Assembly: GCF_002188465.1 (NCBI RefSeq)
Contig: NZ_NINW01000022.1
Location: 62,001 to 126,000, forward strand
DNA from: Pigmentiphaga sp. NML080357
GTDB taxonomy: Bacteria > Pseudomonadota > Gammaproteobacteria > Burkholderiales > Burkholderiaceae_B
DNA length: 64,000 bases
Direction of reading: 5' to 3'
This document shows, piece after piece, positions 1 to 64,000 of this stretch. A program made the position numbers and the translations under genes. Each line of letters starts with the position of its first letter. Position 1 is the first letter of the stretch. Below the pieces are notes generated by a model. It was not told where the DNA came from and did not search any database. It saw only the letters and a program-made list of their open reading frames with translations.

Positions 1-391
1 AGCTCGGGTTCTCGTACAGCTGCAGGTCGATGTGGGGGTACCGGCGCTTCAGGGTCAGCAGCAGGTCCGAGCCGATCAGCAGCATGGTGCTGGAGGTCAG
101 CCCCAGGTTGAAGCGGACCGGCGCGGCCTGGTCGGCGCGCCGTACGTCATCCTGAGTCCGTGCGACCAGCTCGAAGATCTGGCGCGACCGTTCCAGCAGC
201 AGGCTGCCGGCCGGCGTCGGATCCACGCCGCGCGAATGCCGCGACAACAGCGGAACGCCCAGGGCCGCCTCGAGCTCGCGCATATGGGTGCCCAGGGCCG
301 GCTGGGCGATGTGCAGCTGTTCCGCGGCGCGGGTGATGTTTCTCGTCTCCACGACCTTGGCGAAGTATTCGAGTCGCTTCAGCGTGATCAT
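1..391 (-). CDS. LysR-family regulator, 3' end cut by window edge
   Basis: About 130 codons are present from an ATG at 391; the rest lies beyond base 1. The N-terminus (MITLKRLEYFAKVVETRNIT) and the following residues to about 60 form the winged HTH typical of LysR proteins, with AAEQLHIAQPAL as the recognition region. A linker helix and the start of the effector-binding domain follow. It has the same orientation as the Bug receptor gene ending at 469 and lies downstream of it, so it is not in the usual divergent arrangement. A hairpin at 432-459 separates the two. The family is certain; the target and effector are unknown. Confidence 0.9.
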   Translation of the reverse strand, partial: MITLKRLEYFAKVVETRNITRAAEQLHIAQPALGTHMRELEAALGVPLLSRHSRGVDPTPAGSLLLERSRQIFELVARTQDDVRRADQAAPVRFNLGLTSSTMLLIGSDLLLTLKRRYPHIDLQLYENPS

Positions 392-431
392 AGGCGGCAG
401 GCATGGGGGATTCCGCCCTATAGTAGGCCGA

Positions 432-459
432 TTCCGCCGCGGCCGGCACCGCGGCGGAA
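432..459. terminator. 11-bp perfect inverted repeat between Bug gene and lysR
   Basis: TTCCGCCGCGG at 432-442 is exactly complementary to CCGCGGCGGAA at 449-459, with a 6-base loop. It lies just past the stop of the receptor gene and upstream of the LysR start. There is no U-run on either side, so it may be a weak terminator, an mRNA-stabilising hairpin or an operator. Confidence 0.4.
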
Positions 460-468
460 GGTGGCGAG

Positions 469-1434
469 CTATTGGGTGCCGGCCAGCCCCGCCCGCTGGA
501 CCATGCCGCCGAACCGGTCGATCTCTCGCCGCATGTAGTCCCCGTACTCGGCCAGGACGCGGCCGTCGGGGACGATGCCCAGGTCGGCCAGTTTGCGCCG
601 CACGTCGGGCTGGGCCACGGCGTGGCGGGCGGCTTCGGCCAGTTTGCGCAGGTGTTCGGGCGGCGTCCCGCGCGGTGCCAGCAGGCCGATGTCGGCGGTG
701 AATACGTAGCCGGGCAGGCCGCTTTCCTCCAGCGTCGGCACGTCGGGCAACTGCGCGACGCGCGCCTTGCTGGTCACGCCCAGCAGCCGCAGGCGGCCCG
801 CCCGCACCAGCCCTTCTATCGAGGGCAGGCCGGCCAGCAGCATGTCGGCCGTCCCCGCCGCGACGGGGGCGGAAGGCTGTTCGCGGAACGGGACATGCAT
901 GATGTCGATGCCGGCCGAGCGGCGGATCTCCTCGAACATGACGTGGTGCAGCGAACCGATGCCTATGGTGCCGTAGGTGAGCTTGCCCGGAGCGGCCTTG
1001 GCCTGTGCCACCATCTCCCGGAACGAGTTGGCCTTCAGCGAGGGGCCGGCCGTCAGGAACAGCTGGGCGGCGCCCAGGAAGGCGATGGGCTCGAAACTGT
1101 CCATGCCCTGGTAGGGCAGCTTCTTGTACAGCGTGGGGTTGATGGTAAGCGGGCTGGAGTCGGCCACCAGCAGGGTGTAGCCATCGGGATTGGCCTTGGC
1201 CACCGATTCCAGGGCGATGATGCTGCCCGCGCCGGTCTTGTTCTCGACGGCGATGGGCTGCCCCAGCGAGGCGGACATGTGCTGGCCCACCAGGCGCGCG
1301 ATGACGTCGGGCACGCCGCCGGTGGGCGCGGCCACCACCATCTTGATCGGACGGCTGGGAAACCCGGCGTCGGCATGGCCAGCGGCGGGAGCCATCGCCA
1401 GCAGCAGGGCGGCGAATAGAGCTGGCTTTTTCAT
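469..1434 (-). CDS. Bug/TctC-family periplasmic solute-binding protein
   Basis: The 321-residue protein has a Sec signal peptide (about residues 1-22, ending near GHADA). The Bug fold signatures follow: FPSRPIKMVVAAPTGG, the GQPIAVENKTGAG strand, the ANPDGYTLL turn and the DIMHVPF segment. Bug proteins bind carboxylated or otherwise polar small molecules in the periplasm, either for a TctAB permease or as orphan receptors. No permease gene is adjacent. It starts 2 bp after the stop of the upstream cysteine hydrolase, so the two are probably co-transcribed and the ligand may be that enzyme's substrate or product. The specific ligand cannot be read from sequence. Confidence 0.9.
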   Translation of the reverse strand: MKKPALFAALLLAMAPAAGHADAGFPSRPIKMVVAAPTGGVPDVIARLVGQHMSASLGQPIAVENKTGAGSIIALESVAKANPDGYTLLVADSSPLTINPTLYKKLPYQGMDSFEPIAFLGAAQLFLTAGPSLKANSFREMVAQAKAAPGKLTYGTIGIGSLHHVMFEEIRRSAGIDIMHVPFREQPSAPVAAGTADMLLAGLPSIEGLVRAGRLRLLGVTSKARVAQLPDVPTLEESGLPGYVFTADIGLLAPRGTPPEHLRKLAEAARHAVAQPDVRRKLADLGIVPDGRVLAEYGDYMRREIDRFGGMVQRAGLAGTQ

Positions 1435-1435
1435 G

Positions 1436-2089
1436 TCAGGCCTCCACCGGTTGCGCGATGCGGGAAAGATGGGCGATGACCTCGTCTAGCGGGACGACGT
1501 CGCCGTACTTCGCATCCATGTCGAGCAGACTCTGGCGATGGGCCGCGCCGGAGCGGTCGCCCACGGCTTCGGGCGCGACGATGGGGCGGAAGCCGCTCTG
1601 CACCGCGTCCACCACCGTCGCCCGCACGCAGCCGCTGGTGGTGCAGCCCGTCACGATGACGGTATCCACGCCTTGCGAGACCAGGCGCGCGGCCAGGTCC
1701 GTGCCGGCGAAGCAGCTCGCGTATTTCTTGGACATGATGGAGTCGCCATCCACCGTGTCCAGGCGCGGATCGAGTCGGACGTTGTCGCTGCCTTCCAGCA
1801 GGCTGGCCATGCCGCCCATCTTGCGCTGCCAGACGCCGGCGTCGGACAGGTCGGCCCGGTAGCCCACCGTGAAGAAATGAATGGGCGCGCCGATCCGGCG
1901 GCATGCGGCGACGAGGCGGTTGGTGGCGAGCACCGCCTGCTTCAGGTCGGCGCCCAGGGGCTGCGCCGGGTCCGTGAAGCCGCGGATCATGTCGACGACG
2001 ATCAGCGCGCAGTGGCGCCCGAAACCGATGCGGCGCCCGAAGCCCTTTTCCTTGAACAAGGGGTCGTCGATCTGCAAGTCCTGGTCCAT
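1436..2089 (-). CDS. isochorismatase-like cysteine hydrolase
   Basis: The start at 2089 is chosen because a strong GGAGGA ribosome site lies just upstream; an in-frame ATG at 2167 would add an atypical 26 residues. The 217-residue product is an isochorismatase-fold hydrolase of the N-carbamoylsarcosine amidase/maleamate amidase type. The likely triad is Asp33 (VVDMIRGF), Lys122 (MSKKYASCF) and Cys154 (TGCTTSGCVRATVVDA). Such enzymes cleave amide or carbamoyl bonds in the cytoplasm. The neighbouring Bug receptor suggests a pathway for an imported amide. Substrate assignment is inference; the family call is firm. Confidence 0.88.
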   Translation of the reverse strand: MDQDLQIDDPLFKEKGFGRRIGFGRHCALIVVDMIRGFTDPAQPLGADLKQAVLATNRLVAACRRIGAPIHFFTVGYRADLSDAGVWQRKMGGMASLLEGSDNVRLDPRLDTVDGDSIMSKKYASCFAGTDLAARLVSQGVDTVIVTGCTTSGCVRATVVDAVQSGFRPIVAPEAVGDRSGAAHRQSLLDMDAKYGDVVPLDEVIAHLSRIAQPVEA

Positions 2090-2218
2090 TTCTCCTCCAT
2101 GGAATGTGAACGGCCACTCGGTGGCTCTGGAGGAGAATTGGACCGCGCGGGAGGCGGCCCTGTCCAAGACGGGTTTCGGCTGGAAGCCATACGTGCGGGG
2201 TATGGCTGGCGCCGGCGG

Positions 2219-4321
2219 CTAGAACTTGTAGGTCGCGCTGGCGATGATGCTGCGGCGCGCGCCGTACCAGCAATCCCCGCGCGACAGGCACGTCGCCACG
2301 TAGGTCTTGTCGGTCAGGTTGTTCAGGTTGAGCGCGTAGCGCCAGTGGTCGGTCTCGTACGAGACCATGGCGTCGAACAGCGTGACCGATGGCGTGGTGG
2401 GGGCCACGCCATCGCGGAACGAGCTCATCCAGCGCACTCCGGCTCCCAGCGCGAAGCCGTTGACGCCACCCAGCGCGAAGCGCCACTTGCCCCAGGCTGC
2501 GGCCTGGTGGCGCGGCATGCCTTCGAGCGACTTGTCCAGGTCGATGTAGTTGTAGTGTGCGATCAGGTCGAAGCTGCGGGTGATCGCGCCGCGATACTCG
2601 AGCTCCAGGCCCTTGGTCTTGGTCGCGCCCACCTGGATGGAATAGAGCGGATTGGCCGGGTCGCCCGCCAACTGGTTCTTTTCCTTGAGCTGGTAGACCG
2701 AGGCGGTGGCCATGCGCCGGCCGTCGGCCGACTGGTGCTTGACGCCCACTTCCCACTGTTCGCCGCGCAGGGGCTTGAAGCGCGCGCCGCTCTTGTCGGT
2801 GCCGGGTACCGGCGTGAAGGATTCGCTGTAGTTGAGGTAGGGCGCCAGGCCGTTGTCGGCCACGTACATCACGCCCAGGCGCTTGGTCGTGGCATTGTCC
2901 TTCTCGTCGGCGCTGCCGGCCAGTCCGGCCGTGGTGCGGTCGTGGCGGATGCCGGCGGCCACGATCCAGTGCCTGCCTATCTTCATCTGGTCCTGCAGGT
3001 ACAGGCCCGCCTGGCGCAGCGTATAGCGCGGCTCGTCGGTCAGCACGGGCGGCGTGTAGTTGCCGTAGACCGGATCGTAGGCGTCGATGGTGCCGCCGTC
3101 GGCGGTGCCGCTGCGGCGGTCGCGGCGGTAGCGGGTCCAGTCGAAGCCCAGCAATACCTGGTGCTGCACGATGCCGGTCTGCAGCTTGCCGGTCAGGTGC
3201 TGGTCCAGGGTGTCGATGCGCACCTTGGTGAAGGCGTCGTCCGCATAGCGGCCGATGCGGCGCTGGTTGATCGGATCGGCGGCCCAGCCGCCGGGTTCGG
3301 TGAACGAATCCGCATAATGCGTCAGGTAATCCACCTTGTTGTTGGCATGGCGCAAGCCCTGGCTGAAGGACCATTGGTCGTTGAAGCGGTGCTCGAACAG
3401 CCAGCCGAACGAGGTGCGGCGCGAATCGTAGCGGTCATGGCCGGGTTCGCCGATGAAGCGGCTGGTGGGGATCCTGCCGTTGGGATTGTCGGTGCGCATG
3501 CCCGACCACGGCATGAACTGCGCGGTCGAGCCGCTTTCATCCTTCTGCCACAGGCCTTGCAGCGTGAGCGACGTGGACGCGCTGGGGCGCCACGTCAGCG
3601 AGGGCATGACCAGGCTGCGGTTGTCCTTCACATAGTCGACCTGGGTGTCGGCATCGCGCTTGAGCGCGACGAGCCGGTACAGCCACTGCCCGTCGGCCGT
3701 CAGCGGCCCGGTCAGGTCCACCTGGGCCTGCTTGCGGCCGCGGTTGCCCAGTTGTATGCCCGCTTCGCCCTGGAACTCGGACTGCGGGCGTTTGCTCACC
3801 ATGTTGATGATGCCGCCGGTGCTGCCCTGGCCATACAGCATGGCGGCGGGACCGCGCAGCACTTCCAGGCGCTCCAGCGTATAGGGCTCGGTGCGGGTGG
3901 TGCTGGTGTAGTAGTCGTAGTGCTGGCGCAGGCCGTCCAGGTACAGGGTGGGTTCGGTGCCGCGTATGCGCACCGAGTCGGCGCGCGAGTCGATGCCGTA
4001 GGCGTCCGATCGCACGCCGGCCGCGTAGCCCAGCGCGTCCTGCAGGTTGGTGGCCCCCTGGTCCGTCAACTGGTCGCGCGTGACCACGGTGACCGACTGC
4101 GGCGTCTCGTGCAGCGGCGTGTCCGTCTTGGTGGCGGTGGCCGAACGCTTGGCGGCGTAGCCGTAGACGGGACCGGTGGCGGTCTCTCGCTCGGGAGTGG
4201 CTTCGACGCGGATTTCCTGCAAGGTGGCCGGTTCGGTGGTCTGCGCGGGCAGGGCGGCGGGGAGCGCGCCCAGCGCGGCGGCCAGGCCCGCGCGGCGCAG
4301 TGGGGTGGAGAAGGGCGGCAT
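2219..4321 (-). CDS. TonB-dependent siderophore receptor
   Basis: This 700-residue outer-membrane receptor has a signal peptide (about residues 1-26), a plug domain and a C-terminal beta barrel. The plug contains TPQSVTVVTRDQL, the GVRSDAYGIDSRADSVRIRG region and RGPAAMLYGQGSTGGIINM. The barrel ends in an aromatic residue (ATYKF), as outer-membrane proteins do. It imports a ferric siderophore using TonB energy. The ATG at 4321 precedes the signal peptide and lies about 40 bp downstream of a near-perfect Fur operator. It stands alone: no siderophore synthesis or periplasmic uptake genes are nearby. Which siderophore is carried is unknown. Confidence 0.95.
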   Translation of the reverse strand: MPPFSTPLRRAGLAAALGALPAALPAQTTEPATLQEIRVEATPERETATGPVYGYAAKRSATATKTDTPLHETPQSVTVVTRDQLTDQGATNLQDALGYAAGVRSDAYGIDSRADSVRIRGTEPTLYLDGLRQHYDYYTSTTRTEPYTLERLEVLRGPAAMLYGQGSTGGIINMVSKRPQSEFQGEAGIQLGNRGRKQAQVDLTGPLTADGQWLYRLVALKRDADTQVDYVKDNRSLVMPSLTWRPSASTSLTLQGLWQKDESGSTAQFMPWSGMRTDNPNGRIPTSRFIGEPGHDRYDSRRTSFGWLFEHRFNDQWSFSQGLRHANNKVDYLTHYADSFTEPGGWAADPINQRRIGRYADDAFTKVRIDTLDQHLTGKLQTGIVQHQVLLGFDWTRYRRDRRSGTADGGTIDAYDPVYGNYTPPVLTDEPRYTLRQAGLYLQDQMKIGRHWIVAAGIRHDRTTAGLAGSADEKDNATTKRLGVMYVADNGLAPYLNYSESFTPVPGTDKSGARFKPLRGEQWEVGVKHQSADGRRMATASVYQLKEKNQLAGDPANPLYSIQVGATKTKGLELEYRGAITRSFDLIAHYNYIDLDKSLEGMPRHQAAAWGKWRFALGGVNGFALGAGVRWMSSFRDGVAPTTPSVTLFDAMVSYETDHWRYALNLNNLTDKTYVATCLSRGDCWYGARRSIIASATYKF

Positions 4322-4361
4322 GGGGTGCGATTTCCGGTATCTATGGGGAATAAATCTTTTA

Positions 4362-4389
4362 ATGATAATTATTATCAATTCTATTTCAA
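4362..4389 (-). promoter_or_regulatory. Fur-box-containing promoter of the TonB receptor gene
   Basis: Positions 4363-4377 read TGATAATTATTATCA, a perfect 7-1-7 Fur inverted repeat. On the minus strand, TTGAAA (4389-4384) and TATCAT (4367-4362) are separated by 16 bp and would serve as -35 and -10. The Fur box covers the -10 and most of the spacer, so iron-loaded Fur should block RNA polymerase. The surrounding 50 bp are strikingly AT-rich for this genome. Confidence 0.85.
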
Positions 4390-4436
4390 TAGTGAATTTG
4401 TAAACGCTGGAGTGGTCGGCACAAGATGCACGGACG

Positions 4437-4461
4437 AAAAAAAGCGGCCTGGAAAGGCCGC
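4437..4461 (-). terminator. Rho-independent terminator of the tup operon
   Basis: On the minus strand GCGGCC, a 6-base loop and GGCCGC (4461-4444) are followed by a run of seven U residues (4443-4437). It lies about 45 bp past the tupA stop and ends the tupBCA transcript before the Fur-controlled promoter. Confidence 0.85.
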
Positions 4462-4506
4462 CCGGGTCAGGCGTGGCAAGGGCCCGGCGCGAGGCCGGGC
4501 CGGCCG

Positions 4507-5331
4507 TCACGGTTTGGCGTTGGGGAAGAACAGCTGCTGGCCGTCGATCTTGTAGCTGGCGATCGTTTGCTGCCCGGCCGGGGAAATGACCCAGTCCACG
4601 AACTTCTGCGCGGCCGCGACCTTGACGTGCGGATGCTTGGCCGGGTTGACGACCATCACGCCATACTGGTTGAAGAGGCGTTCGTCCCCTTCCACGAGGA
4701 TGGCCAGGTTGCCCCGGTTCTTGAAGCTGAGCCAGGTGCCGCGGTCCGACAGCACGTAGGCGCCGGTGGACGAGGCCATGTTCAGCGCCGGTCCCATGCC
4801 GCAGCCGCAGGCCTTGTAGCCGGTGCCCTTCTTGTCGTCCAGGCCGGCTTCCTTCCAGTAGCGCAGCTCGGCCGAGTGCGTGCCGCTCTTGTCGCCGCGG
4901 GAGATGAACTCGGCGTTCGCCGCCGACAGCTTCTTCAGCGCCTGGACGATGTCCTTGCCCTTGACGCCGGCGGGGTCGGCGGCGGGACCGATCAGCACGA
5001 AGTCGTTGTACATGACCGGATAGCGCTTGACGCCGTAGCCCTCGGCGATGAATTTCTCCTCGGCGGCCTGGTCGTGCACGAACAGCACGTCGGCATCCCC
5101 GCGCCGGCCGGTGTCCAGCGCCTGGCCCGTACCCTGCGCGACCACCTTGATGTCGATGCCGCTGGCCTTCTTGAAGGCGGGCAGCAGGTGGGCGAACAGG
5201 CCGGACTGCTCGGTGGACGTGGTCGAGGCCATGACGATGGTTTCGGCGGCCGCGGGCAGGCTGGCCAGGGCGGCGGCCGCAGGCAGCAGGCAGCCCAGGA
5301 CCAGCGGACGCAGGCGGTGGAAGAGCTTCAT
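4507..5331 (-). CDS. tupA: tungstate ABC transporter, periplasmic binding protein
   Basis: The 274-residue product has a Sec signal (about residues 1-29, ending AAAE). The mature start TIVMASTTSTEQSGLF is the TupA oxyanion-binding signature, and DADVLFVHD, FISRGDKSGTHSAE and YVLSDRGTW are further family motifs. It captures tungstate, possibly also molybdate, for TupBC. The start at 5331 has an AGGAG site upstream and overlaps the tupC stop by 4 nt (ATGA), indicating translational coupling. Its position beside a formate dehydrogenase operon suggests that the metal feeds that enzyme. Choice of W over Mo rests on family resemblance. Confidence 0.9.
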   Translation of the reverse strand: MKLFHRLRPLVLGCLLPAAAALASLPAAAETIVMASTTSTEQSGLFAHLLPAFKKASGIDIKVVAQGTGQALDTGRRGDADVLFVHDQAAEEKFIAEGYGVKRYPVMYNDFVLIGPAADPAGVKGKDIVQALKKLSAANAEFISRGDKSGTHSAELRYWKEAGLDDKKGTGYKACGCGMGPALNMASSTGAYVLSDRGTWLSFKNRGNLAILVEGDERLFNQYGVMVVNPAKHPHVKVAAAQKFVDWVISPAGQQTIASYKIDGQQLFFPNAKP

Positions 5332-6116
5332 ATTTTTTCTCCTTTGACGAAAAGACCGGCTTCCTCGGGCAGCGGCCCGTTGAAGAAAGCATGGACGGGA
5401 AGGTCCGCCAGGACGCGGCCCCGCTCCAGATAGACCACCCGGCTTGCCAGGCGCTTGACCTGGCCCAGGTTGTGGCTGCTGAACACCATGGTCATGGTGC
5501 GTCCCGAACGCGGCTGCGCGAATTCCTGCATCAAGGCTTCCACTTCGCGCTTGGCGTGTGGATCGAGATTGGCGGTGGGCTCGTCCAGCAGCAGGGCGTC
5601 CGCGTCCATGGCCCACGCCTGGGCCAGGGCCACCCGCTGTTGCTGTCCGCCGGACAGCGCCTTGGCATTGCGGCCGGCCAGTTCGGCCATGTCGACGCGC
5701 GCCAGCGCGCCCATGGCGGCCTGCCGCGCCCGGCGCCAGCCCATGCCCCGCAGCCACAGCCCCAGCGCGACGTTGTTGCGCACCGAGGTGCGCATCATGT
5801 GCGGCCGCTGGAACACCAGGGCCTGCCGGTTGCGCGGCAGACAGGAAACGGTGCCCGAGGAGGGAGCGAGCAGGCCATGCAGCACGCGCAGCAGCGTGCT
5901 CTTGCCGCTGCCGTTGGTGCCGACCAGCGCGACGCGTTCCCCCGCATGAATGGACAGGTCGACATCGTGCAGCGCGCGCACCGGCCCGTAGTGCAGGTCG
6001 ACGCCGCGCAGCGAGAACAGGACCGGGGCAGGGGCCGGCGCCCGCAGGTCCGGCACGGCCGGGAGCGCGGCATCCGTGTCGACGCCCAGGGGCATGATCG
6101 AGGTCGCGCGCTTCAT
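5328..6116 (-). CDS. tupC: tungstate ABC transporter, ATP-binding protein
   Basis: The 262-residue ABC ATPase has Walker A GTNGSGKST (66-74), signature LSGGQQQR (154-161), Walker B LLLDEPT (175-181) and an H-loop in SSHNLGQV. A Pro/Ala-rich stretch of about 30 residues precedes the ATPase core. It powers TupB from the cytoplasmic face. The stop overlaps the tupA start by 4 nt, and the start overlaps the tupB stop by 4 nt, so all three genes are tightly coupled. Gene order on the minus strand is tupB-tupC-tupA. Confidence 0.9.
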   Translation of the reverse strand: MKRATSIMPLGVDTDAALPAVPDLRAPAPAPVLFSLRGVDLHYGPVRALHDVDLSIHAGERVALVGTNGSGKSTLLRVLHGLLAPSSGTVSCLPRNRQALVFQRPHMMRTSVRNNVALGLWLRGMGWRRARQAAMGALARVDMAELAGRNAKALSGGQQQRVALAQAWAMDADALLLDEPTANLDPHAKREVEALMQEFAQPRSGRTMTMVFSSHNLGQVKRLASRVVYLERGRVLADLPVHAFFNGPLPEEAGLFVKGEKI

Positions 6117-6856
6117 GCGGCCGGGTCCGGCATGCGCAGCCAGGCGGACAGGCCCGCGTCGCGCCGTTCGCGCCAGCGGCGCACCAGCGAGATCAGCGTG
6201 TTCAGCAGCAGGACCACGGCCAGCAGCACCATGCCCAGCGCCACGGCCAGCGGCAGGTCGCCCTTGCTGGTCTCGAGCGCGATGGCCGTCGTCATGACCC
6301 GCGTATAGCCTTCGATGTTGCCGCCGACGACCATCACGGCGCCCACTTCCGAGACGGCGCGGCCGAATGCCGCGATGAGGATGGTCAGCAGCGCGAAGCG
6401 CTCGTCCCAGGTCAGCAGCAGCCCGCGCATGAAAGTGCCCGCGCCCAGCGAACGCAACTGTTCGCCATGGCTGCGGTCGGCATCCTCGACCGCCTGCCGC
6501 GTCAACGCCATGACCACCGGCAGCACCAGGATGGACTGCGCCACCACCATGGCCTGGAACGAGAACATCCAGCCCAGAAAGCCCAGGGGGCCCGACCGCG
6601 ACAGCAGCAGATAGACCAGCAGCCCCACCACGACGGACGGCAGCGCCAGCATGGTATTGAGCAGCGTCAGCACGGCCCCCCGCCCGGGGAACCGCGCCAC
6701 CCCCAGCCATGCTCCCAGCACCAGCCCGGCGGCACAGGCCAGCAGACAGGCGCAGGCGCTGACCGCCAGCGACAGCCGGACGATGTCGAGCAGGACGGGA
6801 TCGAGAGAAGTGATAAGGCGCAGCGCTGTGCCCGCGCTTTCCGCAAGAGTGTTCAT
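6113..6856 (-). CDS. tupB: tungstate ABC transporter, permease
   Basis: The 247-residue inner-membrane permease has about five or six hydrophobic segments. The cytoplasmic loop EVGAVMVVGGNIEGYTRVMTTAI is the EAA-type ATPase contact loop typical of TupB/ModB proteins. The start MNTLAESAG at 6856 was chosen because upstream in-frame codons have repeat-derived, non-coding character. The only ribosome-site candidate is weak (GAAGACGG). It is the first gene of tupBCA. A GC-rich repeat (6932-7187) fills the space between it and the divergent ModE-like regulator. Confidence 0.87.
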   Translation of the reverse strand: MNTLAESAGTALRLITSLDPVLLDIVRLSLAVSACACLLACAAGLVLGAWLGVARFPGRGAVLTLLNTMLALPSVVVGLLVYLLLSRSGPLGFLGWMFSFQAMVVAQSILVLPVVMALTRQAVEDADRSHGEQLRSLGAGTFMRGLLLTWDERFALLTILIAAFGRAVSEVGAVMVVGGNIEGYTRVMTTAIALETSKGDLPLAVALGMVLLAVVLLLNTLISLVRRWRERRDAGLSAWLRMPDPAA

Positions 6857-6931
6857 GCCGTCTTCAAATGTGCCGCCCCAGAGTAACGGAGTGCGACAGC
6901 CGAAGCGATATGAAGCAGCGTGCATAGGTGT

Positions 6932-7187
6932 CCCACCCCCAAGCGGCCTTTGGCCGCTCCCCCTCAAGGGGGCGGCGCTGGCGGACCGGCAAAGCCGGAT
7001 CCGCGGCGCCCTGGATCTAGTACCGTTTTTTTTGGTACGCCACACCGTTGCTACCGCTGGCAGCCAGCGATAGCACCGGAGCCACACCCCAAGATAGCGG
7101 TACTAGACCCAGGATGCGGTGGATCCGGCTCCGCCGGTCCACCCGCATCGCCCCCTGGGGGGCGCGCGAAGCGCGTAGGGGGGGGTC
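6932..7187. repeat. composite palindromic intergenic repeat, full-length copy A
   Basis: A left arm (about 6932-7024) holds hairpins AGCGGCC/GGCCGCT and CCCCCTCAAGGGGG, then a GCGGACCGGCAAAGCCGGATCCGC stem region and CTGGATCTAGTACCG. A right arm (about 7098-7187) runs in inverted order: CGGTACTAGACCCAGG, GGATCCGGCTCCGCCGGTCC, then CCCCCTGGGGGGCGCGC and a G-run. Between the arms is a conserved core near 7046-7072. The same layout recurs at 57834-58078, with part copies elsewhere. No coding sequence was found in it. This element is most of the 346-bp gap between tupB and the regulator. Confidence 0.8.
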
Positions 7188-7190
7188 ATA

Positions 7191-7203
7191 TATACTCCTT
7201 CAG
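7191..7203 (+). promoter_or_regulatory. -10 box placed for a leaderless transcript
   Basis: TATACT at 7191-7196 ends 7 bp before the GTG start of the ModE-like regulator. This places the transcription start at or next to the start codon, and no Shine-Dalgarno sequence lies between. The box directly follows the G-run that closes repeat copy A. The CATATATAC context also resembles AT-rich ModE half-sites, so autoregulation is possible. Confidence 0.45.
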
Positions 7204-8312
7204 TGCATCAAATCGAACTCTCCTACACCTTCGGCGTACCGCGCGCCAACGCCGCCTCCATCCGCAATCCGCTGATGGACCTGCTGCATGCCATACGCGA
7301 GCAGGGTTCGATCTCGGCCGCCGCCAAGGCCCTGGACCTGTCCTATCGTCACGTCTGGGGCGAGCTCAAGCGCTGGGAAAAGAGTCTCGGGCACGCGCTG
7401 GTGGTCTGGGACAAGGGCCAGCCGGCCCGGCTGTCCGAGTTCGGCAACAAGCTGCTATGGGCCGAGCGGCAGGCGCAGGCGCGCCTGGCGCCGCAGATCG
7501 GCGCCTTGTACGCCGACCTGGAGCGCGCCTTCGCGGTGGCGTTCGACGATGCCGCCCACGTGGTGGCCCTGCATGCCAGCCATGACGACGCACTGGCATC
7601 GCTGCGCGAGCACGCCGTGGCCAGCGACAAGCTGCACCTGGACATACGTTTCACCGGCAGCGTCGATGCGATCAAGGCGTTGAACGAGGGCCGGTGCGTG
7701 ATGGCGGGGTTCCATGTCCCCGCCGATTCCCCGCCGGGGTCGTTGGCCGAGCGCACGTACAAGCCGCTGCTGCGGCCCGGGCAGCACAAGATCATCGGCT
7801 TCGCGCGCCGCAGCCAGGGGCTGATGGTGGCGCGGGGCAACCCGCTGGGCATTGTTTCGCTGGCCGATCTCGCGCGGCCCGCTGTGCGCTTCGTGAATCG
7901 TCCGCTGGGCACCGGCACGCGGGTGCTGCTGGATGAACTGCTGGCCAGGCACGACTTGCCTGCGTCGGCCATCCAGGGCTATGCCCACACCGAGCCATCG
8001 CACGCGGCGGTGGCGCATGCGGTGGCCTCGGGCGCCGCGGACGCGGGCCTGGGCATCGAGGTCGCGGCGCGGGCCAGCCGGCTGGATTTCATCCCGCTGG
8101 TGTCCGAGAACTATTTCCTGGTGTGCCTGAAATCCACGCTGGAGCTGCCTTCGACCCAGGCCTTGCTGGGCATCCTGCGCAGCGAGTCCTGGCAGCGCAA
8201 GCTGGCGGCGATGCCGGGGTACCAGCCGCAGCAAAGCGGCGAGGTGTTGACGATGCGGCGCGTGCTGCCCTGGTGGAGTTTCCGCACGCCCAAGGCCGGC
8301 AAGCGCGCCTGA
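7203..8312 (+). CDS. ModE-like HTH regulator with periplasmic-binding-protein-like domain
   Basis: The 369-residue protein has a ModE/LysR-type winged helix at about residues 22-85 (IREQGSISAAAKALDLSYRHVWGEL). A C-terminal domain resembling a molybdate/PBP-type binding domain occupies about residues 105-340, with GTGTRVLLDELL and AVASGAADAGLGIEVAA. Regulators of this build, found beside formate dehydrogenase genes, are thought to sense an oxyanion or cofactor and control fdh genes. It is divergent from tupBCA and convergent with the fdh operon, 10 bp from the fdhD stop. The start is GTG; homologues begin near this point, and the next ATG (MDLL) would trim the HTH. Confidence 0.85.
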   Translation: MHQIELSYTFGVPRANAASIRNPLMDLLHAIREQGSISAAAKALDLSYRHVWGELKRWEKSLGHALVVWDKGQPARLSEFGNKLLWAERQAQARLAPQIGALYADLERAFAVAFDDAAHVVALHASHDDALASLREHAVASDKLHLDIRFTGSVDAIKALNEGRCVMAGFHVPADSPPGSLAERTYKPLLRPGQHKIIGFARRSQGLMVARGNPLGIVSLADLARPAVRFVNRPLGTGTRVLLDELLARHDLPASAIQGYAHTEPSHAAVAHAVASGAADAGLGIEVAARASRLDFIPLVSENYFLVCLKSTLELPSTQALLGILRSESWQRKLAAMPGYQPQQSGEVLTMRRVLPWWSFRTPKAGKRA

Positions 8313-8322
8313 GCCCGCGCGG

Positions 8323-9204
8323 TCAGGCGCCCTGCGGCGCGGTGCGTGCGGGGCGGGGCGCCGCCGCCAGTTCCGGCTGCAGCGTCAGGCGCCAGGGCGC
8401 CGTATAGCAAAGGAAATGCTTGTTGGTGGCCCGGCCGATCGCGCACAGGCCCAGCCGCTCGGCCAGCTCGTAGCCCATCTGCGTGATGCCGCTGCGCGAG
8501 ACGACGATGGGGATCCCCATCTGCGCCGCCTTGATGATCATTTCGCTGGTGAGCCGCCCCGTGGTGTAGAACACCTTGTCGTCGCCCGCCATCCGGGCCG
8601 GGTCCTGCAGCCACATCCATCCGGCGATGGTGTCGATGGCGTTGTGGCGTCCCACGTCCTCGACGAACTTCAGCATGCGCTCGCCCTGGAACAACGCGCA
8701 CCCGTGCACGGAGCCGGCGGACTTGTAGGTGGTTTCCTGCAGCCGTATGGCATCCAGCAGGCCGTAGAGCTGGCCCTGGGTGAGACGCGCTTCGCCGGGC
8801 AGGCGGATGTCGTCGATCTCGTCCATCAGCCCGCCAAAGACGCTGCCCTGGCCGCAGCCGGTGGTGACCACGCGCTGGGAGGTGCGGGCTTCCAGGTCCT
8901 GGATGCCGTCGCGTGTCTGCACGGCCGCCGCCTGGACTTCCCAATCGACCGTGACCGCCTCGACCTCGTCTATCGAACGCACCAGTCGCTGGTTGCGCAG
9001 ATAGCCCAGCACCAGCAGTTCGGGCATGGCGCCCAGGGTCATCAGCGTGACCAGTTCACGCTTGTCGACGTAGACGGTCAGCGAGCGTTCGGCCGGGATG
9101 GAAACCGTATCGCGTATGCCGTGTTCGTTGACGACGTCGATCTCGCGCGTCAGCGGGGCACGGGCATCGGTCAGGAAAGGACGGTGGCGGGGCGATGCGG
9201 TCAC
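8323..9204 (-). CDS. fdhD: formate dehydrogenase accessory sulfurtransferase FdhD
   Basis: The 293-residue protein transfers sulfur from a cysteine desulfurase to bis-MGD so that formate dehydrogenase becomes active. Family motifs are TVYVDKREL, SVHGCALF, VEDVGRHNAIDTIAGW, YTTGRLTSEMIIKA and VSRSGITQMGYELA. In place of the usual CxxC loop it has TTGCGQGSV with one cysteine (Cys117). The start is GTG at 9204, overlapping the upstream stop by 4 nt (GTGA). It is the last gene of the fdh operon. Confidence 0.95.
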   Translation of the reverse strand: MTASPRHRPFLTDARAPLTREIDVVNEHGIRDTVSIPAERSLTVYVDKRELVTLMTLGAMPELLVLGYLRNQRLVRSIDEVEAVTVDWEVQAAAVQTRDGIQDLEARTSQRVVTTGCGQGSVFGGLMDEIDDIRLPGEARLTQGQLYGLLDAIRLQETTYKSAGSVHGCALFQGERMLKFVEDVGRHNAIDTIAGWMWLQDPARMAGDDKVFYTTGRLTSEMIIKAAQMGIPIVVSRSGITQMGYELAERLGLCAIGRATNKHFLCYTAPWRLTLQPELAAAPRPARTAPQGA

Positions 9205-9575
9205 TGTTTGGGCGTGGTGGCGTCGGGCGCCGCGGAATTGTGCGGCGCCTTGGCCGTTTCCGAAGGCGAGTGCGCGCCTGCGGCCTCCAGCGGCTTGGCC
9301 TCGGGCGGCGTGTAGACGAACGGGCCCGGATCGGCGCAGGGCGGCGTGGACGCGGATGCGTGGACGGGCTTGCCGGCGGCGCGCGCGCTGGCGAAATAGG
9401 CGGCCGCGGCCTTGTCCTGCGCCTGGCAGAGCTTGTAGCCGTCGACCTTGGCGGCCCAGGCCGTGCGGGCGGCCGCCTCGGCCGCCTTGGCCTGGGCCTC
9501 GGGGCTGGGTGGGGGCAGCTTGGCCAGGGAGGCGGTGGAGAAGACGGCCAGCAGCAGCGCGAGGGCGGTTTTCAT
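9201..9575 (-). CDS. small secreted protein of the fdh operon, unknown function
   Basis: The 124-residue product has a clear signal peptide (MKTALALLLAVFSTASLA). The mature protein is Ala/Pro-rich with two cysteines (in KLCQAQD and TPPCADPG) that could form a disulfide, and a low-complexity tail. I recognise no domain. It lies between fdhC (28 bp after its stop) and fdhD (4-nt overlap). By position it could be a periplasmic partner of formate dehydrogenase; nothing in the sequence proves it. Confidence 0.75.
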   Translation of the reverse strand: MKTALALLLAVFSTASLAKLPPPSPEAQAKAAEAAARTAWAAKVDGYKLCQAQDKAAAAYFASARAAGKPVHASASTPPCADPGPFVYTPPEAKPLEAAGAHSPSETAKAPHNSAAPDATTPKQ

Positions 9576-9603
9576 GCAGGATCTCCTGGTCGGGGCCGGC
9601 GGT

Positions 9604-10770
9604 TCAGGCGTTCGCCGGCCGGGTGTCCGGCTTCTTCTGGGCGGGCTGGGTGCGCTGGGCGGGGATCTTGCCCGCCTGGATGTCGTTGTACCAGAGTTCG
9701 TGGTGCTCGCGGGCCCAGGCCTCGTCCACGTAGCCGGTCTTCATGGCCTTGTAGGCGCCCTTCATGCCTATGGTGCCCAGGTAGATGTGGCCCATGAACA
9801 TGCACATCATCAGGATGGTCGCCACGGCGTGGACCATGTGCGCGACCTGCATGGTGCCGCGGGTGTAGACCAGGCCGGGGATGACCCGGTCGAGCACCAG
9901 CCCCGAGCCGATGACGATGAAGCCCAGGAACAGCACGCCGCCCCAGAATACGAGCTTTTCGCCGGCGTTGAAGCGTCCGGAGGGAACGTGCTGGCCGTTG
10001 AAGAGGCCGCCGCCCTTGCGCAGCCAGACCAGGTCGTCGCGCGTGGGGAGGTTGTCGCGGATGAAGGTGAAGAACACCACGATCAGCGACACCGCGAACA
10101 GGGGGCCGACGAAATTGTGGACGGTCTTGAGTACCCAGGTCATCCAGCCGAACAGCGCCTCGCCCATGATGGGCAGCAGGAAGAATTTGCCGAAGGCCAT
10201 GACCAGCCCGGAGATGGCCAGGATGACGAAGGCAATGGCGTTGACCCAGTGCGCCGCGCGTTCGAAATAAGTGAAGCGCTCGATCTTGCGCCCGGTCTCC
10301 GCCCCGTGCACGGTGAGGGGGCCCTTGGCGAAGTAGAACAGGGCGATGGCCACGAGCACGATCAGCAGCAGCGACCCGCCGTACGGGATGAGCCAATCGT
10401 TGCGGACCTGGCGCCACGCTTCGCCGGCGGAGGTGTACTTCGAGCCGGGGTATTGCACGAAGCGCTGGATCAGCACGCCGGCTTCCGGCGCCTGGCTGTG
10501 GGGCAGGCTGCTATAGCCGGGCTGGCCGGAATTCACCAGCCGCCAGTTCGGCGCGTTGTTGCCGGGCTGAACCTGCGCGCGTTCGGCGTTGGTCTGCTTG
10601 GCATAACCCGGGTCCTGGCTGGCGTCGGGCTTGACTTCGAAGATATTGGCGCTCTGGATGGCGCCCATCGAGGTGCCCGAAGGCTGCGACGCGGCGTCCG
10701 CCGCCGAGGCGGCCATCGGGCCCAGCGTGGCGCCGCACAATGCGAGCGCGGCGAGTAGCGACCGTAACAT
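9604..10770 (-). CDS. fdhC: formate dehydrogenase cytochrome b (gamma) subunit
   Basis: The 388-residue product has a signal peptide (about 1-23), a periplasmic stretch of about 110 residues, then a hydrophobic domain of the FdnI/cytochrome b561 type with several membrane spans. Heme-ligand candidates lie in FERAAHWVNAIAF, KTVHNFVGPLF and QVAHMVHAVATILM. It anchors the FdhAB dimer to the inner membrane and passes electrons to quinone. E. coli FdnI is about 217 residues, so the N-terminal periplasmic extension is a marked difference, though it is seen in other proteobacterial FdhC proteins. A Pro/Lys-rich tail ends the protein. Confidence 0.92.
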   Translation of the reverse strand: MLRSLLAALALCGATLGPMAASAADAASQPSGTSMGAIQSANIFEVKPDASQDPGYAKQTNAERAQVQPGNNAPNWRLVNSGQPGYSSLPHSQAPEAGVLIQRFVQYPGSKYTSAGEAWRQVRNDWLIPYGGSLLLIVLVAIALFYFAKGPLTVHGAETGRKIERFTYFERAAHWVNAIAFVILAISGLVMAFGKFFLLPIMGEALFGWMTWVLKTVHNFVGPLFAVSLIVVFFTFIRDNLPTRDDLVWLRKGGGLFNGQHVPSGRFNAGEKLVFWGGVLFLGFIVIGSGLVLDRVIPGLVYTRGTMQVAHMVHAVATILMMCMFMGHIYLGTIGMKGAYKAMKTGYVDEAWAREHHELWYNDIQAGKIPAQRTQPAQKKPDTRPANA

Positions 10771-10782
10771 GGCGTCCTCCGG

Positions 10783-11016
10783 TCAGTTCACTCGGGGGTA
10801 TTCGTTCTGCCCCCGTTGGGCGCGTGCCTTGAGTTCCTGCTCCCAGCTGTTCCGGTCTCCCGCCGTCCATCCCGGGGCGGTGAAGGCCGAGACGCCGGTG
10901 CCTTCGTAGGCGGGCTTGCCGTTCTCGGCCTTGCCCTGGTAGAGCGCCTGTTCCCGTTCGGTGCAGGCCGCCGTGCCGAGCACCAGCGCGACGGCGAGGA
11001 AGGTGGCTGCTTTCAT
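10783..11016 (-). CDS. small lipoprotein between fdhB and fdhC
   Basis: The 77-residue product begins MKAATFLAVALVLGTAAC, with a lipobox LGTAAC and lipidation at Cys18. The mature part is about 60 polar residues with motifs ALYQGKAENGKPAYEGTG and a conserved-looking WTAGDRNSWEQELKARAQ. Its start overlaps the fdhB stop by 1 nt (TGATG), and fdhC begins 12 bp after its stop. It is therefore translated as part of the formate dehydrogenase structural block. It could be an assembly or stability factor on the periplasmic side. I recognise no described family. Confidence 0.8.
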   Translation of the reverse strand: MKAATFLAVALVLGTAACTEREQALYQGKAENGKPAYEGTGVSAFTAPGWTAGDRNSWEQELKARAQRGQNEYPRVN

Positions 11017-11660
11017 CACTTGCCTCCGTTCGCTGTTCCGTTCGGCTGGGCGCCCTGCGGCGGCTGGCCGGCCTGCTTGGAACCGTAGGCCGTGCCCCAG
11101 CCCCAGACTTCGGCGCCCTTGCCGCGCGTGATCACGCGCGTGCGGAAGATGTCGGCGATCACGTCGCCGTCGCCGCCCAGCAGCGCCTTGGTCGAGCACA
11201 TTTCGGCGCAGGCCGGCAGCTTGCCTTCGGCCAGCCGGTTGCGGCCGTATTTCTTGAACTCTTCCTCGCTGCCGTGGGCTTCCGGCCCGCCGGCGCAGAA
11301 GGTGCACTTGTCCATCTTGCCGCGTACGCCGAAGGTGCCCTGCGACGGGAATTGCGGGGCACCGAACGGACAGGCGTAGGAACAGTAGCCGCAGCCTATG
11401 CAGGTGTCCTTGTTGTGCAGCACCACGCCTTCGTCGGTGTGGTAGAAGCAGTTGACCGGGCAGACCGCCATGCAGGGGGCGTCGCTGCAGTGCATGCAGG
11501 CCACCGAGATGGACTTCTCGCCCGGCACGCCGTCGTTGAGCGTGACCACGCGCCGGCGGTTCACGCCCCACGGGACTTCGTGCTCGTTCTTGCACGCCGT
11601 GACGCAGGCATTGCATTCGATGCAGCGCTCCGCATCGCAGATGAACTTCATTCTGGCCAT
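11016..11660 (-). CDS. fdhB: formate dehydrogenase Fe-S (beta) subunit
   Basis: The 214-residue product carries four cysteine groups for four [4Fe-4S] clusters: CIECNACVTACKNE, CMHCSDAPCMAVCP, CIGCGYCSYACPFG, and the pair MDKCTFCAGG plus LPACAEMCSTKAL. It relays electrons from the molybdopterin subunit to the cytochrome b subunit. Unlike FdnH of E. coli it has no C-terminal membrane helix; the tail is Gly/Gln-rich. The gene lies 10 bp after fdhA and overlaps the lipoprotein start by 1 nt. Confidence 0.95.
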   Translation of the reverse strand: MARMKFICDAERCIECNACVTACKNEHEVPWGVNRRRVVTLNDGVPGEKSISVACMHCSDAPCMAVCPVNCFYHTDEGVVLHNKDTCIGCGYCSYACPFGAPQFPSQGTFGVRGKMDKCTFCAGGPEAHGSEEEFKKYGRNRLAEGKLPACAEMCSTKALLGGDGDVIADIFRTRVITRGKGAEVWGWGTAYGSKQAGQPPQGAQPNGTANGGK

Positions 11661-11670
11661 GGCGCGCTCC

Positions 11671-14643
11671 TTATGCCTTCTCGATGTTGCAGATAGTGGT
11701 CTTGGTTTCCTGCATCATGGTGACGCTGTCGTAGCCGTAGGTAGTGGCGGTGTTGACCGCCTCGCCGCGCACGATGGGGGCCGCGCCTTCGGGGTAGTAG
11801 GCCAGGAGGTCCTTGCCCTGCCAGCGCCCGGCGAAGTGGAAAGGCATGAAGGCGGTGTCCGGCGCGACGCGCTCGGTGACCAGCGCCTGCACGTTGAGCC
11901 GTGCGCCGGTGGGCGTGACCACCCAGCAGCGCGAGCCGTTGGTGATGCCGCGCTCGGCCGCCGCCTTGGGATTGATCTCGACGAAGCTTTCCTGCTGCAG
12001 CTCGGCCAGCCAGGGGTTGGACCGGGTTTCGTCGCCGCCGCCCTCGTACTCGACCAGGCGGCCGGACGTGAGGATGATGGGGAATTTCTCGTACAGCTTG
12101 TCGTCGACGTTCTTCTGCTGCAGCGACTTGTACAGCGTGGGCAGGCGCCAGAAGGTCTTCATGTCGTCGTGCGACGGGTACTTGGCGACCAGGTCGGGAC
12201 GCGTGCCGTAGATGGGCTCGCGATGCTGCGGGATGGGGTCGGGGAAGTTCCAGACCACCGCGCGCGCCTTGGCGTTGCCAAAGGGATGGCAGCCGTGGTT
12301 CTTCATGACCACGCGGATGATGCCGCCGGACAGGTCGGTCTTCCAGTTCTTGCCTTCGGCTGCAGCCTTTTCGGCGTCGGTCAGTTCGTCCCACCAGCCG
12401 AGCTTCTTCATCAGCACGTGGTCGAACTCGGGATAGCCGGTCGGGATGTCCGCCCCCTTCGAGTGGGAGCCGTCCTCGGCGAGCAGGTTGACGCCGTTGC
12501 GCTCGACGCCGAAGTTGGCGCGGAAGTTGCCGCCGCCGTCCATGACGTGCTTGGAGGTGTCGTAAAGGTTGGGCGAACCCGGATGCTTGAGCTCGGGGGT
12601 GCCGAAACAGGGCCAGGGCAGGCCGAAGTAGTCGCCGGCGATGTCGTAGCCGGTTTCCTTGTCGACCACGCTGCCCTTGGCGCGCAGCGTCTTGACGTCG
12701 AAGGCGTGCATCAGGCGCATGTGGGCCTTGAGCCGCTCCGGGCTCTGGCCGGTGTAGCCGATGGTCCAGTTGCTGCGGTTGATCTCGCGCAGGATGTCCT
12801 CGATCACGGGCTCGTCCATGCCCTTGACCTTCTGCATCTTGTAGTTCTTGCACAGCTCGTTGCCGAAGCCGAGTTTCTGCGCGAGCTGGTACATGATCAT
12901 GTGGTCGCTGCGGCTTTCCCACAGCGGCTCGATGACCTTCTCGCGCCACTGCAGCGACCGGTTCGAGGCCGTACAGGAGCCGCTGGTCTCGAACTGCGTG
13001 GCCGCGGGCAGCAGGTAGACCGCGCGCTTGGGATTGAGATCCTCGCTCTTGCCCGGCATGGCGGCCATGGCCGCCGTGGCCGACGGATACGGGTCGATCA
13101 CCACCAGCAGGTCGAGCTTGTCCATGGCCCGCTTCATTTCCAGCCCGCGCGTCTGCGAGTTGGGCGCGTGGCCCCAGAAGATCACCGCGCGCAGGTTGGA
13201 GTCCTGGTCGATGACGTCATTGTTTTCCAGCACGCCGTCGATCCAGCGCGAGACGGTGATGCCCGACTTGGTCATCATCGCGGGCGAGGCGTAGCGGCTC
13301 TTGATCCACTCGTAGTCGACGTCCCAGACCTTGGCGTAGTGGCGCCACGAGCCTTCGGCCAGGCCGTAGTAGCCGGGCAGGGAATCGGGGTTGGGGCCGA
13401 CGTCGGTCGCGCCCTGCACGTTGTCGTGGCCGCGGAAGATGTTGGCGCCGCCGCCCGAGACGCCGATGTTGCCCAGCGCCAGCTGCACGATGCAGGAGGC
13501 GCGCACCATGGCGTTGCCGATGCTGTGCTGGGTCTGCCCCATGCACCAGACCAGCGTGCTGGGGCGGTTCTCGGCCATGGTCTTGGCCACCTCGTATACC
13601 GTGGCCTCGTCCACGCCGCAGACGTCCTGCACCTTGTCCGGCGTCCACTTGGCCATGACGTCGGCCTTGACGTCCTCCATGCCGTAGACGCGGGCGTTGA
13701 TGTAGTTCTTGTCTTCCCAGCCGTTCTTGAAGATGTGGTAGAGCACGCCGAACAGGAAGGCCACGTCGGTGCCCGAACGGATGCGGATGTACTTGTCGGC
13801 CTTGGCGGCAGTGCGCGTGAAGCGCGGATCCACCACCATGACCTTGCAGCCGGTTTCCTTGGCGTGCAGCAGGTGCAGCATGGACACCGGGTGGGCCTCG
13901 GCGGCGTTGGAGCCGATGTAGAGCGCCGCCTTGGCGTTCTGCATGTCGTTGTACGAGTTCGTCATCGCGCCGTAGCCCCAGGTATTGGCGACGCCGGCGA
14001 CGGTGGTCGAGTGGCAGATGCGGGCCTGGTGGTCGCAGTTGTTGCTGCCCCAGAAGCTCATGAACTTGCGCAGGAGGTACGACTGTTCGTTGTTGTGCTT
14101 GGAGGAGCCGACCACGTACACCGAGTCGGGGCCGCTTTCCTTGCGCAGTTCGAGCATCCTGGCGGAGATTTCCTCCAGCGCCGTGTCCCAGCTGATGCGC
14201 TCGTACTTGCCGTTGACCAGCTTCATCGGGTAGCGCAGGCGGTGCTCGCCGTGGCCGTGCTCGCGCACCGAGGCGCCCTTGGCGCAGTGGGCGCCGAGGT
14301 TGATGGGCGAATCGAACACGGGTTCCTGCCGGACCCAGACGCCGTTCTCGACCACGGCGTCGATGGCACAGCCCACCGAACAGTGCGTACAGACGGTGCG
14401 CTTGACTTCGACCTTGCCTTTTCCGGTGCCGGCTTTCTGCTCGGCGTCGGCAGCCCCGGCTTTCTTGACCAGGCTCAGTTGGGAGGCAGCCAGCCCGGCG
14501 CCTATGCCCACGCCGGAACGGCGCAGGAAGGTGCGGCGGTCCATCGTCGGCAGGGCGTGGGCCATGCCGCGGCGCAGGCTGTGGACGAAGGGGGACGATG
14601 AAGCGCCGGATGCGGCGGCGCTGGTTTTCTTGGTCAGCAACAT
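11671..14643 (-). CDS. fdhA: formate dehydrogenase catalytic (alpha) subunit
   Basis: The 990-residue bis-MGD enzyme oxidises formate to CO2. It has a Tat signal (DRRTFLRRSG, residues 35-44) preceded by an unusually long n-region, so the enzyme faces the periplasm. A [4Fe-4S] cluster site is formed by Cys85, Cys88, Cys92 and Cys120. The active-site ligand is Cys210 in DHQARICHSTTVAG; its codon (14014-14016) is TGC, so this is a cysteine enzyme and not a selenoenzyme. The C-terminal dinucleotide-binding region includes VRPPGRLVEYEGG-like ILTSGRLVEYEGGGDETRSN. The nearby tungstate importer makes W as well as Mo plausible at the active site. Confidence 0.96.
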   Translation of the reverse strand: MLLTKKTSAAASGASSSPFVHSLRRGMAHALPTMDRRTFLRRSGVGIGAGLAASQLSLVKKAGAADAEQKAGTGKGKVEVKRTVCTHCSVGCAIDAVVENGVWVRQEPVFDSPINLGAHCAKGASVREHGHGEHRLRYPMKLVNGKYERISWDTALEEISARMLELRKESGPDSVYVVGSSKHNNEQSYLLRKFMSFWGSNNCDHQARICHSTTVAGVANTWGYGAMTNSYNDMQNAKAALYIGSNAAEAHPVSMLHLLHAKETGCKVMVVDPRFTRTAAKADKYIRIRSGTDVAFLFGVLYHIFKNGWEDKNYINARVYGMEDVKADVMAKWTPDKVQDVCGVDEATVYEVAKTMAENRPSTLVWCMGQTQHSIGNAMVRASCIVQLALGNIGVSGGGANIFRGHDNVQGATDVGPNPDSLPGYYGLAEGSWRHYAKVWDVDYEWIKSRYASPAMMTKSGITVSRWIDGVLENNDVIDQDSNLRAVIFWGHAPNSQTRGLEMKRAMDKLDLLVVIDPYPSATAAMAAMPGKSEDLNPKRAVYLLPAATQFETSGSCTASNRSLQWREKVIEPLWESRSDHMIMYQLAQKLGFGNELCKNYKMQKVKGMDEPVIEDILREINRSNWTIGYTGQSPERLKAHMRLMHAFDVKTLRAKGSVVDKETGYDIAGDYFGLPWPCFGTPELKHPGSPNLYDTSKHVMDGGGNFRANFGVERNGVNLLAEDGSHSKGADIPTGYPEFDHVLMKKLGWWDELTDAEKAAAEGKNWKTDLSGGIIRVVMKNHGCHPFGNAKARAVVWNFPDPIPQHREPIYGTRPDLVAKYPSHDDMKTFWRLPTLYKSLQQKNVDDKLYEKFPIILTSGRLVEYEGGGDETRSNPWLAELQQESFVEINPKAAAERGITNGSRCWVVTPTGARLNVQALVTERVAPDTAFMPFHFAGRWQGKDLLAYYPEGAAPIVRGEAVNTATTYGYDSVTMMQETKTTICNIEKA

Positions 14644-14658
14644 GCCGTGCTCCGGTGG

Positions 14659-14865
14659 TTAGACCAGCGTGGACTTGTAGTAGCGCTTGACGTGTTCGGT
14701 GACGCTGTAGCCACCGCCACGTTCGGGGGCCGGCTTGGCGGCCGCGGCGGGCGCCGGATCCTGGCGGAGGGAGGGGGCGACTGCGGCGCCTACGGCAGCG
14801 GCGCCGGCGGCTGCGGCGCCTACGAAGAATCCCCTGCGGGATATCTTGGCGGCATTTTTCGACAT
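14659..14865 (-). CDS. small Tat-signal protein of formate dehydrogenase regions
   Basis: The 68-residue product has a twin-arginine signal (SRRGFFVGAAAAGAAAVGAA) and ends with a short conserved tail (GGGYSVTEHVKRYYKSTLV). It matches the pattern of the small 'formate dehydrogenase region Tat target' family that precedes fdhA in many proteobacteria. The gene ends 15 bp before fdhA. Its role is not known; co-export or assembly with FdhA is the usual guess. Confidence 0.85.
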   Translation of the reverse strand: MSKNAAKISRRGFFVGAAAAGAAAVGAAVAPSLRQDPAPAAAAKPAPERGGGYSVTEHVKRYYKSTLV

Positions 14866-14906
14866 GGCTGTCTCCGTTGGGCCGGGAGATATGAAGTGCA
14901 GTGCAT

Positions 14907-14936
14907 ACTGTACCCCTGGTAACTGGTAACAGGCAA
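14907..14936 (-). promoter_or_regulatory. candidate internal promoter with tandem direct repeats
   Basis: On the minus strand TTGCCT (14936-14931) and TACAGT (14912-14907), spaced 18 bp, form a weak promoter upstream of the small Tat gene. The spacer contains two adjacent copies of CTGGTAA (forward 14916-14929). A tandem 7-bp repeat between -35 and -10 is a typical regulator target. No binding protein is identified. Confidence 0.35.
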
Positions 14937-14977
14937 TGGTGCTCGTCCTTGAAAAGGGGGGGTATACCCTCGCTTTC

Positions 14978-15016
14978 GGCCTGGCCGCCGCCTCCGGCCG
15001 GAGCGGCGGTCAGGCC
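14978..15016. terminator. 19-bp-stem hairpin covering the torD-like stop codon
   Basis: GGCCTGGCCGCCGCCTCCGG (14978-14997) pairs with CCGGAGCGGCGGTCAGGCC (14998-15016) with one mismatch and one bulge. The TorD-like gene stop (15010-15012) lies within the stem. There is no U-run, so it may be an RNase barrier or attenuator that separates maturation genes from structural genes. Confidence 0.5.
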
Positions 15017-15639
15017 AGCATGTCGAATCCCTGGGCTTCCACGCTGGCGAAGGCGCGGGTGAATTCCGCCAGCGAGGCATAGAAGCGGGCCCGGGCATGC
15101 CCGGAAATCGCGTCGCACATGGCATGGATCCATGGCAGCAGGTGTTCGCCGAAGAAGCGCCGCTGCGAGGCGAGGTTGCACTGCGCCGCGTCGTCGCCGG
15201 CGATGAGGTAGCGCATCACCTCGCACAGGTAGGCGATGTGGTCCTCGGTCTCGGGCATGGCCGGGTCGCGGGCAAGGCCCAGCCCGGCCAGGTCGTCGCG
15301 CAGCTTGACCAGCGATTTCTCGTTCAGGAAACCGTTCAGGTAGTGCGAGGCGTACAGGTAGACCTCGGGCTTGCCGATGCCGCCGAACAGGGCGTCGTAC
15401 TCGTCGCGCAGGGCGCGATCGTCCGCCGCGCGCGCCGCCGCGACCAGGTCGCGCCACGGGCCTTCGAGAAAAGCGCCGGCGGTCGGGGCGTCGGTGGCGG
15501 CATCGCGCAGCCGGGCCGCGAAGGCCGCATCCGGCGGCGCATAGTACAGCCGGGCCAGGACGCCGTAGATCTCGGCGCGGGCGATTTCCTCGTCGAGCGA
15601 GGCGGAGCCGATGTCGGCGGGGGAAATGGAGGCGGTCAT
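15010..15639 (-). CDS. TorD-family molecular chaperone
   Basis: The 209-residue, mostly helical protein belongs to the TorD/DmsD/NarJ redox-enzyme chaperone group. The motif YDALFGGIGKPEVYLYASHYLNGFLNEK matches the family's YxxLF...P.yes/YlsGFL region, and ETEDHIAYLCEVMRYLI matches the conserved E.DH...L helix. It should bind the long FdhA Tat leader and hold the apoenzyme for bis-MGD insertion. Its start overlaps the polyferredoxin stop by 4 nt (ATGA). Confidence 0.9.
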   Translation of the reverse strand: MTASISPADIGSASLDEEIARAEIYGVLARLYYAPPDAAFAARLRDAATDAPTAGAFLEGPWRDLVAAARAADDRALRDEYDALFGGIGKPEVYLYASHYLNGFLNEKSLVKLRDDLAGLGLARDPAMPETEDHIAYLCEVMRYLIAGDDAAQCNLASQRRFFGEHLLPWIHAMCDAISGHARARFYASLAEFTRAFASVEAQGFDMLA

Positions 15640-17732
15640 AGGTCGGTAATGCGCGTTTCGCCGGCGGCGGAATAGAGGTCGACCACGCGGCAGTCGCCGC
15701 ACATTTTCAGGCGCGCAAGACCCTCGCCCTGGAACATGGGATGGTTGCCGAGCCGGGCCAGCATGGTCTCGATAGCCTTTTGGGTGCCGAAGGGCTTGCC
15801 GCAGCGCACGCAATGATAGGGCGCGGTTTCGTTCAGCACGCGTGCCTGCTTGCGCTCGGGGGCGAGCAGCAGCCGCGGCTCCAGTTGCAGGGCGTTCTCG
15901 GGACAGGTCGTCACGCACAGGCCGCATTGCGTGCAGTTCTTCTCGACGAAGCGCAACTGGGGCGTTTCGGGGTTGTCCAGGAGCGCGCTGGCGGGGCAGG
16001 CGCCCACGCAGCTCATGCAGAGCGTACAGGCGTCCTTGTCGATGGCCAGGCTGCCGAGCGGCGATCCGGCGCCGGGCACGCCCCCGGGCAGGGGCACGGC
16101 TTCGCCGGACGGACGCGGCGCATGGGCGACCAGGTGGTCCAGCGCCAGATCCAGCGTGCTGCGCTTTTCCCGCACCATGGCGTAACGGGCCGCCGTCGCG
16201 GGCACGCCGGGCCGGCGCGCGCCGAGGTCGCGCAGCGCCGCATCGAGGTCCTCGGTCGAGGCGGGCCGCAGCAGGTGCAGGTGCGGGCCCGCGTATCCCA
16301 GCCCGTCGAGGATGGCCTGGGCTACGTTCATTTGCGCGGCCAGCGCCTCGAGATACTGCGGCGCTTCCTCGTCGGTCGCGAGCACCGCCACTTGCGAGGC
16401 GCCGAGCGCGATGGCGCCCAGCCAGGCTTCCAGGCCCAGGCTGGCCGTGTGCCAGACGGCCAGCGGAATTACATTGGCCGGGACGCCATGCCGCTTGCCC
16501 AGGCTGGCCTCGCGGCCCAGCCGTTCGACCAGGCGGCGTCCCGCCTCCTGGCTATGGACCAGCAGCACCGGCGCCTGGCCGCCGGCCTGCGCGTAGGTGG
16601 AGAGCAGTGTGCGCAGCGTCGCCCCCTGGTCGGAAACGGGGGGGTAGGCATAGGTGAGCGCGCCCGTGGGGCACGCGGTCGTACAGGCGCCGCAGCCCAC
16701 GCAGAGATGGGGATTGACCTTGATCTGCTGGCGGGCCTTGTCGCTCTCGACCGCCTGGGCCGAACAGATGTCGACGCAGGCGCGGCAGCCGACGGTGTCG
16801 TTGCGGCTGTGGGCGCACAGCGATTGCTTGTATTCGAAGAACTTGGGCTTCTCGAACTCGCCCACCATGTCGCGCAGCTTCATCAGCGGCGCGGGATCGG
16901 TGCCATCCCAGGCGAAGTAGCCCTGTGGCGGCGCGTGCTGGCCGAACAGTGTCCGCGGACCCAGTTCCAGGACCAGGTCGAAGCGCGCCTGCTGCCGCTC
17001 GAAGGACCGGTGGAAGTCGATCGCGCCCGCCACCGTACAGGCGGCGACGCAGGCACGATGCCCATCGCAGCGATCGAGGTCGATCTGGTAGTCCAGGCCG
17101 ATGGCCGATTCCGGACAGGCGGCGAGGCAGGCGTTGCAGCGGGTGCAGAGATCGAGGTCTATGGGATTGGACTGGGTCCAGGCCAGGTCGAACGCGCCCA
17201 GCCAGCCTTGCAAGGACTCCAGGCGGCCGCCGAGCACGGGATGGCGCCGTTCCTGCTCGCCGCCGACCGGTCCCGCGCCGCGCGCGAAGATCGTGATCTC
17301 GAGCGTATCGGCCAGCAGCGCGGCCGCGCGTTCGGCCGCATCGAGCGGGCCGATGATCAGCAGCCGCCCCGAGCTCCGGTAGGTGACGGCGGGAACCGGG
17401 TCCGGCTCCGGCAGCCGCGCGGCGGCAAGCAACGCGGCCAGCTTGGGCATCGCTTCGGCCGCATCCCGGCTCCAGCCGCCCGTTTCGCGGATGTTAACGA
17501 AGCGCACCGGCGCTACCGCGCCTTCCGTGTGTTCGCCGATTTCCGCGAACAGGCGCTTTTCCTGCGTACAGGCGACGACCACCGGGACGGCGCCCGCGAC
17601 GGCCTGCTGGAAGGCGCCGGCCTCGCGCCGGCAAAGGGTGGAATGCTGGACCAGCTTTTCGCCGAGCGCCTCTCCCAGAGAGGCGGGATCCAGCGGCATG
17701 GTCTTGTTGCAGTCGCAAATCAGTGTGGGCAT
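15636..17732 (-). CDS. multi-cluster 4Fe-4S polyferredoxin of the fdh operon
   Basis: The 698-residue protein has no signal peptide. Several ferredoxin-type motifs can be seen: LCTRCNACLAACP, RCDGHRACVAACT, VGCRACVDICS, LCVGCGACTTACP, CTLCMSCVGACP and CTQCGLCVTTCP. A C-terminal CVRCGKPFG...MCGDC pair could bind zinc. A NAD-binding-like segment without cysteines (about residues 120-180) and another in the middle (about 380-530) separate the cluster groups. It probably moves electrons in the cytoplasm, perhaps during FdhA maturation, but its redox partner is unknown. The stop overlaps the TorD-like start. Confidence 0.85.
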   Translation of the reverse strand: MPTLICDCNKTMPLDPASLGEALGEKLVQHSTLCRREAGAFQQAVAGAVPVVVACTQEKRLFAEIGEHTEGAVAPVRFVNIRETGGWSRDAAEAMPKLAALLAAARLPEPDPVPAVTYRSSGRLLIIGPLDAAERAAALLADTLEITIFARGAGPVGGEQERRHPVLGGRLESLQGWLGAFDLAWTQSNPIDLDLCTRCNACLAACPESAIGLDYQIDLDRCDGHRACVAACTVAGAIDFHRSFERQQARFDLVLELGPRTLFGQHAPPQGYFAWDGTDPAPLMKLRDMVGEFEKPKFFEYKQSLCAHSRNDTVGCRACVDICSAQAVESDKARQQIKVNPHLCVGCGACTTACPTGALTYAYPPVSDQGATLRTLLSTYAQAGGQAPVLLVHSQEAGRRLVERLGREASLGKRHGVPANVIPLAVWHTASLGLEAWLGAIALGASQVAVLATDEEAPQYLEALAAQMNVAQAILDGLGYAGPHLHLLRPASTEDLDAALRDLGARRPGVPATAARYAMVREKRSTLDLALDHLVAHAPRPSGEAVPLPGGVPGAGSPLGSLAIDKDACTLCMSCVGACPASALLDNPETPQLRFVEKNCTQCGLCVTTCPENALQLEPRLLLAPERKQARVLNETAPYHCVRCGKPFGTQKAIETMLARLGNHPMFQGEGLARLKMCGDCRVVDLYSAAGETRITDL

Positions 17733-17750
17733 GGGGCACTCATGCAGGCC

Positions 17751-18440
17751 CTAGGTCTTGCGATCGGGCTCGGGAAAGTCGAAATGCGCCTGGCCGTCGC
17801 TGGGCGAACCGGCCGATGCGTCAGACTCTAGCATGGAACTTTCGGCGGCATCATGGGCGTTATCCACCTGTCCGGCGTCCATCGGGGAGGGATCGGCAGG
17901 GGGCGCGTTCGGCGCGGCGTTTTCCGGCGCGGAAGCCGCGCCGCCGGCGGCCGCTTCCGGTTCGTCCTCGACCAGGGCCAGCACGCGCGCGCTGACCATC
18001 TTCTTCAGCATGGACGCGGGCAGCGCTTCCGGCGACGAGTAGTCGTCGATGTAGACGTCCAGGCCGTCCATGACGTTGTGGTGCGGGTCGGAGAAAAGTT
18101 TTTTCAGGGCCGCCAGCTTGACGTCCTGCGCGACGCCCGGCCGCATGAAAGACGAGAAGTCGGATTGCGGGCTCAGCGCGGCGAGGTCTTCCAGCGTCGG
18201 CACGCGCGTGGGCTCGCCGTGCGGCCCGGGCGGGACGGCGCCGGTGTGGCGCGGGGGCGGAGGGGAGTCCTGGAGCGGAGCGCCGCCGGGCGCCGCGGGG
18301 TCCGGCGTGTGCGCGTCCGCCGGCGCCGCGGAAACATCGCGCTCGGGGGCGGCATCCGGCCGTGGCGGATCGACGTCGGCACGCGACTCGGCCTTGCGCC
18401 GGGACCAGCGGCCGAAGAAGCCCTCGTTATCGCGACTCAT
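17751..18440 (-). CDS. DUF3306 protein of the fdh operon
   Basis: The 229-residue product begins FFGRWSRRKAE, followed by a Pro-rich linker. The DUF3306 core is LEDLAALSPQSDFSSFM...VKLAALKKLFSDPHHNVMDGLDVYIDDY, at about residues 82-140. An acidic Ala/Pro-rich tail follows. DUF3306 genes are almost always paired with DUF3305 and formate dehydrogenase genes; their molecular role is not established. It sits 18 bp upstream of the polyferredoxin gene. Confidence 0.88.
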   Translation of the reverse strand: MSRDNEGFFGRWSRRKAESRADVDPPRPDAAPERDVSAAPADAHTPDPAAPGGAPLQDSPPPPRHTGAVPPGPHGEPTRVPTLEDLAALSPQSDFSSFMRPGVAQDVKLAALKKLFSDPHHNVMDGLDVYIDDYSSPEALPASMLKKMVSARVLALVEDEPEAAAGGAASAPENAAPNAPPADPSPMDAGQVDNAHDAAESSMLESDASAGSPSDGQAHFDFPEPDRKT

Positions 18441-18489
18441 GGCCGGCCGCCTCAGGCAATGCGCGGACCGCGCCGCGCGGCGTCGATCG

Positions 18490-19047
18490 TCATGTGTCGT
18501 CTCCGTTGCGCCGGTCCCCGGTGCTGACCGACGCCGGATTGCCGAAGCGGTCCTGCAGCGGTACGAAGCTGACTGGCCGGCGCTTGCGCTTGGGTTCGAC
18601 CACGTAGTGTTCGGCCACGAACGCCCGCAGCCAAGCGACGACGGGTTCCGGCGCGGGTACCTGCTCGACCGTTTCCTGCGCGTCGAGCAGGCGGCCGGCG
18701 TGGTAGTAGCTCAGGGTCACGAGTTCCGGGCGGGCGAGCGGCTCGTCGTCGACCGAGGCGGCGTCTTCCATGCGCCACATGACGAACCAGCACGGCGCCT
18801 CGGTGGTCGCATTCAGGTAGTAGCCCTCGGCGTCGTCCTTGAGCAGGTCGACGGTGTAGCCGGGATGCAGCCACAACTCGCCCTCGTCATCCTTGCGCAG
18901 GCGATGCGGCGCGTCGCCGAAGCCGGGTTCGGCGGCGACCACGTCGGCGAGGATCCAGCGCCAGGCCTGCCACCGGCTCATCGGGCCATGCACGCGCTCC
19001 TTGCGCATGATCACGGCGACATCGATGCGGGGCGTCTGCTCGCTCAT
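18490..19047 (-). CDS. DUF3305 protein of the fdh operon
   Basis: The 185-residue product starts MSEQTPRIDVAVIMRKERVH. It matches DUF3305 through MSRWQAWRWILADVV, LWLHPGYTVDLLKDDAEGYYLN and WFVMWRMED. A basic C-terminal stretch (PKRKRRPVSFVPLQDRFGNP) is also typical. It is the usual partner of DUF3306, which follows after 49 bp. The apbC stop lies 13 bp upstream. No function is known beyond the link with formate dehydrogenase. Confidence 0.88.
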   Translation of the reverse strand: MSEQTPRIDVAVIMRKERVHGPMSRWQAWRWILADVVAAEPGFGDAPHRLRKDDEGELWLHPGYTVDLLKDDAEGYYLNATTEAPCWFVMWRMEDAASVDDEPLARPELVTLSYYHAGRLLDAQETVEQVPAPEPVVAWLRAFVAEHYVVEPKRKRRPVSFVPLQDRFGNPASVSTGDRRNGDDT

Positions 19048-19060
19048 CCCGGCCTCGGCA

Positions 19061-20149
19061 TCAGGAATCCGCACTGATGGAAATGGTCGGGAACTTGGAC
19101 GAGAAGTCCTTGTTCTTGGCCGCGACGGCCACCGCCACCTGCCGCGCCACGGCCTTGTAGAGGCCGGCGACCTCGCCATCCGGATCGGCCACCACCGAAG
19201 GCTTGCCGCTGTCGGCCTGGAGACGGATGTTGATGTCCAGCGGCAGGGCGCCGAGGTAGGCCACCTCGTATTCCGCGGCCATTCTCTTGCCGCCTTCGGC
19301 GCCGAAGATGTGCTCGACATGCCCGCACTGGCTGCAGACGTGCACCGCCATGTTCTCGACCACGCCCAGGATGGGCACGCCCACCTTCTCGAACATCTTG
19401 ATGCCCTTGCGTGCGTCAAGCAGGGCGATGTCCTGCGGCGTGGTGACGATGACCGCGCCGGTCATGGGCACGCGCTGGCTCAGCGTGAGCTGGATGTCGC
19501 CGGTGCCGGGCGGCATGTCGACGATGAGGTAGTCGAGATCCTTCCAGTTGGTCTGCCGCAGCAACTGCTCGAGCGCCTGCACGGCCATCGGGCCGCGCCA
19601 TATCATGGCTTCGTCGTGCGCGACCAGGAAGCCGATGGACATGACCTGCACGCCATAGTTCTCCAGGGGCTCCATGGTCTTGCCGTCGTCGCTGACCGGG
19701 CGGGCGTCGATGCCCATCATGAGCGGCTGGCTGGGGCCATAGATGTCGGCGTCCAGCAAGCCGACGCGCGCGCCTTCGGCGGCCAGCGCCAGCGCCAGGT
19801 TGACGGCGGTCGTGCTCTTGCCGACGCCGCCCTTGCCCGAGGCGACGGCAACGATGTTCTTGACTCCTTGCAGGAGCGGCACGCCTCGCTGGACCGCATG
19901 CGCGATGATCTCGCTGCGCACGTTGGCGCTGACATTGGTCACGCCGGGCACGGTCCTGGCGGCGGCGATGAGCGCGCTGCGCAGGGCCGGTATCTGGCTC
20001 TTGGCGGGATAGCCGAGCAGGACGTCGAACGAGACGTCGCCGCCGTTCACTTCGAGGTTCTTGACAGCTCGGGTGGAGACGAAGTCCTTGCCGGTGTTCG
20101 GATCGACGACCGTTTGCAGGGCCTGGAGGATGGAATCGGTTGTGGCCAT
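19061..20149 (-). CDS. apbC: Fe-S cluster carrier ATPase ApbC/Mrp
   Basis: The 362-residue product has an N-terminal MIP18/DUF59 domain (about residues 6-85) and a ParA-like ATPase with deviant Walker A GKGGVGKST (105-113). The cluster-bridging CxxC is Cys272-Cys275 (VCSQCGHVEH). It carries [4Fe-4S] clusters to target enzymes. In many betaproteobacteria apbC lies near metG; here it leads the fdh gene run with only 13 bp to the next gene, so it is probably co-expressed with cluster-rich FdhA, FdhB and the polyferredoxin. Confidence 0.95.
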   Translation of the reverse strand: MATTDSILQALQTVVDPNTGKDFVSTRAVKNLEVNGGDVSFDVLLGYPAKSQIPALRSALIAAARTVPGVTNVSANVRSEIIAHAVQRGVPLLQGVKNIVAVASGKGGVGKSTTAVNLALALAAEGARVGLLDADIYGPSQPLMMGIDARPVSDDGKTMEPLENYGVQVMSIGFLVAHDEAMIWRGPMAVQALEQLLRQTNWKDLDYLIVDMPPGTGDIQLTLSQRVPMTGAVIVTTPQDIALLDARKGIKMFEKVGVPILGVVENMAVHVCSQCGHVEHIFGAEGGKRMAAEYEVAYLGALPLDINIRLQADSGKPSVVADPDGEVAGLYKAVARQVAVAVAAKNKDFSSKFPTISISADS

Positions 20150-20251
20150 TGGAATGGGGCGGGCTCGTGGATGGAAAGCTGCGTATCGCAGGGCCGATGA
20201 GGGATATTAGACCACCACCCGGTAGGGGGCGAAATCCCGATGTTCGTCGTC

Positions 20252-20265
20252 TATACTCAGCCGCA
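20252..20265 (+). promoter_or_regulatory. -10 box giving a probable leaderless mobA transcript
   Basis: TATACT at 20252-20257 ends 8 bp before the mobA ATG. No purine-rich ribosome site lies between (CAGCCGC). Transcription would start at or beside the A of the ATG. No good -35 is seen. The same arrangement occurs at the ModE-like gene at 7203. Confidence 0.45.
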
Positions 20266-20852
20266 TGATCGACAGAGATTCCATTACCGGCGTGATCCTG
20301 GCCGGCGGCCGCGGCAGCCGTATGGGCGGCGTCGACAAGGGCCTGCAGAACTACCAGGGCATTCCGCTGGCCATGCACGCGTTGCTCAGGCTCGGGCCCC
20401 AGGTTGGGCAGATCCTGGTCAACGCCAACCGCAACCTGGCCGCCTATGAATCCCTCGGCGCGCCCGTCTGGCCCGATGTCCTGCCCGACTACGCCGGGCC
20501 GCTGGCGGGGTTCCTCACCGGGCTCGAGCATTGCGAGACGCCCTACCTGGTGACCGTGCCGTGCGATACCCCCAAGTTCCCCGAGGACCTGGTCGCCCGG
20601 CTCGCGAGCGGGCTGGAAGCCGCCGATGCCGAGATCGCGATGGTGGCTACCCCCCAAGGCGGCGTCATGCGTACCCAGCCCGTGTTCTGTCTGATGAAGG
20701 CGGAACTGCTGGACAGCCTCGTGGCGTTCACCGCGGCCGGTGAACGCAAGATCGACAAATGGACCGCCACGCACCGCTGCGTCGACGTTCCCTTCGATGA
20801 CCCGGCGGCCTTTGCCGGTGCCAATACGCTGGCCGAACTGCAGCAGCTTTGA
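20265..20852 (+). CDS. mobA: molybdenum cofactor guanylyltransferase
   Basis: The 195-residue enzyme joins GMP to molybdopterin to make MGD and then bis-MGD, the cofactor FdhA needs. The nucleotide loop [15 protein letters not shown] (12-26) and the VPCDTPKFP motif are diagnostic. It is divergent from apbC with 115 bp between, and heads the mobA-moeA-mobB run. An in-frame start further upstream is excluded by the promoter position. Confidence 0.96.
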
Positions 20853-20856
20853 CGCC

Positions 20857-22149
20857 ATGAACGACAAGACCGCCCCTACGCTCGAAGAAATCTCGTCCTG
20901 TGTCAACGGCTACGATCCGAACGCCTTGCCGGTGGCGCAGGCGCGCGAGTTCATCGCGCGCCTGGTGCCTCGCGTGGACGGCGTGGAAATGCTGGCGCTG
21001 CGCTCGGCCCTGGGCCGCGTGCTGGCCCGCGACATCGTTTCCGACATCGACGTGCCGGCGCACGACAACTCGGCCATGGACGGCTACGCGCTCTGCGGGA
21101 TCGATCTCGCGCAAGGCCACGATACGATCCTGCAGGTCGTGGGCAGCGGCCTGGCCGGCAACGGTTTCCAGGGCAACGTCGCGCCGGGGCAATGCGTGCG
21201 CATCATGACGGGCGCCACCATGCCCGCCGGGCTGGACACCGTCGTGCCGCAGGAGTTCGTCAAGCTCGACGGCGACCGGGTCACCATACCGGCCGGCGCG
21301 GTCAAGCCCGGCGAGAACCGCCGGCTGGCCGGCGAGGACCTCGCCCGCGGCGACGTCGCGCTGGCCGCCGGCCGGGTGCTGCGGCCGGCGGATCTCGGCA
21401 TGCTGGCCTCGCTCGGCAGGGCGGAGGTCCCCGTATGGCGCCGCCTGCGCGTCGCGTTCTTTTCCACCGGGAACGAATTGCGCTCCATCGGCGAGACGCT
21501 CGATGCGGGCTGCGTCTACGACAGCAACCGCTACACCCTCTGGGGCATGCTGCAGCGGCTGGGGGTGGAGATCCTCGACATGGGCGTGGTGGGGGACGAT
21601 CCGCAGGCGCTGGAAGCGGCGTTCCGCGACGCCGCCGCGAATGCCGACGTGGTGATTACCTCGGGCGGCGTGAGCGTGGGCGAGGCCGACTACACCAAGA
21701 CCATCATGGCCAGGCTGGGAGACGTCCTGTTCTGGCGCATTGCCATGCGGCCCGGCCGGCCGATGGCCATCGGGCGTATCGAGACCGGCGGCCGCAGCGC
21801 CATCCTGTTCGGGCTGCCCGGCAATCCGGTGGCTGTCATGGTGACTTTCTATGCGCTGGTGCGCGATGCCTTGCTGGCCATGAGCGGCGCCCAGCCGGCG
21901 CCGTTGCCCATGCTCCGCGCCGCCAGCGCCGGCGCGATACGCAAGAAGCCGGGCCGCACCGAATACCAGCGCGGCATCGTCACGCCGGCTCCCGGCGGAG
22001 GCTGGGAAGTACGCATCACCGGTTCGCAAGGCTCGGGCATCCTGCGCAGCATGAGCCAGGCCAACGGCCTGGTGGTGCTCGGCCACGAGCAGGGCAATGT
22101 GGCGGCCGGCGACCTGGTCGATGTCCTGCCTTTCGACGGATTGATCTGA
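20857..22149 (+). CDS. moeA: molybdopterin molybdenumtransferase
   Basis: The 430-residue MoeA inserts molybdate into adenylated molybdopterin. Domain motifs are PAHDNSAMDGYAL, QCVRIMTGATMPAGLDTVV, FFSTGNEL, YDSNRYTL, VVITSGGVSVGEADYTK and FGLPGNPVAVMV. The start at 20857 is 4 bp after the mobA stop. The stop overlaps the mobB start by 1 nt (TGATG). If tungstate is imported by TupABC, MoeA would be the point of metal choice. Confidence 0.96.
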   Translation: MNDKTAPTLEEISSCVNGYDPNALPVAQAREFIARLVPRVDGVEMLALRSALGRVLARDIVSDIDVPAHDNSAMDGYALCGIDLAQGHDTILQVVGSGLAGNGFQGNVAPGQCVRIMTGATMPAGLDTVVPQEFVKLDGDRVTIPAGAVKPGENRRLAGEDLARGDVALAAGRVLRPADLGMLASLGRAEVPVWRRLRVAFFSTGNELRSIGETLDAGCVYDSNRYTLWGMLQRLGVEILDMGVVGDDPQALEAAFRDAAANADVVITSGGVSVGEADYTKTIMARLGDVLFWRIAMRPGRPMAIGRIETGGRSAILFGLPGNPVAVMVTFYALVRDALLAMSGAQPAPLPMLRAASAGAIRKKPGRTEYQRGIVTPAPGGGWEVRITGSQGSGILRSMSQANGLVVLGHEQGNVAAGDLVDVLPFDGLI

Positions 22150-22676
22150 TGATGCGCGTCCTGGGGCTGGCCGGGTGGAGCGGCGCCGGCAAGACTACGC
22201 TCCTGTCGAGGCTGATTCCCGTCCTCCGGGCGAAGGGGTACAGCGTGTCGACGCTCAAGCACGCCCACCATACCTTCGACATCGACAAGCCGGGCAAGGA
22301 CTCCTACTTGCACCGCGAAGCGGGGGCCTCGGAAGTGCTGGTGGCCTCGAGCCACCGCTGGGCGCTGATGCATGAATTGCGCGGCGAGGCCGAACCCCGG
22401 CTGGGTGAACTGCTGTCCCGGTTCACGCCGGTGGACCTGATCCTCGTCGAGGGTTTCAAGCGCGATCCGCACGTCAAGATCGAGGTGCATCGATCGGGCA
22501 ACGGCAAGCCCTGGCTGTATCCGGACGATCCCAGCATAGGCGCCGTCGTCAGCGACGTGGCGCCCCCCGGCGGCGGCTTGCCCTTCGTCGGCCTGGACGA
22601 TCTGGACGGCATTGCGGGCCTGGTGGTGGATCTTGCCTGGCCCCTCGACCGAACGCTGGTCGCTCTGAGGGGGTAG
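22149..22676 (+). CDS. mobB: molybdopterin-guanine dinucleotide biosynthesis protein MobB
   Basis: The 175-residue GTPase-like protein has Walker A GWSGAGKTTL (9-18), then LKHAHHTFDIDKPGKDSYLHREAGA and the LILVEGFKR motif of the MobB family. It assists MobA. The start is the ATG at 22149 that shares a base with the moeA stop; a second ATG follows directly. The last codons (AGG GGG TAG) already lie in the edge of a GC-rich repeat. Confidence 0.95.
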   Translation: MMRVLGLAGWSGAGKTTLLSRLIPVLRAKGYSVSTLKHAHHTFDIDKPGKDSYLHREAGASEVLVASSHRWALMHELRGEAEPRLGELLSRFTPVDLILVEGFKRDPHVKIEVHRSGNGKPWLYPDDPSIGAVVSDVAPPGGGLPFVGLDDLDGIAGLVVDLAWPLDRTLVALRG

Positions 22677-22834
22677 CCCCCTACGCGCTGACGCGCGCCG
22701 GGCTGCCAGCGGTAGCAACGGTGTGGCAATTTAAGAAATTCGCACTAGATCCAGGGCGCCGCGGATCCGGCTTTGCCGGTCCGCCAGCGCCGCCCCCTTG
22801 AGGGGGAGCGGCCGAAGGCCGCTAGGGGGTGGGC
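22671..22834. repeat. palindromic repeat, half copy B in reverse orientation
   Basis: This is the reverse complement of the left half of copy A. It has CGCGCTGACGCGCG, the core CTGCCAGCGGTAGCAACGG (22702-22720), CACTAGATCCAGGGCGCC, CCCCCTTGAGGGGG and AGCGGCCGAAGGCCGCT. The right arm is missing. It fills the whole space between the convergent mobB and dehydrogenase genes and could act as a two-way transcription barrier. Confidence 0.75.
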
Positions 22835-22839
22835 TTCCC

Positions 22840-23739
22840 CTACAACCGCTTTATCAGCGCGGAAGTATCCCAGCGGTTGCCGCCCATCTGCTGCAGATCG
22901 GCATAGAACTGGTCGACCAGGGCGGTAACCGGCACGCGGGCGCCGTTGCTGCGGCTTTCGTCCAGTACCAGGCTCAGGTCCTTGCGCATCCAGTCCACCG
23001 CGAAGCCGAAGTCGAACTGGCCGTCGACCATGGTCGCGCCGCGGTTCTCCATTTGCCAGCTTTGTGCCGCGCCCTTGGATATCACGTCCAGCACCAGCTT
23101 CATGTCCAGGCCGGCCTTCATGCCGAACGCGATGCCTTCCGACAGGCCCTGCACCAGCCCGGCGATGCATATCTGGTTGACCATCTTGGCAAGCTGTCCG
23201 GCTCCGGATTCGCCGATGCGGGTGACGGCACGGGAATAGGCCAGGGCTACCGGCCGCATGCGATCGAATGCGTCCTGATCGCCGCCGCACATCACCGTCA
23301 GGACGCCGTTGACGGCGCCGGCCTGGCCGCCGGAGACGGGGGCATCGATGAAACCGACTTCCTGGTCGCGCGCCGTCGAATAAAGCTCGCGCGCCACCTT
23401 GGCCGAGGCTGTCGTATGGTCGACCAGCAGCGAGCCGGGCTTCATGCCGGCCAGCGCGCCGTCCGGACCCAGCACGACGCTGCGCAGGTCGTCGTCATTG
23501 CCGACGCAGACGAACACCATGTCGGCGCCTTCGGCGGCTTCGCGCGGCGTGGGAGCGTGGGTGCCGACGAATTCCTGCGTCCACTCGCGCGCCTTGGAAG
23601 GCGTCCGGTTGTAGACCCGGACGGCATGCCCCGCCTGGGCCAGATGGCCAGCCATCGGGAAGCCCATGACACCCAGGCCGATGAAGCTGACGTTGAGCGG
23701 GGAGGTGGGTTCGTAGGTCTTGGTGCCGATCGATGCCAT
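22840..23739 (-). CDS. beta-hydroxyacid dehydrogenase (3-HIBADH/tartronate semialdehyde reductase type)
   Basis: The 299-residue protein has a Rossmann motif FIGLGVMGFPMAGHL with GxGxxG at 21-26. The substrate loop DAPVSGGQAGAVNG (132-145) and the catalytic Lys185 (GAGQLAKMVNQ) are present. It oxidises or reduces a 3-hydroxyacid with NAD(P), as 3-hydroxyisobutyrate dehydrogenase or 2-hydroxy-3-oxopropionate reductase does. The start at 23739 has upstream GGAGAAT. It lies downstream of tctBA on the same strand but beyond a terminator. Which acid it uses is undecided. Confidence 0.88.
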   Translation of the reverse strand: MASIGTKTYEPTSPLNVSFIGLGVMGFPMAGHLAQAGHAVRVYNRTPSKAREWTQEFVGTHAPTPREAAEGADMVFVCVGNDDDLRSVVLGPDGALAGMKPGSLLVDHTTASAKVARELYSTARDQEVGFIDAPVSGGQAGAVNGVLTVMCGGDQDAFDRMRPVALAYSRAVTRIGESGAGQLAKMVNQICIAGLVQGLSEGIAFGMKAGLDMKLVLDVISKGAAQSWQMENRGATMVDGQFDFGFAVDWMRKDLSLVLDESRSNGARVPVTALVDQFYADLQQMGGNRWDTSALIKRL

Positions 23740-23881
23740 GCTGATTCTCCGTTGCCAATGGGCAAAGTGTATAGCGTCCCGGCGGTAAAAATCCCTCACG
23801 CTGGGCCCTGCGGGCCGTCGCTGCTCCTCGAGGGCGCCCGCCAGCGGGGCCGGGTTGGGTTCGCCCTGGCGTCTCCAAGGC

Positions 23882-23913
23882 AAAAAAAAGGGCGCCGACA
23901 TGGCGCCCTTTTT
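23882..23913 (-). terminator. Rho-independent terminator after tctA
   Basis: GGGCGCC (23890-23896), loop GACAT and GGCGCCC (23902-23908) are flanked by an A-run before and five T after. On the minus strand the U-run follows the stem, 30 bp past the tctA stop. The symmetric form allows action in both directions. Confidence 0.9.
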
Positions 23914-23942
23914 ATCGCCGCGCGAGGCGGCGGGTATCTTCG

Positions 23943-25445
23943 TCAGTCTTCGACGAAGGTTTCTTCGCGCTTCTTGCGGATCGTGGGCGAGGCCACGATG
24001 AGCACCAGGATGGCGGCGATGACCAGCAGGGTCGCCGACAGCGGGCGCGTCACGAAGGTCGTGAAATCGCCGCGAGACAGGAGCAGGGCGCGGCGGAAGT
24101 TCTCTTCCATCATGGGGCCGAGGACCAGGCCCAGCAGCAGCGGGGCGCCTTCGCACTTCAGCTTGGACCAGATATAGCCGATCACACCGAAGGCCGCCGT
24201 CATCCAGATGTCGAACACGTTGTAGTTCAGCGTGTAGACACCGATCGAGCAGATCAACAGGATGGCCGGGAACAGGATGGGATAGGGAACCTTCAGCAGC
24301 TTGACCCAGATACCGATCAGCGGCAGGTTCAGGATCACCAGCATCAGGTTGCCGATCCACATCGACACGATCAGGCCCCAGAACAGGTCCGGGTTCGAGG
24401 TCATGACCTGGGGACCAGGCTGGATGTTGTGGATGGTCATGGCGCCGACCATCAGGGCCATGATGGCGTTGCCCGGGATACCCAGCGTGAGCAGCGGGAT
24501 GAACGAGGTCTGCGAGCCGGCGTTGTTGGCCGATTCGGGGCCTGCCACACCGCGGATGTTGCCCTTGCCGAAGGTTTCCGGCTTCTTGGACAGCTTCTTC
24601 TCGACTGTGTAGGACGCGAACGAGGACATCACCGCGCCGCCGCCGGGCAGGATGCCCAGCGCCGAACCGATGGCCGTGCCGCGGACGATGGCGGGCGCTG
24701 CTTCCTTCAGGTCGCTCCAGGTCGGGTACAGGTGGCCGATCTTGTCCAGGAAGACTTCGCGCTCTTCCTTCTGCTCGACGTTGCTGATGATTTCCGAGAA
24801 GCCGAACACGCCCATGGCCACGGCGGCGAAATCGATGCCGTCGGTCAGCTCGGGAATGCCGAACGAGAAGCGGGCCACGCCGGAGTTCACGTCGGTGCCC
24901 ACCATGCCGATCAACAGGCCCAGCAGGATCATGCAGATCGCCTTGAGCAGCGAGCCGGACGCCAGCACCACGGCGCCGATCAGGCCCAGGCACATCAGCG
25001 AGAAGTATTCCGCGGGACCGAACTGGAATGCGACTTCGGCCAGCGGGGGAGCGAACGCGGCGATCAGCAGCGTGCCGACGCAGCCGGCGAAGAACGAGCC
25101 GATGGCCGCAATGGCCAGGGCCTGTCCGGCTCGCCCGTTCCGGGCCATCTGGTATCCGTCCAGGCAGGTTACCACCGCGGAGGTTTCACCCGGCAGGTTC
25201 ACCAGAATGGCCGTGGTGGAGCCGCCATACTGAGCGCCGTAGTAGATGCCCGCCAGCATGATGAGGCCCGCCACGGGGGGCAGGGCGTACGTGATGGGCA
25301 GCAGCATCGCGATGGTGGGGACGGGGCCGAGTCCCGGCAGCACGCCCACCAGGGTGCCGATCAGGCAGCCCAGGAATGCGTAGATGATGTTCTGAAACGA
25401 TAATGCCGTTTCAAAACCAATGGCCAAGTGCTCAAACACTTCCAT
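23943..25445 (-). CDS. tctA: tripartite tricarboxylate transporter, large permease
   Basis: The 500-residue, highly hydrophobic TctA protein has about eleven or twelve membrane spans. Family motifs are GVLPGLGPVPTIAMLLPITY near the N-terminus and GILPGGGAVMSSFASYTVEKK in the middle. With TctB and a Bug receptor it imports carboxylates such as citrate, using a cation gradient. The C-terminus is a short charged cytosolic tail (IRKKREETFVED). It lies 12 bp after tctB. No receptor gene is directly attached; the nearest, at 26535, is across the orphan regulator. Confidence 0.95.
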   Translation of the reverse strand: MEVFEHLAIGFETALSFQNIIYAFLGCLIGTLVGVLPGLGPVPTIAMLLPITYALPPVAGLIMLAGIYYGAQYGGSTTAILVNLPGETSAVVTCLDGYQMARNGRAGQALAIAAIGSFFAGCVGTLLIAAFAPPLAEVAFQFGPAEYFSLMCLGLIGAVVLASGSLLKAICMILLGLLIGMVGTDVNSGVARFSFGIPELTDGIDFAAVAMGVFGFSEIISNVEQKEEREVFLDKIGHLYPTWSDLKEAAPAIVRGTAIGSALGILPGGGAVMSSFASYTVEKKLSKKPETFGKGNIRGVAGPESANNAGSQTSFIPLLTLGIPGNAIMALMVGAMTIHNIQPGPQVMTSNPDLFWGLIVSMWIGNLMLVILNLPLIGIWVKLLKVPYPILFPAILLICSIGVYTLNYNVFDIWMTAAFGVIGYIWSKLKCEGAPLLLGLVLGPMMEENFRRALLLSRGDFTTFVTRPLSATLLVIAAILVLIVASPTIRKKREETFVED

Positions 25446-25457
25446 GGATGGCTTTCC

Positions 25458-25922
25458 TTAGTTCAAACCGAGAAACGAAGGCCACAGCGGGAAGATGAGA
25501 CCCAGGCCCATGATAAAGATGAGGTGAATCGCGATCGTCAGGCAGATGCCGTTGATGATCGCGACCTTCCACTTGAACTCGTGGCTCGCCATGCTGGAGA
25601 GCAGGACCAGGAGGAAGGCAGACACGTAGAGGCCCAACGGACGCAGCAGAATGCCGAACAGCACCACGTTGCCCAGCACGATGGCCATGATCTTGAGGTG
25701 GAACTTCGGGACCACCGTTTTTTCGGCCTTGGGCGACAGCGACGAGATGCCGATGATCGCGCCGAGAATCGCCAGGATCACTCCCAGCCAGAAGGGGAAG
25801 TACCCGGGCCCCATCTTGGCCGCGGTACCCATCTGGTATTCGACGGCGAAGCCGGCAAAAAATAGGCCGAGGGCGACGAACATCACCCCGGCCCAGAAGT
25901 TTTGTTGAGACTGTATGCGCAT
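25458..25922 (-). CDS. tctB: tripartite tricarboxylate transporter, small permease
   Basis: The 154-residue TctB protein has four hydrophobic segments. The first, NFWAGVMFVALGLFFAGFA, leads to MGPGYFPFWLGVILAILG, a family hallmark. It forms the membrane complex with TctA. It is the first gene of tctBA. Two perfect 6-4-6 inverted repeats lie in the 270-bp region upstream. Confidence 0.93.
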   Translation of the reverse strand: MRIQSQQNFWAGVMFVALGLFFAGFAVEYQMGTAAKMGPGYFPFWLGVILAILGAIIGISSLSPKAEKTVVPKFHLKIMAIVLGNVVLFGILLRPLGLYVSAFLLVLLSSMASHEFKWKVAIINGICLTIAIHLIFIMGLGLIFPLWPSFLGLN

Positions 25923-26039
25923 TGAAGCGGGCTCCTATCTGACTTCACTTGCAAGGCCGGCATGTTAGCTCACGCGACGGGCGCGTGAATCATGAAATTG
26001 CGCGTAATGGGTCGGGGTTTTCCCGAAAAATGATGGATC

Positions 26040-26055
26040 GGCACAACTTTGTGCC
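26040..26055. promoter_or_regulatory. inverted repeat GGCACA-N4-TGTGCC in the tctB/luxR spacer
   Basis: A perfect 6-bp palindrome with a 4-bp centre (ACTT) lies about 117 bp upstream of tctB and 137 bp upstream of the orphan HTH gene. It has the size of a dimeric HTH-protein operator. The binding protein is unknown; the adjacent LuxR-type protein is the natural candidate. Confidence 0.45.
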
Positions 26056-26082
26056 AAATTGACCCATGGGATGTTCAGACTC

Positions 26083-26098
26083 CTGTCAGCCTTGACAG
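26083..26098. promoter_or_regulatory. inverted repeat CTGTCA-N4-TGACAG in the tctB/luxR spacer
   Basis: This second perfect 6-4-6 palindrome is centred 43 bp (four helical turns) from the first. Its right half includes TTGACA (26092-26097), a perfect -35 hexamer for the plus strand, though no clear -10 follows. If so, a protein bound here would control the orphan HTH gene. Confidence 0.45.
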
Positions 26099-26192
26099 AT
26101 TCTTTCCTTCGCAAAGTCGTGCAGACTTCCTGGCGGGCATCGAAAGCCCGGCTCGACAACAAGGTTTTTAAGAAAGAAGGAAAGGAAGGACG

Positions 26193-26510
26193 ATGAGGTC
26201 GAAATACTGGGAGGACGACGGTCAGGATTGGATGCGGCCCTTGACGCCGCGCGAGCGCGAAGTCATGGACCTATTGATCGAAGGGCGGGCGAACAAGGTG
26301 ATCGCCGATCGGCTGGGAATTTCCATACGCACCGTGGAAGTCCACCGCGCAAGGGTGTTGGCCAAGCTTGGCGTACGCAATGCGGTGGAGCTGGTTTGGC
26401 ATATGCATGCCCACCGGATGGCCGAGATGCGGGACATGCGTGTGGCCGAGGGAGGCCCCGATGGATCCGCCGGCACGCGTGCCGAGGCCTGGCGCTCCCG
26501 CGCCGATTGA
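26193..26510 (+). CDS. orphan LuxR/FixJ-type HTH protein
   Basis: The 105-residue protein is little more than a LuxR-family DNA-binding domain (about residues 17-75: LTPREREVMDLLIEGRANKVIADRLGISIRTVEVHRARVLAKLGVRN). There is no receiver domain and no sensor partner gene. An AAGGAAGG ribosome site precedes the ATG. It is divergent from tctBA and probably controls them. Such stand-alone GerE-type proteins act without phosphorylation. It is convergent with the Bug receptor at 26535. Confidence 0.88.
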   Translation: MRSKYWEDDGQDWMRPLTPREREVMDLLIEGRANKVIADRLGISIRTVEVHRARVLAKLGVRNAVELVWHMHAHRMAEMRDMRVAEGGPDGSAGTRAEAWRSRAD

Positions 26511-26534
26511 GCGCGCTCCCTCCGGCGCCGGGTT

Positions 26535-27530
26535 CTAGTTCAGCTTGGCGCCCGACACCTTGACGATTTCTGCGTACTTGCGCAGGTCGTCCCGCACCAG
26601 CGCCGCCAGCGATTCGGGCGTACCGGGCTCCGCATCGGATCCCATGCCGGCCAGGCGCTGGCGCAGCTCGGGGCTCGTCAATGCCTGCGCGAATTCATGG
26701 TGCAGTTTTTGAATCACACTTGCCGGCGTGTGCACGGGCGCGAACACGCCGAACCACGTTCCCAGGTCGAAGGCGGGCACGCCGGCCTCCATCATGGTCG
26801 GCACCTCGGGCAGCAGGCGGGACCGCGATGCCGTGGTGACCGCCAGCGCCTTGAGTTTGCCCGCGGCAATGAGCGGCGAGGCTGCCGCCAGGTTGTCGAA
26901 CATGAAATCGGTCTGGCCGCTCAGCAGGGCCACCTGCGCGGGCGTCGCGCCGGCGTAGGGAATGTGGGCGGCGAACACGCCCGCGCGAGTCTTGAGCAGT
27001 TCCCCCGCCAGATGTCCGGCGCTGCCGTTGCCGCCCGAGCCCATGTTGAGCTTGCCCGGGTTCTGCCTGGCATGGCGGATCAGGTCCTGCACGGTGTCCA
27101 CGCGCAGCCTGGCCGCGGTGGCCGGGTTCATCACCAGGACGTTGGGTACGGACGCCACCAGGACGATGGGGGCGAAGTCCTTGACCGGATCATAGGGAAT
27201 GCTCGGGAACAGCGCGGGGTTGATCGCATGCGTGGCGACCGCGCCCATCACCAGCGTATAGCCATCCGGCGCCGACTTGGCGACCAGGTCGGCGCCGATG
27301 TTGCCGCCCGCGCCGGCCTTGTTCTCGACGACCATGGGCTGGCCCAGCGCCGGCCGGACCTTCTCGGCCAGCGCGCGGGCCATGATGTCCAGCGGGCCGC
27401 CCGGGGGATACGGCACGACGAAGCGGACGGGACGGGTGGGATAGGCGGCCTCCTGGGCGGCAGCCGGTTGTGCCAGCCAGGCGCATGCCAGTGCCGCGCC
27501 GCAGGCGCGCAGGATCCGGCGTCGAGTCAT
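26535..27530 (-). CDS. Bug/TctC-family periplasmic solute-binding protein
   Basis: The 331-residue protein has a signal peptide (RILRACGAALACAWLAQPAAAQ). Bug motifs follow: YPTRPVRFVVPYPPGGPLD, QPMVVENKAGAGGNIGADLVAKSAPDGYTL, GSGGNGSAGHLAGELLK and IPYAGATPAQVALLSGQTDFMFDN. It may serve tctBA, which lies 600 bp further along the same strand, or act alone. It follows msrA by 13 bp and so may be read from the msrA transcript. Ligand unknown. Confidence 0.9.
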   Translation of the reverse strand: MTRRRILRACGAALACAWLAQPAAAQEAAYPTRPVRFVVPYPPGGPLDIMARALAEKVRPALGQPMVVENKAGAGGNIGADLVAKSAPDGYTLVMGAVATHAINPALFPSIPYDPVKDFAPIVLVASVPNVLVMNPATAARLRVDTVQDLIRHARQNPGKLNMGSGGNGSAGHLAGELLKTRAGVFAAHIPYAGATPAQVALLSGQTDFMFDNLAAASPLIAAGKLKALAVTTASRSRLLPEVPTMMEAGVPAFDLGTWFGVFAPVHTPASVIQKLHHEFAQALTSPELRQRLAGMGSDAEPGTPESLAALVRDDLRKYAEIVKVSGAKLN

Positions 27531-27543
27531 GAAATGTGTTCCT

Positions 27544-28089
27544 TCAGGTTTTCTTGAGCTTGTGGGCGAAGTTCTTGCGCATCTTCGCCACCTTGGGGGC
27601 TACCACGAAGGCGCAATACCCCTGGCCGGGGTTGCGCAGGAAATAGTCGCGGTGATAGTCCTCGGCAGGCCAGACCGTGGACGGCGGCAGCAGTTCGGTC
27701 ACGATCGGCGCGCCGAACACGTTGCGCGCCTGCAGGTCGGCGATGACCTCGCGCGCGGCTTCCTGCTGCGCCGGCGTCTGCCAGAAAATCGCCGAGCGGT
27801 ACTGCGGCCCGACGTCGTTGCCCTGCCGATTGGGGGTGGTCGGGTCGTGCGAAGCGAAGAAAATCTCCAGCAGCTCGTGGTAGTCGATCACGGCGGGGTC
27901 GTAGGTGATGGACACGACCTCCACGTGGCCGGTATTGCCTTCGCAGACCTGCTCGTAGGTCGGCCGCTCCACGTGGCCGCCGGCATAGCCGGAGTCGGCG
28001 CGCAGCACGCCTTCGATCTGCTGGAATACGGCTTCGATACACCAGAAGCAGCCGCCGCCGAACACGGCTGTCTCGACTTGTGCAGGCAT
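27544..28089 (-). CDS. msrA: peptide-methionine (S)-S-oxide reductase
   Basis: The 181-residue enzyme repairs oxidised methionine. The active-site motif GGCFWCIEAVF has nucleophile Cys14. Family motifs GYAGGHVERPTYEQVCEGNTGHVEVV and NRQGNDVGPQYRSAIF follow. A resolving cysteine may be in GQGYCAFVV. The start ATG at 28089 begins MPAQVETAVF. The cytochrome c gene upstream on the same strand is 180 bp away. Confidence 0.96.
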   Translation of the reverse strand: MPAQVETAVFGGGCFWCIEAVFQQIEGVLRADSGYAGGHVERPTYEQVCEGNTGHVEVVSITYDPAVIDYHELLEIFFASHDPTTPNRQGNDVGPQYRSAIFWQTPAQQEAAREVIADLQARNVFGAPIVTELLPPSTVWPAEDYHRDYFLRNPGQGYCAFVVAPKVAKMRKNFAHKLKKT

Positions 28090-28272
28090 GACATACCTCG
28101 CGATGGATGCCGGCGCGCTCGGCGCCCTTGCTTATAGTGTATGCGCTGCCGGGGAAGCGGGCCGGAGCCGGGGGCGGCTCCGCCTATATACGTCTCATGG
28201 TGCCGCCGCCGCAAATTACCGTTGCGGCGCTGGCAACAACCGGGGATGGAAGGCGCCGATTGCGGCCGGCTA

Positions 28273-28602
28273 TCACGGCTTGAGCGAGAGAATCCACTGC
28301 GCCAGTTTCTGCGCCTCGTCGTCGTTGACGGCATTCTGCGCGGGCATGGGGATCGCCCCCCACTTGCGCACGCTGCCCTTGCGTATGGACGTTGCCAGCT
28401 TGTCGGCCGCGCCGGCTTCGCTGCCATAGCGCTGCGCCACGCTCTGGTAGGAGGGGCCGACGAGCTTGGCCTCCACGCTGTGACAGGCCATGCAGTTTTT
28501 CGCCTTGGCGAGATCGGGGCCGGTGGTCTGGGCGCCTGCCGCCGCATGCAGGGCGGCCAGCGCCAGCAGTGCGCCGAGGCGCAGGGTACGAACGGGCATC
28601 AT
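28273..28602 (-). CDS. small class I cytochrome c
   Basis: The 109-residue precursor has a Sec signal (about residues 1-24), then a single heme-attachment motif CMACH (37-41) and an axial Met86 in [11 protein letters not shown]. The mature size of about 85 residues matches the cytochrome c551/c5 group, electron carriers of the periplasm. The start is taken at the first of two adjacent ATG codons (28602), with GGAAG upstream. It is divergent from lgt. The redox partner is not evident. Confidence 0.92.
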
Positions 28603-28803
28603 GTGTCTTCCGTTGAAAGCGAGTACGCGGAGCGCGGGATTCTTCGAACGGCAGAGTATAAACAAGCGGGAAGCGCGCCAGGCCGCCTTCGGCCGGCCTG
28701 CGTCGATCTGTCACGGGGGCGATCTCGCGGGGAGTTATCATCCAGCATTCCGATACCGCGGCCGGGCATGCGCCCGGCCTTTTCCTGGAAGGCGCGCGCA
28801 GAC

Positions 28804-29589
28804 ATGTTGGTTCACCCGCAGTTTTCTCCCATCGCATTCGAGATCGGACCCTTGGCCGTGCGCTGGTATGGCCTCATGTACCTGGTGGCGTTCGTGCTGG
28901 CCTGGACGCTTGGCCGTTGGCGCATCCGGCACGGCAAGACCGCGCTCACCACCCGCGACCTGGACGACCTGTTGTTCTACAGCGTGCTGGGCGTGGTGCT
29001 GGGCGGCCGCCTCGGCTACGTGCTGTTCTACAAGCCCGCGTATTACCTTGCCCACCCGCTGGAGATCCTCGCGGTGTGGCATGGCGGCATGTCGTTCCAC
29101 GGCGGACTGCTGGGCGTGCTGCTGGTCATGGCGCTGTTCGCCCGGCGGCGCGGGTTCCGGTTCCTGCAAGTGGGCGATTTCGTCGCCACGCTGGTGCCGC
29201 TGGGGCTAGCGGCGGGGCGGCTGGGCAATTTCATCAACGGCGAACTATGGGGCCGGCCGACCTCGGTGCCGTGGGGCATGGTGTTTCCGCAAGCCGGCGA
29301 CGGCGTCGCGCGCCACCCCTCGCAACTGTATGAAGTGGGCCTGGAAGGGCTGGCCTTGTTCGCGATCGTTTGGCTGTTCGCCAGCAGGCCGCGGCCGGTG
29401 GGGCAGGTCAGCGCGGTCTTCCTGATGGGCTACGGGATCTTCCGCTTCCTCGTGGAATACACGCGGGAGCCGGACAGCTTCCTGGGCGTGCTGGCCGCCG
29501 GGCTCAGCATGGGGCAATGGTTGTCGCTGCCCATGGTGCTGGCCGGCATCGCCATGTTCGCCTGGTCGCGGCGGCAGGCGGTAGCCTGA
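28804..29589 (+). CDS. lgt: prolipoprotein diacylglyceryl transferase
   Basis: The 261-residue inner-membrane enzyme transfers diacylglyceryl from phosphatidylglycerol to the lipobox cysteine of preprolipoproteins. The Lgt signature is [14 protein letters not shown] (138-151), and the essential [10 protein letters not shown] loop is at 92-101. About seven membrane spans are visible. It would process the small lipoprotein encoded at 10783-11016. The downstream SIMPL gene is convergent, with 19 bp between stops. Confidence 0.97.
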
Positions 29590-29608
29590 ACCGCCGCCCG
29601 GCCGCCTG

Positions 29609-30346
29609 TTACTGCAGGTAGACCGTGCCGCGCACGGAAACCGTCACCGTCGACTTGCCGCCTTCCAGCGGCAGGTCGGCCGCCTTGGCTTCCATGGCGG
29701 GGGCCGCCATCGCATAGGCCCGCGGCATGGGCGTGACCGTGCCGCTGCCGCTCAGATCGAGCTGCTTGACGGTATAGCCCGAGAAGCCGAACGCCTTGGC
29801 CGCCTGCGAGGCGCGCGTGCCGAAGGCCTTGGCGGCATCGGCCAGCAGGCGTTGCTCCTCGGCCTCGCGCGCTTCGCGCGACAGCGAGAACGCCACGTTG
29901 GACACGGCCATCTGCTTGCTCAGTTCGCCGGCGAGCTTGGACGCCGCCACGAAATCCTTGGATTCCAATATCAGTTCGGCGCGGCCGCGCCAGCTCGTGA
30001 TGCGCCCATTGCGGTCGGTATTGGCCCAGACGTTGTAGTTGCCGCTGCGCGCGGTAACGGCGGTATTGCGCTTGGCCTCGGCAAGCGTGGCCTCGAGCAG
30101 CTGATTGAGCTGCTGCGACAGCTTGGCCTGGTCGTTGCCCTCGATTTCGTTGGCGAGCGTGATGGTCACCTTGTCCTGCGCGACTTCGGAGGTGGCCCCG
30201 GCCGACAGCGAGAGCGTCGGCCGATCGGGCTTGGCCTCGGGCGCGGCCTGGGCGAGGGCGACGGACGACGTCGCGGCCAGCGCGGTCAGGGCCGCGCCGA
30301 AGAAAGCGCGACGCATCGTGAGAGCAAGAGCGGGGCGGTGAGCCAT
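29609..30346 (-). CDS. SIMPL-domain (DUF541) periplasmic protein
   Basis: The 245-residue product has a signal peptide (cleavage near VALAQAAPEA) and a SIMPL/DUF541 domain from about residue 42 (TLSLSAGATSEVAQDKVTITLANEIEG) to the end (STVTVSVRGTVYLQ). Related proteins are BP26/OMP28 of Brucella and YggE, which form oligomers and are linked to oxidative stress tolerance. The TSUP permease gene lies 62 bp upstream on the same strand. Confidence 0.9.
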   Translation of the reverse strand: MAHRPALALTMRRAFFGAALTALAATSSVALAQAAPEAKPDRPTLSLSAGATSEVAQDKVTITLANEIEGNDQAKLSQQLNQLLEATLAEAKRNTAVTARSGNYNVWANTDRNGRITSWRGRAELILESKDFVAASKLAGELSKQMAVSNVAFSLSREAREAEEQRLLADAAKAFGTRASQAAKAFGFSGYTVKQLDLSGSGTVTPMPRAYAMAAPAMEAKAADLPLEGGKSTVTVSVRGTVYLQ

Positions 30347-30408
30347 GGTGTGATTCCTTGTTCTGATTGAAGATCGGGCCGACCGGACACGCCGCGACGC
30401 AGCGTGCG

Positions 30409-31230
30409 CTATGCGCCTGCCAAGGCGGTGACGGCCTTGTATAGCATGTAGACCGCCAGCAGCATCAGCAGGTAGGCGAAGATGCGCTTGAGCGACCGCA
30501 CCGGCAGCTTGTGCGCGGTGTGGGCGCCGACCGGGGCCAGCAGCACGCTGGACACGATGAGCACGATCAGCCCCGGCCAATAGACATACCCGAGCATGCC
30601 GGGTTGCGCGCTTTCATGCTGCATGCCTGACCAGATGTAACCCGCGGTATTGGCAAGCGCGATCGGGAACCCGAGCGCGGCCGAGGTGGCCACGGCGTTG
30701 TGCAACGGGACGTTGCACCAGGTCATGAAAGGGACGGAAACAAAGCCGCCGCCTGCGCCCACCAGTCCCGACAGAAAGCCGATGCCCGTTCCCACGGCGG
30801 ACGTGCCCACCGTACCGGGCATCTGCCGGGTGGGCTTGGGTTTCTTGTCCAACAGCATCTGTATGGCCGAATAGCCGACGAAGACGGCAAATACCAGTGC
30901 CAGCCATCCGGTCTTCAGGAAAGCGAACACCGCCCCGCCCGCCAGCAGCCCTCCTATCACCAGGCCCGGGGCAAAGCGCGCCACGATATCCCAGCGCACC
31001 GCGCCGCGCTTGTGGTGCGCACGCACGCTGGATATGGAGGTAAAGAGGATCGACGCCATCGACGTCGCGATCGCCGCATGGACCACCAGATCCGAAGGCA
31101 GTCCCTGCCAGGTGAACAGCATGGTCAGGAACGGCACCATGATCATGCCGCCGCCTATGCCGAGCAATCCGGCCGCAAAGCCCGTGCAAGCGCCGAGAAC
31201 CAGCAGAGCGACGATCAGTAAGGGGTCCAT
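30409..31230 (-). CDS. TSUP (TauE/SafE) family membrane permease
   Basis: The 273-residue protein has about eight hydrophobic segments and the two internally related TSUP motifs GFAAGLLGIGGGMIMVPFL and GFLSGLVGAGGGFVSVPFM. These proteins export or import sulfur-containing or organic anions such as sulfite, sulfoacetate or taurine-derived compounds. No sulfur gene is nearby to narrow the substrate. The 6S RNA terminator lies just upstream. Confidence 0.9.
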   Translation of the reverse strand: MDPLLIVALLVLGACTGFAAGLLGIGGGMIMVPFLTMLFTWQGLPSDLVVHAAIATSMASILFTSISSVRAHHKRGAVRWDIVARFAPGLVIGGLLAGGAVFAFLKTGWLALVFAVFVGYSAIQMLLDKKPKPTRQMPGTVGTSAVGTGIGFLSGLVGAGGGFVSVPFMTWCNVPLHNAVATSAALGFPIALANTAGYIWSGMQHESAQPGMLGYVYWPGLIVLIVSSVLLAPVGAHTAHKLPVRSLKRIFAYLLMLLAVYMLYKAVTALAGA

Positions 31231-31266
31231 GTCTTGTCTATTTATTTGTGTTGTGAAGGAGAGGGA

Positions 31267-31302
31267 CAAAAAAACACCGGAGCACACACGAGTATGCTCC
31301 GG
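31267..31302 (-). terminator. Rho-independent terminator of 6S RNA
   Basis: On the minus strand CCGGAGCA (31302-31295), a 10-base loop and TGCTCCGG (31284-31277) are followed, after 2 bases, by a run of U residues (31274-31267). It directly follows the 3' strand of the 6S closing stem. Confidence 0.88.
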
Positions 31303-31455
31303 CTTGGGTAGGGTCCCCGCCTGTGTCGCTAGGCCGGCATCCTGAACCGGAGGTTCAAGGTGGTCGCGGTCAGCCTCGCTTCGGGTTCGTCTGACTGGAG
31401 ACGATCACGCCCGCGGGCAATTTCCACAACCTCATGCCATTAGCATGGGTCCAAG
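31303..31455 (-). ncRNA. ssrS: 6S RNA
   Basis: The minus strand downstream of zapA carries CCACCTTGAACCTCCGGTTCA, which matches the conserved CACCTTGAACC...GGTTCA hairpin of proteobacterial 6S RNA. The short closing stem CTTGG (31455-31451) pairs with CCAAG (31307-31303). The central region with GGCATGAGGTTGTGG on one side and CGAGGCTGACCGCG on the other would give the open bubble that mimics promoter DNA for sigma-70 RNA polymerase. A TATATT box lies at 31462-31457. The exact ends are uncertain by some bases. zapA-ssrS linkage is the rule in this phylum. Confidence 0.83.
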
Positions 31456-31542
31456 AAATATAAGGCCAAACACGAGCACGGCAGGGAAAACTGATCATAC
31501 GCGTTTGTGCTGCACCGAAAAGTACCGCACAAACATCAAAAC

Positions 31543-31845
31543 TCAAAATAGCTTTTCTTGGGTTCCCAAGGCGGCATCGACCATTCGATGCATGTCTTCA
31601 ATTTTACGCTTATAGTCGCCGACTGCAAGGCGTGCGTCGGGAGATTTCGCGTTCATCAGTTCGCCGGCAAGCTGCAGCGCCGCCATCACCGCGATGCGTT
31701 CGGTGCCCGCCACCTTGCCGCTGGCCTTGATCCGCTGCATGGTGCGGTCGACCATGTTGGCCGCGGTCAGCAGGGCTTCTTTTTCGGATGGTTCGCAGGC
31801 GAGCGGATATTCCTTGCCGAGTATCGTGACGTCAAGTCGTTCCAT
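31543..31845 (-). CDS. zapA: cell division protein ZapA
   Basis: The 100-residue ZapA protein binds and bundles FtsZ at the division site. The N-terminal strand MERLDVTILGKEYPLACEP and the NMVDRTMQRIK / TERIAVMAALQLAGELM segments match the family. The C-terminus is a coiled coil. The start lies inside the end of the upstream coiled-coil gene (14-nt overlap). 6S RNA follows. Confidence 0.93.
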   Translation of the reverse strand: MERLDVTILGKEYPLACEPSEKEALLTAANMVDRTMQRIKASGKVAGTERIAVMAALQLAGELMNAKSPDARLAVGDYKRKIEDMHRMVDAALGTQEKLF

Positions 31846-32134
31846 ATAGACTCCGAGCGCCCGGATCGGCGCCTTCTGCAGCAGAGGGAGAAGCGTTGTC
31901 CGGCACCTGGGCTTCGCCTTCGGCGTCGTCGGTCGGCTCTTCGCCGCCCGGCAGGCGGGCCAGCACGCCCTCGACCCGTGCCTGGGCGGCGGCCAGCGTC
32001 TCGCGCAGCATGCGGATGTGGGAGTCGCGCTGGGCAAGGCTCTTGCCCAATGCCGCGTTCTCATCGCGCAGGCTTTGGGTGAGCTCCGTAAGCTGGCGTA
32101 TGCGGCTGGCAAGAAGGTCGAGATCTTCGATCAT
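31832..32134 (-). CDS. ZapB-like coiled-coil protein upstream of zapA
   Basis: The 100-residue product starts at MIEDLDLLASRIRQL. About residues 1-65 are heptad-patterned coiled coil (LTELTQSLRDENAALGKSLAQRDSHIRMLRETL), and an acidic, disordered tail follows. The gene pattern and size match the TIGR02449-type proteins next to zapA, which resemble ZapB. It probably joins ZapA in the Z-ring layer. An ATG six codons upstream is also in frame; the internal one gives the family-like N-terminus. Confidence 0.8.
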   Translation of the reverse strand: MIEDLDLLASRIRQLTELTQSLRDENAALGKSLAQRDSHIRMLRETLAAAQARVEGVLARLPGGEEPTDDAEGEAQVPDNASPSAAEGADPGARSLYGTT

Positions 32135-32268
32135 GGGCGTATCGTAAACCATCCAGTGCCGGGAATTGTAGCGAACCGCCGGCGGCCGGGAGCCCGGCCG
32201 CGCGCCGTTGTATCAATTGCTTGCAAGCATGGCAACCGTGCGCCCCCCGCGCATGGCCGAGGGTACGC

Positions 32269-34061
<1,793 letters not shown>

Positions 34062-34072
34062 GTCGGGAACGT

Positions 34073-34264
34073 TCAGGCGTCCGTTTGATAGACATAAGGC
34101 TTCTGCGGCACCGTCCCGGCCTTGAAGCCTTCGACGAGTTCCGGATCGATGGTCTTGTCCCACAGGCGCGCGCGGCCCTTCTTCTGCTCGGCTTCGAGAT
34201 GGGGACGCTGACGCTTGAGGTCTTGCAGGAATTGGGTGATATCGGATTCGTAGCTCTTGGCCAT
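34073..34264 (-). CDS. DUF3460 small protein
   Basis: The 63-residue product begins MAKSYESDITQFLQDLKRQRPHLE and continues with GRARLWDKTIDPELVEGFKAG and PQKPYVYQ. These are DUF3460 motifs; the family is commonly found upstream of scpA and panC in Burkholderiales. The start at 34264 was preferred to an in-frame ATG 7 codons upstream because homologues begin MAKxYES. Function unknown. The adjoining spacer (34265-34541) holds an AT-rich stretch around 34400-34540 but no further gene that I can support. Confidence 0.88.
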   Translation of the reverse strand: MAKSYESDITQFLQDLKRQRPHLEAEQKKGRARLWDKTIDPELVEGFKAGTVPQKPYVYQTDA

Positions 34265-34541
34265 GACTAACCTTTGTTCTGGCATGCCGCGCCCTGGCCG
34301 GCGCAGCTCGTGTCCGCCGGCGGGCGTTCATCGCACTCGGGAGTTTACTGCACCCTGGGGCCGCGCCGCCTTGGCGCTGGCGGTATTTCCGGTTTCGGAG
34401 CAGAAGTGCAGGAAATTTCAGGAAAAAGCGAATAAGAAGAAAATCGTTTCGTCAGAAACCCGGTTTGGACGGAAATTTGCAGTAATTTTGCGGAGCTGCA
34501 TTGATAAAGTATCCGCAGTTTCACAACACTGCGATTTCCCC

Positions 34542-34793
34542 ATGCGTAAATGGTCGTTTACCTCGCATCCAGCCTCGGTGGGCGAGAGCTATTTCGAGCA
34601 TCTCGCCGCATCGTGGGGGTTTGCCCGCCGCATGTTCACCGCGGCCCTGGCCGGCCTCGTCCATGGGCTGTTCCCGTTCCTGTGCGTGTCCACCGGCTCG
34701 TCCATCGTCAAGCAATTGAACGAAAGGATGGTGGTGAACCGGGTCAAGGGCGGGGCCGGCTCGGGCCAGCCCTCCGAGGCGCGCAACGGCTGA
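34542..34793 (+). CDS. DUF6356 small membrane-associated protein
   Basis: The 83-residue product starts MRKWSFTSHPASVGESYFEHL. It has one long hydrophobic segment (AALAGLVHGLFPFLCVSTGS) and the ending ERMVVNR. HPASVGESYxEH and LPFLxVTTGS are hallmarks of the DUF6356 group. Function unknown. It lies alone between divergent and convergent neighbours. Confidence 0.8.
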   Translation: MRKWSFTSHPASVGESYFEHLAASWGFARRMFTAALAGLVHGLFPFLCVSTGSSIVKQLNERMVVNRVKGGAGSGQPSEARNG

Positions 34794-34804
34794 GGGCAGC
34801 CCAG

Positions 34805-34832
34805 GCGGTTCGCCGCCGCGCGGCGAAACCGC
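34805..34832. terminator. hairpin between convergent DUF6356 and metG genes
   Basis: GCGGTTCGCCGC (34805-34816) pairs with GCGGCGAAACCGC (34820-34832) around a CGC loop, with one unpaired A. It lies 11 bp past one stop and 15 bp before the other. There is no U-run, so termination may be weak or Rho-assisted. Confidence 0.4.
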
Positions 34833-34847
34833 GGGCGGCGACGCCCG

Positions 34848-36911
34848 TCAGCGGACGCGCATGCCCGGCTGGGCGCCGGCCACCGGTTCGAGCACGTAGA
34901 TGCCGGGGTGTGCCTTTTCGTCCCCATGGCTGGCCGCCAGCACCATGCCTTCGGAGACGCCGAACTTCATCTTGCGCGGCGCGAGGTTGGCGACCAGCAC
35001 GGTCAGCTTGCCGATCAGGTCTTCAGGCTTGTAGGCGGACTTGATGCCCGAGAACACGTTCCGGGTGCGGCCCTCGCCCGCATCCAGCGTCAACCGCAGG
35101 AGCTTGTCCGAGCCTTCCACATGCTGGCAGTCCACGATCTTGGCGATGCGTAGGTCGACCTTGGCGAAATCGTCGATGGTGATGGTGGGCGCGATTTCCT
35201 CGCCGCCAGGCGTGGGCGCCGCGGGAGCGGGGGCCGCCGGCGGCTCGAAAAGCGCATCGAGCAGCTTGGGATCGACGCGTTGCGCCAGGTGCTTGTACGG
35301 GGCGATGCGCTGCGGAGGCACGACCACGTCGCGCCATTCGAAGTCGCGGCCCAGGCCGAAGAGCTCGTGCGCCACGCGCCGGGCCAGCGCCGGCAGCACG
35401 GGGGCCAGCATGACCGATAGCGCCTTGAACCCGACCATGGTGCGCGAGCAGATGTCGTGCAGTTCCCGCTTCTTGTCCGCGTCGCCGAGCTGCTTGGCAA
35501 GCACCCAGGGCTGGGCCGCGTCGAAGGCCTGGTTGACGCGGTCGGCCGCGGCCATGATCTCCCGGATGGCCTTGCCGTATTCGCGCGCTTCGAAGGCGTT
35601 GCGGACGATCTCGGCCGAGGCGTTGAGCTCGTTCTCGAGTTCGATGGGCACGCCGCCGTCATAGCAGAGCTGGCCGTCGAAGTGCTTGATGAGGAAGTTC
35701 GACGCGCGGCTGGCGATGTTCACGTATTTGCCGACGAGATCGCTGTTGACGCGGGCGACGAAGTCGTCGGGGTTGAAGTCCAGGTCTTCGACGTGGGCGT
35801 TGAGCTTGGCGGCGATGTAGTAGCGCAGCCATTCGGGATTCATGCCGAGGTCGAGATAGCGCAGCGGCGAAATGCCGGTGCCGCGGCTCTTGGACATTTT
35901 CTCGCCGCTGACGGTGATGAAGCCATGCACGTGCAGGCCGTCGGGCGTCTTGCGCTGCGCGAAGTGCAGCATGGCCGGCCAGAACAGGGCGTGGAAGTAG
36001 ACGATGTCCTTGCCGATGAAGTGATATTGCTCGGTGTCGGACTGCGGATCGAGCAGGGCGTCGAAGTCGAGGCCGGTTTTCGCGCAATAGGCCTTGAGCG
36101 AGGCGAGATAGCCCACCGGGGCGTCCAGCCAGACGTAGAAATATTTGCCGGGAGCATCGGGAATCTCGATGCCGAAATAAGGGGCGTCGCGGGAGATGTC
36201 CCAGTCGGCCAGCTTGCCTTCCTCGCCCAGCCATTCGCGGGTCTTGGCGTAGACCTCGGGCTGCAGCCGCGGCGTGCCGTTGCCGTTGACGCTGCCGGTC
36301 CATTCCTGCAGGAAGGCGTAGCAGCGCGGATCCGACAGCTTGAAGAAAAAGTGGTCGGAGCTTTTCAGGACGGGCGTGGCGCCGGTCAGGGTGGAGTAGG
36401 GGTTGCGCAGGTCGGTGGGCGCGTAGACCGCGCCGCAGACTTCGCAGGAATCGCCGTATTGGTCCTTGGCGCCGCATTTGGGGCATTCGCCCTTGATGTA
36501 GCGGTCGGCCAGGAACATGCCTTTGACCGGGTCGTAGAACTGTTCGATGGTGCGGGTTTCGATGAGGCCCGCGTCGCGCAGCTTGAGGTAGATCTGGCGG
36601 GAAAGCTCGGTGTTTTCGTCCGAGTCGGTGGAGTGCCAGTGGTCGAAGGCGATGTGAAAGCCCTGGAGGTATTTCGGGCGTTCGGCGGCGATGCGGGCGA
36701 CCAGCTCGCGCGGCGTGATGCCCTCGCTTTCCGCCTTGAGCATGATGGGCGCGCCGTGGGCGTCGTCGGCGCACACGAAGTGGACCGTATGGCCTTGCAT
36801 GCGCATGTTGCGGACCCAGATGTCGGCCTGGATGTATTCCATGATGTGGCCGATGTGGAAGGATCCGTTGGCGTAGGGCAGGGCGGTGGTGACGAAGAGT
36901 GTGCGCGACAT
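34848..36911 (-). CDS. metG: methionyl-tRNA synthetase
   Basis: The 687-residue class I synthetase has HIGH at 19-22 and KMSKS at 338-342. A zinc knuckle is formed by Cys143, Cys146, Cys156 and Cys159. The C-terminal Trbp111-like tRNA-binding domain is at about residues 580-687 ([28 protein letters not shown]). A Pro/Ala linker joins the two. In many betaproteobacteria apbC is divergent next to metG; here apbC is in the fdh operon and a thioredoxin-like gene is divergent instead. Confidence 0.97.
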
Positions 36912-37026
36912 GGGGCGGAGGTTGAGGGAAATGGTGTGTCAAAGGGGGATTTTAGCTGGTGGGCGGGCACGGCGCTTGCGCGCTTTTCGCCCGTTTTTGC
37001 CATACTGGGCGTACAGGAGGCCAGCC

Positions 37027-37359
37027 ATGTCCATGAATACCGTCTACGCGACCCAGGAACCCACCCGCGCCGAGATCGACGCCCTGCAGGAGCCCGCTGT
37101 CCTGGAATTCGGCGCTCCCTGGTGCGGATACTGCCAGGCGGCGCAACCCTTGCTCGAGGCCGCCTTCGAGGGGCACGCCAAGGTCCGGCACCTGAAAGTG
37201 GAGGATGGAAAAGGGCGGCCGCTGGGTCGTTCTTTCGGCGTGAAGCTGTGGCCCACCCTGGTATTCCTCGACCGAGGCCAGGAAGTCGCGCGGCTAGTGC
37301 GGCCCGCCGAACCCGGCGCAATACGCGAAGCCCTGGCATTGATCGACCCGGCGGTATAG
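37027..37359 (+). CDS. thioredoxin-like protein
   Basis: The 110-residue protein has the active site APWCGYCQAAQPLLE with CGYC at about residues 33-36. The cis-proline is in KLWPTLVFLDRG. It has no signal peptide, so it is a cytoplasmic thiol-disulfide protein. An AGGAGG site at 37015-37020 supports the start at 37027. Compared with thioredoxin 1 (CGPC), the Gly-Tyr dipeptide is glutaredoxin-like. It is divergent from metG. Confidence 0.9.
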   Translation: MSMNTVYATQEPTRAEIDALQEPAVLEFGAPWCGYCQAAQPLLEAAFEGHAKVRHLKVEDGKGRPLGRSFGVKLWPTLVFLDRGQEVARLVRPAEPGAIREALALIDPAV

Positions 37360-37431
37360 CCCCTCACAATACGCCCCAGCCCCTACAGCGGCAGCCGAAC
37401 GACGCAAGAACGCCATCTCGCGCCAGCCGGG

Positions 37432-37658
37432 CAGTACCCCAGGATGCGGTGGATCCGGCTCCGCCGGTCCACCCGCATCGTCCCCTTGAGGGGGGCGCCC
37501 GAAGGGCGTAGGGGGTGGGCCTCTCTTCCGGTCCACCCGCATCGCCCCCTGGGCCCGGCGCCGGGCCGCCCCAAGGCGGGCCCAGGCCCCCTCGGGGGGC
37601 TGCCGCGTAGCGGCTGGGGGCTCACCGTGCCGGGCGCGCGTCAGCGCGTAGGGGGGAG
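37432..37658. repeat. palindromic repeat copy C with nested GC-rich hairpins
   Basis: A right arm like that of copy A (37433-37520: CCCCAGGATGCGGTGGATCC, CCCCTTGAGGGGGG, GCGCCCGAAGGGCG, G-run) is followed by a second, incomplete arm. That arm is interrupted by GGGCCCGGCGCCGGGCC, CCCCCTCGGGGGG and GCCGCGTAGCGGC hairpins and ends GCGCGCGTCAGCGCGTAGGGGGG. It fills the 300-bp space between the convergent thioredoxin-like and LysR genes. No coding sequence was seen. Confidence 0.75.
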
Positions 37659-37659
37659 C

Positions 37660-38568
37660 CTAACTCCTAGCAGCCCGCCCCGCGCTCCTGAGCATGGCGT
37701 AGAGCAGATTGGCGGCGGGAGACAGCGCGCGGCCATGCTTGGAGATGAGGCCCAGGGTGCGGCTGACGCGGGGTTGGCCGAGCGGGATGCCGACCAGGGT
37801 GGCATGGGTGGTGAGGGGAAGCGCCAGCTGGGGCACCGCCGCCACGCCGAGTCCGGCTTCGACCATGCCGAGCAGGGTCAGGATGTGGCTGACTTCGATG
37901 GCGTTCTGCGAGCGCTTGCCGCTCTTGGCGAGCGCCGCTTCGATGAGCAGCCGGTTGCCGCTGCCTTTGTCCACGGTCATGAGGCGTTCGCCCGCGAGTT
38001 CTTCCCAGGTAACCGATTTGCGCCTGGCCAGGGGATGGTCCTTGCGCGCCGCCAGGACGAAGCTTTCCTTGAAGATGGCCTTGAAGTCGACTTCCGTTTC
38101 CTGCGTGCCGATGAAGTTCACGCCGAAATCGGCGCGGCCGGAGATGACCGCGTTCAGCACGGTGTTGGCGCCTTCGTCGATGACGCGCACGCGGATGCGC
38201 GGATGCTTGGCGGTGAAGTCGCGCAGCACCGAGGGCAGGAAGTAGTACGCCACCGACGGCACGCAGGCGACGGTGACAAGGCCGCTCAGCTGGGCGGCGA
38301 GGTCGCTCACGCCGAGCATGGCGCCTTCGAGCTCGTCCAGGGCGGCGCGCGAGCGCTCGAGGAAGACCCGGCCCACGTTGGTGAGGGACACGTGGCGGGT
38401 GGTGCGGTCGAGCAGGCGCGCGCCGAGTATCGCTTCGAGTTTCTCGATGCGGCGGCTGAGCGCGGGCTGGGACAGGTGCAGGTCTTCGGCGGCGGCGCGA
38501 AAGCTCGAGCGTTCGGCCACGGCCACGAATGCCTGCAATTCCTGGAGGTCGAAATTGATGCGTGCCAT
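37660..38568 (-). CDS. LysR-family regulator of the divergent catabolic genes
   Basis: The 302-residue product has an N-terminal winged HTH (FVAVAERSSFRAAAEDLHLSQPALSRRIEKLE, about residues 14-45) and a full co-inducer domain (SGLVTVACVPSVAYYFLP to the end). It is divergent from the PrpF-type isomerase gene with 60 bp between, the classic layout in which a LysR protein represses itself and activates its neighbour. A 19-bp palindrome in the spacer is the likely site. The inducer is probably an intermediate of the adjacent pathway. Confidence 0.93.
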   Translation of the reverse strand: MARINFDLQELQAFVAVAERSSFRAAAEDLHLSQPALSRRIEKLEAILGARLLDRTTRHVSLTNVGRVFLERSRAALDELEGAMLGVSDLAAQLSGLVTVACVPSVAYYFLPSVLRDFTAKHPRIRVRVIDEGANTVLNAVISGRADFGVNFIGTQETEVDFKAIFKESFVLAARKDHPLARRKSVTWEELAGERLMTVDKGSGNRLLIEAALAKSGKRSQNAIEVSHILTLLGMVEAGLGVAAVPQLALPLTTHATLVGIPLGQPRVSRTLGLISKHGRALSPAANLLYAMLRSAGRAARS

Positions 38569-38587
38569 GCATCAAATTATATAAAAG

Positions 38588-38606
38588 TTGCAATTCACTA
38601 ATGCAA
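38588..38606. promoter_or_regulatory. LysR operator candidate TTGCA-N9-TGCAA
   Basis: A perfect 5-bp inverted repeat with 9 bp between contains the T-N11-A pattern of LysR boxes. It is centred in the 60-bp divergent spacer, next to TATATAAAA on the lysR side (38578-38585). Confidence 0.65.
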
Positions 38607-38628
38607 GGGCGAGGTTCATCATGCCGCC

Positions 38629-39708
38629 ATGCAAAAGACCATACCTTGTGTCCTCATGCGCGGCGGTACGTCCCGCGGTCCGTTCTTCCGTGCCGAATGG
38701 CTGCCGGAAGACGTGGCCAAGCGCGATCGCGTCCTGCTGTCGGCGATGGGGTCGCCGCACGAATTGCAGGTCGATGGCCTGGGGGGCGGCAACAGCCTGA
38801 CGAGCAAGGTCGCCATCGTGTCGCGCTCGGCGCGGCCGGGGTGCGACGTGGACTATCTGTTCGCCCAGGTGTCGGTGGACAAGGAACTGGTCGACACGCG
38901 GCCGAATTGCGGCAACATGCTGTCCGGGGTGGGGCCATTCGCCATCGACCAGGGCATCGTCCCGGCCACCGATGGCGAGACCCGCGTGAGGATCTACAAC
39001 GTCAACACCCGGTCGACCATCGACGCGGTGGTGCAGACGCCCGGCGGCCGCACCGAGTACGAGGGCGATGCCCGCATCGACGGCGTGTCCGGGACGGGCG
39101 CGCCCATCCGGCTGAATTTTCTCGATGCCTGGGGCTCGGTGACGGGCAAGGTGTTCCCCACGGGGAACCTGCAGGACGTGATCGACGGCGTCGCGGTAAC
39201 GTGCATAGACGCCGCGATGCCGATGATGATCGTGCGCGCCGCTTCGCTGGGGGTGGCCGGCAACGAGACGCCGGTCCAGCTCGACGCCAATGAAGCGCTG
39301 CTCGAGCGGCTGGAGTCCTTGCGCCGGGAAGCCGGCCGGCGGATGGGGCTGGGCGACGTGGCCGACAGCGTCATTCCCAAGCCCGTGCTGGTCAGCGCGG
39401 GCGCGCATGGCGACATGGTGACGTCGCGGTATTTCACGCCGCACAAGTGCCATCGCTCGCATGCGGTGACAGGCGCCATCGGCGTGGCGACGGCGTTCGT
39501 CACGCCTGGCACCGTGGCGTTCGACCTCGGCGCTTCCCGCCCCGCGGGGATGCATCGCATCGAAGTGGCGCATCCGGCCGGACGCATCGATGTCGACGTC
39601 GAATTGCGGGAGGGCGCGTCCTCGCTGGAAGTCCGCGGCGCGGGCCTGATCCGCACCGCCAGGAAGATCATGGAAGGGCAGCTTTACGTGCCGGCCCGGT
39701 TTTTTTAG
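38629..39708 (+). CDS. PrpF-family isomerase, 4-oxalomesaconate tautomerase type
   Basis: The 359-residue product has the PrpF fold signatures: CVLMRGGTSRGPFF at the N-terminus, DGLGGGNSLTSKVAIV, RPNCGNMLSGVGPFA and VFPTGN. PrpF enzymes isomerise double bonds in polycarboxylates such as methylaconitate (propionate pathway) or 4-oxalomesaconate (GalD/LigU, gallate pathway). The absence of prpC/acnD nearby and the presence of an ACMSD-type amidohydrolase and LysR regulator favour an aromatic-acid role. Cys in RPNCGNM is a likely catalytic residue. The specific substrate is inference. Confidence 0.88.
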   Translation: MQKTIPCVLMRGGTSRGPFFRAEWLPEDVAKRDRVLLSAMGSPHELQVDGLGGGNSLTSKVAIVSRSARPGCDVDYLFAQVSVDKELVDTRPNCGNMLSGVGPFAIDQGIVPATDGETRVRIYNVNTRSTIDAVVQTPGGRTEYEGDARIDGVSGTGAPIRLNFLDAWGSVTGKVFPTGNLQDVIDGVAVTCIDAAMPMMIVRAASLGVAGNETPVQLDANEALLERLESLRREAGRRMGLGDVADSVIPKPVLVSAGAHGDMVTSRYFTPHKCHRSHAVTGAIGVATAFVTPGTVAFDLGASRPAGMHRIEVAHPAGRIDVDVELREGASSLEVRGAGLIRTARKIMEGQLYVPARFF

Positions 39709-39808
39709 GAACGTTTTAGGAACGCGTTCATCCGCGGCGCGCCAGCCTGGCGCCCGCCGGACGACGCCCATGCTTCGGTAAACCGAAGAACGATACGGAG
39801 ACTCTCTC

Positions 39809-40789
39809 ATGCAAGCCTCATTCCGAGTGCCGGCCCTTGCCGCCGGCGTGACCGCCTTCGCGCTTTCCCTTGGCGCCGCCAACGTCCAGGCGGCATGGCC
39901 CGACCATCCCATCACCATCGTCGTGCCCACCGCGCCGGGCGGCGGCAACGATGCGTTCGCGCGGGTCATCGCCCAGAAGATGGGCGAAGGCCTCAAGCAG
40001 AGCGTCATCGTCGTCAACAAGGCCGGCGCCCAAGGCGCCATCGCCAGCGAGTACGTGGCGCGTGCGCCGGGCGACGGCTACACCATCCTCTTCGGCTACA
40101 TCGCCACGCATGGCATCAACCCCGCGCTGCAGAAGCTGCGCTACGACCCGGTCAAGGACTTCAAGCCCATCGGCATGCTGGCGAGCTCGCCCACGCTGCT
40201 GGTGGTGTCCTCCGGCGCGGGCGTCAATTCGGTCAAGGAACTCATCGCCAAGGCCAAGAAGGATCCGGACAGCCTCAGCTACGCTTCCGCCGGCCTGGGC
40301 ACCGCGCCCCACGTCACCGCCGAGCTGTTCAAGATGGTGACGGGCACGAACATGCTGCACGTGCCGTACAAGGGTTCCGCGCCGGCCATGACCGACACGC
40401 TGGCCGGGACTACCCAGGTCATGTTCCCCAGCCTGTTCAGTGCCTATCCGCACCTGGCCTCGGGCAAGATCAAGGCCCTCGCCTTGGCGGGCGATCGCCG
40501 CTCCGAAGTGCTCAAGGACGTGCCGACCCTCGAAGAACTGGGCGTCAAGGGCGTCAGCGTGCCCCAGTGGTACGCGCTGTTCGCGCCGGCCAGCACGGAC
40601 CAGGCCATCGTCGACCGTCTCAACAAGGAGCTCAACGCGGCGCTGCGCGATCCCGATGTAATCGCCAAGTTCAAGGAACAAGGCGCCGATCCGCAGAGCA
40701 GCACGCCGCAGGAACTGGGCGAGTTCGTCAAATCCGAGGTGGCACGCTGGAAGAAGGTGGTCGAGGCGGCGAAGCTCAGCGCTGAGTAG
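39809..40789 (+). CDS. Bug/TctC-family periplasmic solute-binding protein
   Basis: The 326-residue product has a signal peptide (cleavage near NVQAAW). Motifs are WPDHPITIVVPTAPGGGNDAFAR, VIVVNKAGAQGAIASEYVARAPGDGYT, YASAGLGTAPHVTAELFK and HVPYKGSAPAMTDTLAGTTQVMF. A GGAGAC site precedes the ATG. It lies 100 bp after the PrpF-type gene on the same strand and may deliver the substrate of that pathway. Repeat copy D follows. Confidence 0.92.
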   Translation: MQASFRVPALAAGVTAFALSLGAANVQAAWPDHPITIVVPTAPGGGNDAFARVIAQKMGEGLKQSVIVVNKAGAQGAIASEYVARAPGDGYTILFGYIATHGINPALQKLRYDPVKDFKPIGMLASSPTLLVVSSGAGVNSVKELIAKAKKDPDSLSYASAGLGTAPHVTAELFKMVTGTNMLHVPYKGSAPAMTDTLAGTTQVMFPSLFSAYPHLASGKIKALALAGDRRSEVLKDVPTLEELGVKGVSVPQWYALFAPASTDQAIVDRLNKELNAALRDPDVIAKFKEQGADPQSSTPQELGEFVKSEVARWKKVVEAAKLSAE

Positions 40790-40791
40790 AT

Positions 40792-40920
40792 CCCCTACGC
40801 GCTGACGCGCGCCCGGCACGGTGGCCCCAGCCGCTGCGCGGCGGAGCTCCCTTGGGGCGGCCCGGCGCCGGGGCCAGGGGTCGGCGCGGGCGGGCCGGCG
40901 GAGCCTGATCCGCCGTGCCC
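40792..40920. repeat. palindromic repeat, part copy D
   Basis: The sequence runs CCCCTACGCGCTGACGCGCG, then GCCCGGCACGGTG, a GCCGCTGCGCGGCGG-type hairpin and CCCGGCGCCGGGG. It is the reverse of the nested section of copy C. It lies between two tandem plus-strand genes, directly after the receptor stop, and may act as an mRNA-stabilising or attenuating structure. Confidence 0.65.
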
Positions 40921-40974
40921 TGTCCGAAGCCGTCGGGATTGAGGAGGGGATTTCTTAATGGTGGAGACAAGAAC

Positions 40975-42006
40975 ATGAAGAAACGGATGGCCGCGGCCAT
41001 GCTGGCGCTGTCGGCGTGGGGCGCGGCGGCGAGCGCGCAGCCCATCGTATTGCGCGACATGGGGTCGTTCCACATCGGCGGCGAGACATTCGTGGTGTCG
41101 GGCGAGCCGGTGAAGGAGGTGAAGTTCACCGCCAACGGCGTTCCGCTCAAGATCGATCCCAATGGCACGTACGTGGTCGGACAGATGTACGTGCAGTACT
41201 TCATTCCGGAGAACCGCAAGGGCGCGGTGCCGCTCCTGCTGTGGCACGGCGGCGGGCTGTCGGGCGTGACCTATGAGACGACTCCGGATGGCCGCCCGGG
41301 ATGGCTGAACGATTTCCTGCGCCGGGGCTGGGCCGTCTATAACTCGGATGCGGTCGAGCGCGGGCGCTCGGGCTGGCCGGCGACGGCCAAGCCGGTGTGG
41401 CCGGGCGATCCGGTGCTGGTGACCGCGGCCAATGCCTACGAGCGCTTCCGCATCGGCGGTGCCGGCTCCTGGAGCGACGATCCGGCGCAGCGCAAGCTGC
41501 TGCCCGGCAACCAGTTCCCGGCCGATCACATCTGGCAATTCGCGCGCCAGTTCGTGCCGCGCTGGATCACCACCGACGAGCCGACGCTGAAGGCCTACCT
41601 GCAATTGGTGGACAAGGTCTGCCCATGCGTGCTGCTGGTGCACAGCCAGGCGGGCAAGTTCGGTTTCCAGGCGGCGCAGGCCCGGCCGGACAAGATACGC
41701 GCGGTCGTGGCGGTGGAGCCGGCCGAAGTCGGCGACCTGGACAAGGTTGCGGCGCTCAAGGGCGTGCCGTCGCTGATGGTCTATGGCGATTTCATCGAGC
41801 AGGACAGCCGGTGGCCGGCGATTCGCGCCAAGGGGGCGAAGTTTGCCGAAGCGGTACGGAAGGCGGGAGGAGAGTTGGACGAGGTGGATCTGCCCAAGGT
41901 CGGGATCAAGGGCAATTCGCACATGGTAATGATGGACAAGAACAACCTCGAGGTTTCGGCACTGATCAACGATTGGCTGGCTCGGCGTGGCCTGTACCGA
42001 CCCTGA
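40975..42006 (+). CDS. secreted alpha/beta hydrolase (esterase)
   Basis: The 343-residue product has a signal peptide (MKKRMAAAMLALSAWGAAASAQ), so it acts in the periplasm. The oxyanion-hole segment is LLLWHGGGLSG. The nucleophile elbow is VHSQAGKFGF (His-Ser-Gln-Ala-Gly rather than GxSxG with a leading Gly), and the catalytic His is in KGNSHMVMMDKNN. A VAVEPAEVGD strand can supply the acid. Related proteins are annotated as periplasmic esterases. Lying between two Bug genes, it could hydrolyse an ester before uptake of the released acid. An upstream in-frame ATG at 40915 lies in the repeat and is unlikely. Confidence 0.82.
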   Translation: MKKRMAAAMLALSAWGAAASAQPIVLRDMGSFHIGGETFVVSGEPVKEVKFTANGVPLKIDPNGTYVVGQMYVQYFIPENRKGAVPLLLWHGGGLSGVTYETTPDGRPGWLNDFLRRGWAVYNSDAVERGRSGWPATAKPVWPGDPVLVTAANAYERFRIGGAGSWSDDPAQRKLLPGNQFPADHIWQFARQFVPRWITTDEPTLKAYLQLVDKVCPCVLLVHSQAGKFGFQAAQARPDKIRAVVAVEPAEVGDLDKVAALKGVPSLMVYGDFIEQDSRWPAIRAKGAKFAEAVRKAGGELDEVDLPKVGIKGNSHMVMMDKNNLEVSALINDWLARRGLYRP

Positions 42007-42047
42007 TGTCCCGCTCCGGCGTTTTCTCCATGGGAATGGCATTCGAC

Positions 42048-42060
42048 AATAGGGCCTATT
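42048..42060. promoter_or_regulatory. short inverted repeat AATAGG-G-CCTATT
   Basis: This perfect 6-1-6 palindrome lies 80 bp upstream of the third Bug gene start, in an AT-richer spacer of 133 bp after the esterase gene. It may be an operator for a promoter of the Bug-amidohydrolase-Bug run. No clear -35/-10 pair was found. Confidence 0.3.
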
Positions 42061-42139
42061 AGCCGTATTGCATTGCCTATCCACACCCCGCTCTCTATCG
42101 TGCCGGAACAAGTCGGCATTACAACGAGGAGACGGGAGA

Positions 42140-43141
42140 ATGGGTTCCTATGTTCGTGCTGCGCACCGCGCGGCGCATTTGGCTGTCCTCCTGACGGGTA
42201 TGGCGCTGTCGGCATCGCCGAGGGCCGAACCGGCGGCCGCCTACCCGTCCCGCCCCATCACCATCGTTGTTCCTTATCAGGCCGGAGGCGGTGCGGACAC
42301 CATTGCGCGGTTGCTCGCGCAGAACCTGCCCTCGCACCTGAACAACCAGTCCATTATCGTGGACAACCGTACGGGCGCAGCGGGCAACATCGGCTCGGGC
42401 TATGTCGCCCGGGCACCCGCCGACGGCTACACACTGCTGCTGAACAACAACACCATCACCATCAATGCGGCGCTTGGCTATACGCGCGGCTATGACCTGA
42501 CCAAGGACCTGCAGCCGGTCTCGCTGCTTGTGTCTTCTCCCGTCGCCATCGGCGTAGCCGCCAGCGTATCCGCCGGCAACCTGGCCGAGCTGGTCGACTA
42601 CATCCGTGCGCATCCGGACAAGGCCAACTACGCTTCGTGCGGCAATGGCTCGCCGCAGCACTTGGCTGGCGCCGGGTTCAACCAGTACGCGGGCACGGCC
42701 CTCGTTCATGTTCCGTACAACGGCTGCGCCCCCGCGGTGAGCGCCGGCCTGGGCGACCAGGTGCCCATCGTTTTCAGCACCATACCGAACCTTGCTCCCT
42801 ACGCCTCCGGTAACAAGCTGCGCATGCTGGCCGTCACCTCGGCCAAGCGGCTGTCGTTCATGCCGCAGGTGCCCGCAATGGCGGAAACGCCGCTGTTCAA
42901 GAATATGGACCTCACAGTCTGGTTCGGGCTGTTCGCGCCGGCCAAGACGCCCGAGGCCATACGGCGCCGCCTCGAGGCGGCAGTGGCCGCGGTGCTCGGG
43001 GATCCCAAGTTCAAGAGTGAACTGAACGCCCGCTATTACGAGGTGGATGCGCGCGGGGCGGAGGCCTTCCGGCAGCAGATCGGCCAGGACCTGGCCACCT
43101 ACTCCCAGCTGGCCTCGCGCGCCAATATCCGGCTGGAGTAG
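42140..43141 (+). CDS. Bug/TctC-family solute-binding protein with two pocket cysteines
   Basis: The 333-residue product has a signal peptide (about 1-30). Motifs are YPSRPITIVVPYQAGGGADTIARLL, NRTGAAGNIGSGYVARAPADGYTLLLNNN and GSPQHLAGAGF. Cys167 (YASCGNGSPQHL) and Cys196 (VPYNGCAPAV) stand where other Bug proteins, including those in this window, usually have Ser/Gly/Ala; both loops line the ligand cleft. The start at 42140 has GGGAG upstream. It heads a run with the amidohydrolase gene. Confidence 0.92.
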   Translation: MGSYVRAAHRAAHLAVLLTGMALSASPRAEPAAAYPSRPITIVVPYQAGGGADTIARLLAQNLPSHLNNQSIIVDNRTGAAGNIGSGYVARAPADGYTLLLNNNTITINAALGYTRGYDLTKDLQPVSLLVSSPVAIGVAASVSAGNLAELVDYIRAHPDKANYASCGNGSPQHLAGAGFNQYAGTALVHVPYNGCAPAVSAGLGDQVPIVFSTIPNLAPYASGNKLRMLAVTSAKRLSFMPQVPAMAETPLFKNMDLTVWFGLFAPAKTPEAIRRRLEAAVAAVLGDPKFKSELNARYYEVDARGAEAFRQQIGQDLATYSQLASRANIRLE

Positions 43142-43256
43142 GGAATAGCCCGCCGGCACGCGTCGCAAGTCCGGCGTTGCCAAGACGGCCCATATCCGCG
43201 GTTTGTCGTGGCCGGGAAAGGATCGCACGCCCCACCCATCCTAGGAGGAGACTTTC

Positions 43257-44216
43257 ATGCCCAGCGCACGCCGCATCGATGTCCATACCCACATGATCCC
43301 GGACTTTTACCGGCAGGCCGCCATCGATGCCGGTGCGGTACCGGCCCAGGGCCGCTACCCCAACTGGTCGCCCGAACTGGCCCTGAAAATGATGGAAGCC
43401 AACGATATCGCCACGCTGATCACCTCGGTGGCCTATCCGGGTTTCCTGTTCGGCTCCCGGGACGAGGCCGCCAAGCTGGCGCGGCGCTGCAATGAGTTCG
43501 CGGTCGAGATCGGCGAAAAATGGGCGGGACGCTTCGGCGGCTTTGCCAGCCTGCCCATCCAGGACCCCTTCGAGCTGGACCGCGGCTGCGAAGAAATCGC
43601 CTACGCCCTGGATACGCTGAAAATGGACGGCGTAATGCTGTTCGCCAGCTATGGCGAGAAGTTTCTCGGCGATCCCGCCTTCGATCCGCTGATGGAGGAA
43701 CTGAACCGCCGCGGCGCCGTGGTCTTCATCCACCCCACCTACCACCCCAACAGCAAGAAGATCGACCTGCCTTTCCCCGGGTTCCTGGTCGAGTACCTTT
43801 TCGACACCACGCGAGCCGCGGTCAACATGCTCTATGCCGACACGCTGGGGCGCTACCCGGACATCAAATTCATCCTCGCCCATGCGGGCGGCACGCTACC
43901 TTATATCTCATGGCGCGTAGCCGTCTCGCCCACCATCGATCGCCGTCTGCCCCAGTGGTCCATCGATGAGGTGTACGCCAAGTTGCGCCTGTTCTGGTAC
44001 GACACGGCGCTATCGCCCACCGCGAGCACCATGGGCTCGCTGCGGGAGGTCGCGGCGCCCGATCGCATCCTGTTCGCCACCGACTGGCCGATGGCCGGCG
44101 AAACCGGCACCGTGGAATCCGTACGCAACCTGGACGCACTGGACATGAGCCCGGAACGCCATGCGGCGATCAACCGCGGCAATGCACTGCGGCTCTTTCC
44201 CAAGTATGCACGCTGA
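43257..44216 (+). CDS. amidohydrolase-2 family enzyme (ACMSD/decarboxylase type)
   Basis: The 319-residue TIM-barrel metalloenzyme has the N-terminal metal site IDVHTHM (His10, His12). Further likely metal ligands are in VFIHPTYHP and LAHAGGTLPYI, and the acid is in FATDWPM. The layout matches aminocarboxymuconate-semialdehyde decarboxylase and related aromatic-acid decarboxylases or hydratases. A strong AGGAGGAG site precedes the ATG. It is flanked on both sides by Bug genes and probably breaks down an imported aromatic or muconate-type acid. Hydratase (LigJ-like) activity is an alternative. Confidence 0.88.
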   Translation: MPSARRIDVHTHMIPDFYRQAAIDAGAVPAQGRYPNWSPELALKMMEANDIATLITSVAYPGFLFGSRDEAAKLARRCNEFAVEIGEKWAGRFGGFASLPIQDPFELDRGCEEIAYALDTLKMDGVMLFASYGEKFLGDPAFDPLMEELNRRGAVVFIHPTYHPNSKKIDLPFPGFLVEYLFDTTRAAVNMLYADTLGRYPDIKFILAHAGGTLPYISWRVAVSPTIDRRLPQWSIDEVYAKLRLFWYDTALSPTASTMGSLREVAAPDRILFATDWPMAGETGTVESVRNLDALDMSPERHAAINRGNALRLFPKYAR

Positions 44217-44238
44217 TCCCGATCCACTGGAGATACGC

Positions 44239-45204
44239 ATGAGCAAATCCCGATTGCTGTTCGCCGCCGCCTGCGCTGTGCTCCTCCATGCCGCTCCGGC
44301 CTGGGCCGGATATCCCGAACGTCCGGTCCGCATCATCGTGCCCGTCGCGCCCGGCGGCACCCTGGATACCGTGGCGCGCCTGGCGGCCGAGTATCTGCGC
44401 GTGAATCTGGGCGGCACTTTTCTGGTCGAAAACAAGCCCGGCGGCAATACCGAGATCGGCGGCGCCTTCGTGGCGGCCGCTACGCCCGATGGCTATACCT
44501 TGTTCGTCAATTCCGATTCGCTGGTGACTTCGGCGGTGGTCAGCAAGACCGGCAGGATCGATCCGGTAAAAAGCTTTGCCCCGGTGTCCCTGCTGATCTC
44601 GTCGCCCGGCGTGCTGGTGGTGAGGCCCGGCCTGGGACCCAAGTCCCTCAGCGAATTCGTCGAGGCCGCTCGCGCCAAGCCCTTGAGCGTGGCCTCGACC
44701 GGCACCGGTACGGCCAGCCAGTTCACTGGCATGATGTTTCGCCAACGCATGTCGTTGGACTGGACCGACGTGCCCTACAGCGGCTCGGGTCCCGCCGTCA
44801 ATGATTTGCTGGGCGGCCACGTCGACGCCATCTGGGCCATGGCCGCGCCGCTGTTGCCCCATATCCGCAGCGGCAAGATGATCGCGCTGGCGGTCACCTC
44901 CAGGCAGCGGTCCAGCCAGTTGCCGGGAATCCCTACCGTGGACGAGAGCGCCGCGCCCGGCTTCGTGGTGGAAAACTGGACCGGCCTGTTCGCGCCGGCC
45001 GGCACGCCGGCGGCCATCATCGACACGTTGTCCGATGCCATGGCGAGAATGATGAAGGATCCGCAGCAAGCGAAACTGATCAGCGAGATGGGTTTCGAGC
45101 CCATCGGTAGCACGCCGGCCGTATTGCGTGACGAGATCCGGCAGAGCCTGCCCAAGTGGCAGAGGGTAGCGGCGCACAGTGGACTACTGAAGGCGGCCCC
45201 GTGA
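44239..45204 (+). CDS. Bug/TctC-family periplasmic solute-binding protein
   Basis: The 321-residue product has a signal peptide (ending PAWAGYPERP). Motifs are YPERPVRIIVPVAPGGTLDTVARLA, FLVENKPGGNTEIGGAFVAAATPDGYTL, STGTGTASQFTGMMFR and VPYSGSGPAVNDLLGGHVDAIW. It starts 22 bp after the amidohydrolase stop, so the two are co-transcribed. GNTEIGG replaces the common GAGGNIG ligand loop. It is the third Bug gene in 5.5 kb. Confidence 0.92.
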   Translation: MSKSRLLFAAACAVLLHAAPAWAGYPERPVRIIVPVAPGGTLDTVARLAAEYLRVNLGGTFLVENKPGGNTEIGGAFVAAATPDGYTLFVNSDSLVTSAVVSKTGRIDPVKSFAPVSLLISSPGVLVVRPGLGPKSLSEFVEAARAKPLSVASTGTGTASQFTGMMFRQRMSLDWTDVPYSGSGPAVNDLLGGHVDAIWAMAAPLLPHIRSGKMIALAVTSRQRSSQLPGIPTVDESAAPGFVVENWTGLFAPAGTPAAIIDTLSDAMARMMKDPQQAKLISEMGFEPIGSTPAVLRDEIRQSLPKWQRVAAHSGLLKAAP

Positions 45205-45292
45205 TGTCCTGCGGCGGCCTCGCCGCACGTCTGGGAGGGTTTGCGCCGCCAACGGCCGGCAGGTCGAGAGGAGGGAGCGGCGTGCCGATACG

Positions 45293-45601
45293 TCAGGGAA
45301 TATCGCGAACTTCCACGTCGACGATGTCGCTGCGCTTCATGCGGCCGGCATAGCCGCTGCGGACCGGCTGGCTCGCGCCGCCGTTGTCGGTGGCGGTGCC
45401 GCCGCCGAAGCCCCAGCGGGTTTGCGAGCGTTTCCAATAGGTATTGGGGACGAAAGGTTTGCCGCGCAGCTTGGCCACCACGTAGACGATGGCCAGGGCC
45501 ACCGCCGTGGAGGCGACGAGTATGGCCGCCATGATCATGCCGACCAGGGCGATGCCTGCCACGAATACGGTGCGGAGCAGCTTGGCGATGGTGTCAGTCA
45601 T
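45293..45601 (-). CDS. small inner-membrane protein, unknown
   Basis: The 102-residue product has two adjacent hydrophobic segments (about residues 9-30 and 31-47: VFVAGIALVGMIMAAILVASTAVALAIVYVV). A Gly-rich polar tail (GFGGGTATDNGG) and an acidic ending (SDIVDVEVRDIP) follow. I recognise no family. The gene is alone; the CNNM gene lies 189 bp away on the same strand. That spacer holds nothing I can name. Confidence 0.65.
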   Translation of the reverse strand: MTDTIAKLLRTVFVAGIALVGMIMAAILVASTAVALAIVYVVAKLRGKPFVPNTYWKRSQTRWGFGGGTATDNGGASQPVRSGYAGRMKRSDIVDVEVRDIP

Positions 45602-45790
45602 AGGTCTAGCGTCTGGCCGGATGGCGGCTCGGGATGGGCGGTCAAACCGTTTGGTCGGCCGCGGGGATGGAAAAGTTCCCGGTTTCGGTTCGATATGCCG
45701 GGGGCGGGGCCGCAAGGGGACCGGCAGGCACCGGCTTGGTGCGCCGCCGGCGTCCGTCAGTACTGTAGATGGGGCTGCCGGCCTTCGATT

Positions 45791-47104
45791 TCAATACGGT
45801 TCCGGCGGCGGCTCTGCCGACTCCACGCGGGTGGCGATGACCTTGTCGATGCGTTTGCCATCCATATCGACGATTTCAAAGTTCCAGCCCCCCCAGTCGA
45901 CCTGTTCGCCGGTGTGCGGGATACGGCCTAGCAGCAGCATCAGCATGCCGGACAGCGTGTGGTAGGTGCCCGAGTCGCCCTCGGGCAGGCCGGGCAGCGC
46001 GAGCATGTCTTCCATCTCGTGCACGTCGAGCAGGCCGTCGAGCAGCCAGGACCCGTCTTCGCGCTGCAGGGCGGAAGGTTCCTCCGGCGCCGTGGAAGCA
46101 TGGAACTCACCCACGATGGCTTCGAGCACGTCGCGCAGGGTGACCAGCCCCTGCACGTCTCCGTACTCGTCCACCACCAGCGCCGTCTGGGTGTGCGAAT
46201 CGCGAAAATTCTGGACCAGTTCCGTTCCGGTCAGGGTCTCGGGCACGTACAGCACCGGCGTGAGCCGGCTGGTCAGGTCGAGCGGCTCGCCGGCCATGAG
46301 TTGGGCGAGCAGGTCCTTGGCGCGGACGAAACCGATCACGTCGGACAGGTCGTCGCGGACCACCGGGAAGCGCGAATAGTGCGAACTCTCGATCTTGGCC
46401 TTGGATACCTCGAGGGGGGCATTGACGTCCAGGTACACGATGTCCGAGCGCGGCACCATCAGCGACGACAAGCGACGCTCGTCCAGGCGGAAGACGTTGC
46501 GCACCATCTGCTGCTCGGCCTGTTCGAAGATGCCTGCCGTGGCGCCCTGGGCCATCAGCACCTGGATCTCCTCTTCCGTGACGAGCTGGTCGTTGGCCTC
46601 TTTCGCGCCCAGCAGCTTGAGCACCGTGTCGGTGGACAGGGACAGCAGCCTGACGAAAGGCGTGGCGACCCACGACAGCAGCCGCATCGGCGCGGCGATG
46701 AGGCCGGCGATGGTTTCGGCATGCATCTGTCCCACCCGTTTGGGCACCAGTTCCCCGATGATGATGGACAGGAAGGTGATGACGATGACCACCAGCGTCA
46801 GCGCGATGCCGTTGGCCGCCTGTTCCAGCGCCGGGAAGTGGAGGCGGATGAGCTCGGCCAGCGGCTGGGCGAGGGCGCCCTCGCCGACGATGCCGGTCAG
46901 GATGCCTATGGAGGTGATGCCTATCTGGACGGTGGAAAGAAAGCGGGTGGGGTGTTCCGCCAGCTCCAGGGCGGCACGGGCCCGGGTGTCGCCCTCGTCG
47001 GCGCGCTGCTGGAGGCGGGACCTGCGGGCTGTGACGACGGCGATCTCGCTCATGGCGAAGATGCCATTGGCGAGGAACAAAATCAGAAGTAAGCCGATTT
47101 CCAT
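45791..47104 (-). CDS. CNNM/CorC-family membrane protein (hemolysin-like)
   Basis: The 437-residue product has a DUF21/CNNM transmembrane domain (about residues 1-195) with FAMSEIAVVTARRSRLQQ and IIIGELVPKRVG. A CBS pair follows (about 215-330: MVPRSDIVYLD, SRFPVVRDDLSDVIGFVRAKDL, TALVVDEYGDVQGLVTLRDVLEAIVG). A CorC_HlyC domain ends it (about 350-425). These proteins are linked to Mg2+/Co2+ efflux and metal resistance. The start MEIGLLLILF at 47104 places the first membrane helix at the N-terminus. Confidence 0.92.
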   Translation of the reverse strand: MEIGLLLILFLANGIFAMSEIAVVTARRSRLQQRADEGDTRARAALELAEHPTRFLSTVQIGITSIGILTGIVGEGALAQPLAELIRLHFPALEQAANGIALTLVVIVITFLSIIIGELVPKRVGQMHAETIAGLIAAPMRLLSWVATPFVRLLSLSTDTVLKLLGAKEANDQLVTEEEIQVLMAQGATAGIFEQAEQQMVRNVFRLDERRLSSLMVPRSDIVYLDVNAPLEVSKAKIESSHYSRFPVVRDDLSDVIGFVRAKDLLAQLMAGEPLDLTSRLTPVLYVPETLTGTELVQNFRDSHTQTALVVDEYGDVQGLVTLRDVLEAIVGEFHASTAPEEPSALQREDGSWLLDGLLDVHEMEDMLALPGLPEGDSGTYHTLSGMLMLLLGRIPHTGEQVDWGGWNFEIVDMDGKRIDKVIATRVESAEPPPEPY

Positions 47105-47503
47105 GTTTTCAGGCGGGTTCGGTCGGACGCGGCGGGTTCCGTCATTTTGTATGGAAAACGCCCGCAACGCCCGGGAAACCGGCCTTATTTGACCGAATTT
47201 CCATCGCCTACTGTTATGAAGACCCCGTAGCATAGCCGAGGACGGCCATATTCCAAATGGGCAATCCTACTTATCGCCGCGCGGCCGCCGTAAACGCTTG
47301 AAAACAATCGTCGTTCCCGCGTTCCCAGAAGGGGCGCCCGATCCGCTATGCTTGCGGCTGAACCAACACGGCGGAAGCGTCATGAGTTTGTCAGTCGAAC
47401 GGGTCCCTGCGGCCTTGCACGGCATGATCGATCCTCCCACGGGGCCCAGCGCGGCTGGCGCAGCGGTCGCAAGCGGAAACGCGCAGCCTGCCTCGCATAC
47501 GTG
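47105..47503 (+). promoter_or_regulatory. tamA upstream region with a candidate promoter
   Basis: This 399-bp space separates the divergent CNNM and tamA genes. TTGACC (47189-47194), a 17-bp spacer and TGTTAT (47212-47217) form a reasonable plus-strand promoter. An in-frame ATG at 47348 would extend TamA by 52 residues, but that stretch is Arg-rich, not signal-like, and is best treated as 5' leader. I see no other gene or RNA here. Confidence 0.4.
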
Positions 47504-49399
47504 ATGCGCCTGTTTCGCAGGGCAGCCGCATCGACGCGCCGCGCGCCGTTCGCGCGCGCGTGCCTGCCCCTGGCGCCGGCGTTGCTGTGCGCGCTGCTGG
47601 CGCGCCCGGCGTTCGCCGCCCGGCCCGAAATCACCATCGACCCCGGCGGCCTCCCCGCCAGTGCGCTGCAGGCCGTGACCCTCGCCGTGGACAGCATGGC
47701 GGCCATGGCCGACGACCAGGATGGCGGCGAGGGCATCCGGCTGCGGCGGCGGGCCCGCGAGGCGACGCTGGATGCGCTGGCCACCGAAGGTTACTTTTCG
47801 GCGCAGGTCGAGCTCGAAGCGGGCACCGACGTGGCGGGCCCGACCTGGGATATCTCCATCGTGCCCGGCGAGCGCACGGTCGTGGAAACGGTCGACATCT
47901 CGTTCCTGGGCACGCTGGCCGAGCCCGAATACGCGGAACGCGCCGCGCAGCTGCGCGAGGACTGGGGCCTGAAGCAAGGCGCCCCCTTCCGCAACGACGA
48001 ATGGGAGACCGCCAAACGCGATCTGCTCGATACCGCTTCCGAGCGCGATTTCCCCGTGGCGCGGCTGGTGGACACGGCCGCCGACATCGATGCCGACCGT
48101 GCCCGGGCCGCCCTGCACGTCAAGCTCGACAGCGGCCCCGCAGTGCGGCTTTCGGGCGTCGAGGTTCGAGGCCTCAAGCGCGTGCCCGCCGGTGTGGTCG
48201 AGCGCTATGTCCGGATCCGGCCCGGCGAGCCCTACGATCGCGACCGCATGGTCGAGTGGCAGCAGACGCTGCAGGGCTCGCCGTTCTTTTCCGGCGCCAA
48301 GCTCGACATCGACCGCAGCGGCATCTCGTCCAGCCCCGAAGAGGATCCGGGCCTGATGCCGGAAGGGCTGGACCAGGAGCAGACGCGCACCGAGAAGGCC
48401 TACCGCGGACCCAGCCACCTGACGCTGCCGGTGCTGGCCGAGGTGGTGGAGTCGCGACCGCGCCGCATGAGCATCGCCCTGGGCATCGACGACGAAGCCG
48501 GCCCGCGCATCGAAACCATTTATCGGCAGAACGTGGTCCTGGGCCAGCCCCTCGAACTCGAGACCGGGCTGCGGCTCGACCGGCTGCGCAAGCTCGGCTA
48601 TGCGGACATTCACCTCGCGCCCAACGAGAACGGGTTTCGCGACAGCTTCGGCGTGCTGGCGCAGGATTCCGACATACAGGGCCTGCGCGTGAGGCGGTTC
48701 GCGATCGGCGCCATCCGCGCCAAGACCTATCCCCCGAGTTTCAAGAGCCGGGTGGAATACGAGACGCGCTATGGCGCCCGCCTCGCGCACGAGCAGATCG
48801 ACATCGAAGGGTTCAACGCATTCACCACCAATACCGCCACCGCCACGGCCGAACTCATCCGCCGCGACGTCAATGACAAGTACGATCCGCGCGAGGGCAC
48901 TTTGTTCTCGCTGGGGGGCGGCGTCGGCACCGCCCTGGACGCCAGCAACCGTTTCAGCCGGCTTTCCGTGCGGGGCCAGTACTGGTGGTCGCCCAGCAAG
49001 CGTGACGTGATCACCGTGCGCGGCGAAGTCGGCCGGCTGTGGGCGCAGGACATCAACCGGGTGCCGGACGACTTCGCGTTCCGCACCGGGGGCGCGCGGT
49101 CGGTGCGGGGATACCGCTACCTCGGCCTGGGCCGCGACGTGGGCGATGCGGTGCTCGGCGACGCCGTGTTGTTCGTGGCCAGCGTGGAAGGGACGCGCTA
49201 TTTCGACGACCGGTTCGGCGCCGCGCTGTTCGTGGACACCGGCAACGTCGCTTCGCGCTTCAGCGAGATGAAGCTGGCCACGGGCGTGGGCGCGGGCCTG
49301 CGCGTACGCACGCCGGCGGGGCCGCTCAGCGTGGACCTGGCCTACGCGCTGCGCGACAAGAACATTCGCCTGCATTTTTCCCTGGGAATCGCATTTTGA
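47504..49399 (+). CDS. tamA: translocation and assembly module TamA, BamA family
   Basis: The 631-residue outer-membrane protein has a signal region with a long basic n-part (MRLFRRAAASTRRAP...) and cleavage near AFAARPE. POTRA-type domains cover about residues 35-280 (VVETVDISFLGTLAEPEYAERAAQLR, VRLSGVEVRGLKRVP). A 16-strand Omp85 barrel follows, with the RGYRYLGLGRDVGDAVLGD motif and a terminal F (HFSLGIAF). With TamB it assists outer-membrane protein or lipid traffic. The stop overlaps the tamB start by 4 nt. Confidence 0.94.
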   Translation: MRLFRRAAASTRRAPFARACLPLAPALLCALLARPAFAARPEITIDPGGLPASALQAVTLAVDSMAAMADDQDGGEGIRLRRRAREATLDALATEGYFSAQVELEAGTDVAGPTWDISIVPGERTVVETVDISFLGTLAEPEYAERAAQLREDWGLKQGAPFRNDEWETAKRDLLDTASERDFPVARLVDTAADIDADRARAALHVKLDSGPAVRLSGVEVRGLKRVPAGVVERYVRIRPGEPYDRDRMVEWQQTLQGSPFFSGAKLDIDRSGISSSPEEDPGLMPEGLDQEQTRTEKAYRGPSHLTLPVLAEVVESRPRRMSIALGIDDEAGPRIETIYRQNVVLGQPLELETGLRLDRLRKLGYADIHLAPNENGFRDSFGVLAQDSDIQGLRVRRFAIGAIRAKTYPPSFKSRVEYETRYGARLAHEQIDIEGFNAFTTNTATATAELIRRDVNDKYDPREGTLFSLGGGVGTALDASNRFSRLSVRGQYWWSPSKRDVITVRGEVGRLWAQDINRVPDDFAFRTGGARSVRGYRYLGLGRDVGDAVLGDAVLFVASVEGTRYFDDRFGAALFVDTGNVASRFSEMKLATGVGAGLRVRTPAGPLSVDLAYALRDKNIRLHFSLGIAF

Positions 49400-52300
49400 A
49401 CCAGCCCGCCACCTCCGATCGGAAACCCGCGCCGCGGCGGCGTCGCTGGCCATGGGCGCTGGCGGGCGTGGCCGCGCTGGGCGTCGTCGCCGTCGTAGGA
49501 TCCGGGGCCTGGGTCGCCGCCACCGCCGAGGGGGCCGCCTGGGCGCTGCGCACGGGGGGAACGCTGGCCGGCGGCACCATACGGGCGGAAGGCGTGCGCG
49601 GGTCGCTGCTGGCCGGCCTCGAGGTCGATGCGCTGGAGATCCGCCTGCCGGCCGCCGATGCCGATCTCGAACGCGTGCGGCTGGACGTGCGCTGGCGTGC
49701 CCTGCGCGGCGCGCGGTTGCACATTTCCGAGTTGTCGGCGCGGCGCGTGCGGCTGAACCTGCGGCCGTCGGACGAACCCAGCCCGCCGCTTGCGTCGCTG
49801 CGGTTGCCGCTGCCTATCGACGTGGACAAGCTCGCGATCGGCGCGCTGGACATCGAGACCGACGGCGAGCGCCTGCCCGCCACTTTTGCCGGCATCGACC
49901 TGCGGGCAACCTCTTCGGGCGACGAACACAGGTTGCTGCTGGCCAATCTGCACGTGTCCGCGCCGCAGGCCCAGGCTACCCTGCGGGGCGAAGCCCGCGT
50001 CGGAGCCGATGCGCCTTTCCCCGTTACGCTCGCGCTGCATGCGAGCGGCCGCCAGGCCGCGCATCCCTTCGACTTCGGGGCCACTGCCTCGGGATCCCTC
50101 GAGCAACTGGCCTTCACGGTGCGAGGCGATGGCGCCGGCGTCGATGTCAACGCGCAAGGGCAGGCCGCGCTGCTCGGAGGGTTTCCGCTGCGTGGCCTGC
50201 AACTGCAGCTGAGGGGCATCGACCCCTCGGCCTGGGTGCCGGGCGCCCCCGCGGCCAATCTGGGCTTGACCGCGGATCTGGCCGTGGCACCCGGGTCCGA
50301 CCCGGCGATGCTGCAGGGCCCCATCTCCTTGACCAATTCCACGCCGCGCCCGCTCGACCAGAATGGCGTGCCGGTGGCATCGGTCTCAGGACGCCTGAAC
50401 GTGCCGGTGCAGACGTTCGAGACGCTGGACGTGACCGGCCTGGCAATCGAACTGGCCGGCGGCGGACGGTTGAACGGCCAGGTAGGCTGGCGCCGGTCCG
50501 CCCGGCCGGACGACGCCGTCGGTCATTTGCAGGGCAAGCTGGAGGCCGCGAACGTCGACGCCTCCCGCATCCATGGCGCCGCGTTGCCCACCCGCCTGGC
50601 GGGAACGCTGGCGTTCTCCGCCGATGCGGCCGCCCAGGCGCTGACGGCCGAGTTGTCCGACCGCTCCCGCAAGGTGCCGCTGGCGCTCAAGCTCGACGCC
50701 AGCCTGCGGGACGCCGTCGTGCGGGTCTCGGAACTGGCGCTGTCGGCGGGCGAGGCGCGGGCCCGGGGCAAGGGCGAGCTGCAACTGGCCGATCCGCGCC
50801 GGTTCACGGCCGAACTTCGGCTCGATCGTTTCGACCCCGGCCATTGGGTGCGCAGCGCCGCGCTGCCGCCGGCGCAAGTGTCGGCGAGAGCGGAACTCAA
50901 GGGGGCGTTGATGCCGGCCCTGCAGGGATCCGCACTGGTGCGCATCGACGAGGGCAGCCGCTGGAACGGGCAGCCCCTGGGCGGACACGCCGAACTCGCC
51001 TTCGCGGGCACGCGCGTCGAGCGTATCGATGCGGCGCTGACCGCCGGCAGCAACCGGCTGCAGGCCCGCGGCGCTTTCGGACGAGCGGGGGACAAGCTGG
51101 AGTTCGACCTCGACGCGCCCACGCTGCAGACGCTTTCGTCGCTGCTGCGGGGCCGGCTGGCGGCGCGCGGGACACTGGGCGAGACCCTCGATGCGCCGGT
51201 GCTCGACATGACGCTGGACGCGAACGCGCTGCAACTGCCCGGCGGCGTCAGCGTGGGACGTGCGCAAGGCCACGCCAATCTCGGCGCCGCCTCGCCGGCC
51301 GGGGCGGGGCGGCGGCCGCAGGGCGGTTTTGCGGCGGCTCCGGCCGATATCGATCTTCAGATCGAGAACCTGGCCGTATCCGAAGCGCCACAGGCGACGA
51401 TGAGCAAGGCCACGCTGCGCCTGCAGGGCACGGTCGCGCGGCACGAGGGCAGCGTCGATGCCGAATTCGTGCCGGTGGATCGTTCGGCGCCCGCCACGCT
51501 GGCGACGCGCTTCAGCGGAGGCTGGGGGAGCGCCGGGCAGGGCAAGGGCGCCGCCCCGGGCTGGCGCGGCGCCGTCGACCGGCTGGATCTCGCGCGGCCG
51601 CCGCTGGGCATGTCGCTGGAATCTCCGATAAGCCTGAGTTTTGTGCCGGGTGCCCGCGCGCCCCAATGGCAATGGGAGGTCGGGGCGGGCGCGATCGCGC
51701 TGCGGTTGCCGGGCGGCCAGAGCGGCAAGCTGACCCACGAGGGGTCGCGCGGCGGCGAGGGGCGCTGGGAGTCCCGCGGCCGAGCCGAGGGGTTGGCCTG
51801 GGCGCCGGAGATCCTGCTGGAGGCACTGGGCGGCAAGCCTATTCCGCCGGAACGGATCGTGGTGCTGGATGCCGACTGGGACATGCGTTTCGCCGGCTCG
51901 CTGCAAGGGACGGCTAGCATCCAGCGCCGCAGCGGCGACCTGTGGGTGCCGGGATCCCCGCCCATCGCGCTCGGCCTGCGCACGCTCGAAGCACGCGTGC
52001 GCGCCACCCCGGAGGGCAATGCCGGCCATAGCCGCATCGCCCTGGAGGCCAATATCGAAGGCCAGCGCGTGGGTACCGTGCGGGTGGACGGCGAAGCGGG
52101 CGTCGTGGCCCGCGGCGGCGCCATCGGCCTGGACCGGGATCGGCCGGCCAACATACAGGCCCAGATCGACCTGCAGGACCTGAGCTGGGTCAGCCTGTTC
52201 GTCGGCGACAGCGTCGAAGTCGGCGGCAAGTTGGCGGGCTCGGCGCGCGTGGTGCAGGAAGCCGGCGAGTGGCGGGCCTCCGGCGGCTTCCAGGGTCAAG

Positions 52301-53511
52301 GCATACGTATCGTGCGGCTGGACGACGGCCTGCGGCTGCTCGACGGCACGCTCAAGGCGTCGCTGGAAAACGACCGCATCATCCTGGATTCCCTGCGCTT
52401 TCCCAGCGTCATCCGAGTCAATCCGCGCGACTCGCGCGTGCAGGCCTGGATCAAGAACGAAAGCCAGGGCGGCGAGCTCGAGATCACGGCCGATTGGCGC
52501 ATGTCCGAGGCCTCCGGCCACGCCACACTCAAGGCCGACCGCTTTCCCGCGATCCAGCGCGCCGACCGCTTCGTGGCCGGATCCGGCCGCGTGGACATGG
52601 ACATCATTCCTGACCGCATGCGCATCGCCGGGCTGTTCGAGGCCGATACGGGTTGGGTGGACCTGGGCACGCAGGCGCCCGCCAAGTTGTCGGACGACGT
52701 CTACGTGCGCCGCAGCGGCGAAGAGCCGAAGAAAAAGACGCTGGGCATCGCCATCGACGTCGGCGTCAAGCTGGGCGAGGCTTTCTACCTGCGCGGCTAT
52801 GGACTGGACACCGGCATTACAGGTCACCTGCGGGTCGTCGGCATGGTGGGCGACCTGTCTTCCAGCGGCACGGTACGTACGCGCGGCGGCCGTTTCGACG
52901 CCTATGGCCAGACGCTCACCGTGCGCCGCGGCGTGCTGACCTTCCAGGGGCCGATCGACGATCCGCTCCTGGATATCGTTGCCGTCCGGGTGGGGCCGCG
53001 CGTGGAGGCGGGGGTACGGATAGGCGGCACGGCGCGCCGGCCGCGCATCGCGCTGGTATCCACGCCCGAGGTCAGCGACGTGGAGAAGCTTTCGTGGCTG
53101 CTGCTGGGCCGGGGGCCCGACGAAGGCGGGGGCGGGGCCGACGCGACCTTGCTGCTCAGCGCCGCCACCTCGCTGCTCGGCCCGCAGGGTAGCGAGCCCA
53201 TTTCACGCCAGTTGGGGCTAGACGAAATTGGCGTGCGGTCGGGCAACGTCGGCAGTTCGCGCGGCCTGTTGCCGGACCGTACGGTGGCCGGGGACAGCAC
53301 CTCGTCCGCCTATACCCTGTCGAACAGCCAGTTCCTGGTCATCGGCAAGCGGCTGTCGGATCGCATTTATGCCAGCTTCGAACAGGCATTGTCGGGGCGA
53401 GACGGCGTGGTCAAGCTCAGCTACCGCCTGACCAACCGCCTGTCGGCGGTGGCCAAGGGCGGTACGTTGAACGGCCTGGACCTCCTGTACTTCGTGCTGT
53501 TCGACGATTGA
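49396..53511 (+). CDS. tamB: translocation and assembly module TamB, TTG start
   Basis: The start is TTG at 49396 (MNQPATSDRKPAPRRRR), overlapping the tamA stop as TTGA; no ATG nearby fits. The 1371-residue product has a basic N-terminus and a signal-anchor helix (WALAGVAALGVVAVVGSGAWV). A very long beta-helical AsmA/VPS13-like groove follows, and a C-terminal DUF490 domain (about residues 1020-1371) ends at ASFEQALSGRDGVVKLSYRL...LLYFVLFDD. It spans the periplasm from inner membrane to TamA. FahA is convergent 10 bp away. Confidence 0.94.
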   Translation: MNQPATSDRKPAPRRRRWPWALAGVAALGVVAVVGSGAWVAATAEGAAWALRTGGTLAGGTIRAEGVRGSLLAGLEVDALEIRLPAADADLERVRLDVRWRALRGARLHISELSARRVRLNLRPSDEPSPPLASLRLPLPIDVDKLAIGALDIETDGERLPATFAGIDLRATSSGDEHRLLLANLHVSAPQAQATLRGEARVGADAPFPVTLALHASGRQAAHPFDFGATASGSLEQLAFTVRGDGAGVDVNAQGQAALLGGFPLRGLQLQLRGIDPSAWVPGAPAANLGLTADLAVAPGSDPAMLQGPISLTNSTPRPLDQNGVPVASVSGRLNVPVQTFETLDVTGLAIELAGGGRLNGQVGWRRSARPDDAVGHLQGKLEAANVDASRIHGAALPTRLAGTLAFSADAAAQALTAELSDRSRKVPLALKLDASLRDAVVRVSELALSAGEARARGKGELQLADPRRFTAELRLDRFDPGHWVRSAALPPAQVSARAELKGALMPALQGSALVRIDEGSRWNGQPLGGHAELAFAGTRVERIDAALTAGSNRLQARGAFGRAGDKLEFDLDAPTLQTLSSLLRGRLAARGTLGETLDAPVLDMTLDANALQLPGGVSVGRAQGHANLGAASPAGAGRRPQGGFAAAPADIDLQIENLAVSEAPQATMSKATLRLQGTVARHEGSVDAEFVPVDRSAPATLATRFSGGWGSAGQGKGAAPGWRGAVDRLDLARPPLGMSLESPISLSFVPGARAPQWQWEVGAGAIALRLPGGQSGKLTHEGSRGGEGRWESRGRAEGLAWAPEILLEALGGKPIPPERIVVLDADWDMRFAGSLQGTASIQRRSGDLWVPGSPPIALGLRTLEARVRATPEGNAGHSRIALEANIEGQRVGTVRVDGEAGVVARGGAIGLDRDRPANIQAQIDLQDLSWVSLFVGDSVEVGGKLAGSARVVQEAGEWRASGGFQGQGIRIVRLDDGLRLLDGTLKASLENDRIILDSLRFPSVIRVNPRDSRVQAWIKNESQGGELEITADWRMSEASGHATLKADRFPAIQRADRFVAGSGRVDMDIIPDRMRIAGLFEADTGWVDLGTQAPAKLSDDVYVRRSGEEPKKKTLGIAIDVGVKLGEAFYLRGYGLDTGITGHLRVVGMVGDLSSSGTVRTRGGRFDAYGQTLTVRRGVLTFQGPIDDPLLDIVAVRVGPRVEAGVRIGGTARRPRIALVSTPEVSDVEKLSWLLLGRGPDEGGGGADATLLLSAATSLLGPQGSEPISRQLGLDEIGVRSGNVGSSRGLLPDRTVAGDSTSSAYTLSNSQFLVIGKRLSDRIYASFEQALSGRDGVVKLSYRLTNRLSAVAKGGTLNGLDLLYFVLFDD

Positions 53512-53521
53512 CAGGCCGTCG

Positions 53522-54799
53522 TCACGGCAAGGCGGGGAGCACCCGGCCGCGCACGCTGCCGAACCCTACGCGCAGCGCGCCGCGGCGGGCCTGCCCGCGG
53601 ATCACGATTTCGTCCCCGTCTTGCAGGAAAGCGCGCGTACCGCCGTCCGGCAGCGACAGCGGCCGTTTGCCGTTCTCGGTCATCTCCAGCAGGCAGCCGA
53701 GCGCGTCGCGCGAGGGGCCGCTGATGGTGCCCGACCCCATCAGGTCGCCCGTGCGCACGTTGCAGCCGCTGCTGGTATGGTGCGCGAGCTGCTGCGCCAT
53801 GGTCCAGTACAGGTGGCGGAAGTTGCTGCGCGTGATGATCGTTCCGTCGCCGGCGGCAGGCCGCAGTTCGACCGTCAGCTCGATGTCGTACGCATGGCGG
53901 TCGCCTTCGCGCAGATAGGACAAGGGCGCGGGATCCTGTTCCGGCGCCGGCACGCGGAAAGGCGCGAGCGCATCCAGCGTGACCACCCAGGGCGAGATCG
54001 ACGTGGCGAATGCCTTGGCCTGGAACGGTCCCAGCGGAACGTATTCCCAGCGCTGGATGTCGCGGGCGCTCCAGTCGTTCATGAGCACCATGCCGAAGAT
54101 GTGATCGGTGGCCTGGTCCGGCGACAACCGGGTGCCGAGCCGGGTCTCGGTTCCCACGAAGAAGGCGGTTTCCAGCTCGAAATCGAGCTGGCGGCACGGC
54201 CCCCACTCGGGTGGGCCGCCGGCGACCGGCAATTGCCCCATGGGGCGATGGAAGTCCTGCCCCGACAGCACCACCGAGCTTGCGCGGCCGTTGTAGCCGA
54301 TGGGGATGTGCTTCCAGTTGGGCGTCAATGCGTTGGCCGGGTCGCGGAACAGCTTGCCTACGTTGGTCGCGTGTTCTTCCGAGGAATAGAAGTCGGTATA
54401 GGATGCGATCTCGAACGGCAGGTGCAGGGTGCAGGCGTCCATGGGCACCAGTGCCCGCGAGCGCAGCGCGGCGTCGTCGCGCAGCCGCGGGTCGGAACCC
54501 GAGAGCAGCGCCGCCAGGCGCGCGCGCACCGCCCGCCAGGTGGGGCGCCCGGCGGCGGCGAAGGCGTTCAGGCTGTGCCGGCCGAAGAGCGCTGGTTCGG
54601 GCGCGACCGGCAGCAGGCCGGCCCGGTCCAGCGCATGCAGGTCCACGACCCAGGCACCCAGCGCCACGCCGGCGCGCACGCCGCCATCCGCCGTGGAGAA
54701 GATGCCATAGGGCAGGTTCTGGATGGGGAAGTCGCTGCCTTCGTCGACCTCGACGAAGGCCCGCAGCGACGCATCGATGATCTCGAACATGGCGGACAT
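53522..54799 (-). CDS. fahA: fumarylacetoacetase
   Basis: The 425-residue enzyme has the N-terminal SH3-like domain (SDFPIQNLPYGIFST) and the FAH fold with metal-binding motifs ASYTDFYSSEEHATNVG, LDFELETAFFVG and MNDWSARDIQRWEYVPLGPF. SGTISGPSRDALGCLLE and DGDEIVIRG follow. It hydrolyses fumarylacetoacetate to fumarate and acetoacetate at the end of tyrosine/homogentisate breakdown. The ATG at 54799 overlaps the Bug stop by 1 nt. No homogentisate dioxygenase is adjacent, so a related ring-cleavage product is also possible. Confidence 0.93.
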   Translation of the reverse strand: MSAMFEIIDASLRAFVEVDEGSDFPIQNLPYGIFSTADGGVRAGVALGAWVVDLHALDRAGLLPVAPEPALFGRHSLNAFAAAGRPTWRAVRARLAALLSGSDPRLRDDAALRSRALVPMDACTLHLPFEIASYTDFYSSEEHATNVGKLFRDPANALTPNWKHIPIGYNGRASSVVLSGQDFHRPMGQLPVAGGPPEWGPCRQLDFELETAFFVGTETRLGTRLSPDQATDHIFGMVLMNDWSARDIQRWEYVPLGPFQAKAFATSISPWVVTLDALAPFRVPAPEQDPAPLSYLREGDRHAYDIELTVELRPAAGDGTIITRSNFRHLYWTMAQQLAHHTSSGCNVRTGDLMGSGTISGPSRDALGCLLEMTENGKRPLSLPDGGTRAFLQDGDEIVIRGQARRGALRVGFGSVRGRVLPALP

Positions 54800-55752
54800 C
54801 AGTTCCCGGTGTTCAGCAGGCCGAGCGACTGGATGAGCGCGCGGTTGGTCTCGTTGTCGCTGGCCAGCCGCGTGGCGAAGGTCGCGCTGTCGAGATAGTT
54901 CACCTGCTGGTAGAGCTGGCGCGCCGCAGTCTGGAACCCGCTCTTTTCGGTGGCGGCGTGGCAAGCCTGCTGCAGTTTGTCGCGCGTGGCCTGCGGGACG
55001 CCGTGATTGACGTACAGGCCGTTGCGCGCGATGACCGCGTGCTTGATGCCGAACTCGGTGATGGCCGGCACCTCGGGCATGCCCGGCAAGCGCTTGTCGC
55101 CGTAGACCGCCAGGATGCGCAGATCCTTGCCCACGACCGAGGAGACGCCCAGGGCGCCGAAATCGATGTGCCCGCCCAGCAATTGCGGGATGACCTGGGC
55201 GTCGCCGCGGAACGCGATCTCGTTGAAGCGCACGTCCGACGACTTGGCCAGGTTGGCCGTGGCCAGGTGCGGCACCGAGCCGGGGCCGGCATGGCCGTAC
55301 GACAGCTTGCCCGGCTGCTGGCGCGCTTTCTCCAGCAGTTCCTTGAGCGAGGTGATCGGCGAATCCTTGCGCACCGCGATGACGAACGGGTTTTCGAAGA
55401 TCTGACAGATCGGCGTGATGCTGTCGGGCTGGTAGGGCAGGCGGCCCATCAGGAAGGGCGCCTGCGTCAGCGGCGAGGAGGGCGAGAACAGCACCGTGTA
55501 GCCGTCGGGACGGGCCGAGGCCACCGCGGCCACGCCTATGGTTCCGCCCGCGCCGTCGCGGTTGTTGACCACGATCTGCGTCGCAAGTATGTCGGACAGC
55601 TCGCGGCTGAAGGCGCGAGCCATGACATCCACGCTGCCCCCGGCCGAGTACGGCACGATGATTTCCACCGGGCGCGAGGGGTAGGTCTGGGCGGAGGCCG
55701 CGCCGCAGATGGCGGCAAGCAGCGGGACGAGCAGGAACTTCCGGAATTGCAT
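54799..55752 (-). CDS. Bug/TctC-family periplasmic solute-binding protein
   Basis: The 317-residue product has a signal peptide (LLVPLLAAICGAASAQ). Motifs are YPSRPVEIIVPYSAGGSVDVMARAF, VVNNRDGAGGTIGVAAVASARPDGYTVLFSPSSP and GHAGPGSVPHLATANLAK. It lies between the cupin gene (26 bp) and fahA (1-nt overlap), so one transcript links uptake and breakdown. The ligand is probably an aromatic acid or related compound handled by the cupin and FahA. Confidence 0.92.
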   Translation of the reverse strand: MQFRKFLLVPLLAAICGAASAQTYPSRPVEIIVPYSAGGSVDVMARAFSRELSDILATQIVVNNRDGAGGTIGVAAVASARPDGYTVLFSPSSPLTQAPFLMGRLPYQPDSITPICQIFENPFVIAVRKDSPITSLKELLEKARQQPGKLSYGHAGPGSVPHLATANLAKSSDVRFNEIAFRGDAQVIPQLLGGHIDFGALGVSSVVGKDLRILAVYGDKRLPGMPEVPAITEFGIKHAVIARNGLYVNHGVPQATRDKLQQACHAATEKSGFQTAARQLYQQVNYLDSATFATRLASDNETNRALIQSLGLLNTGN

Positions 55753-55778
55753 GTTGAGTCTCCCCTGTTGGAAATGGG

Positions 55779-56351
55779 TCAGAACCGTTGCGCGATGGCG
55801 GGATCGAACTTGCCGTCGACGAGCACGAACAGCACACGCGCCGGTTCATCGGTGCGGTTGGTCCAGGCATGGTTGGTGCCGCGCTGGATCAGGACCTCGC
55901 CGGCCTTGAGCGTGACTTCGGAGTCGTCGAGCAGCATCGTGATCTCCCCGGCCAGCACGATGGCGTAGTCGATGGTTTCGGTGCGATGCATGAACGGATG
56001 GCGCTGGTTGCCGGCGCCATGGCCGGTGAGGGCTTCCTGGCCGCCGAACATGGAGAACGCCTGTTTGGCCGCGGCTGCGTCCACATTGCGCAGTTCCAGC
56101 GCGGCCGGCGGGAACTCGATGATGCGCACGACGGTGCCCAGGGCAGGGGGCGCCAGCGACACCGGGCCGAGAGTGGGATCCGGGCCGTTGTCGATGGGGG
56201 CGGGCGCCGTCGGCGTCTGCCACAGCTGCGTCAGAAAGTAGCCGGGACGGCTGGCATCGTGGCGGACGTTGGGCGCGTAGCCGTCCTCCAGCACCACGGC
56301 GCGCCCCTGGGCGTCATGGCCGGTGACGACGCGGCGGATTTTTCCGTTCAT
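55779..56351 (-). CDS. cupin-domain protein
   Basis: The 190-residue single-domain cupin has its barrel in the C-terminal half. The motif HPFMHRTETIDYAIVLAGEITMLLDDSEVTLKAGEVLIQRGTNHAWTNRTDEPARVLFV carries the metal-site pattern, with His in HPFMHRTET and Glu in the same stretch plus NHAW. Such proteins act as isomerases or dioxygenase-like enzymes, or bind effectors. It is first in the cupin-Bug-fahA unit. Its promoter overlaps the TetR operator. No reaction can be assigned. Confidence 0.85.
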   Translation of the reverse strand: MNGKIRRVVTGHDAQGRAVVLEDGYAPNVRHDASRPGYFLTQLWQTPTAPAPIDNGPDPTLGPVSLAPPALGTVVRIIEFPPAALELRNVDAAAAKQAFSMFGGQEALTGHGAGNQRHPFMHRTETIDYAIVLAGEITMLLDDSEVTLKAGEVLIQRGTNHAWTNRTDEPARVLFVLVDGKFDPAIAQRF

Positions 56352-56392
56352 GAATTTCCTCGTACATGCACGCCAAGCGGCGCGTTCGTTCC

Positions 56393-56436
56393 ATGATAGA
56401 AATTCCCGGCGATTGAGTCAAACGAATGATTCAATC
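56393..56436 (-). promoter_or_regulatory. cupin-operon promoter with overlapping TetR operator
   Basis: On the minus strand TTGACT (56421-56416), a 17-bp spacer and TATCAT (56398-56393) form a strong promoter for the cupin gene. An inverted repeat GATTGAGTCA (56411-56420) / TGATTCAATC (56427-56436), 9 of 10 bases matched, covers the -35. Binding of the divergent TetR protein here would block the promoter. Confidence 0.7.
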
Positions 56437-56505
56437 ATCTGACTGAATAAAAATCCGGAAGTTGCGGGTAACATAGCGTCTTCGCCCGAACCACCTTCTT
56501 TTCCC

Positions 56506-57174
56506 ATGCCGCCACTGCACGCCGAATCGCCGGATTCCGCTTCCACCCGCGACCGCATCGTCGACGTCGCCGAGCGGCTGTTCGCCGAGCACGGCTACAA
56601 CGGCGTCTCGTTGCGCACGATCACCGCCACGGCGGGGGTCAACATGGCGGCCGTCCATTACTACTTCAGGACCAAGGAAGGACTGCTGCGCGCGATCTTC
56701 GAGGCGCGGGTGGGGCGCATGAACGAAGAGCGGCGGGCGCTGCTCATGGCCTGCATCCCGTCCGACCCGGCCGCCCGCCCCGACGTGCGCGCCGTACTCG
56801 AGGCCTTCATCGGCCCCGGCATGCGCGTGGGCCAGACCGAGCAGGGAGCCCGGTTCAACCGGCTGTCGGCGATCTGTTCGGTCGAACCCGATCCGGCGGT
56901 CAAGAACATCGTCTTCGGCGTCCACGACGACGTCGCCCGCCTGTTCGTCGACATCCTGGCGCGCGCCTGTCCGCATTTGTCGCGCGACGAGCTTTACGTA
57001 CGGCTGCAATGCGTCTTCGGCAGCATGATGTACATCCGCGCCGACAACGGCCGCGTCGCCCGGCTCATGCCGGACGTCGCTCCCGCGCCGGCCTCCGAGG
57101 CCGGGGTCGCCACCACCCTGTCCCGCATGCTGGACTTCCTGGTGGGAGGACTGGAGGGGCCCTCGTTGCGTTGA
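56506..57174 (+). CDS. TetR-family repressor of the cupin-Bug-fahA unit
   Basis: The 222-residue product has an N-terminal TetR HTH (about residues 16-62: RIVDVAERLFAEHGYNGVSLRTITATAGVNMAAVHYYFRTKEGLLRAIFE). The helical ligand domain resembles the C-terminal TetR_D/PF17939 type (YVRLQCVFGSMMYI). It is divergent from the cupin operon across a 154-bp spacer containing the operator at 56411-56436. The inducer is probably a substrate of that operon. Confidence 0.92.
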   Translation: MPPLHAESPDSASTRDRIVDVAERLFAEHGYNGVSLRTITATAGVNMAAVHYYFRTKEGLLRAIFEARVGRMNEERRALLMACIPSDPAARPDVRAVLEAFIGPGMRVGQTEQGARFNRLSAICSVEPDPAVKNIVFGVHDDVARLFVDILARACPHLSRDELYVRLQCVFGSMMYIRADNGRVARLMPDVAPAPASEAGVATTLSRMLDFLVGGLEGPSLR

Positions 57175-57265
57175 TGCCGGCGGAGCCGGAGCCGCCGCGC
57201 CCCGGGGCGTCGTAGGGGTACAATCCTGAGCCTTGTTTCATTCGTCATTTGACGAGGCCCGTCCC

Positions 57266-57829
<564 letters not shown>

Positions 57830-57833
57830 TGTA

Positions 57834-58078
57834 GCCCCCCCTGCGCCCTTCGGGCGCCCCCCAGGGGGCGGCGCTGGCGGACCGGCAAAGCCGGATCCGC
57901 GGCGCCCTGGATCTAGTACGAATTTCTTAAACTGCTATACCGTTGCTACCGCTGGCAGCCAGCGAAGCACCGGCGCCACATTCCAAGAAAGCGGTACTAG
58001 ATCCAGGATGCGGTGGATCCGGCTCCGCCGGTCCACCCGCATCGCCCCCTGGGGGGCGCGCGTCAGCGCGTAGGGGGG
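57834..58078. repeat. composite palindromic intergenic repeat, full-length copy E
   Basis: This has the same order as copy A. The left arm has a GCGCCCTTCGGGCGC hairpin, CCCCCAGGGGG, the GGACCGGCAAAGCCGGATCC stem and CTGGATCTAGTAC. The core is at about 57940-57966 and is identical to copy A over about 27 bp. The right arm has GTACTAGATCCAGG, GGATCCGGCTCCGCCGGTCC and CCCCCTGGGGGGCGCGC. The rest of the inter-core sequence differs. It lies 5 bp after the dcd stop. The 458-bp space 57830-58287 otherwise holds only repeat F and an AT-richer stretch (58085-58130) without a gene. Confidence 0.8.
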
Positions 58079-58195
58079 ACATTGAATCGACACTGAATTG
58101 TTTTACGCTAGTAGTTCATTTTTTTGCGCCCGGAGGCGATACGCGAGGTGACTCGCATGCGGCCGGCCGTTTTTCAACCGATTTCCCTGCCGTCG

Positions 58196-58281
58196 CGCGT
58201 GCCCGCCCAGGCACTGCGGAGCTGGTTCCGCCGGTCCGCAAGTAGAGCCCCCGGGGGGCACGCGAAGCGCGCAGGGGGGGG
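58196..58281. repeat. palindromic repeat, part copy F abutting the decarboxylase start
   Basis: A degenerate right arm (GGTTCCGCCGGTCCGC) is followed by CCCCCGGGGGG, the GCACGCGAAGCGCGC hairpin and a run of eight or nine G. The G-run (58274-58281) ends 6 bp before the TTG start and probably acts as its ribosome-binding site. Confidence 0.65.
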
Positions 58282-58287
58282 CTTCAA

Positions 58288-60549
58288 TTGAAATTTCGCT
58301 TCCCCATCGTCATCATCGACGAAGACTTCCGTTCCGAAAACGCATCCGGGCTGGGCGTGCGCGCGCTGGCCGCGGCCATCGAGGCCGAGGGCATGGAGGT
58401 GCTGGGCGTCACCAGCTATGGCGATCTGTCGTCGTTTGCCCAGCAGCAGAGCCGTGCGAGCGCTTTCATCCTGTCCATCGACGACGAGGAATTCGGCGAG
58501 GGCATGCCCGACGACGTGGCCAATGCGGTCAGCAAGCTGCGCGCGTTCATCGGGGAACTGCGCTTTCGCAACGCCGAGATCCCGATCTACCTGTACGGCG
58601 AGACGCGCACCTCGCGCCACATCCCGAACGACATCCTGCGCGAGCTGCACGGCTTCATCCACATGTTCGAGGACACGCCGGAGTTCGTGGCGCGCCACAT
58701 CATCCGCGAGGCCAAGAGCTATCTCGAATCGTTGCCGCCACCGTTCTTCCGCGAGCTGGTCAAGTACGCGCAGGACGGCTCGTATTCCTGGCACTGTCCC
58801 GGGCACTCCGGCGGCGTCGCCTTCCTGAAGAGCCCCGTCGGGCAGATGTTCCACCAGTTTTTCGGCGAGAACATGCTGCGCGCCGACGTGTGCAACGCGG
58901 TGGACGAGCTCGGGCAACTGCTGGACCATACCGGCCCCGTGGCGGCGTCCGAACGCAATGCCGCGCGCATCTTCAATGCGGACCACTGCTTCTTCGTGAC
59001 CAACGGCACCTCCACCTCGAACAAGATCGTCTGGCACGCCAACGTGGCGCCGGGCGACGTGGTGGTGGTGGACCGCAACTGCCATAAGTCCATCCTGCAC
59101 GCCATCATCATGACGGGCGCGGTGCCGGTGTTCCTGCGGCCCACGCGCAATCACCTGGGCATCATCGGGCCGATCCCCCTGGAAGAGTTCCGGCCCGAGA
59201 ACATACAGAAGAAGATCGACGCCAACCCGTTCGCCAAGGGCAACGGCGGCCGCAAGCCACGTATCCTGACCATCACGCAAAGCACCTACGACGGCGTGGT
59301 CTACAACGTCGAGATGATCAAGGAATTGCTCGGCTCCAGCATCGATACCCTGCATTTCGACGAGGCGTGGCTGCCGCACGCGGCCTTCCACGATTTCTAC
59401 AAGAACATGCACGCCATCGGCAAGGACCGTCCCCGCAGCACCGAGGCCATGGTCTACGCCACTCACTCCACGCACAAGCTGCTGGCCGGCATTTCCCAGG
59501 CCTCGCAGATCATCGTGCAGGAATCCGAGACGCGCCGGCTGGACCGCCACGTGTTCAACGAAGCCTACCTCATGCATACCTCGACCTCCCCGCAGTACGC
59601 CATCATCGCGTCCTGCGACGTGGCGGCGGCGATGATGGAACCGCCGGGCGGCACCGCGCTGGTCGAGGAGAGCATCCTCGAGGCCCTGGACTTCCGCCGC
59701 GCGATGCGCAAGGTGGAGGCCGAGTTCGGGACCAGCGACTGGTGGTTCAAGGTGTGGGGGCCGGACAACCTCGTGGCCGACGGCATCGGCGAGCGCGACG
59801 ACTGGCTGCTGGAAACCGAGGCGGACTGGCATGGCTTCGGCGGCCTGGCGCCGGGCTTCAACATGCTGGACCCGATCAAGGCCACCATCGTCACGCCGGG
59901 GCTGGACGTGTCGGGCACCTTCGGGCAGACCGGCATCCCGGCCTCCATCGTGACCAAGTTCCTGGCCGAGCACGGCGTCATCGTCGAGAAGACGGGCCTG
60001 TATTCGTTCTTCATCATGTTCACCATCGGCATCACCAAGGGCCGCTGGAACACCCTGCTGACCGCCTTGCAGCAGTTCAAGGACGACTACGACAAGAACC
60101 AGCCGATGTGGCGCATCCTGCCCGAGTTCTGCCACGACTATCCCCAGTACGAGCAGGTCGGGCTGCGCGACCTGTGCACACGGATCCACGACATGTACCG
60201 CGCCCATGACGTGGCGCGCCTGACGACCGAGATGTACCTGAGCGACATGGTGCCGGCCATGAAACCGTCGGAAGCCTTTGCCAAGATGGCGCACCGGGAA
60301 ATCGAGCGGGTCGACATCGACGACCTGGAAGGACGCGTCACCAGCGTGCTGCTGACGCCGTATCCGCCGGGCATCCCGCTGCTGATCCCGGGCGAGCGCT
60401 TCAACCAGACCATCGTCAAGTACCTGCAGTTCGCGCGCAAGTTCAACGCCCAGTTCCCGGGGTTCGGGACCGACATACACGGCCTGGTGGAGGAAGTGCT
60501 GCCCAACGGGGACCTGCGCTTCTACGTGGACTGCGTCAAGGACGCCTGA
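58288..60549 (+). CDS. PLP-dependent Orn/Lys/Arg decarboxylase, TTG start
   Basis: The 753-residue product has the N-terminal response-regulator-like wing (MKFRFPIVIIDEDFRSENASG), the large PLP domain and the C-terminal domain of class III bacterial decarboxylases (AdiA, CadA, SpeC group). The PLP lysine is Lys397 in ATHSTHKLLAGISQAS, and the partner motif is FDEAWLPHAAFHDFY. It removes CO2 from arginine, lysine or ornithine, for acid resistance or polyamine synthesis; the length and DGSYSWHCPGHSGG motif fit arginine decarboxylase of the AdiA type best. The start is TTG after a G-run. The next gene overlaps by 1 nt. Confidence 0.9.
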   Translation: MKFRFPIVIIDEDFRSENASGLGVRALAAAIEAEGMEVLGVTSYGDLSSFAQQQSRASAFILSIDDEEFGEGMPDDVANAVSKLRAFIGELRFRNAEIPIYLYGETRTSRHIPNDILRELHGFIHMFEDTPEFVARHIIREAKSYLESLPPPFFRELVKYAQDGSYSWHCPGHSGGVAFLKSPVGQMFHQFFGENMLRADVCNAVDELGQLLDHTGPVAASERNAARIFNADHCFFVTNGTSTSNKIVWHANVAPGDVVVVDRNCHKSILHAIIMTGAVPVFLRPTRNHLGIIGPIPLEEFRPENIQKKIDANPFAKGNGGRKPRILTITQSTYDGVVYNVEMIKELLGSSIDTLHFDEAWLPHAAFHDFYKNMHAIGKDRPRSTEAMVYATHSTHKLLAGISQASQIIVQESETRRLDRHVFNEAYLMHTSTSPQYAIIASCDVAAAMMEPPGGTALVEESILEALDFRRAMRKVEAEFGTSDWWFKVWGPDNLVADGIGERDDWLLETEADWHGFGGLAPGFNMLDPIKATIVTPGLDVSGTFGQTGIPASIVTKFLAEHGVIVEKTGLYSFFIMFTIGITKGRWNTLLTALQQFKDDYDKNQPMWRILPEFCHDYPQYEQVGLRDLCTRIHDMYRAHDVARLTTEMYLSDMVPAMKPSEAFAKMAHREIERVDIDDLEGRVTSVLLTPYPPGIPLLIPGERFNQTIVKYLQFARKFNAQFPGFGTDIHGLVEEVLPNGDLRFYVDCVKDA

Positions 60550-61766
60550 TGGCCGCGGGCGGGCCGCCCGGCGCGGCCTTCGACGTGGCGGTGATCGGCG
60601 CGGGCGCCGCCGGCATGATGTGCGCGGCGGTAGCCGGCCAGCGCGGCCGCCGCGTGGTCCTGATCGATCACGCGCGCAAGCTGGCCGAGAAGATACGGAT
60701 CTCGGGCGGGGGCCGGTGCAATTTCACCAACCTCGAGGCCGGCCCGGCCAATTTCATTTCCGACAATCCGCATTTCTGCCGGTCCGCGCTTTCGCGCTAC
60801 ACGCCCCGGGACTTCCTCGCGCTGGTCGCGCGGCATCGCATCGCCTGGCACGAGAAGCATCGCGGACAGCTGTTCTGCGACGAATCGAGCGAGGAGATCA
60901 TCCGCATGCTGCGCGCCGAATGCGACGCGGGCGGGGTGGCGTGGCGCATGCCCTGCACGGTCGAGGCGGTCGAAGCCGGGGCGGACGGGTTCGTCCTTCG
61001 CATCGGCTCGGGCGGCATCCGGGCCGCGCGCGTCGTCATCGCGACCGGAGGGTTGCCCATTCCGCAGATCGGCGCGTCAGATTTCGGCCTGCGCATCGCG
61101 CGCCAGTTCGGCCTGGGCATCGTGGAGCCACGTCCCGCGCTGGTGCCGCTGACGTTCGACGCCGCGTCGTGGAAGCCCTTCGTGCCGCTGGCCGGCATCG
61201 CGCTCGAAGTGGACATCCGCACGGGGGAGGGCAGGGGCGCGGCGTCGTTCCGGGAGGACTTGCTGTTCACCCACCGCGGCCTGTCCGGCCCCGCCGTGCT
61301 GCAGATTTCCAGTTATTGGCAGCCGGGCCGGCCCATCGTCGTCGACCTGGCGCCGGACGTGGATCTGGCCGCCGAGCTCATCGCCGCCAAGGCGGGGGGC
61401 CGGCAGCACCTGTCGAACGTGCTGGCGGGCATGGTGCCGCGCCGGCTGGCCGAGCAGTGGCTGACCGCGGCGCATCCGGGCATCGGCGAACGGCGCATCG
61501 CGGACCTTTCCGACAAGGTGCTGCGGGAAGTGGCCGACGGCATGAAGCGCTGGACACTGGTCCCGGCGGGCACCGAGGGATACAAGAAGGCCGAAGTCAT
61601 GCGCGGCGGCGTCGATACGCGGGCCCTGGACCAGCAGACCATGGAAGCCCGGGCCGTCCCCGGCCTGTATTTCATCGGCGAGGTGGTGGACGTGACGGGC
61701 TGGCTGGGCGGCTACAACTTCCAGTGGGCCTGGGCCTCGGGCGTGGCCTGCGGCCGGGCGGTCTGA
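60549..61766 (+). CDS. BaiN/HI0933-family NAD(P)/FAD-dependent oxidoreductase
   Basis: The 405-residue flavoprotein has the FAD motif VAVIGAGAAGMMCA (about residues 13-26). The family signature EKIRISGGGRCNFTN follows, then LLFTHRGLSGPAVLQISSYW, and the C-terminal GLYFIGEVVDVTGWLGGYNFQWAWASG. Members include flavin reductases of unsaturated ketones and poorly defined house-cleaning enzymes. The start overlaps the decarboxylase stop (TGATG), so they are co-translated. Its last 55 bp overlap the convergent LeuD-like gene. Confidence 0.92.
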   Translation: MAAGGPPGAAFDVAVIGAGAAGMMCAAVAGQRGRRVVLIDHARKLAEKIRISGGGRCNFTNLEAGPANFISDNPHFCRSALSRYTPRDFLALVARHRIAWHEKHRGQLFCDESSEEIIRMLRAECDAGGVAWRMPCTVEAVEAGADGFVLRIGSGGIRAARVVIATGGLPIPQIGASDFGLRIARQFGLGIVEPRPALVPLTFDAASWKPFVPLAGIALEVDIRTGEGRGAASFREDLLFTHRGLSGPAVLQISSYWQPGRPIVVDLAPDVDLAAELIAAKAGGRQHLSNVLAGMVPRRLAEQWLTAAHPGIGERRIADLSDKVLREVADGMKRWTLVPAGTEGYKKAEVMRGGVDTRALDQQTMEARAVPGLYFIGEVVDVTGWLGGYNFQWAWASGVACGRAV

Positions 61767-62317
61767 CTCTCCGGCACGTCGATCGGCTGCCGCATCTCCG
61801 GATGCGCCTCCAGCCACGTGGCCAGCATGCCGCGGGTGCCGCCGCGGCGGACCATGTCGGCCAGCAGCGGCGAGAGCGGCGGAACCTCGAAGCGGCGGGC
61901 GTTGTCGAGGTTCGCGATGGTGCCCTGGACGAAATCCACTTCTATGCGGTCGCCGGTACGAAAGGCCTCGCCGATCGCCGGCAGTCCGGTCAGGACCGGT
62001 ACGCCCTTGGAGATGGCGCCGCGCAGCGCCTTGTAGGGCATCGACACGCACAGTATCGACAGGCCCAGTGAGGCCATGGCGACGAAGCCCTGGAAATGGG
62101 GCTTGCCGCAGCCGAAGCGGGCGCCGGCGACGATGATGTCCCCGGGGCGCACCCGGTCCGGAAAATCCGGATCGACCATCCTGAGCAGCGCTGGGCGAAG
62201 CACGGCGGGATCGTCGACCCGCCGTATCGCCATGTCGAAGGGGATGAGCCCGTCGTCCAGCGGAATGTCGTCGCCGAAGACGTGGCAGTATCCGGAACGG
62301 CGGAAGGTGGTGGTCAT
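61712..62317 (-). CDS. LeuD/aconitase-type small subunit with altered active-site loop
   Basis: The 201-residue product has the swivel-domain fold of LeuD-like proteins: an early GDDIPLDDGLIPFDM region, then RPGDIIVAGARFGCG and NGIAG-like DFVQGTIANLDNARRFEVPPLS near the C-terminus. In LeuD, HacB and aconitase the loop after GCG reads SSREH/Q, which supplies a catalytic serine and a substrate-binding arginine. Here it is GCGKPHFQG (residues 69-77), with neither. The gene lies 10 bp after the large-subunit gene and ends inside the convergent flavoprotein gene. The substrate is unknown. Confidence 0.85.
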   Translation of the reverse strand: MTTTFRRSGYCHVFGDDIPLDDGLIPFDMAIRRVDDPAVLRPALLRMVDPDFPDRVRPGDIIVAGARFGCGKPHFQGFVAMASLGLSILCVSMPYKALRGAISKGVPVLTGLPAIGEAFRTGDRIEVDFVQGTIANLDNARRFEVPPLSPLLADMVRRGGTRGMLATWLEAHPEMRQPIDVPESQTARPQATPEAQAHWKL

Positions 62318-62327
62318 GGGAGTCCTT

Positions 62328-63599
62328 TCAGCCTGGAAGCAGCGCGCGCGGATCGGCGATCCGCCCGGCCAGAGCCGAGGCCGCCACGGTGAGCGGGCTG
62401 CCCAGGTAGGCCTGGGCTTCTTTGGAGCCGAAGCGGCCGGCATGGTTGGTGGCGGCGGTGGATATGGAGGTCTCGCCGTCGGCCAGCGGCCCCATCGCTC
62501 CCCCGGCGCACGGGCCGCAGCCTGCGGGCAGCACCATGGCGCCGGCTTGCTGGAAGATATCGACCAGTCCGTCGCGCGCGAGCCTGCGCGCGGTCTCGAC
62601 GGTGCCGGGGACGATGAACAGGCGCACGTGGGCCGCAATCCGGCGATCCCGCAGCAGTGCGGCGGCCCCGGCAAAATCCTCGTACATGCCGGAGCCGCAG
62701 GAGCCGATGTAGGCATGGTCCACGTGGCGGCCCGCGACTTCTCCTATTTCCACGCCCAGGTGCGGCCCGCCGGGCAGCGCGACCTGGGGGCCGATGCCGG
62801 CCAGGTCGAGCTCCAGTTCCGCCTCGAACTGCGCGTCGGCATCGCTGGCGAGGGCAAGGCCGCTTCGGGGCGCGTCCGCTGGCGGCGTGAACCATACGTT
62901 GGCAACGCCGATCTCCGTCAGCGAATTGCACAGGGCCACGCGTTCGGACAAGGGAAGCGCATCGATGTAGTCCCCGGCGAATTCGACGATGCGATTGTCG
63001 CAGGAGGGCAGCCTGCCGCTGGCGAACAGCGCGGTGACATAGAAGCCGACGTCGCGCGCGGTGACTCCCGCGCCCACCGGGCCGCGCAGCGACAACCGGA
63101 TGGTCGACGGCACCTGTTCCCATACCGTCCCGGTGGCGAGCACCGACACGATTTCCGGGCCGGGTGCGCAGGCCAGCGCGCCCACGGCGCCGAAGTTCGT
63201 GCAGTGCATGTCATAGCACGACAAGAACATGCCGGCACGGACCAGCCCCGCCTCGATGGGGAAAATGTGCCCGTGGCCGCCGCGCCCGGCGTCGAAGAAG
63301 CGGCCCACGCCCCACTCGCGCGCGATCCTGCGCAGGCGGGTGCCGCGCAGGGCACCGGCGGGACTGGAGTAGGCCACGTCATGGTCGGTCACGAACATCA
63401 CCCGTTCGGGATGCGCGATGCGCCGGTAGCCCAGGCTCGCCAGCTCGTTATAGGCCGATTCCACGAAGCCGTCGTGGATGATGACCAGCTCCGGATCGGG
63501 GGCGACGATATCCCCGGGGCGGACGTAAGGCTTGCCGCTGGCGCGGGCAAGGATTTTCTCGGCGGCGGTCTGGGGTACCCGGGTGGCGGCTTGGATCAT
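62328..63599 (-). CDS. LeuC/aconitase-type large subunit with altered substrate motifs
   Basis: The 423-residue product keeps the LeuC frame (AAEKILARASGKPYVRPGDIV, VLATGTVWEQVPSTIRLSLRG, GVTARDVGFYV). The three probable [4Fe-4S] ligands are Cys301 (YIGSCGSG), Cys361 and Cys364 (AGCGPCAGG). Substrate motifs differ: DSHT is DMHC (130-133), TNSR after the first cysteine is GSGM, and NRNF is ATNH (383-386). It should still be an Fe-S hydro-lyase, perhaps for a dicarboxylate without the usual second carboxylate contact. An RraA-type aldolase gene lies upstream on the same strand. Confidence 0.87.
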   Translation of the reverse strand: MIQAATRVPQTAAEKILARASGKPYVRPGDIVAPDPELVIIHDGFVESAYNELASLGYRRIAHPERVMFVTDHDVAYSSPAGALRGTRLRRIAREWGVGRFFDAGRGGHGHIFPIEAGLVRAGMFLSCYDMHCTNFGAVGALACAPGPEIVSVLATGTVWEQVPSTIRLSLRGPVGAGVTARDVGFYVTALFASGRLPSCDNRIVEFAGDYIDALPLSERVALCNSLTEIGVANVWFTPPADAPRSGLALASDADAQFEAELELDLAGIGPQVALPGGPHLGVEIGEVAGRHVDHAYIGSCGSGMYEDFAGAAALLRDRRIAAHVRLFIVPGTVETARRLARDGLVDIFQQAGAMVLPAGCGPCAGGAMGPLADGETSISTAATNHAGRFGSKEAQAYLGSPLTVAASALAGRIADPRALLPG

Positions 63600-63652
63600 G
63601 TCGGAGAATGCGTGGCGGCTACTGGTGGGAAGGGCATGGACGGGACGGCGGT

Positions 63653-64000
63653 TCAGGCGGGCTTGGCGGCCATGACGTCGGCGTAGCGTCCCCCGCCGTC
63701 CACGATGCGGGCCGCCTCGCGTTCGAAGGCCAGCCGCGCCTCCAGCCGCGCCATGAAGGCGGCCGCCTCGCCACGCGGGATCACGACGATGCCGTCGTCG
63801 TCCGCGCAGACGAGGTCGCCGGCATGCACGATTTGTCCGCCCACCGACACGGGGACGCCGGTTGCGCCGCGGCGGCCGCGGGCCCAGCCGCTGGCGACGG
63901 TGCCCCGGGCGAATACCGGGAAGCGGACGCGGCGTATCTCGGCGATGTCGCGCACGCGCGCGTTGCTGACGACGCCCGCGATGCCGCGCCGCTGGGCGAC
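63653..64000 (-). CDS. RraA-family protein (HMG/CHA aldolase or decarboxylase type), 5' end cut
   Basis: About 115 C-terminal residues are present; the N-terminus lies beyond 64000. The visible frame reads RRGIAGVVSNARVRDIAEIRRV, FPVFARGTVASGWARG, VSVGGQIVHAGDLVCADDDGIVVIPR, all typical of the RraA/4-hydroxy-4-methyl-2-oxoglutarate aldolase family. These enzymes cleave 2-oxo-4-hydroxy acids or decarboxylate oxaloacetate; some members instead inhibit RNase E. Beside a hydro-lyase pair the aldolase role is more likely. The spacing to the LeuC-like gene is 53 bp. Confidence 0.88.
   Translation of the reverse strand, partial: VAQRRGIAGVVSNARVRDIAEIRRVRFPVFARGTVASGWARGRRGATGVPVSVGGQIVHAGDLVCADDDGIVVIPRGEAAAFMARLEARLAFEREAARIVDGGGRYADVMAAKPA

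Follow-up and report, generated by a model that had tools for sequence, protein, structure and literature searches.

The gene pair and its active site

The window analysed here is a stretch of 64,000 nucleotides from Pigmentiphaga sp. NML080357. Near its end, the reverse strand encodes a LeuC/HacA-like large subunit and a LeuD-like small subunit (Table 1), separated by a 10-bp gap with an AAAGGA stretch resembling a ribosome site. An earlier note on this DNA had described both frames as intact and spaced as in an operon, in agreement with the open frames and the short gap found here. The large subunit matches Pfam Aconitase (E 6.5e-60), which places the pair in the aconitase superfamily, with the fold and a separate swivel subunit. 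Both subunits remain under the cut-offs of NCBIfam models (large subunit, NF001614, 316 bits versus 385; small subunit, TIGR02087, 76.6 bits versus 109), and the small subunit has no Pfam match at E 0.1.

Table 1. Genes and active-site codons of the locus (window positions)
Feature	Position	Strand	Remarks
LeuC/HacA-like large subunit	62328..63599	-	423 aa; open frame
LeuD-like small subunit	61712..62317	-	201 aa; ATG at 62317, stop end 61712
RraA-like gene, 3' part	63653..64000	-	Pfam RraA-like; Arg-Asp pair kept
Large subunit D130-M-H-C133 (canonical D-S-H-T)	63201..63212	-	alignment
Large subunit Cys301 (aconitase Cys358)	62697..62699	-	alignment
Large subunit Cys361-Gly-Pro-Cys364 (aconitase Cys421, Cys424)	62508..62519	-	alignment
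Large subunit A383-T-N-H-A-G-R389 (aconitase N446, R447 lost; R452 kept)	62433..62453	-	alignment
Small subunit Lys72 (site of aconitase Ser642)	62102..62104	-	alignment
Small subunit His74 (site of aconitase Arg644)	62096..62098	-	alignment

In a Foldseek structure search, the top match of the large subunit was MJ0499 (4kp1; TM 0.83), and the AF2 model of the small subunit (pLDDT 88.7) matched 3vba best (TM 0.90-0.92 on the target). Both belong to the MJ0499-MJ1277 isopropylmalate/citramalate isomerase, which likewise has two subunits and shares the three cysteines, the Asp-His pair and R452. Homoaconitase MJ1003-MJ1271 (4kp2, 2pkp) is similar in fold and layout, and the GCGPC cysteine motif is common to MJ1003 and the window. 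The subunits were modelled singly, and the model of the large one is of low quality precisely at the active-site loops.

The earlier note had located the cluster cysteines at 301, 361 and 364 and claimed a different active site in both subunits. Our alignments confirm both points. The cysteines lie in C301-G-S-G-M and G360-C-G-P-C364, and the replaced residues are, in bovine aconitase numbering, Ser166, Asn446, Arg447 and the loop Ser642-Ser643-Arg644, the last of which corresponds to the base loop G71-K-P-H-F-Q76 of the small subunit. On the other hand, the large subunit keeps D130, H132, N135, N225, E229, R389 and a D72-H73 pair. Hence, the loss of residues is on the base and the distal-carboxylate side. 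An Asn matching aconitase Asn170 is also present, where MJ0499 aligns Thr. The isomerase MJ0499-MJ1277 carries SSREH, DSHT, TNGR and NRNF, whereas the window reads KPHFQ, DMHC, GSGM and ATNH; homoaconitase differs through GCGSSREQ in MJ1271 and TNGR and NRNF in MJ1003.

These data bear on the possibility that the pair is an orthodox hydratase or isomerase of the LeuCD type, acting on di-acids (isopropylmalate, dimethylmalate, citramalate, maleate or citraconate) whose carboxylates are held by other residues. The fold, the two-subunit layout and the 29% identity to isopropylmalate isomerase in the structural alignment are in line with it, as is the coupling of five of six sister rows to an isocitrate-lyase-family enzyme, an arrangement known from DmdAB. 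Catabolic LeuCD-like enzymes include DmdAB itself, a dimethylmaleate hydratase coupled to a carbon-carbon lyase (dimethylmalate lyase), and the maleate hydratase HbzIJ. However, the large subunit falls under every NCBIfam cut-off listed, including LEU2, leuC and TIGR02086 (258, 141 and 290 bits versus 611, 560 and 410) and HacA (219 versus 550). Moreover, the pair has neither the SSREH, NRNF and DSHT motifs of LeuCD nor the SSRE loop of HacAB, and it lacks the Ser base, Arg447 and Arg644. The same genome also carries three LeuC genes and one HacA-family pair, all with canonical motifs. Altogether, we regard an orthodox di-acid enzyme as improbable.

Aconitase X, which comprises cis-3-hydroxyproline and mevalonate-5-phosphate dehydratases, is a member of the same superfamily that also has a non-canonical site and catalyses dehydration only. 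Its structural match is much weaker (TM 0.52-0.55, ranks 16-19 of the large-subunit fold search), and both this ranking and the Lys at the base site place the window's pair outside aconitase X. Serine is described as the catalytic base of aconitase and also of aconitase X from Agrobacterium, which retains it as Ser70 (PMC8184944).

Conservation of the altered site

The replacements seen in the window are common, with variation, to 58 rows of related large subunits (possibly 57 genes, as L047 and L050, at opposite ends of the same contig, could belong to a single gene), and hence reflect more than chance. The genome searches for relatives scored only the best four or six candidates per genome, and their counts may be low. 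Each of the three cluster cysteines is present in 57/57 rows with a letter, and D165, H167, N170, E262 and R452 are kept in every such row, while Ser166 and Arg447 occur in none of the 58. According to the earlier note, the usual Ser and Arg supplied at shifted positions would speak against an altered site. No such residues were found in the window's own subgroup, but 15 of the 58 rows have an Arg at the Ser166 column.

In the small subunits, all 54 distinct sequences found carry a Lys in the base loop, either as G-K-x-H (34) or as G-x-K (20), and in none of them did we find the Ser-Ser-Arg (SSRE) loop with the serine general base (Ser642/Ser70). A small subunit was called within 2 kb of the large one in 52/58 rows (33 rows with G-K-x-H and 19 with G-x-K; 51 distinct sequences). 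In Paraburkholderia 22B1P it lies about 20 kb away on the other strand, immediately before a BKACE gene; L139 and the first large subunit of L141, whose own small subunits were not located, were scored as x-K by tree position. The active-site type switches only twice on the tree, which was built without three partial rows (L047, L050 and L101).

The loss of catalytic residues could also mean that the protein no longer catalyses a reaction, serves in regulation or is in decay, and aconitases may moonlight as iron regulators. We consider this very improbable. No row with a letter has lost the cluster or acid residues, the small subunit generally stays close to the large one, and a single genome carries up to four copies. 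In addition, comparison with near orthologues gives a dN/dS of about 0.15-0.27, which denotes purifying selection. Together with the conservation in 58 rows and an operon shared by close loci, this sustains the view of the earlier note that the pair is not decaying. A pseudogene was thus rejected, as was a chance oddity of a single genome in view of the relatives in further genomes.

Carbon-carbon lyase genes near the pair

The operon of the window comprises genes for a TctC receptor, an RraA-like protein, the large subunit and the small subunit, with a LysR gene opposite, and the same operon is found in four close loci with wide flanks (L035, L036, L037 and L100). The full RraA-like gene (L052:3654-4295, 213 aa) lies upstream of the large subunit in the same operon. 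A ThDP decarboxylase/ALDH was rejected as the partner of this operon because it is present in L035 and absent from L036, L037, L100 and L052.

More generally, we found that the G-K-x-H form, and not the sister G-x-K form, goes with carbon-carbon lyase genes. A gene for RraA, BKACE, a ThDP enzyme or HpcH lies within 4 kb of the large subunit in 32/34 K-x-H rows but in only 1/23 x-K rows. These counts come from tblastn at all loci with a 4-kb limit and are independent of gene calling, in which shadow ORFs hid some genes. The lyases near the 32 rows are RraA (14), BKACE (11), ThDP (4) and HpcH (3), on the same strand in 27 cases; in five loci (L130-L134) the BKACE gene runs the other way, and in L078 and L079 RraA lies 2.8 kb off. 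No lyase was detected by tblastn within 4 kb in the K-x-H loci L049 and L080. Among 272 more distant genes of the same loci, used as a control, there were no RraA, BKACE or HpcH genes, one ThDP and one PrpB. A Fisher test of 28/32 against 0/23 gave p 9e-12, with the labels preceding the correction of L044 and L091, L147 scored as none and kinship ignored. As related loci are not independent, given only two changes of active-site type, the association is neighbourhood evidence. Lyase type changes 8 times over 60 labelled rows of the tree (7 within the family), including at least four times among the 30 K-x-H rows with a lyase. Since the lyase families use different compounds, no single product is implied. 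Bug/TctC receptors, found at least once among about seven neighbours in 50/58 rows, are a weak clue, since 22 of the 272 single distant genes are also Bug.

Class II aldolases of the RraA type carry the motif D/E-X20-R-D or G-X20-R-D-X2-E/D, and by this wording the RraA of the window reads G-X20-R-D-X2-E. Its Arg-Asp pair, serving enolate and metal, is kept in all 13 aligned partners, the partner in L091 falling outside the alignment. The metal-site column is Gly in 12/13 partners and the last place is E/D in 11/13, with His in L077 and Ala in L076. The Gly is not peculiar to partners, as it also occurs in three of the seven other RraA proteins of the window's genome; genome G000 has eight RraA genes. 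Two motifs are mentioned for RraA-type aldolases (PMC5065237). The window RraA scores 91.5 bits against the LigK/PcmE profile, under its cut-off of 304.5. This comparison is relevant to a known module in which a hydratase, LigJ/GalB, feeds 4-hydroxy-2-oxo acid to the RraA-fold aldolase LigK/PcmE. LigJ/GalB are not known to be Fe-S proteins of the aconitase fold.

A proposed role in carboxylic-acid catabolism

Lysine in place of serine and the adjoining lyase genes point to a breakdown enzyme with altered chemistry. Our preferred reading, to which we give a probability of roughly 60%, is that the pair is an uncharacterised catabolic [4Fe-4S] hydro-lyase of aconitase fold, in which Lys72 and His74 replace Ser642 and Arg644 and whose product passes to the RraA-type enzyme. 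The replacement, its conservation, the frames, the fold, the operon and the lyase association are observed; the cluster type, the role of Lys as base, the hydro-lyase activity and the direct hand-over are inferred. The heterodimer would act in carboxylic-acid catabolism, with the cluster held by Cys301, Cys361 and Cys364 and its fourth iron serving as Lewis acid toward an alpha-hydroxy carboxylate. Leaving-group chemistry may come from the retained D72-H73, D130, H132, E229 and R389 side, and the small subunit would place Lys72 and His74 where the Ser642 base and Arg644 sit, altering proton abstraction and distal-group binding. We know of no described superfamily member that works in this manner. 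The RraA-type class II enzyme encoded alongside may then cleave the oxo- or hydroxy-acid product, with uptake aided by the TctC-type receptor and control exerted by LysR.

A special case of this reading is a dehydratase of dihydroxy acids or hydroxy-oxo acids, which would turn a vicinal diol acid, by way of an enol, into a 2- or 3-oxo acid in a single step and without rehydration. IlvD/EDD enzymes dehydrate diol acids to oxo acids in this way with another fold. The partner families all use oxo acids (4-hydroxy-2-oxo acids for RraA and HpcH, 2-oxo acids for ThDP decarboxylases, 3-oxo acids for BKACE), and an oxo-activated proton would make a serine alkoxide unnecessary. However, the partners vary in type and no sequence feature picks out a diol, and we consider this narrower version unlikely, though less so than an orthodox di-acid enzyme.

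Returning to the hydro-lyase in its general form, a bolder extension, which we put forward tentatively, is that this is the first aconitase-superfamily clade to lack the serine base. In it, a Lys of the swivel subunit, with the His, might take over, perhaps through an imine to an oxo-acid substrate, and the dehydratase module might be interchangeable, having changed its carbon-carbon lyase partner on several occasions. A conserved Lys-for-Ser clade, if true, would mean that Fe-S hydro-lyases can work with a different catalytic base, and the way in which lyase partners follow the form of the active site offers a direct handle on substrates. Compared with the earlier note, what is new is the whole family, the Lys (with His) of its base loop and the tie between the window's form and carbon-carbon lyase genes. 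A literature search returned no paper on the Lys-loop clade among the matches listed, a weak absence given that few subscription papers were covered. Relatives in one public record are named 'aconitase family protein' and 'hypothetical protein', and the proposed role would give such genes a function. A plasmid collection yielded one large-subunit record (E 1e-60).

Active site of the pair and of its relatives

An earlier note had described an aconitase-superfamily pair in two intact frames, a large subunit (LS) and a small subunit (SS), that keeps the iron-sulphur site and has lost the known substrate motifs. We found both frames as described, separated by 10 bp (see table). LS matches the Pfam Aconitase family (6.5e-60), and no Pfam match was found for SS at E 0.1. 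By NCBIfam, LS lies near LeuC/HacA and SS near LeuD, and neither reaches a curated cut-off (19 families listed for LS, 7 for SS). The 3' end of the SS gene (window 61712-61766) overlaps a convergent HI0933-like gene, and the close orthologues of SS are 17-20 aa shorter.

Coordinates of the pair and of its operon; the window stops within the gene next to LS, and the flank was read from the same genome as locus L052
Feature	Window	L052	Strand	Length	Place
TctC-type receptor		4292-5362	(-)		first in operon order
RraA-like protein		3654-4295	(-)		second; 4-bp overlap
LS	62328-63599	2329-3600	(-)	423 aa	third
SS	61712-62317	1713-2318	(-)	201 aa	fourth
LysR gene		5424-6404			divergent from operon

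AF2 models were built with 13 and 14 family sequences and gave a pLDDT of 88.7 for SS and 75.4 for LS (below 50 at residues 1-5, 74-78, 105-110, 137-147, 246-248, 363-370 and 384-392). In Foldseek, the top match of LS was 4kp1 (TM 0.83), followed by MJ1003, AcnB, aconitase and AcnX, and those of SS were 3vba, 1v7l and 2pkp. The aconitase-type fold is not in doubt, and the modelled active-site geometry is tentative.

LS residues were matched by profile alignment to MJ0499, MJ1003 and bovine aconitase, and by MAFFT. Residues D130, H132, N135, N225, E229 and R389 are the same as D165, H167, N170, N258, E262 and R452 of aconitase, and C301, C361 and C364 correspond to the cluster ligands C358, C421 and C424. 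In turn, M131, A383 and T384 replace S166, N446 and R447. The pair D72-H73 was equated with D100-H101 by MAFFT with MJ0499, as the profile alignment to aconitase slips at that point; the same slip makes the assignment of H147 unsure. In SS, K72, P73 and H74 occupy the positions of S642, S643 and R644, the numbering being bridged by the SSRE motif common to LeuD chains. These alignments bear out that the motifs are replaced in both subunits. For the aconitase residues apart from Ser642, His101 and the cysteines, the roles are textbook background.

The family comprises 58 LS sequences at least 48% identical, from 70 LS hits in the loci compared. D100, H101, D165, H167, N170, E262, R452 and the three cysteines (aconitase numbering) are invariant in all 56 to 58 sequences that have a letter at the column. 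Other columns vary: Asn258 (N 37, S 20), Ser166 (M 35, R 15, T 7, F 1), Asn446 (A 39, T 14, S 2, V 2) and Arg447 (T 30, N 19, V 4, A 2, G 2, and R in none). An SS was called within 2 kb and on the same strand for 52 of the 58, with a G-K-x-H base loop in 33 and G-x-K in 19. These are 51 distinct proteins, since one SS is common to two LS in L140 (G859:C37), a locus with a tandem pair of family LS genes. Three more were recovered by tblastn, in L100 (K-x-H), L086 (x-K) and L147 (x-K, 6.5 kb away); no SS was found within the stretch examined of L139, and L050 is a contig end. The base loop contains Lys in 54/54 distinct SS and SSRE in 0/54. These alignments add to the earlier note that the active-site change is clade-wide, with Lys standing in the place of the serine base. 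According to PMC8184944, the base is Ser642 in aconitase and Ser70 in Agrobacterium aconitase X; because all family SS have Lys there, the family departs from both.

Conservation, distribution and tree

The window's gene order, at 80-81% identity, is found in L035, L036, L037 and L100, and also in L092 (74%), but with a different downstream gene. By the Nei-Gojobori method, comparison with L035, L036 and L037 gave dN 0.112-0.126 and dS 0.654-0.710 for LS, and dN 0.164-0.183 and dS 0.640-0.709 for SS; for LS against L092, dN was 0.200 and dS 1.355. Purifying selection therefore acts on both subunits, which upholds the earlier note's view that they are not decaying; its reading that substrate and mechanism differ is supported as an inference. 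A literature search found no paper on this clade among the results listed, with most subscription journals outside its coverage.

Within the genus, 8/11 genomes, the window's own included, have a match at E 1e-80. At E 1e-75, matches were found in 22/268 genomes of the bacterial family, five of which (G481, G503, G594, G598, G615) have only sister types, 39-42% identical, and in 27/399 of the order, with G917 only at 38%. In the class-wide (1/369) and phylum-wide (1/398) samples, the only match is the window genome itself. These counts are lower bounds, only the best few candidates per genome having been scored. A scan of genome contigs gave 17 loci, including Burkholderiales, Oceaniglobus, Limimaricola, a Rhodobacteraceae MAG and one LeuC-like match at 29%. 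Hence, the family is mainly from Burkholderiales, with some Alphaproteobacteria. Two MAGs, L043 and L048, are titled Bordetella parapertussis; the label of L043 looks wrong, because its LS hardly differs from the LS of L041 (a Burkholderiales MAG) and of L042 (a lake bin).

In LS trees built by a quick method, the family forms a single, fully supported clade. Its branch is long (1.18 and 1.88 changes per column), and such branches make the deep joins unsure. The 23 x-K rows group as one clade and the K-x-H rows as two groups, with at least two changes of type. Six sister sequences (L093, L094-L096, L097, L099) adjoin the family; their called SS read GS[NQ]H or GPMH, and some have TauD and CaiB genes.

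Lyase genes beside the pair

Beyond what the earlier note had claimed, the K-x-H form is associated with C-C lyase genes. A tblastn search of all family loci with lyase sequences found one within 4 kb of LS in 32/34 K-x-H rows (RraA 14, BKACE 11, ThDP enzyme 4, HpcH/HpaI 3) and in 1/23 x-K rows (L147, ThDP, opposite strand). Called genes had given 30/34 and 1/23, prior to recovery of two hidden genes. Lyase and LS share a strand in 27/32, BKACE being divergent in L130-L134, and RraA lies 2.8 kb from LS in L078 and L079. No C-C lyase was found by tblastn within 4 kb of LS in L049 and L080; L049 has a TcuA-like flavoprotein and, at a greater distance, another ThDP-like protein identified by eye alone. 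Among 272 more distant genes of the same loci we counted no RraA, BKACE or HpcH, one ThDP enzyme, one PrpB and 22 Bug receptors. A PrpB-like gene (isocitrate lyase family) immediately precedes LS in 5/6 sister rows, the L093 sequence being cut short. On the tree, the 30 K-x-H rows that have a lyase show at least four changes of lyase type, and the family shows seven with 'none' counted as a state.

In Paraburkholderia sp. 22B1P, SS is separated from LS by about 20 kb and immediately precedes BKACE. The signature is intact in both; SS is labelled 'hypothetical protein' and LS 'aconitase family protein'. These loci (L155, L156) are in a plasmid region that also carries molybdenum hydroxylase genes. 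In L073 and L074, SS is followed by a gene that looks RidA-like by eye, with nothing matched in NCBIfam at E 1e-20; it may hint that the reaction of that subgroup passes through an imine or enamine.

The RraA partner keeps the Arg-Asp pair. In PMC5065237, Arg-123 and Asp-124 of a Pseudomonas aldolase serve enolate and metal, and two motifs are mentioned for RraA-type aldolases. The Asp that 3NOJ has 21 residues upstream of this pair is Gly in 12/13 partners and Ser in L081; R-D-X2 is followed by Glu or Asp in 11/13. The Gly with R-D-X2-E/D may match the second of the two motifs. As a control, Gly in this column also occurs outside the LS/SS operons, in three of seven other RraA proteins read from the window genome (Asp or Glu in the remaining four). 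The partner is likely to be a catalytically active class II enzyme, but it scores below the LigK/PcmE cut-off and its substrate may differ. A different RraA-like protein is described in PMC8563752 as a dehydratase/decarboxylase.

Other pairs in the window genome

SSRE is kept in two further pairs of this genome, L053 and L055. A second LeuCD-like pair, L054:8462-10292 (contig C1), likewise lacks the canonical motifs, with DEGN and HQFNYQGR in its LS and HHNHVE in its SS. On two Roseomonas plasmids (L157, L158), a like pair stands beside receptor, flavin reductase and fumarate hydratase genes, and the layout of L054, judged by eye, resembles theirs.
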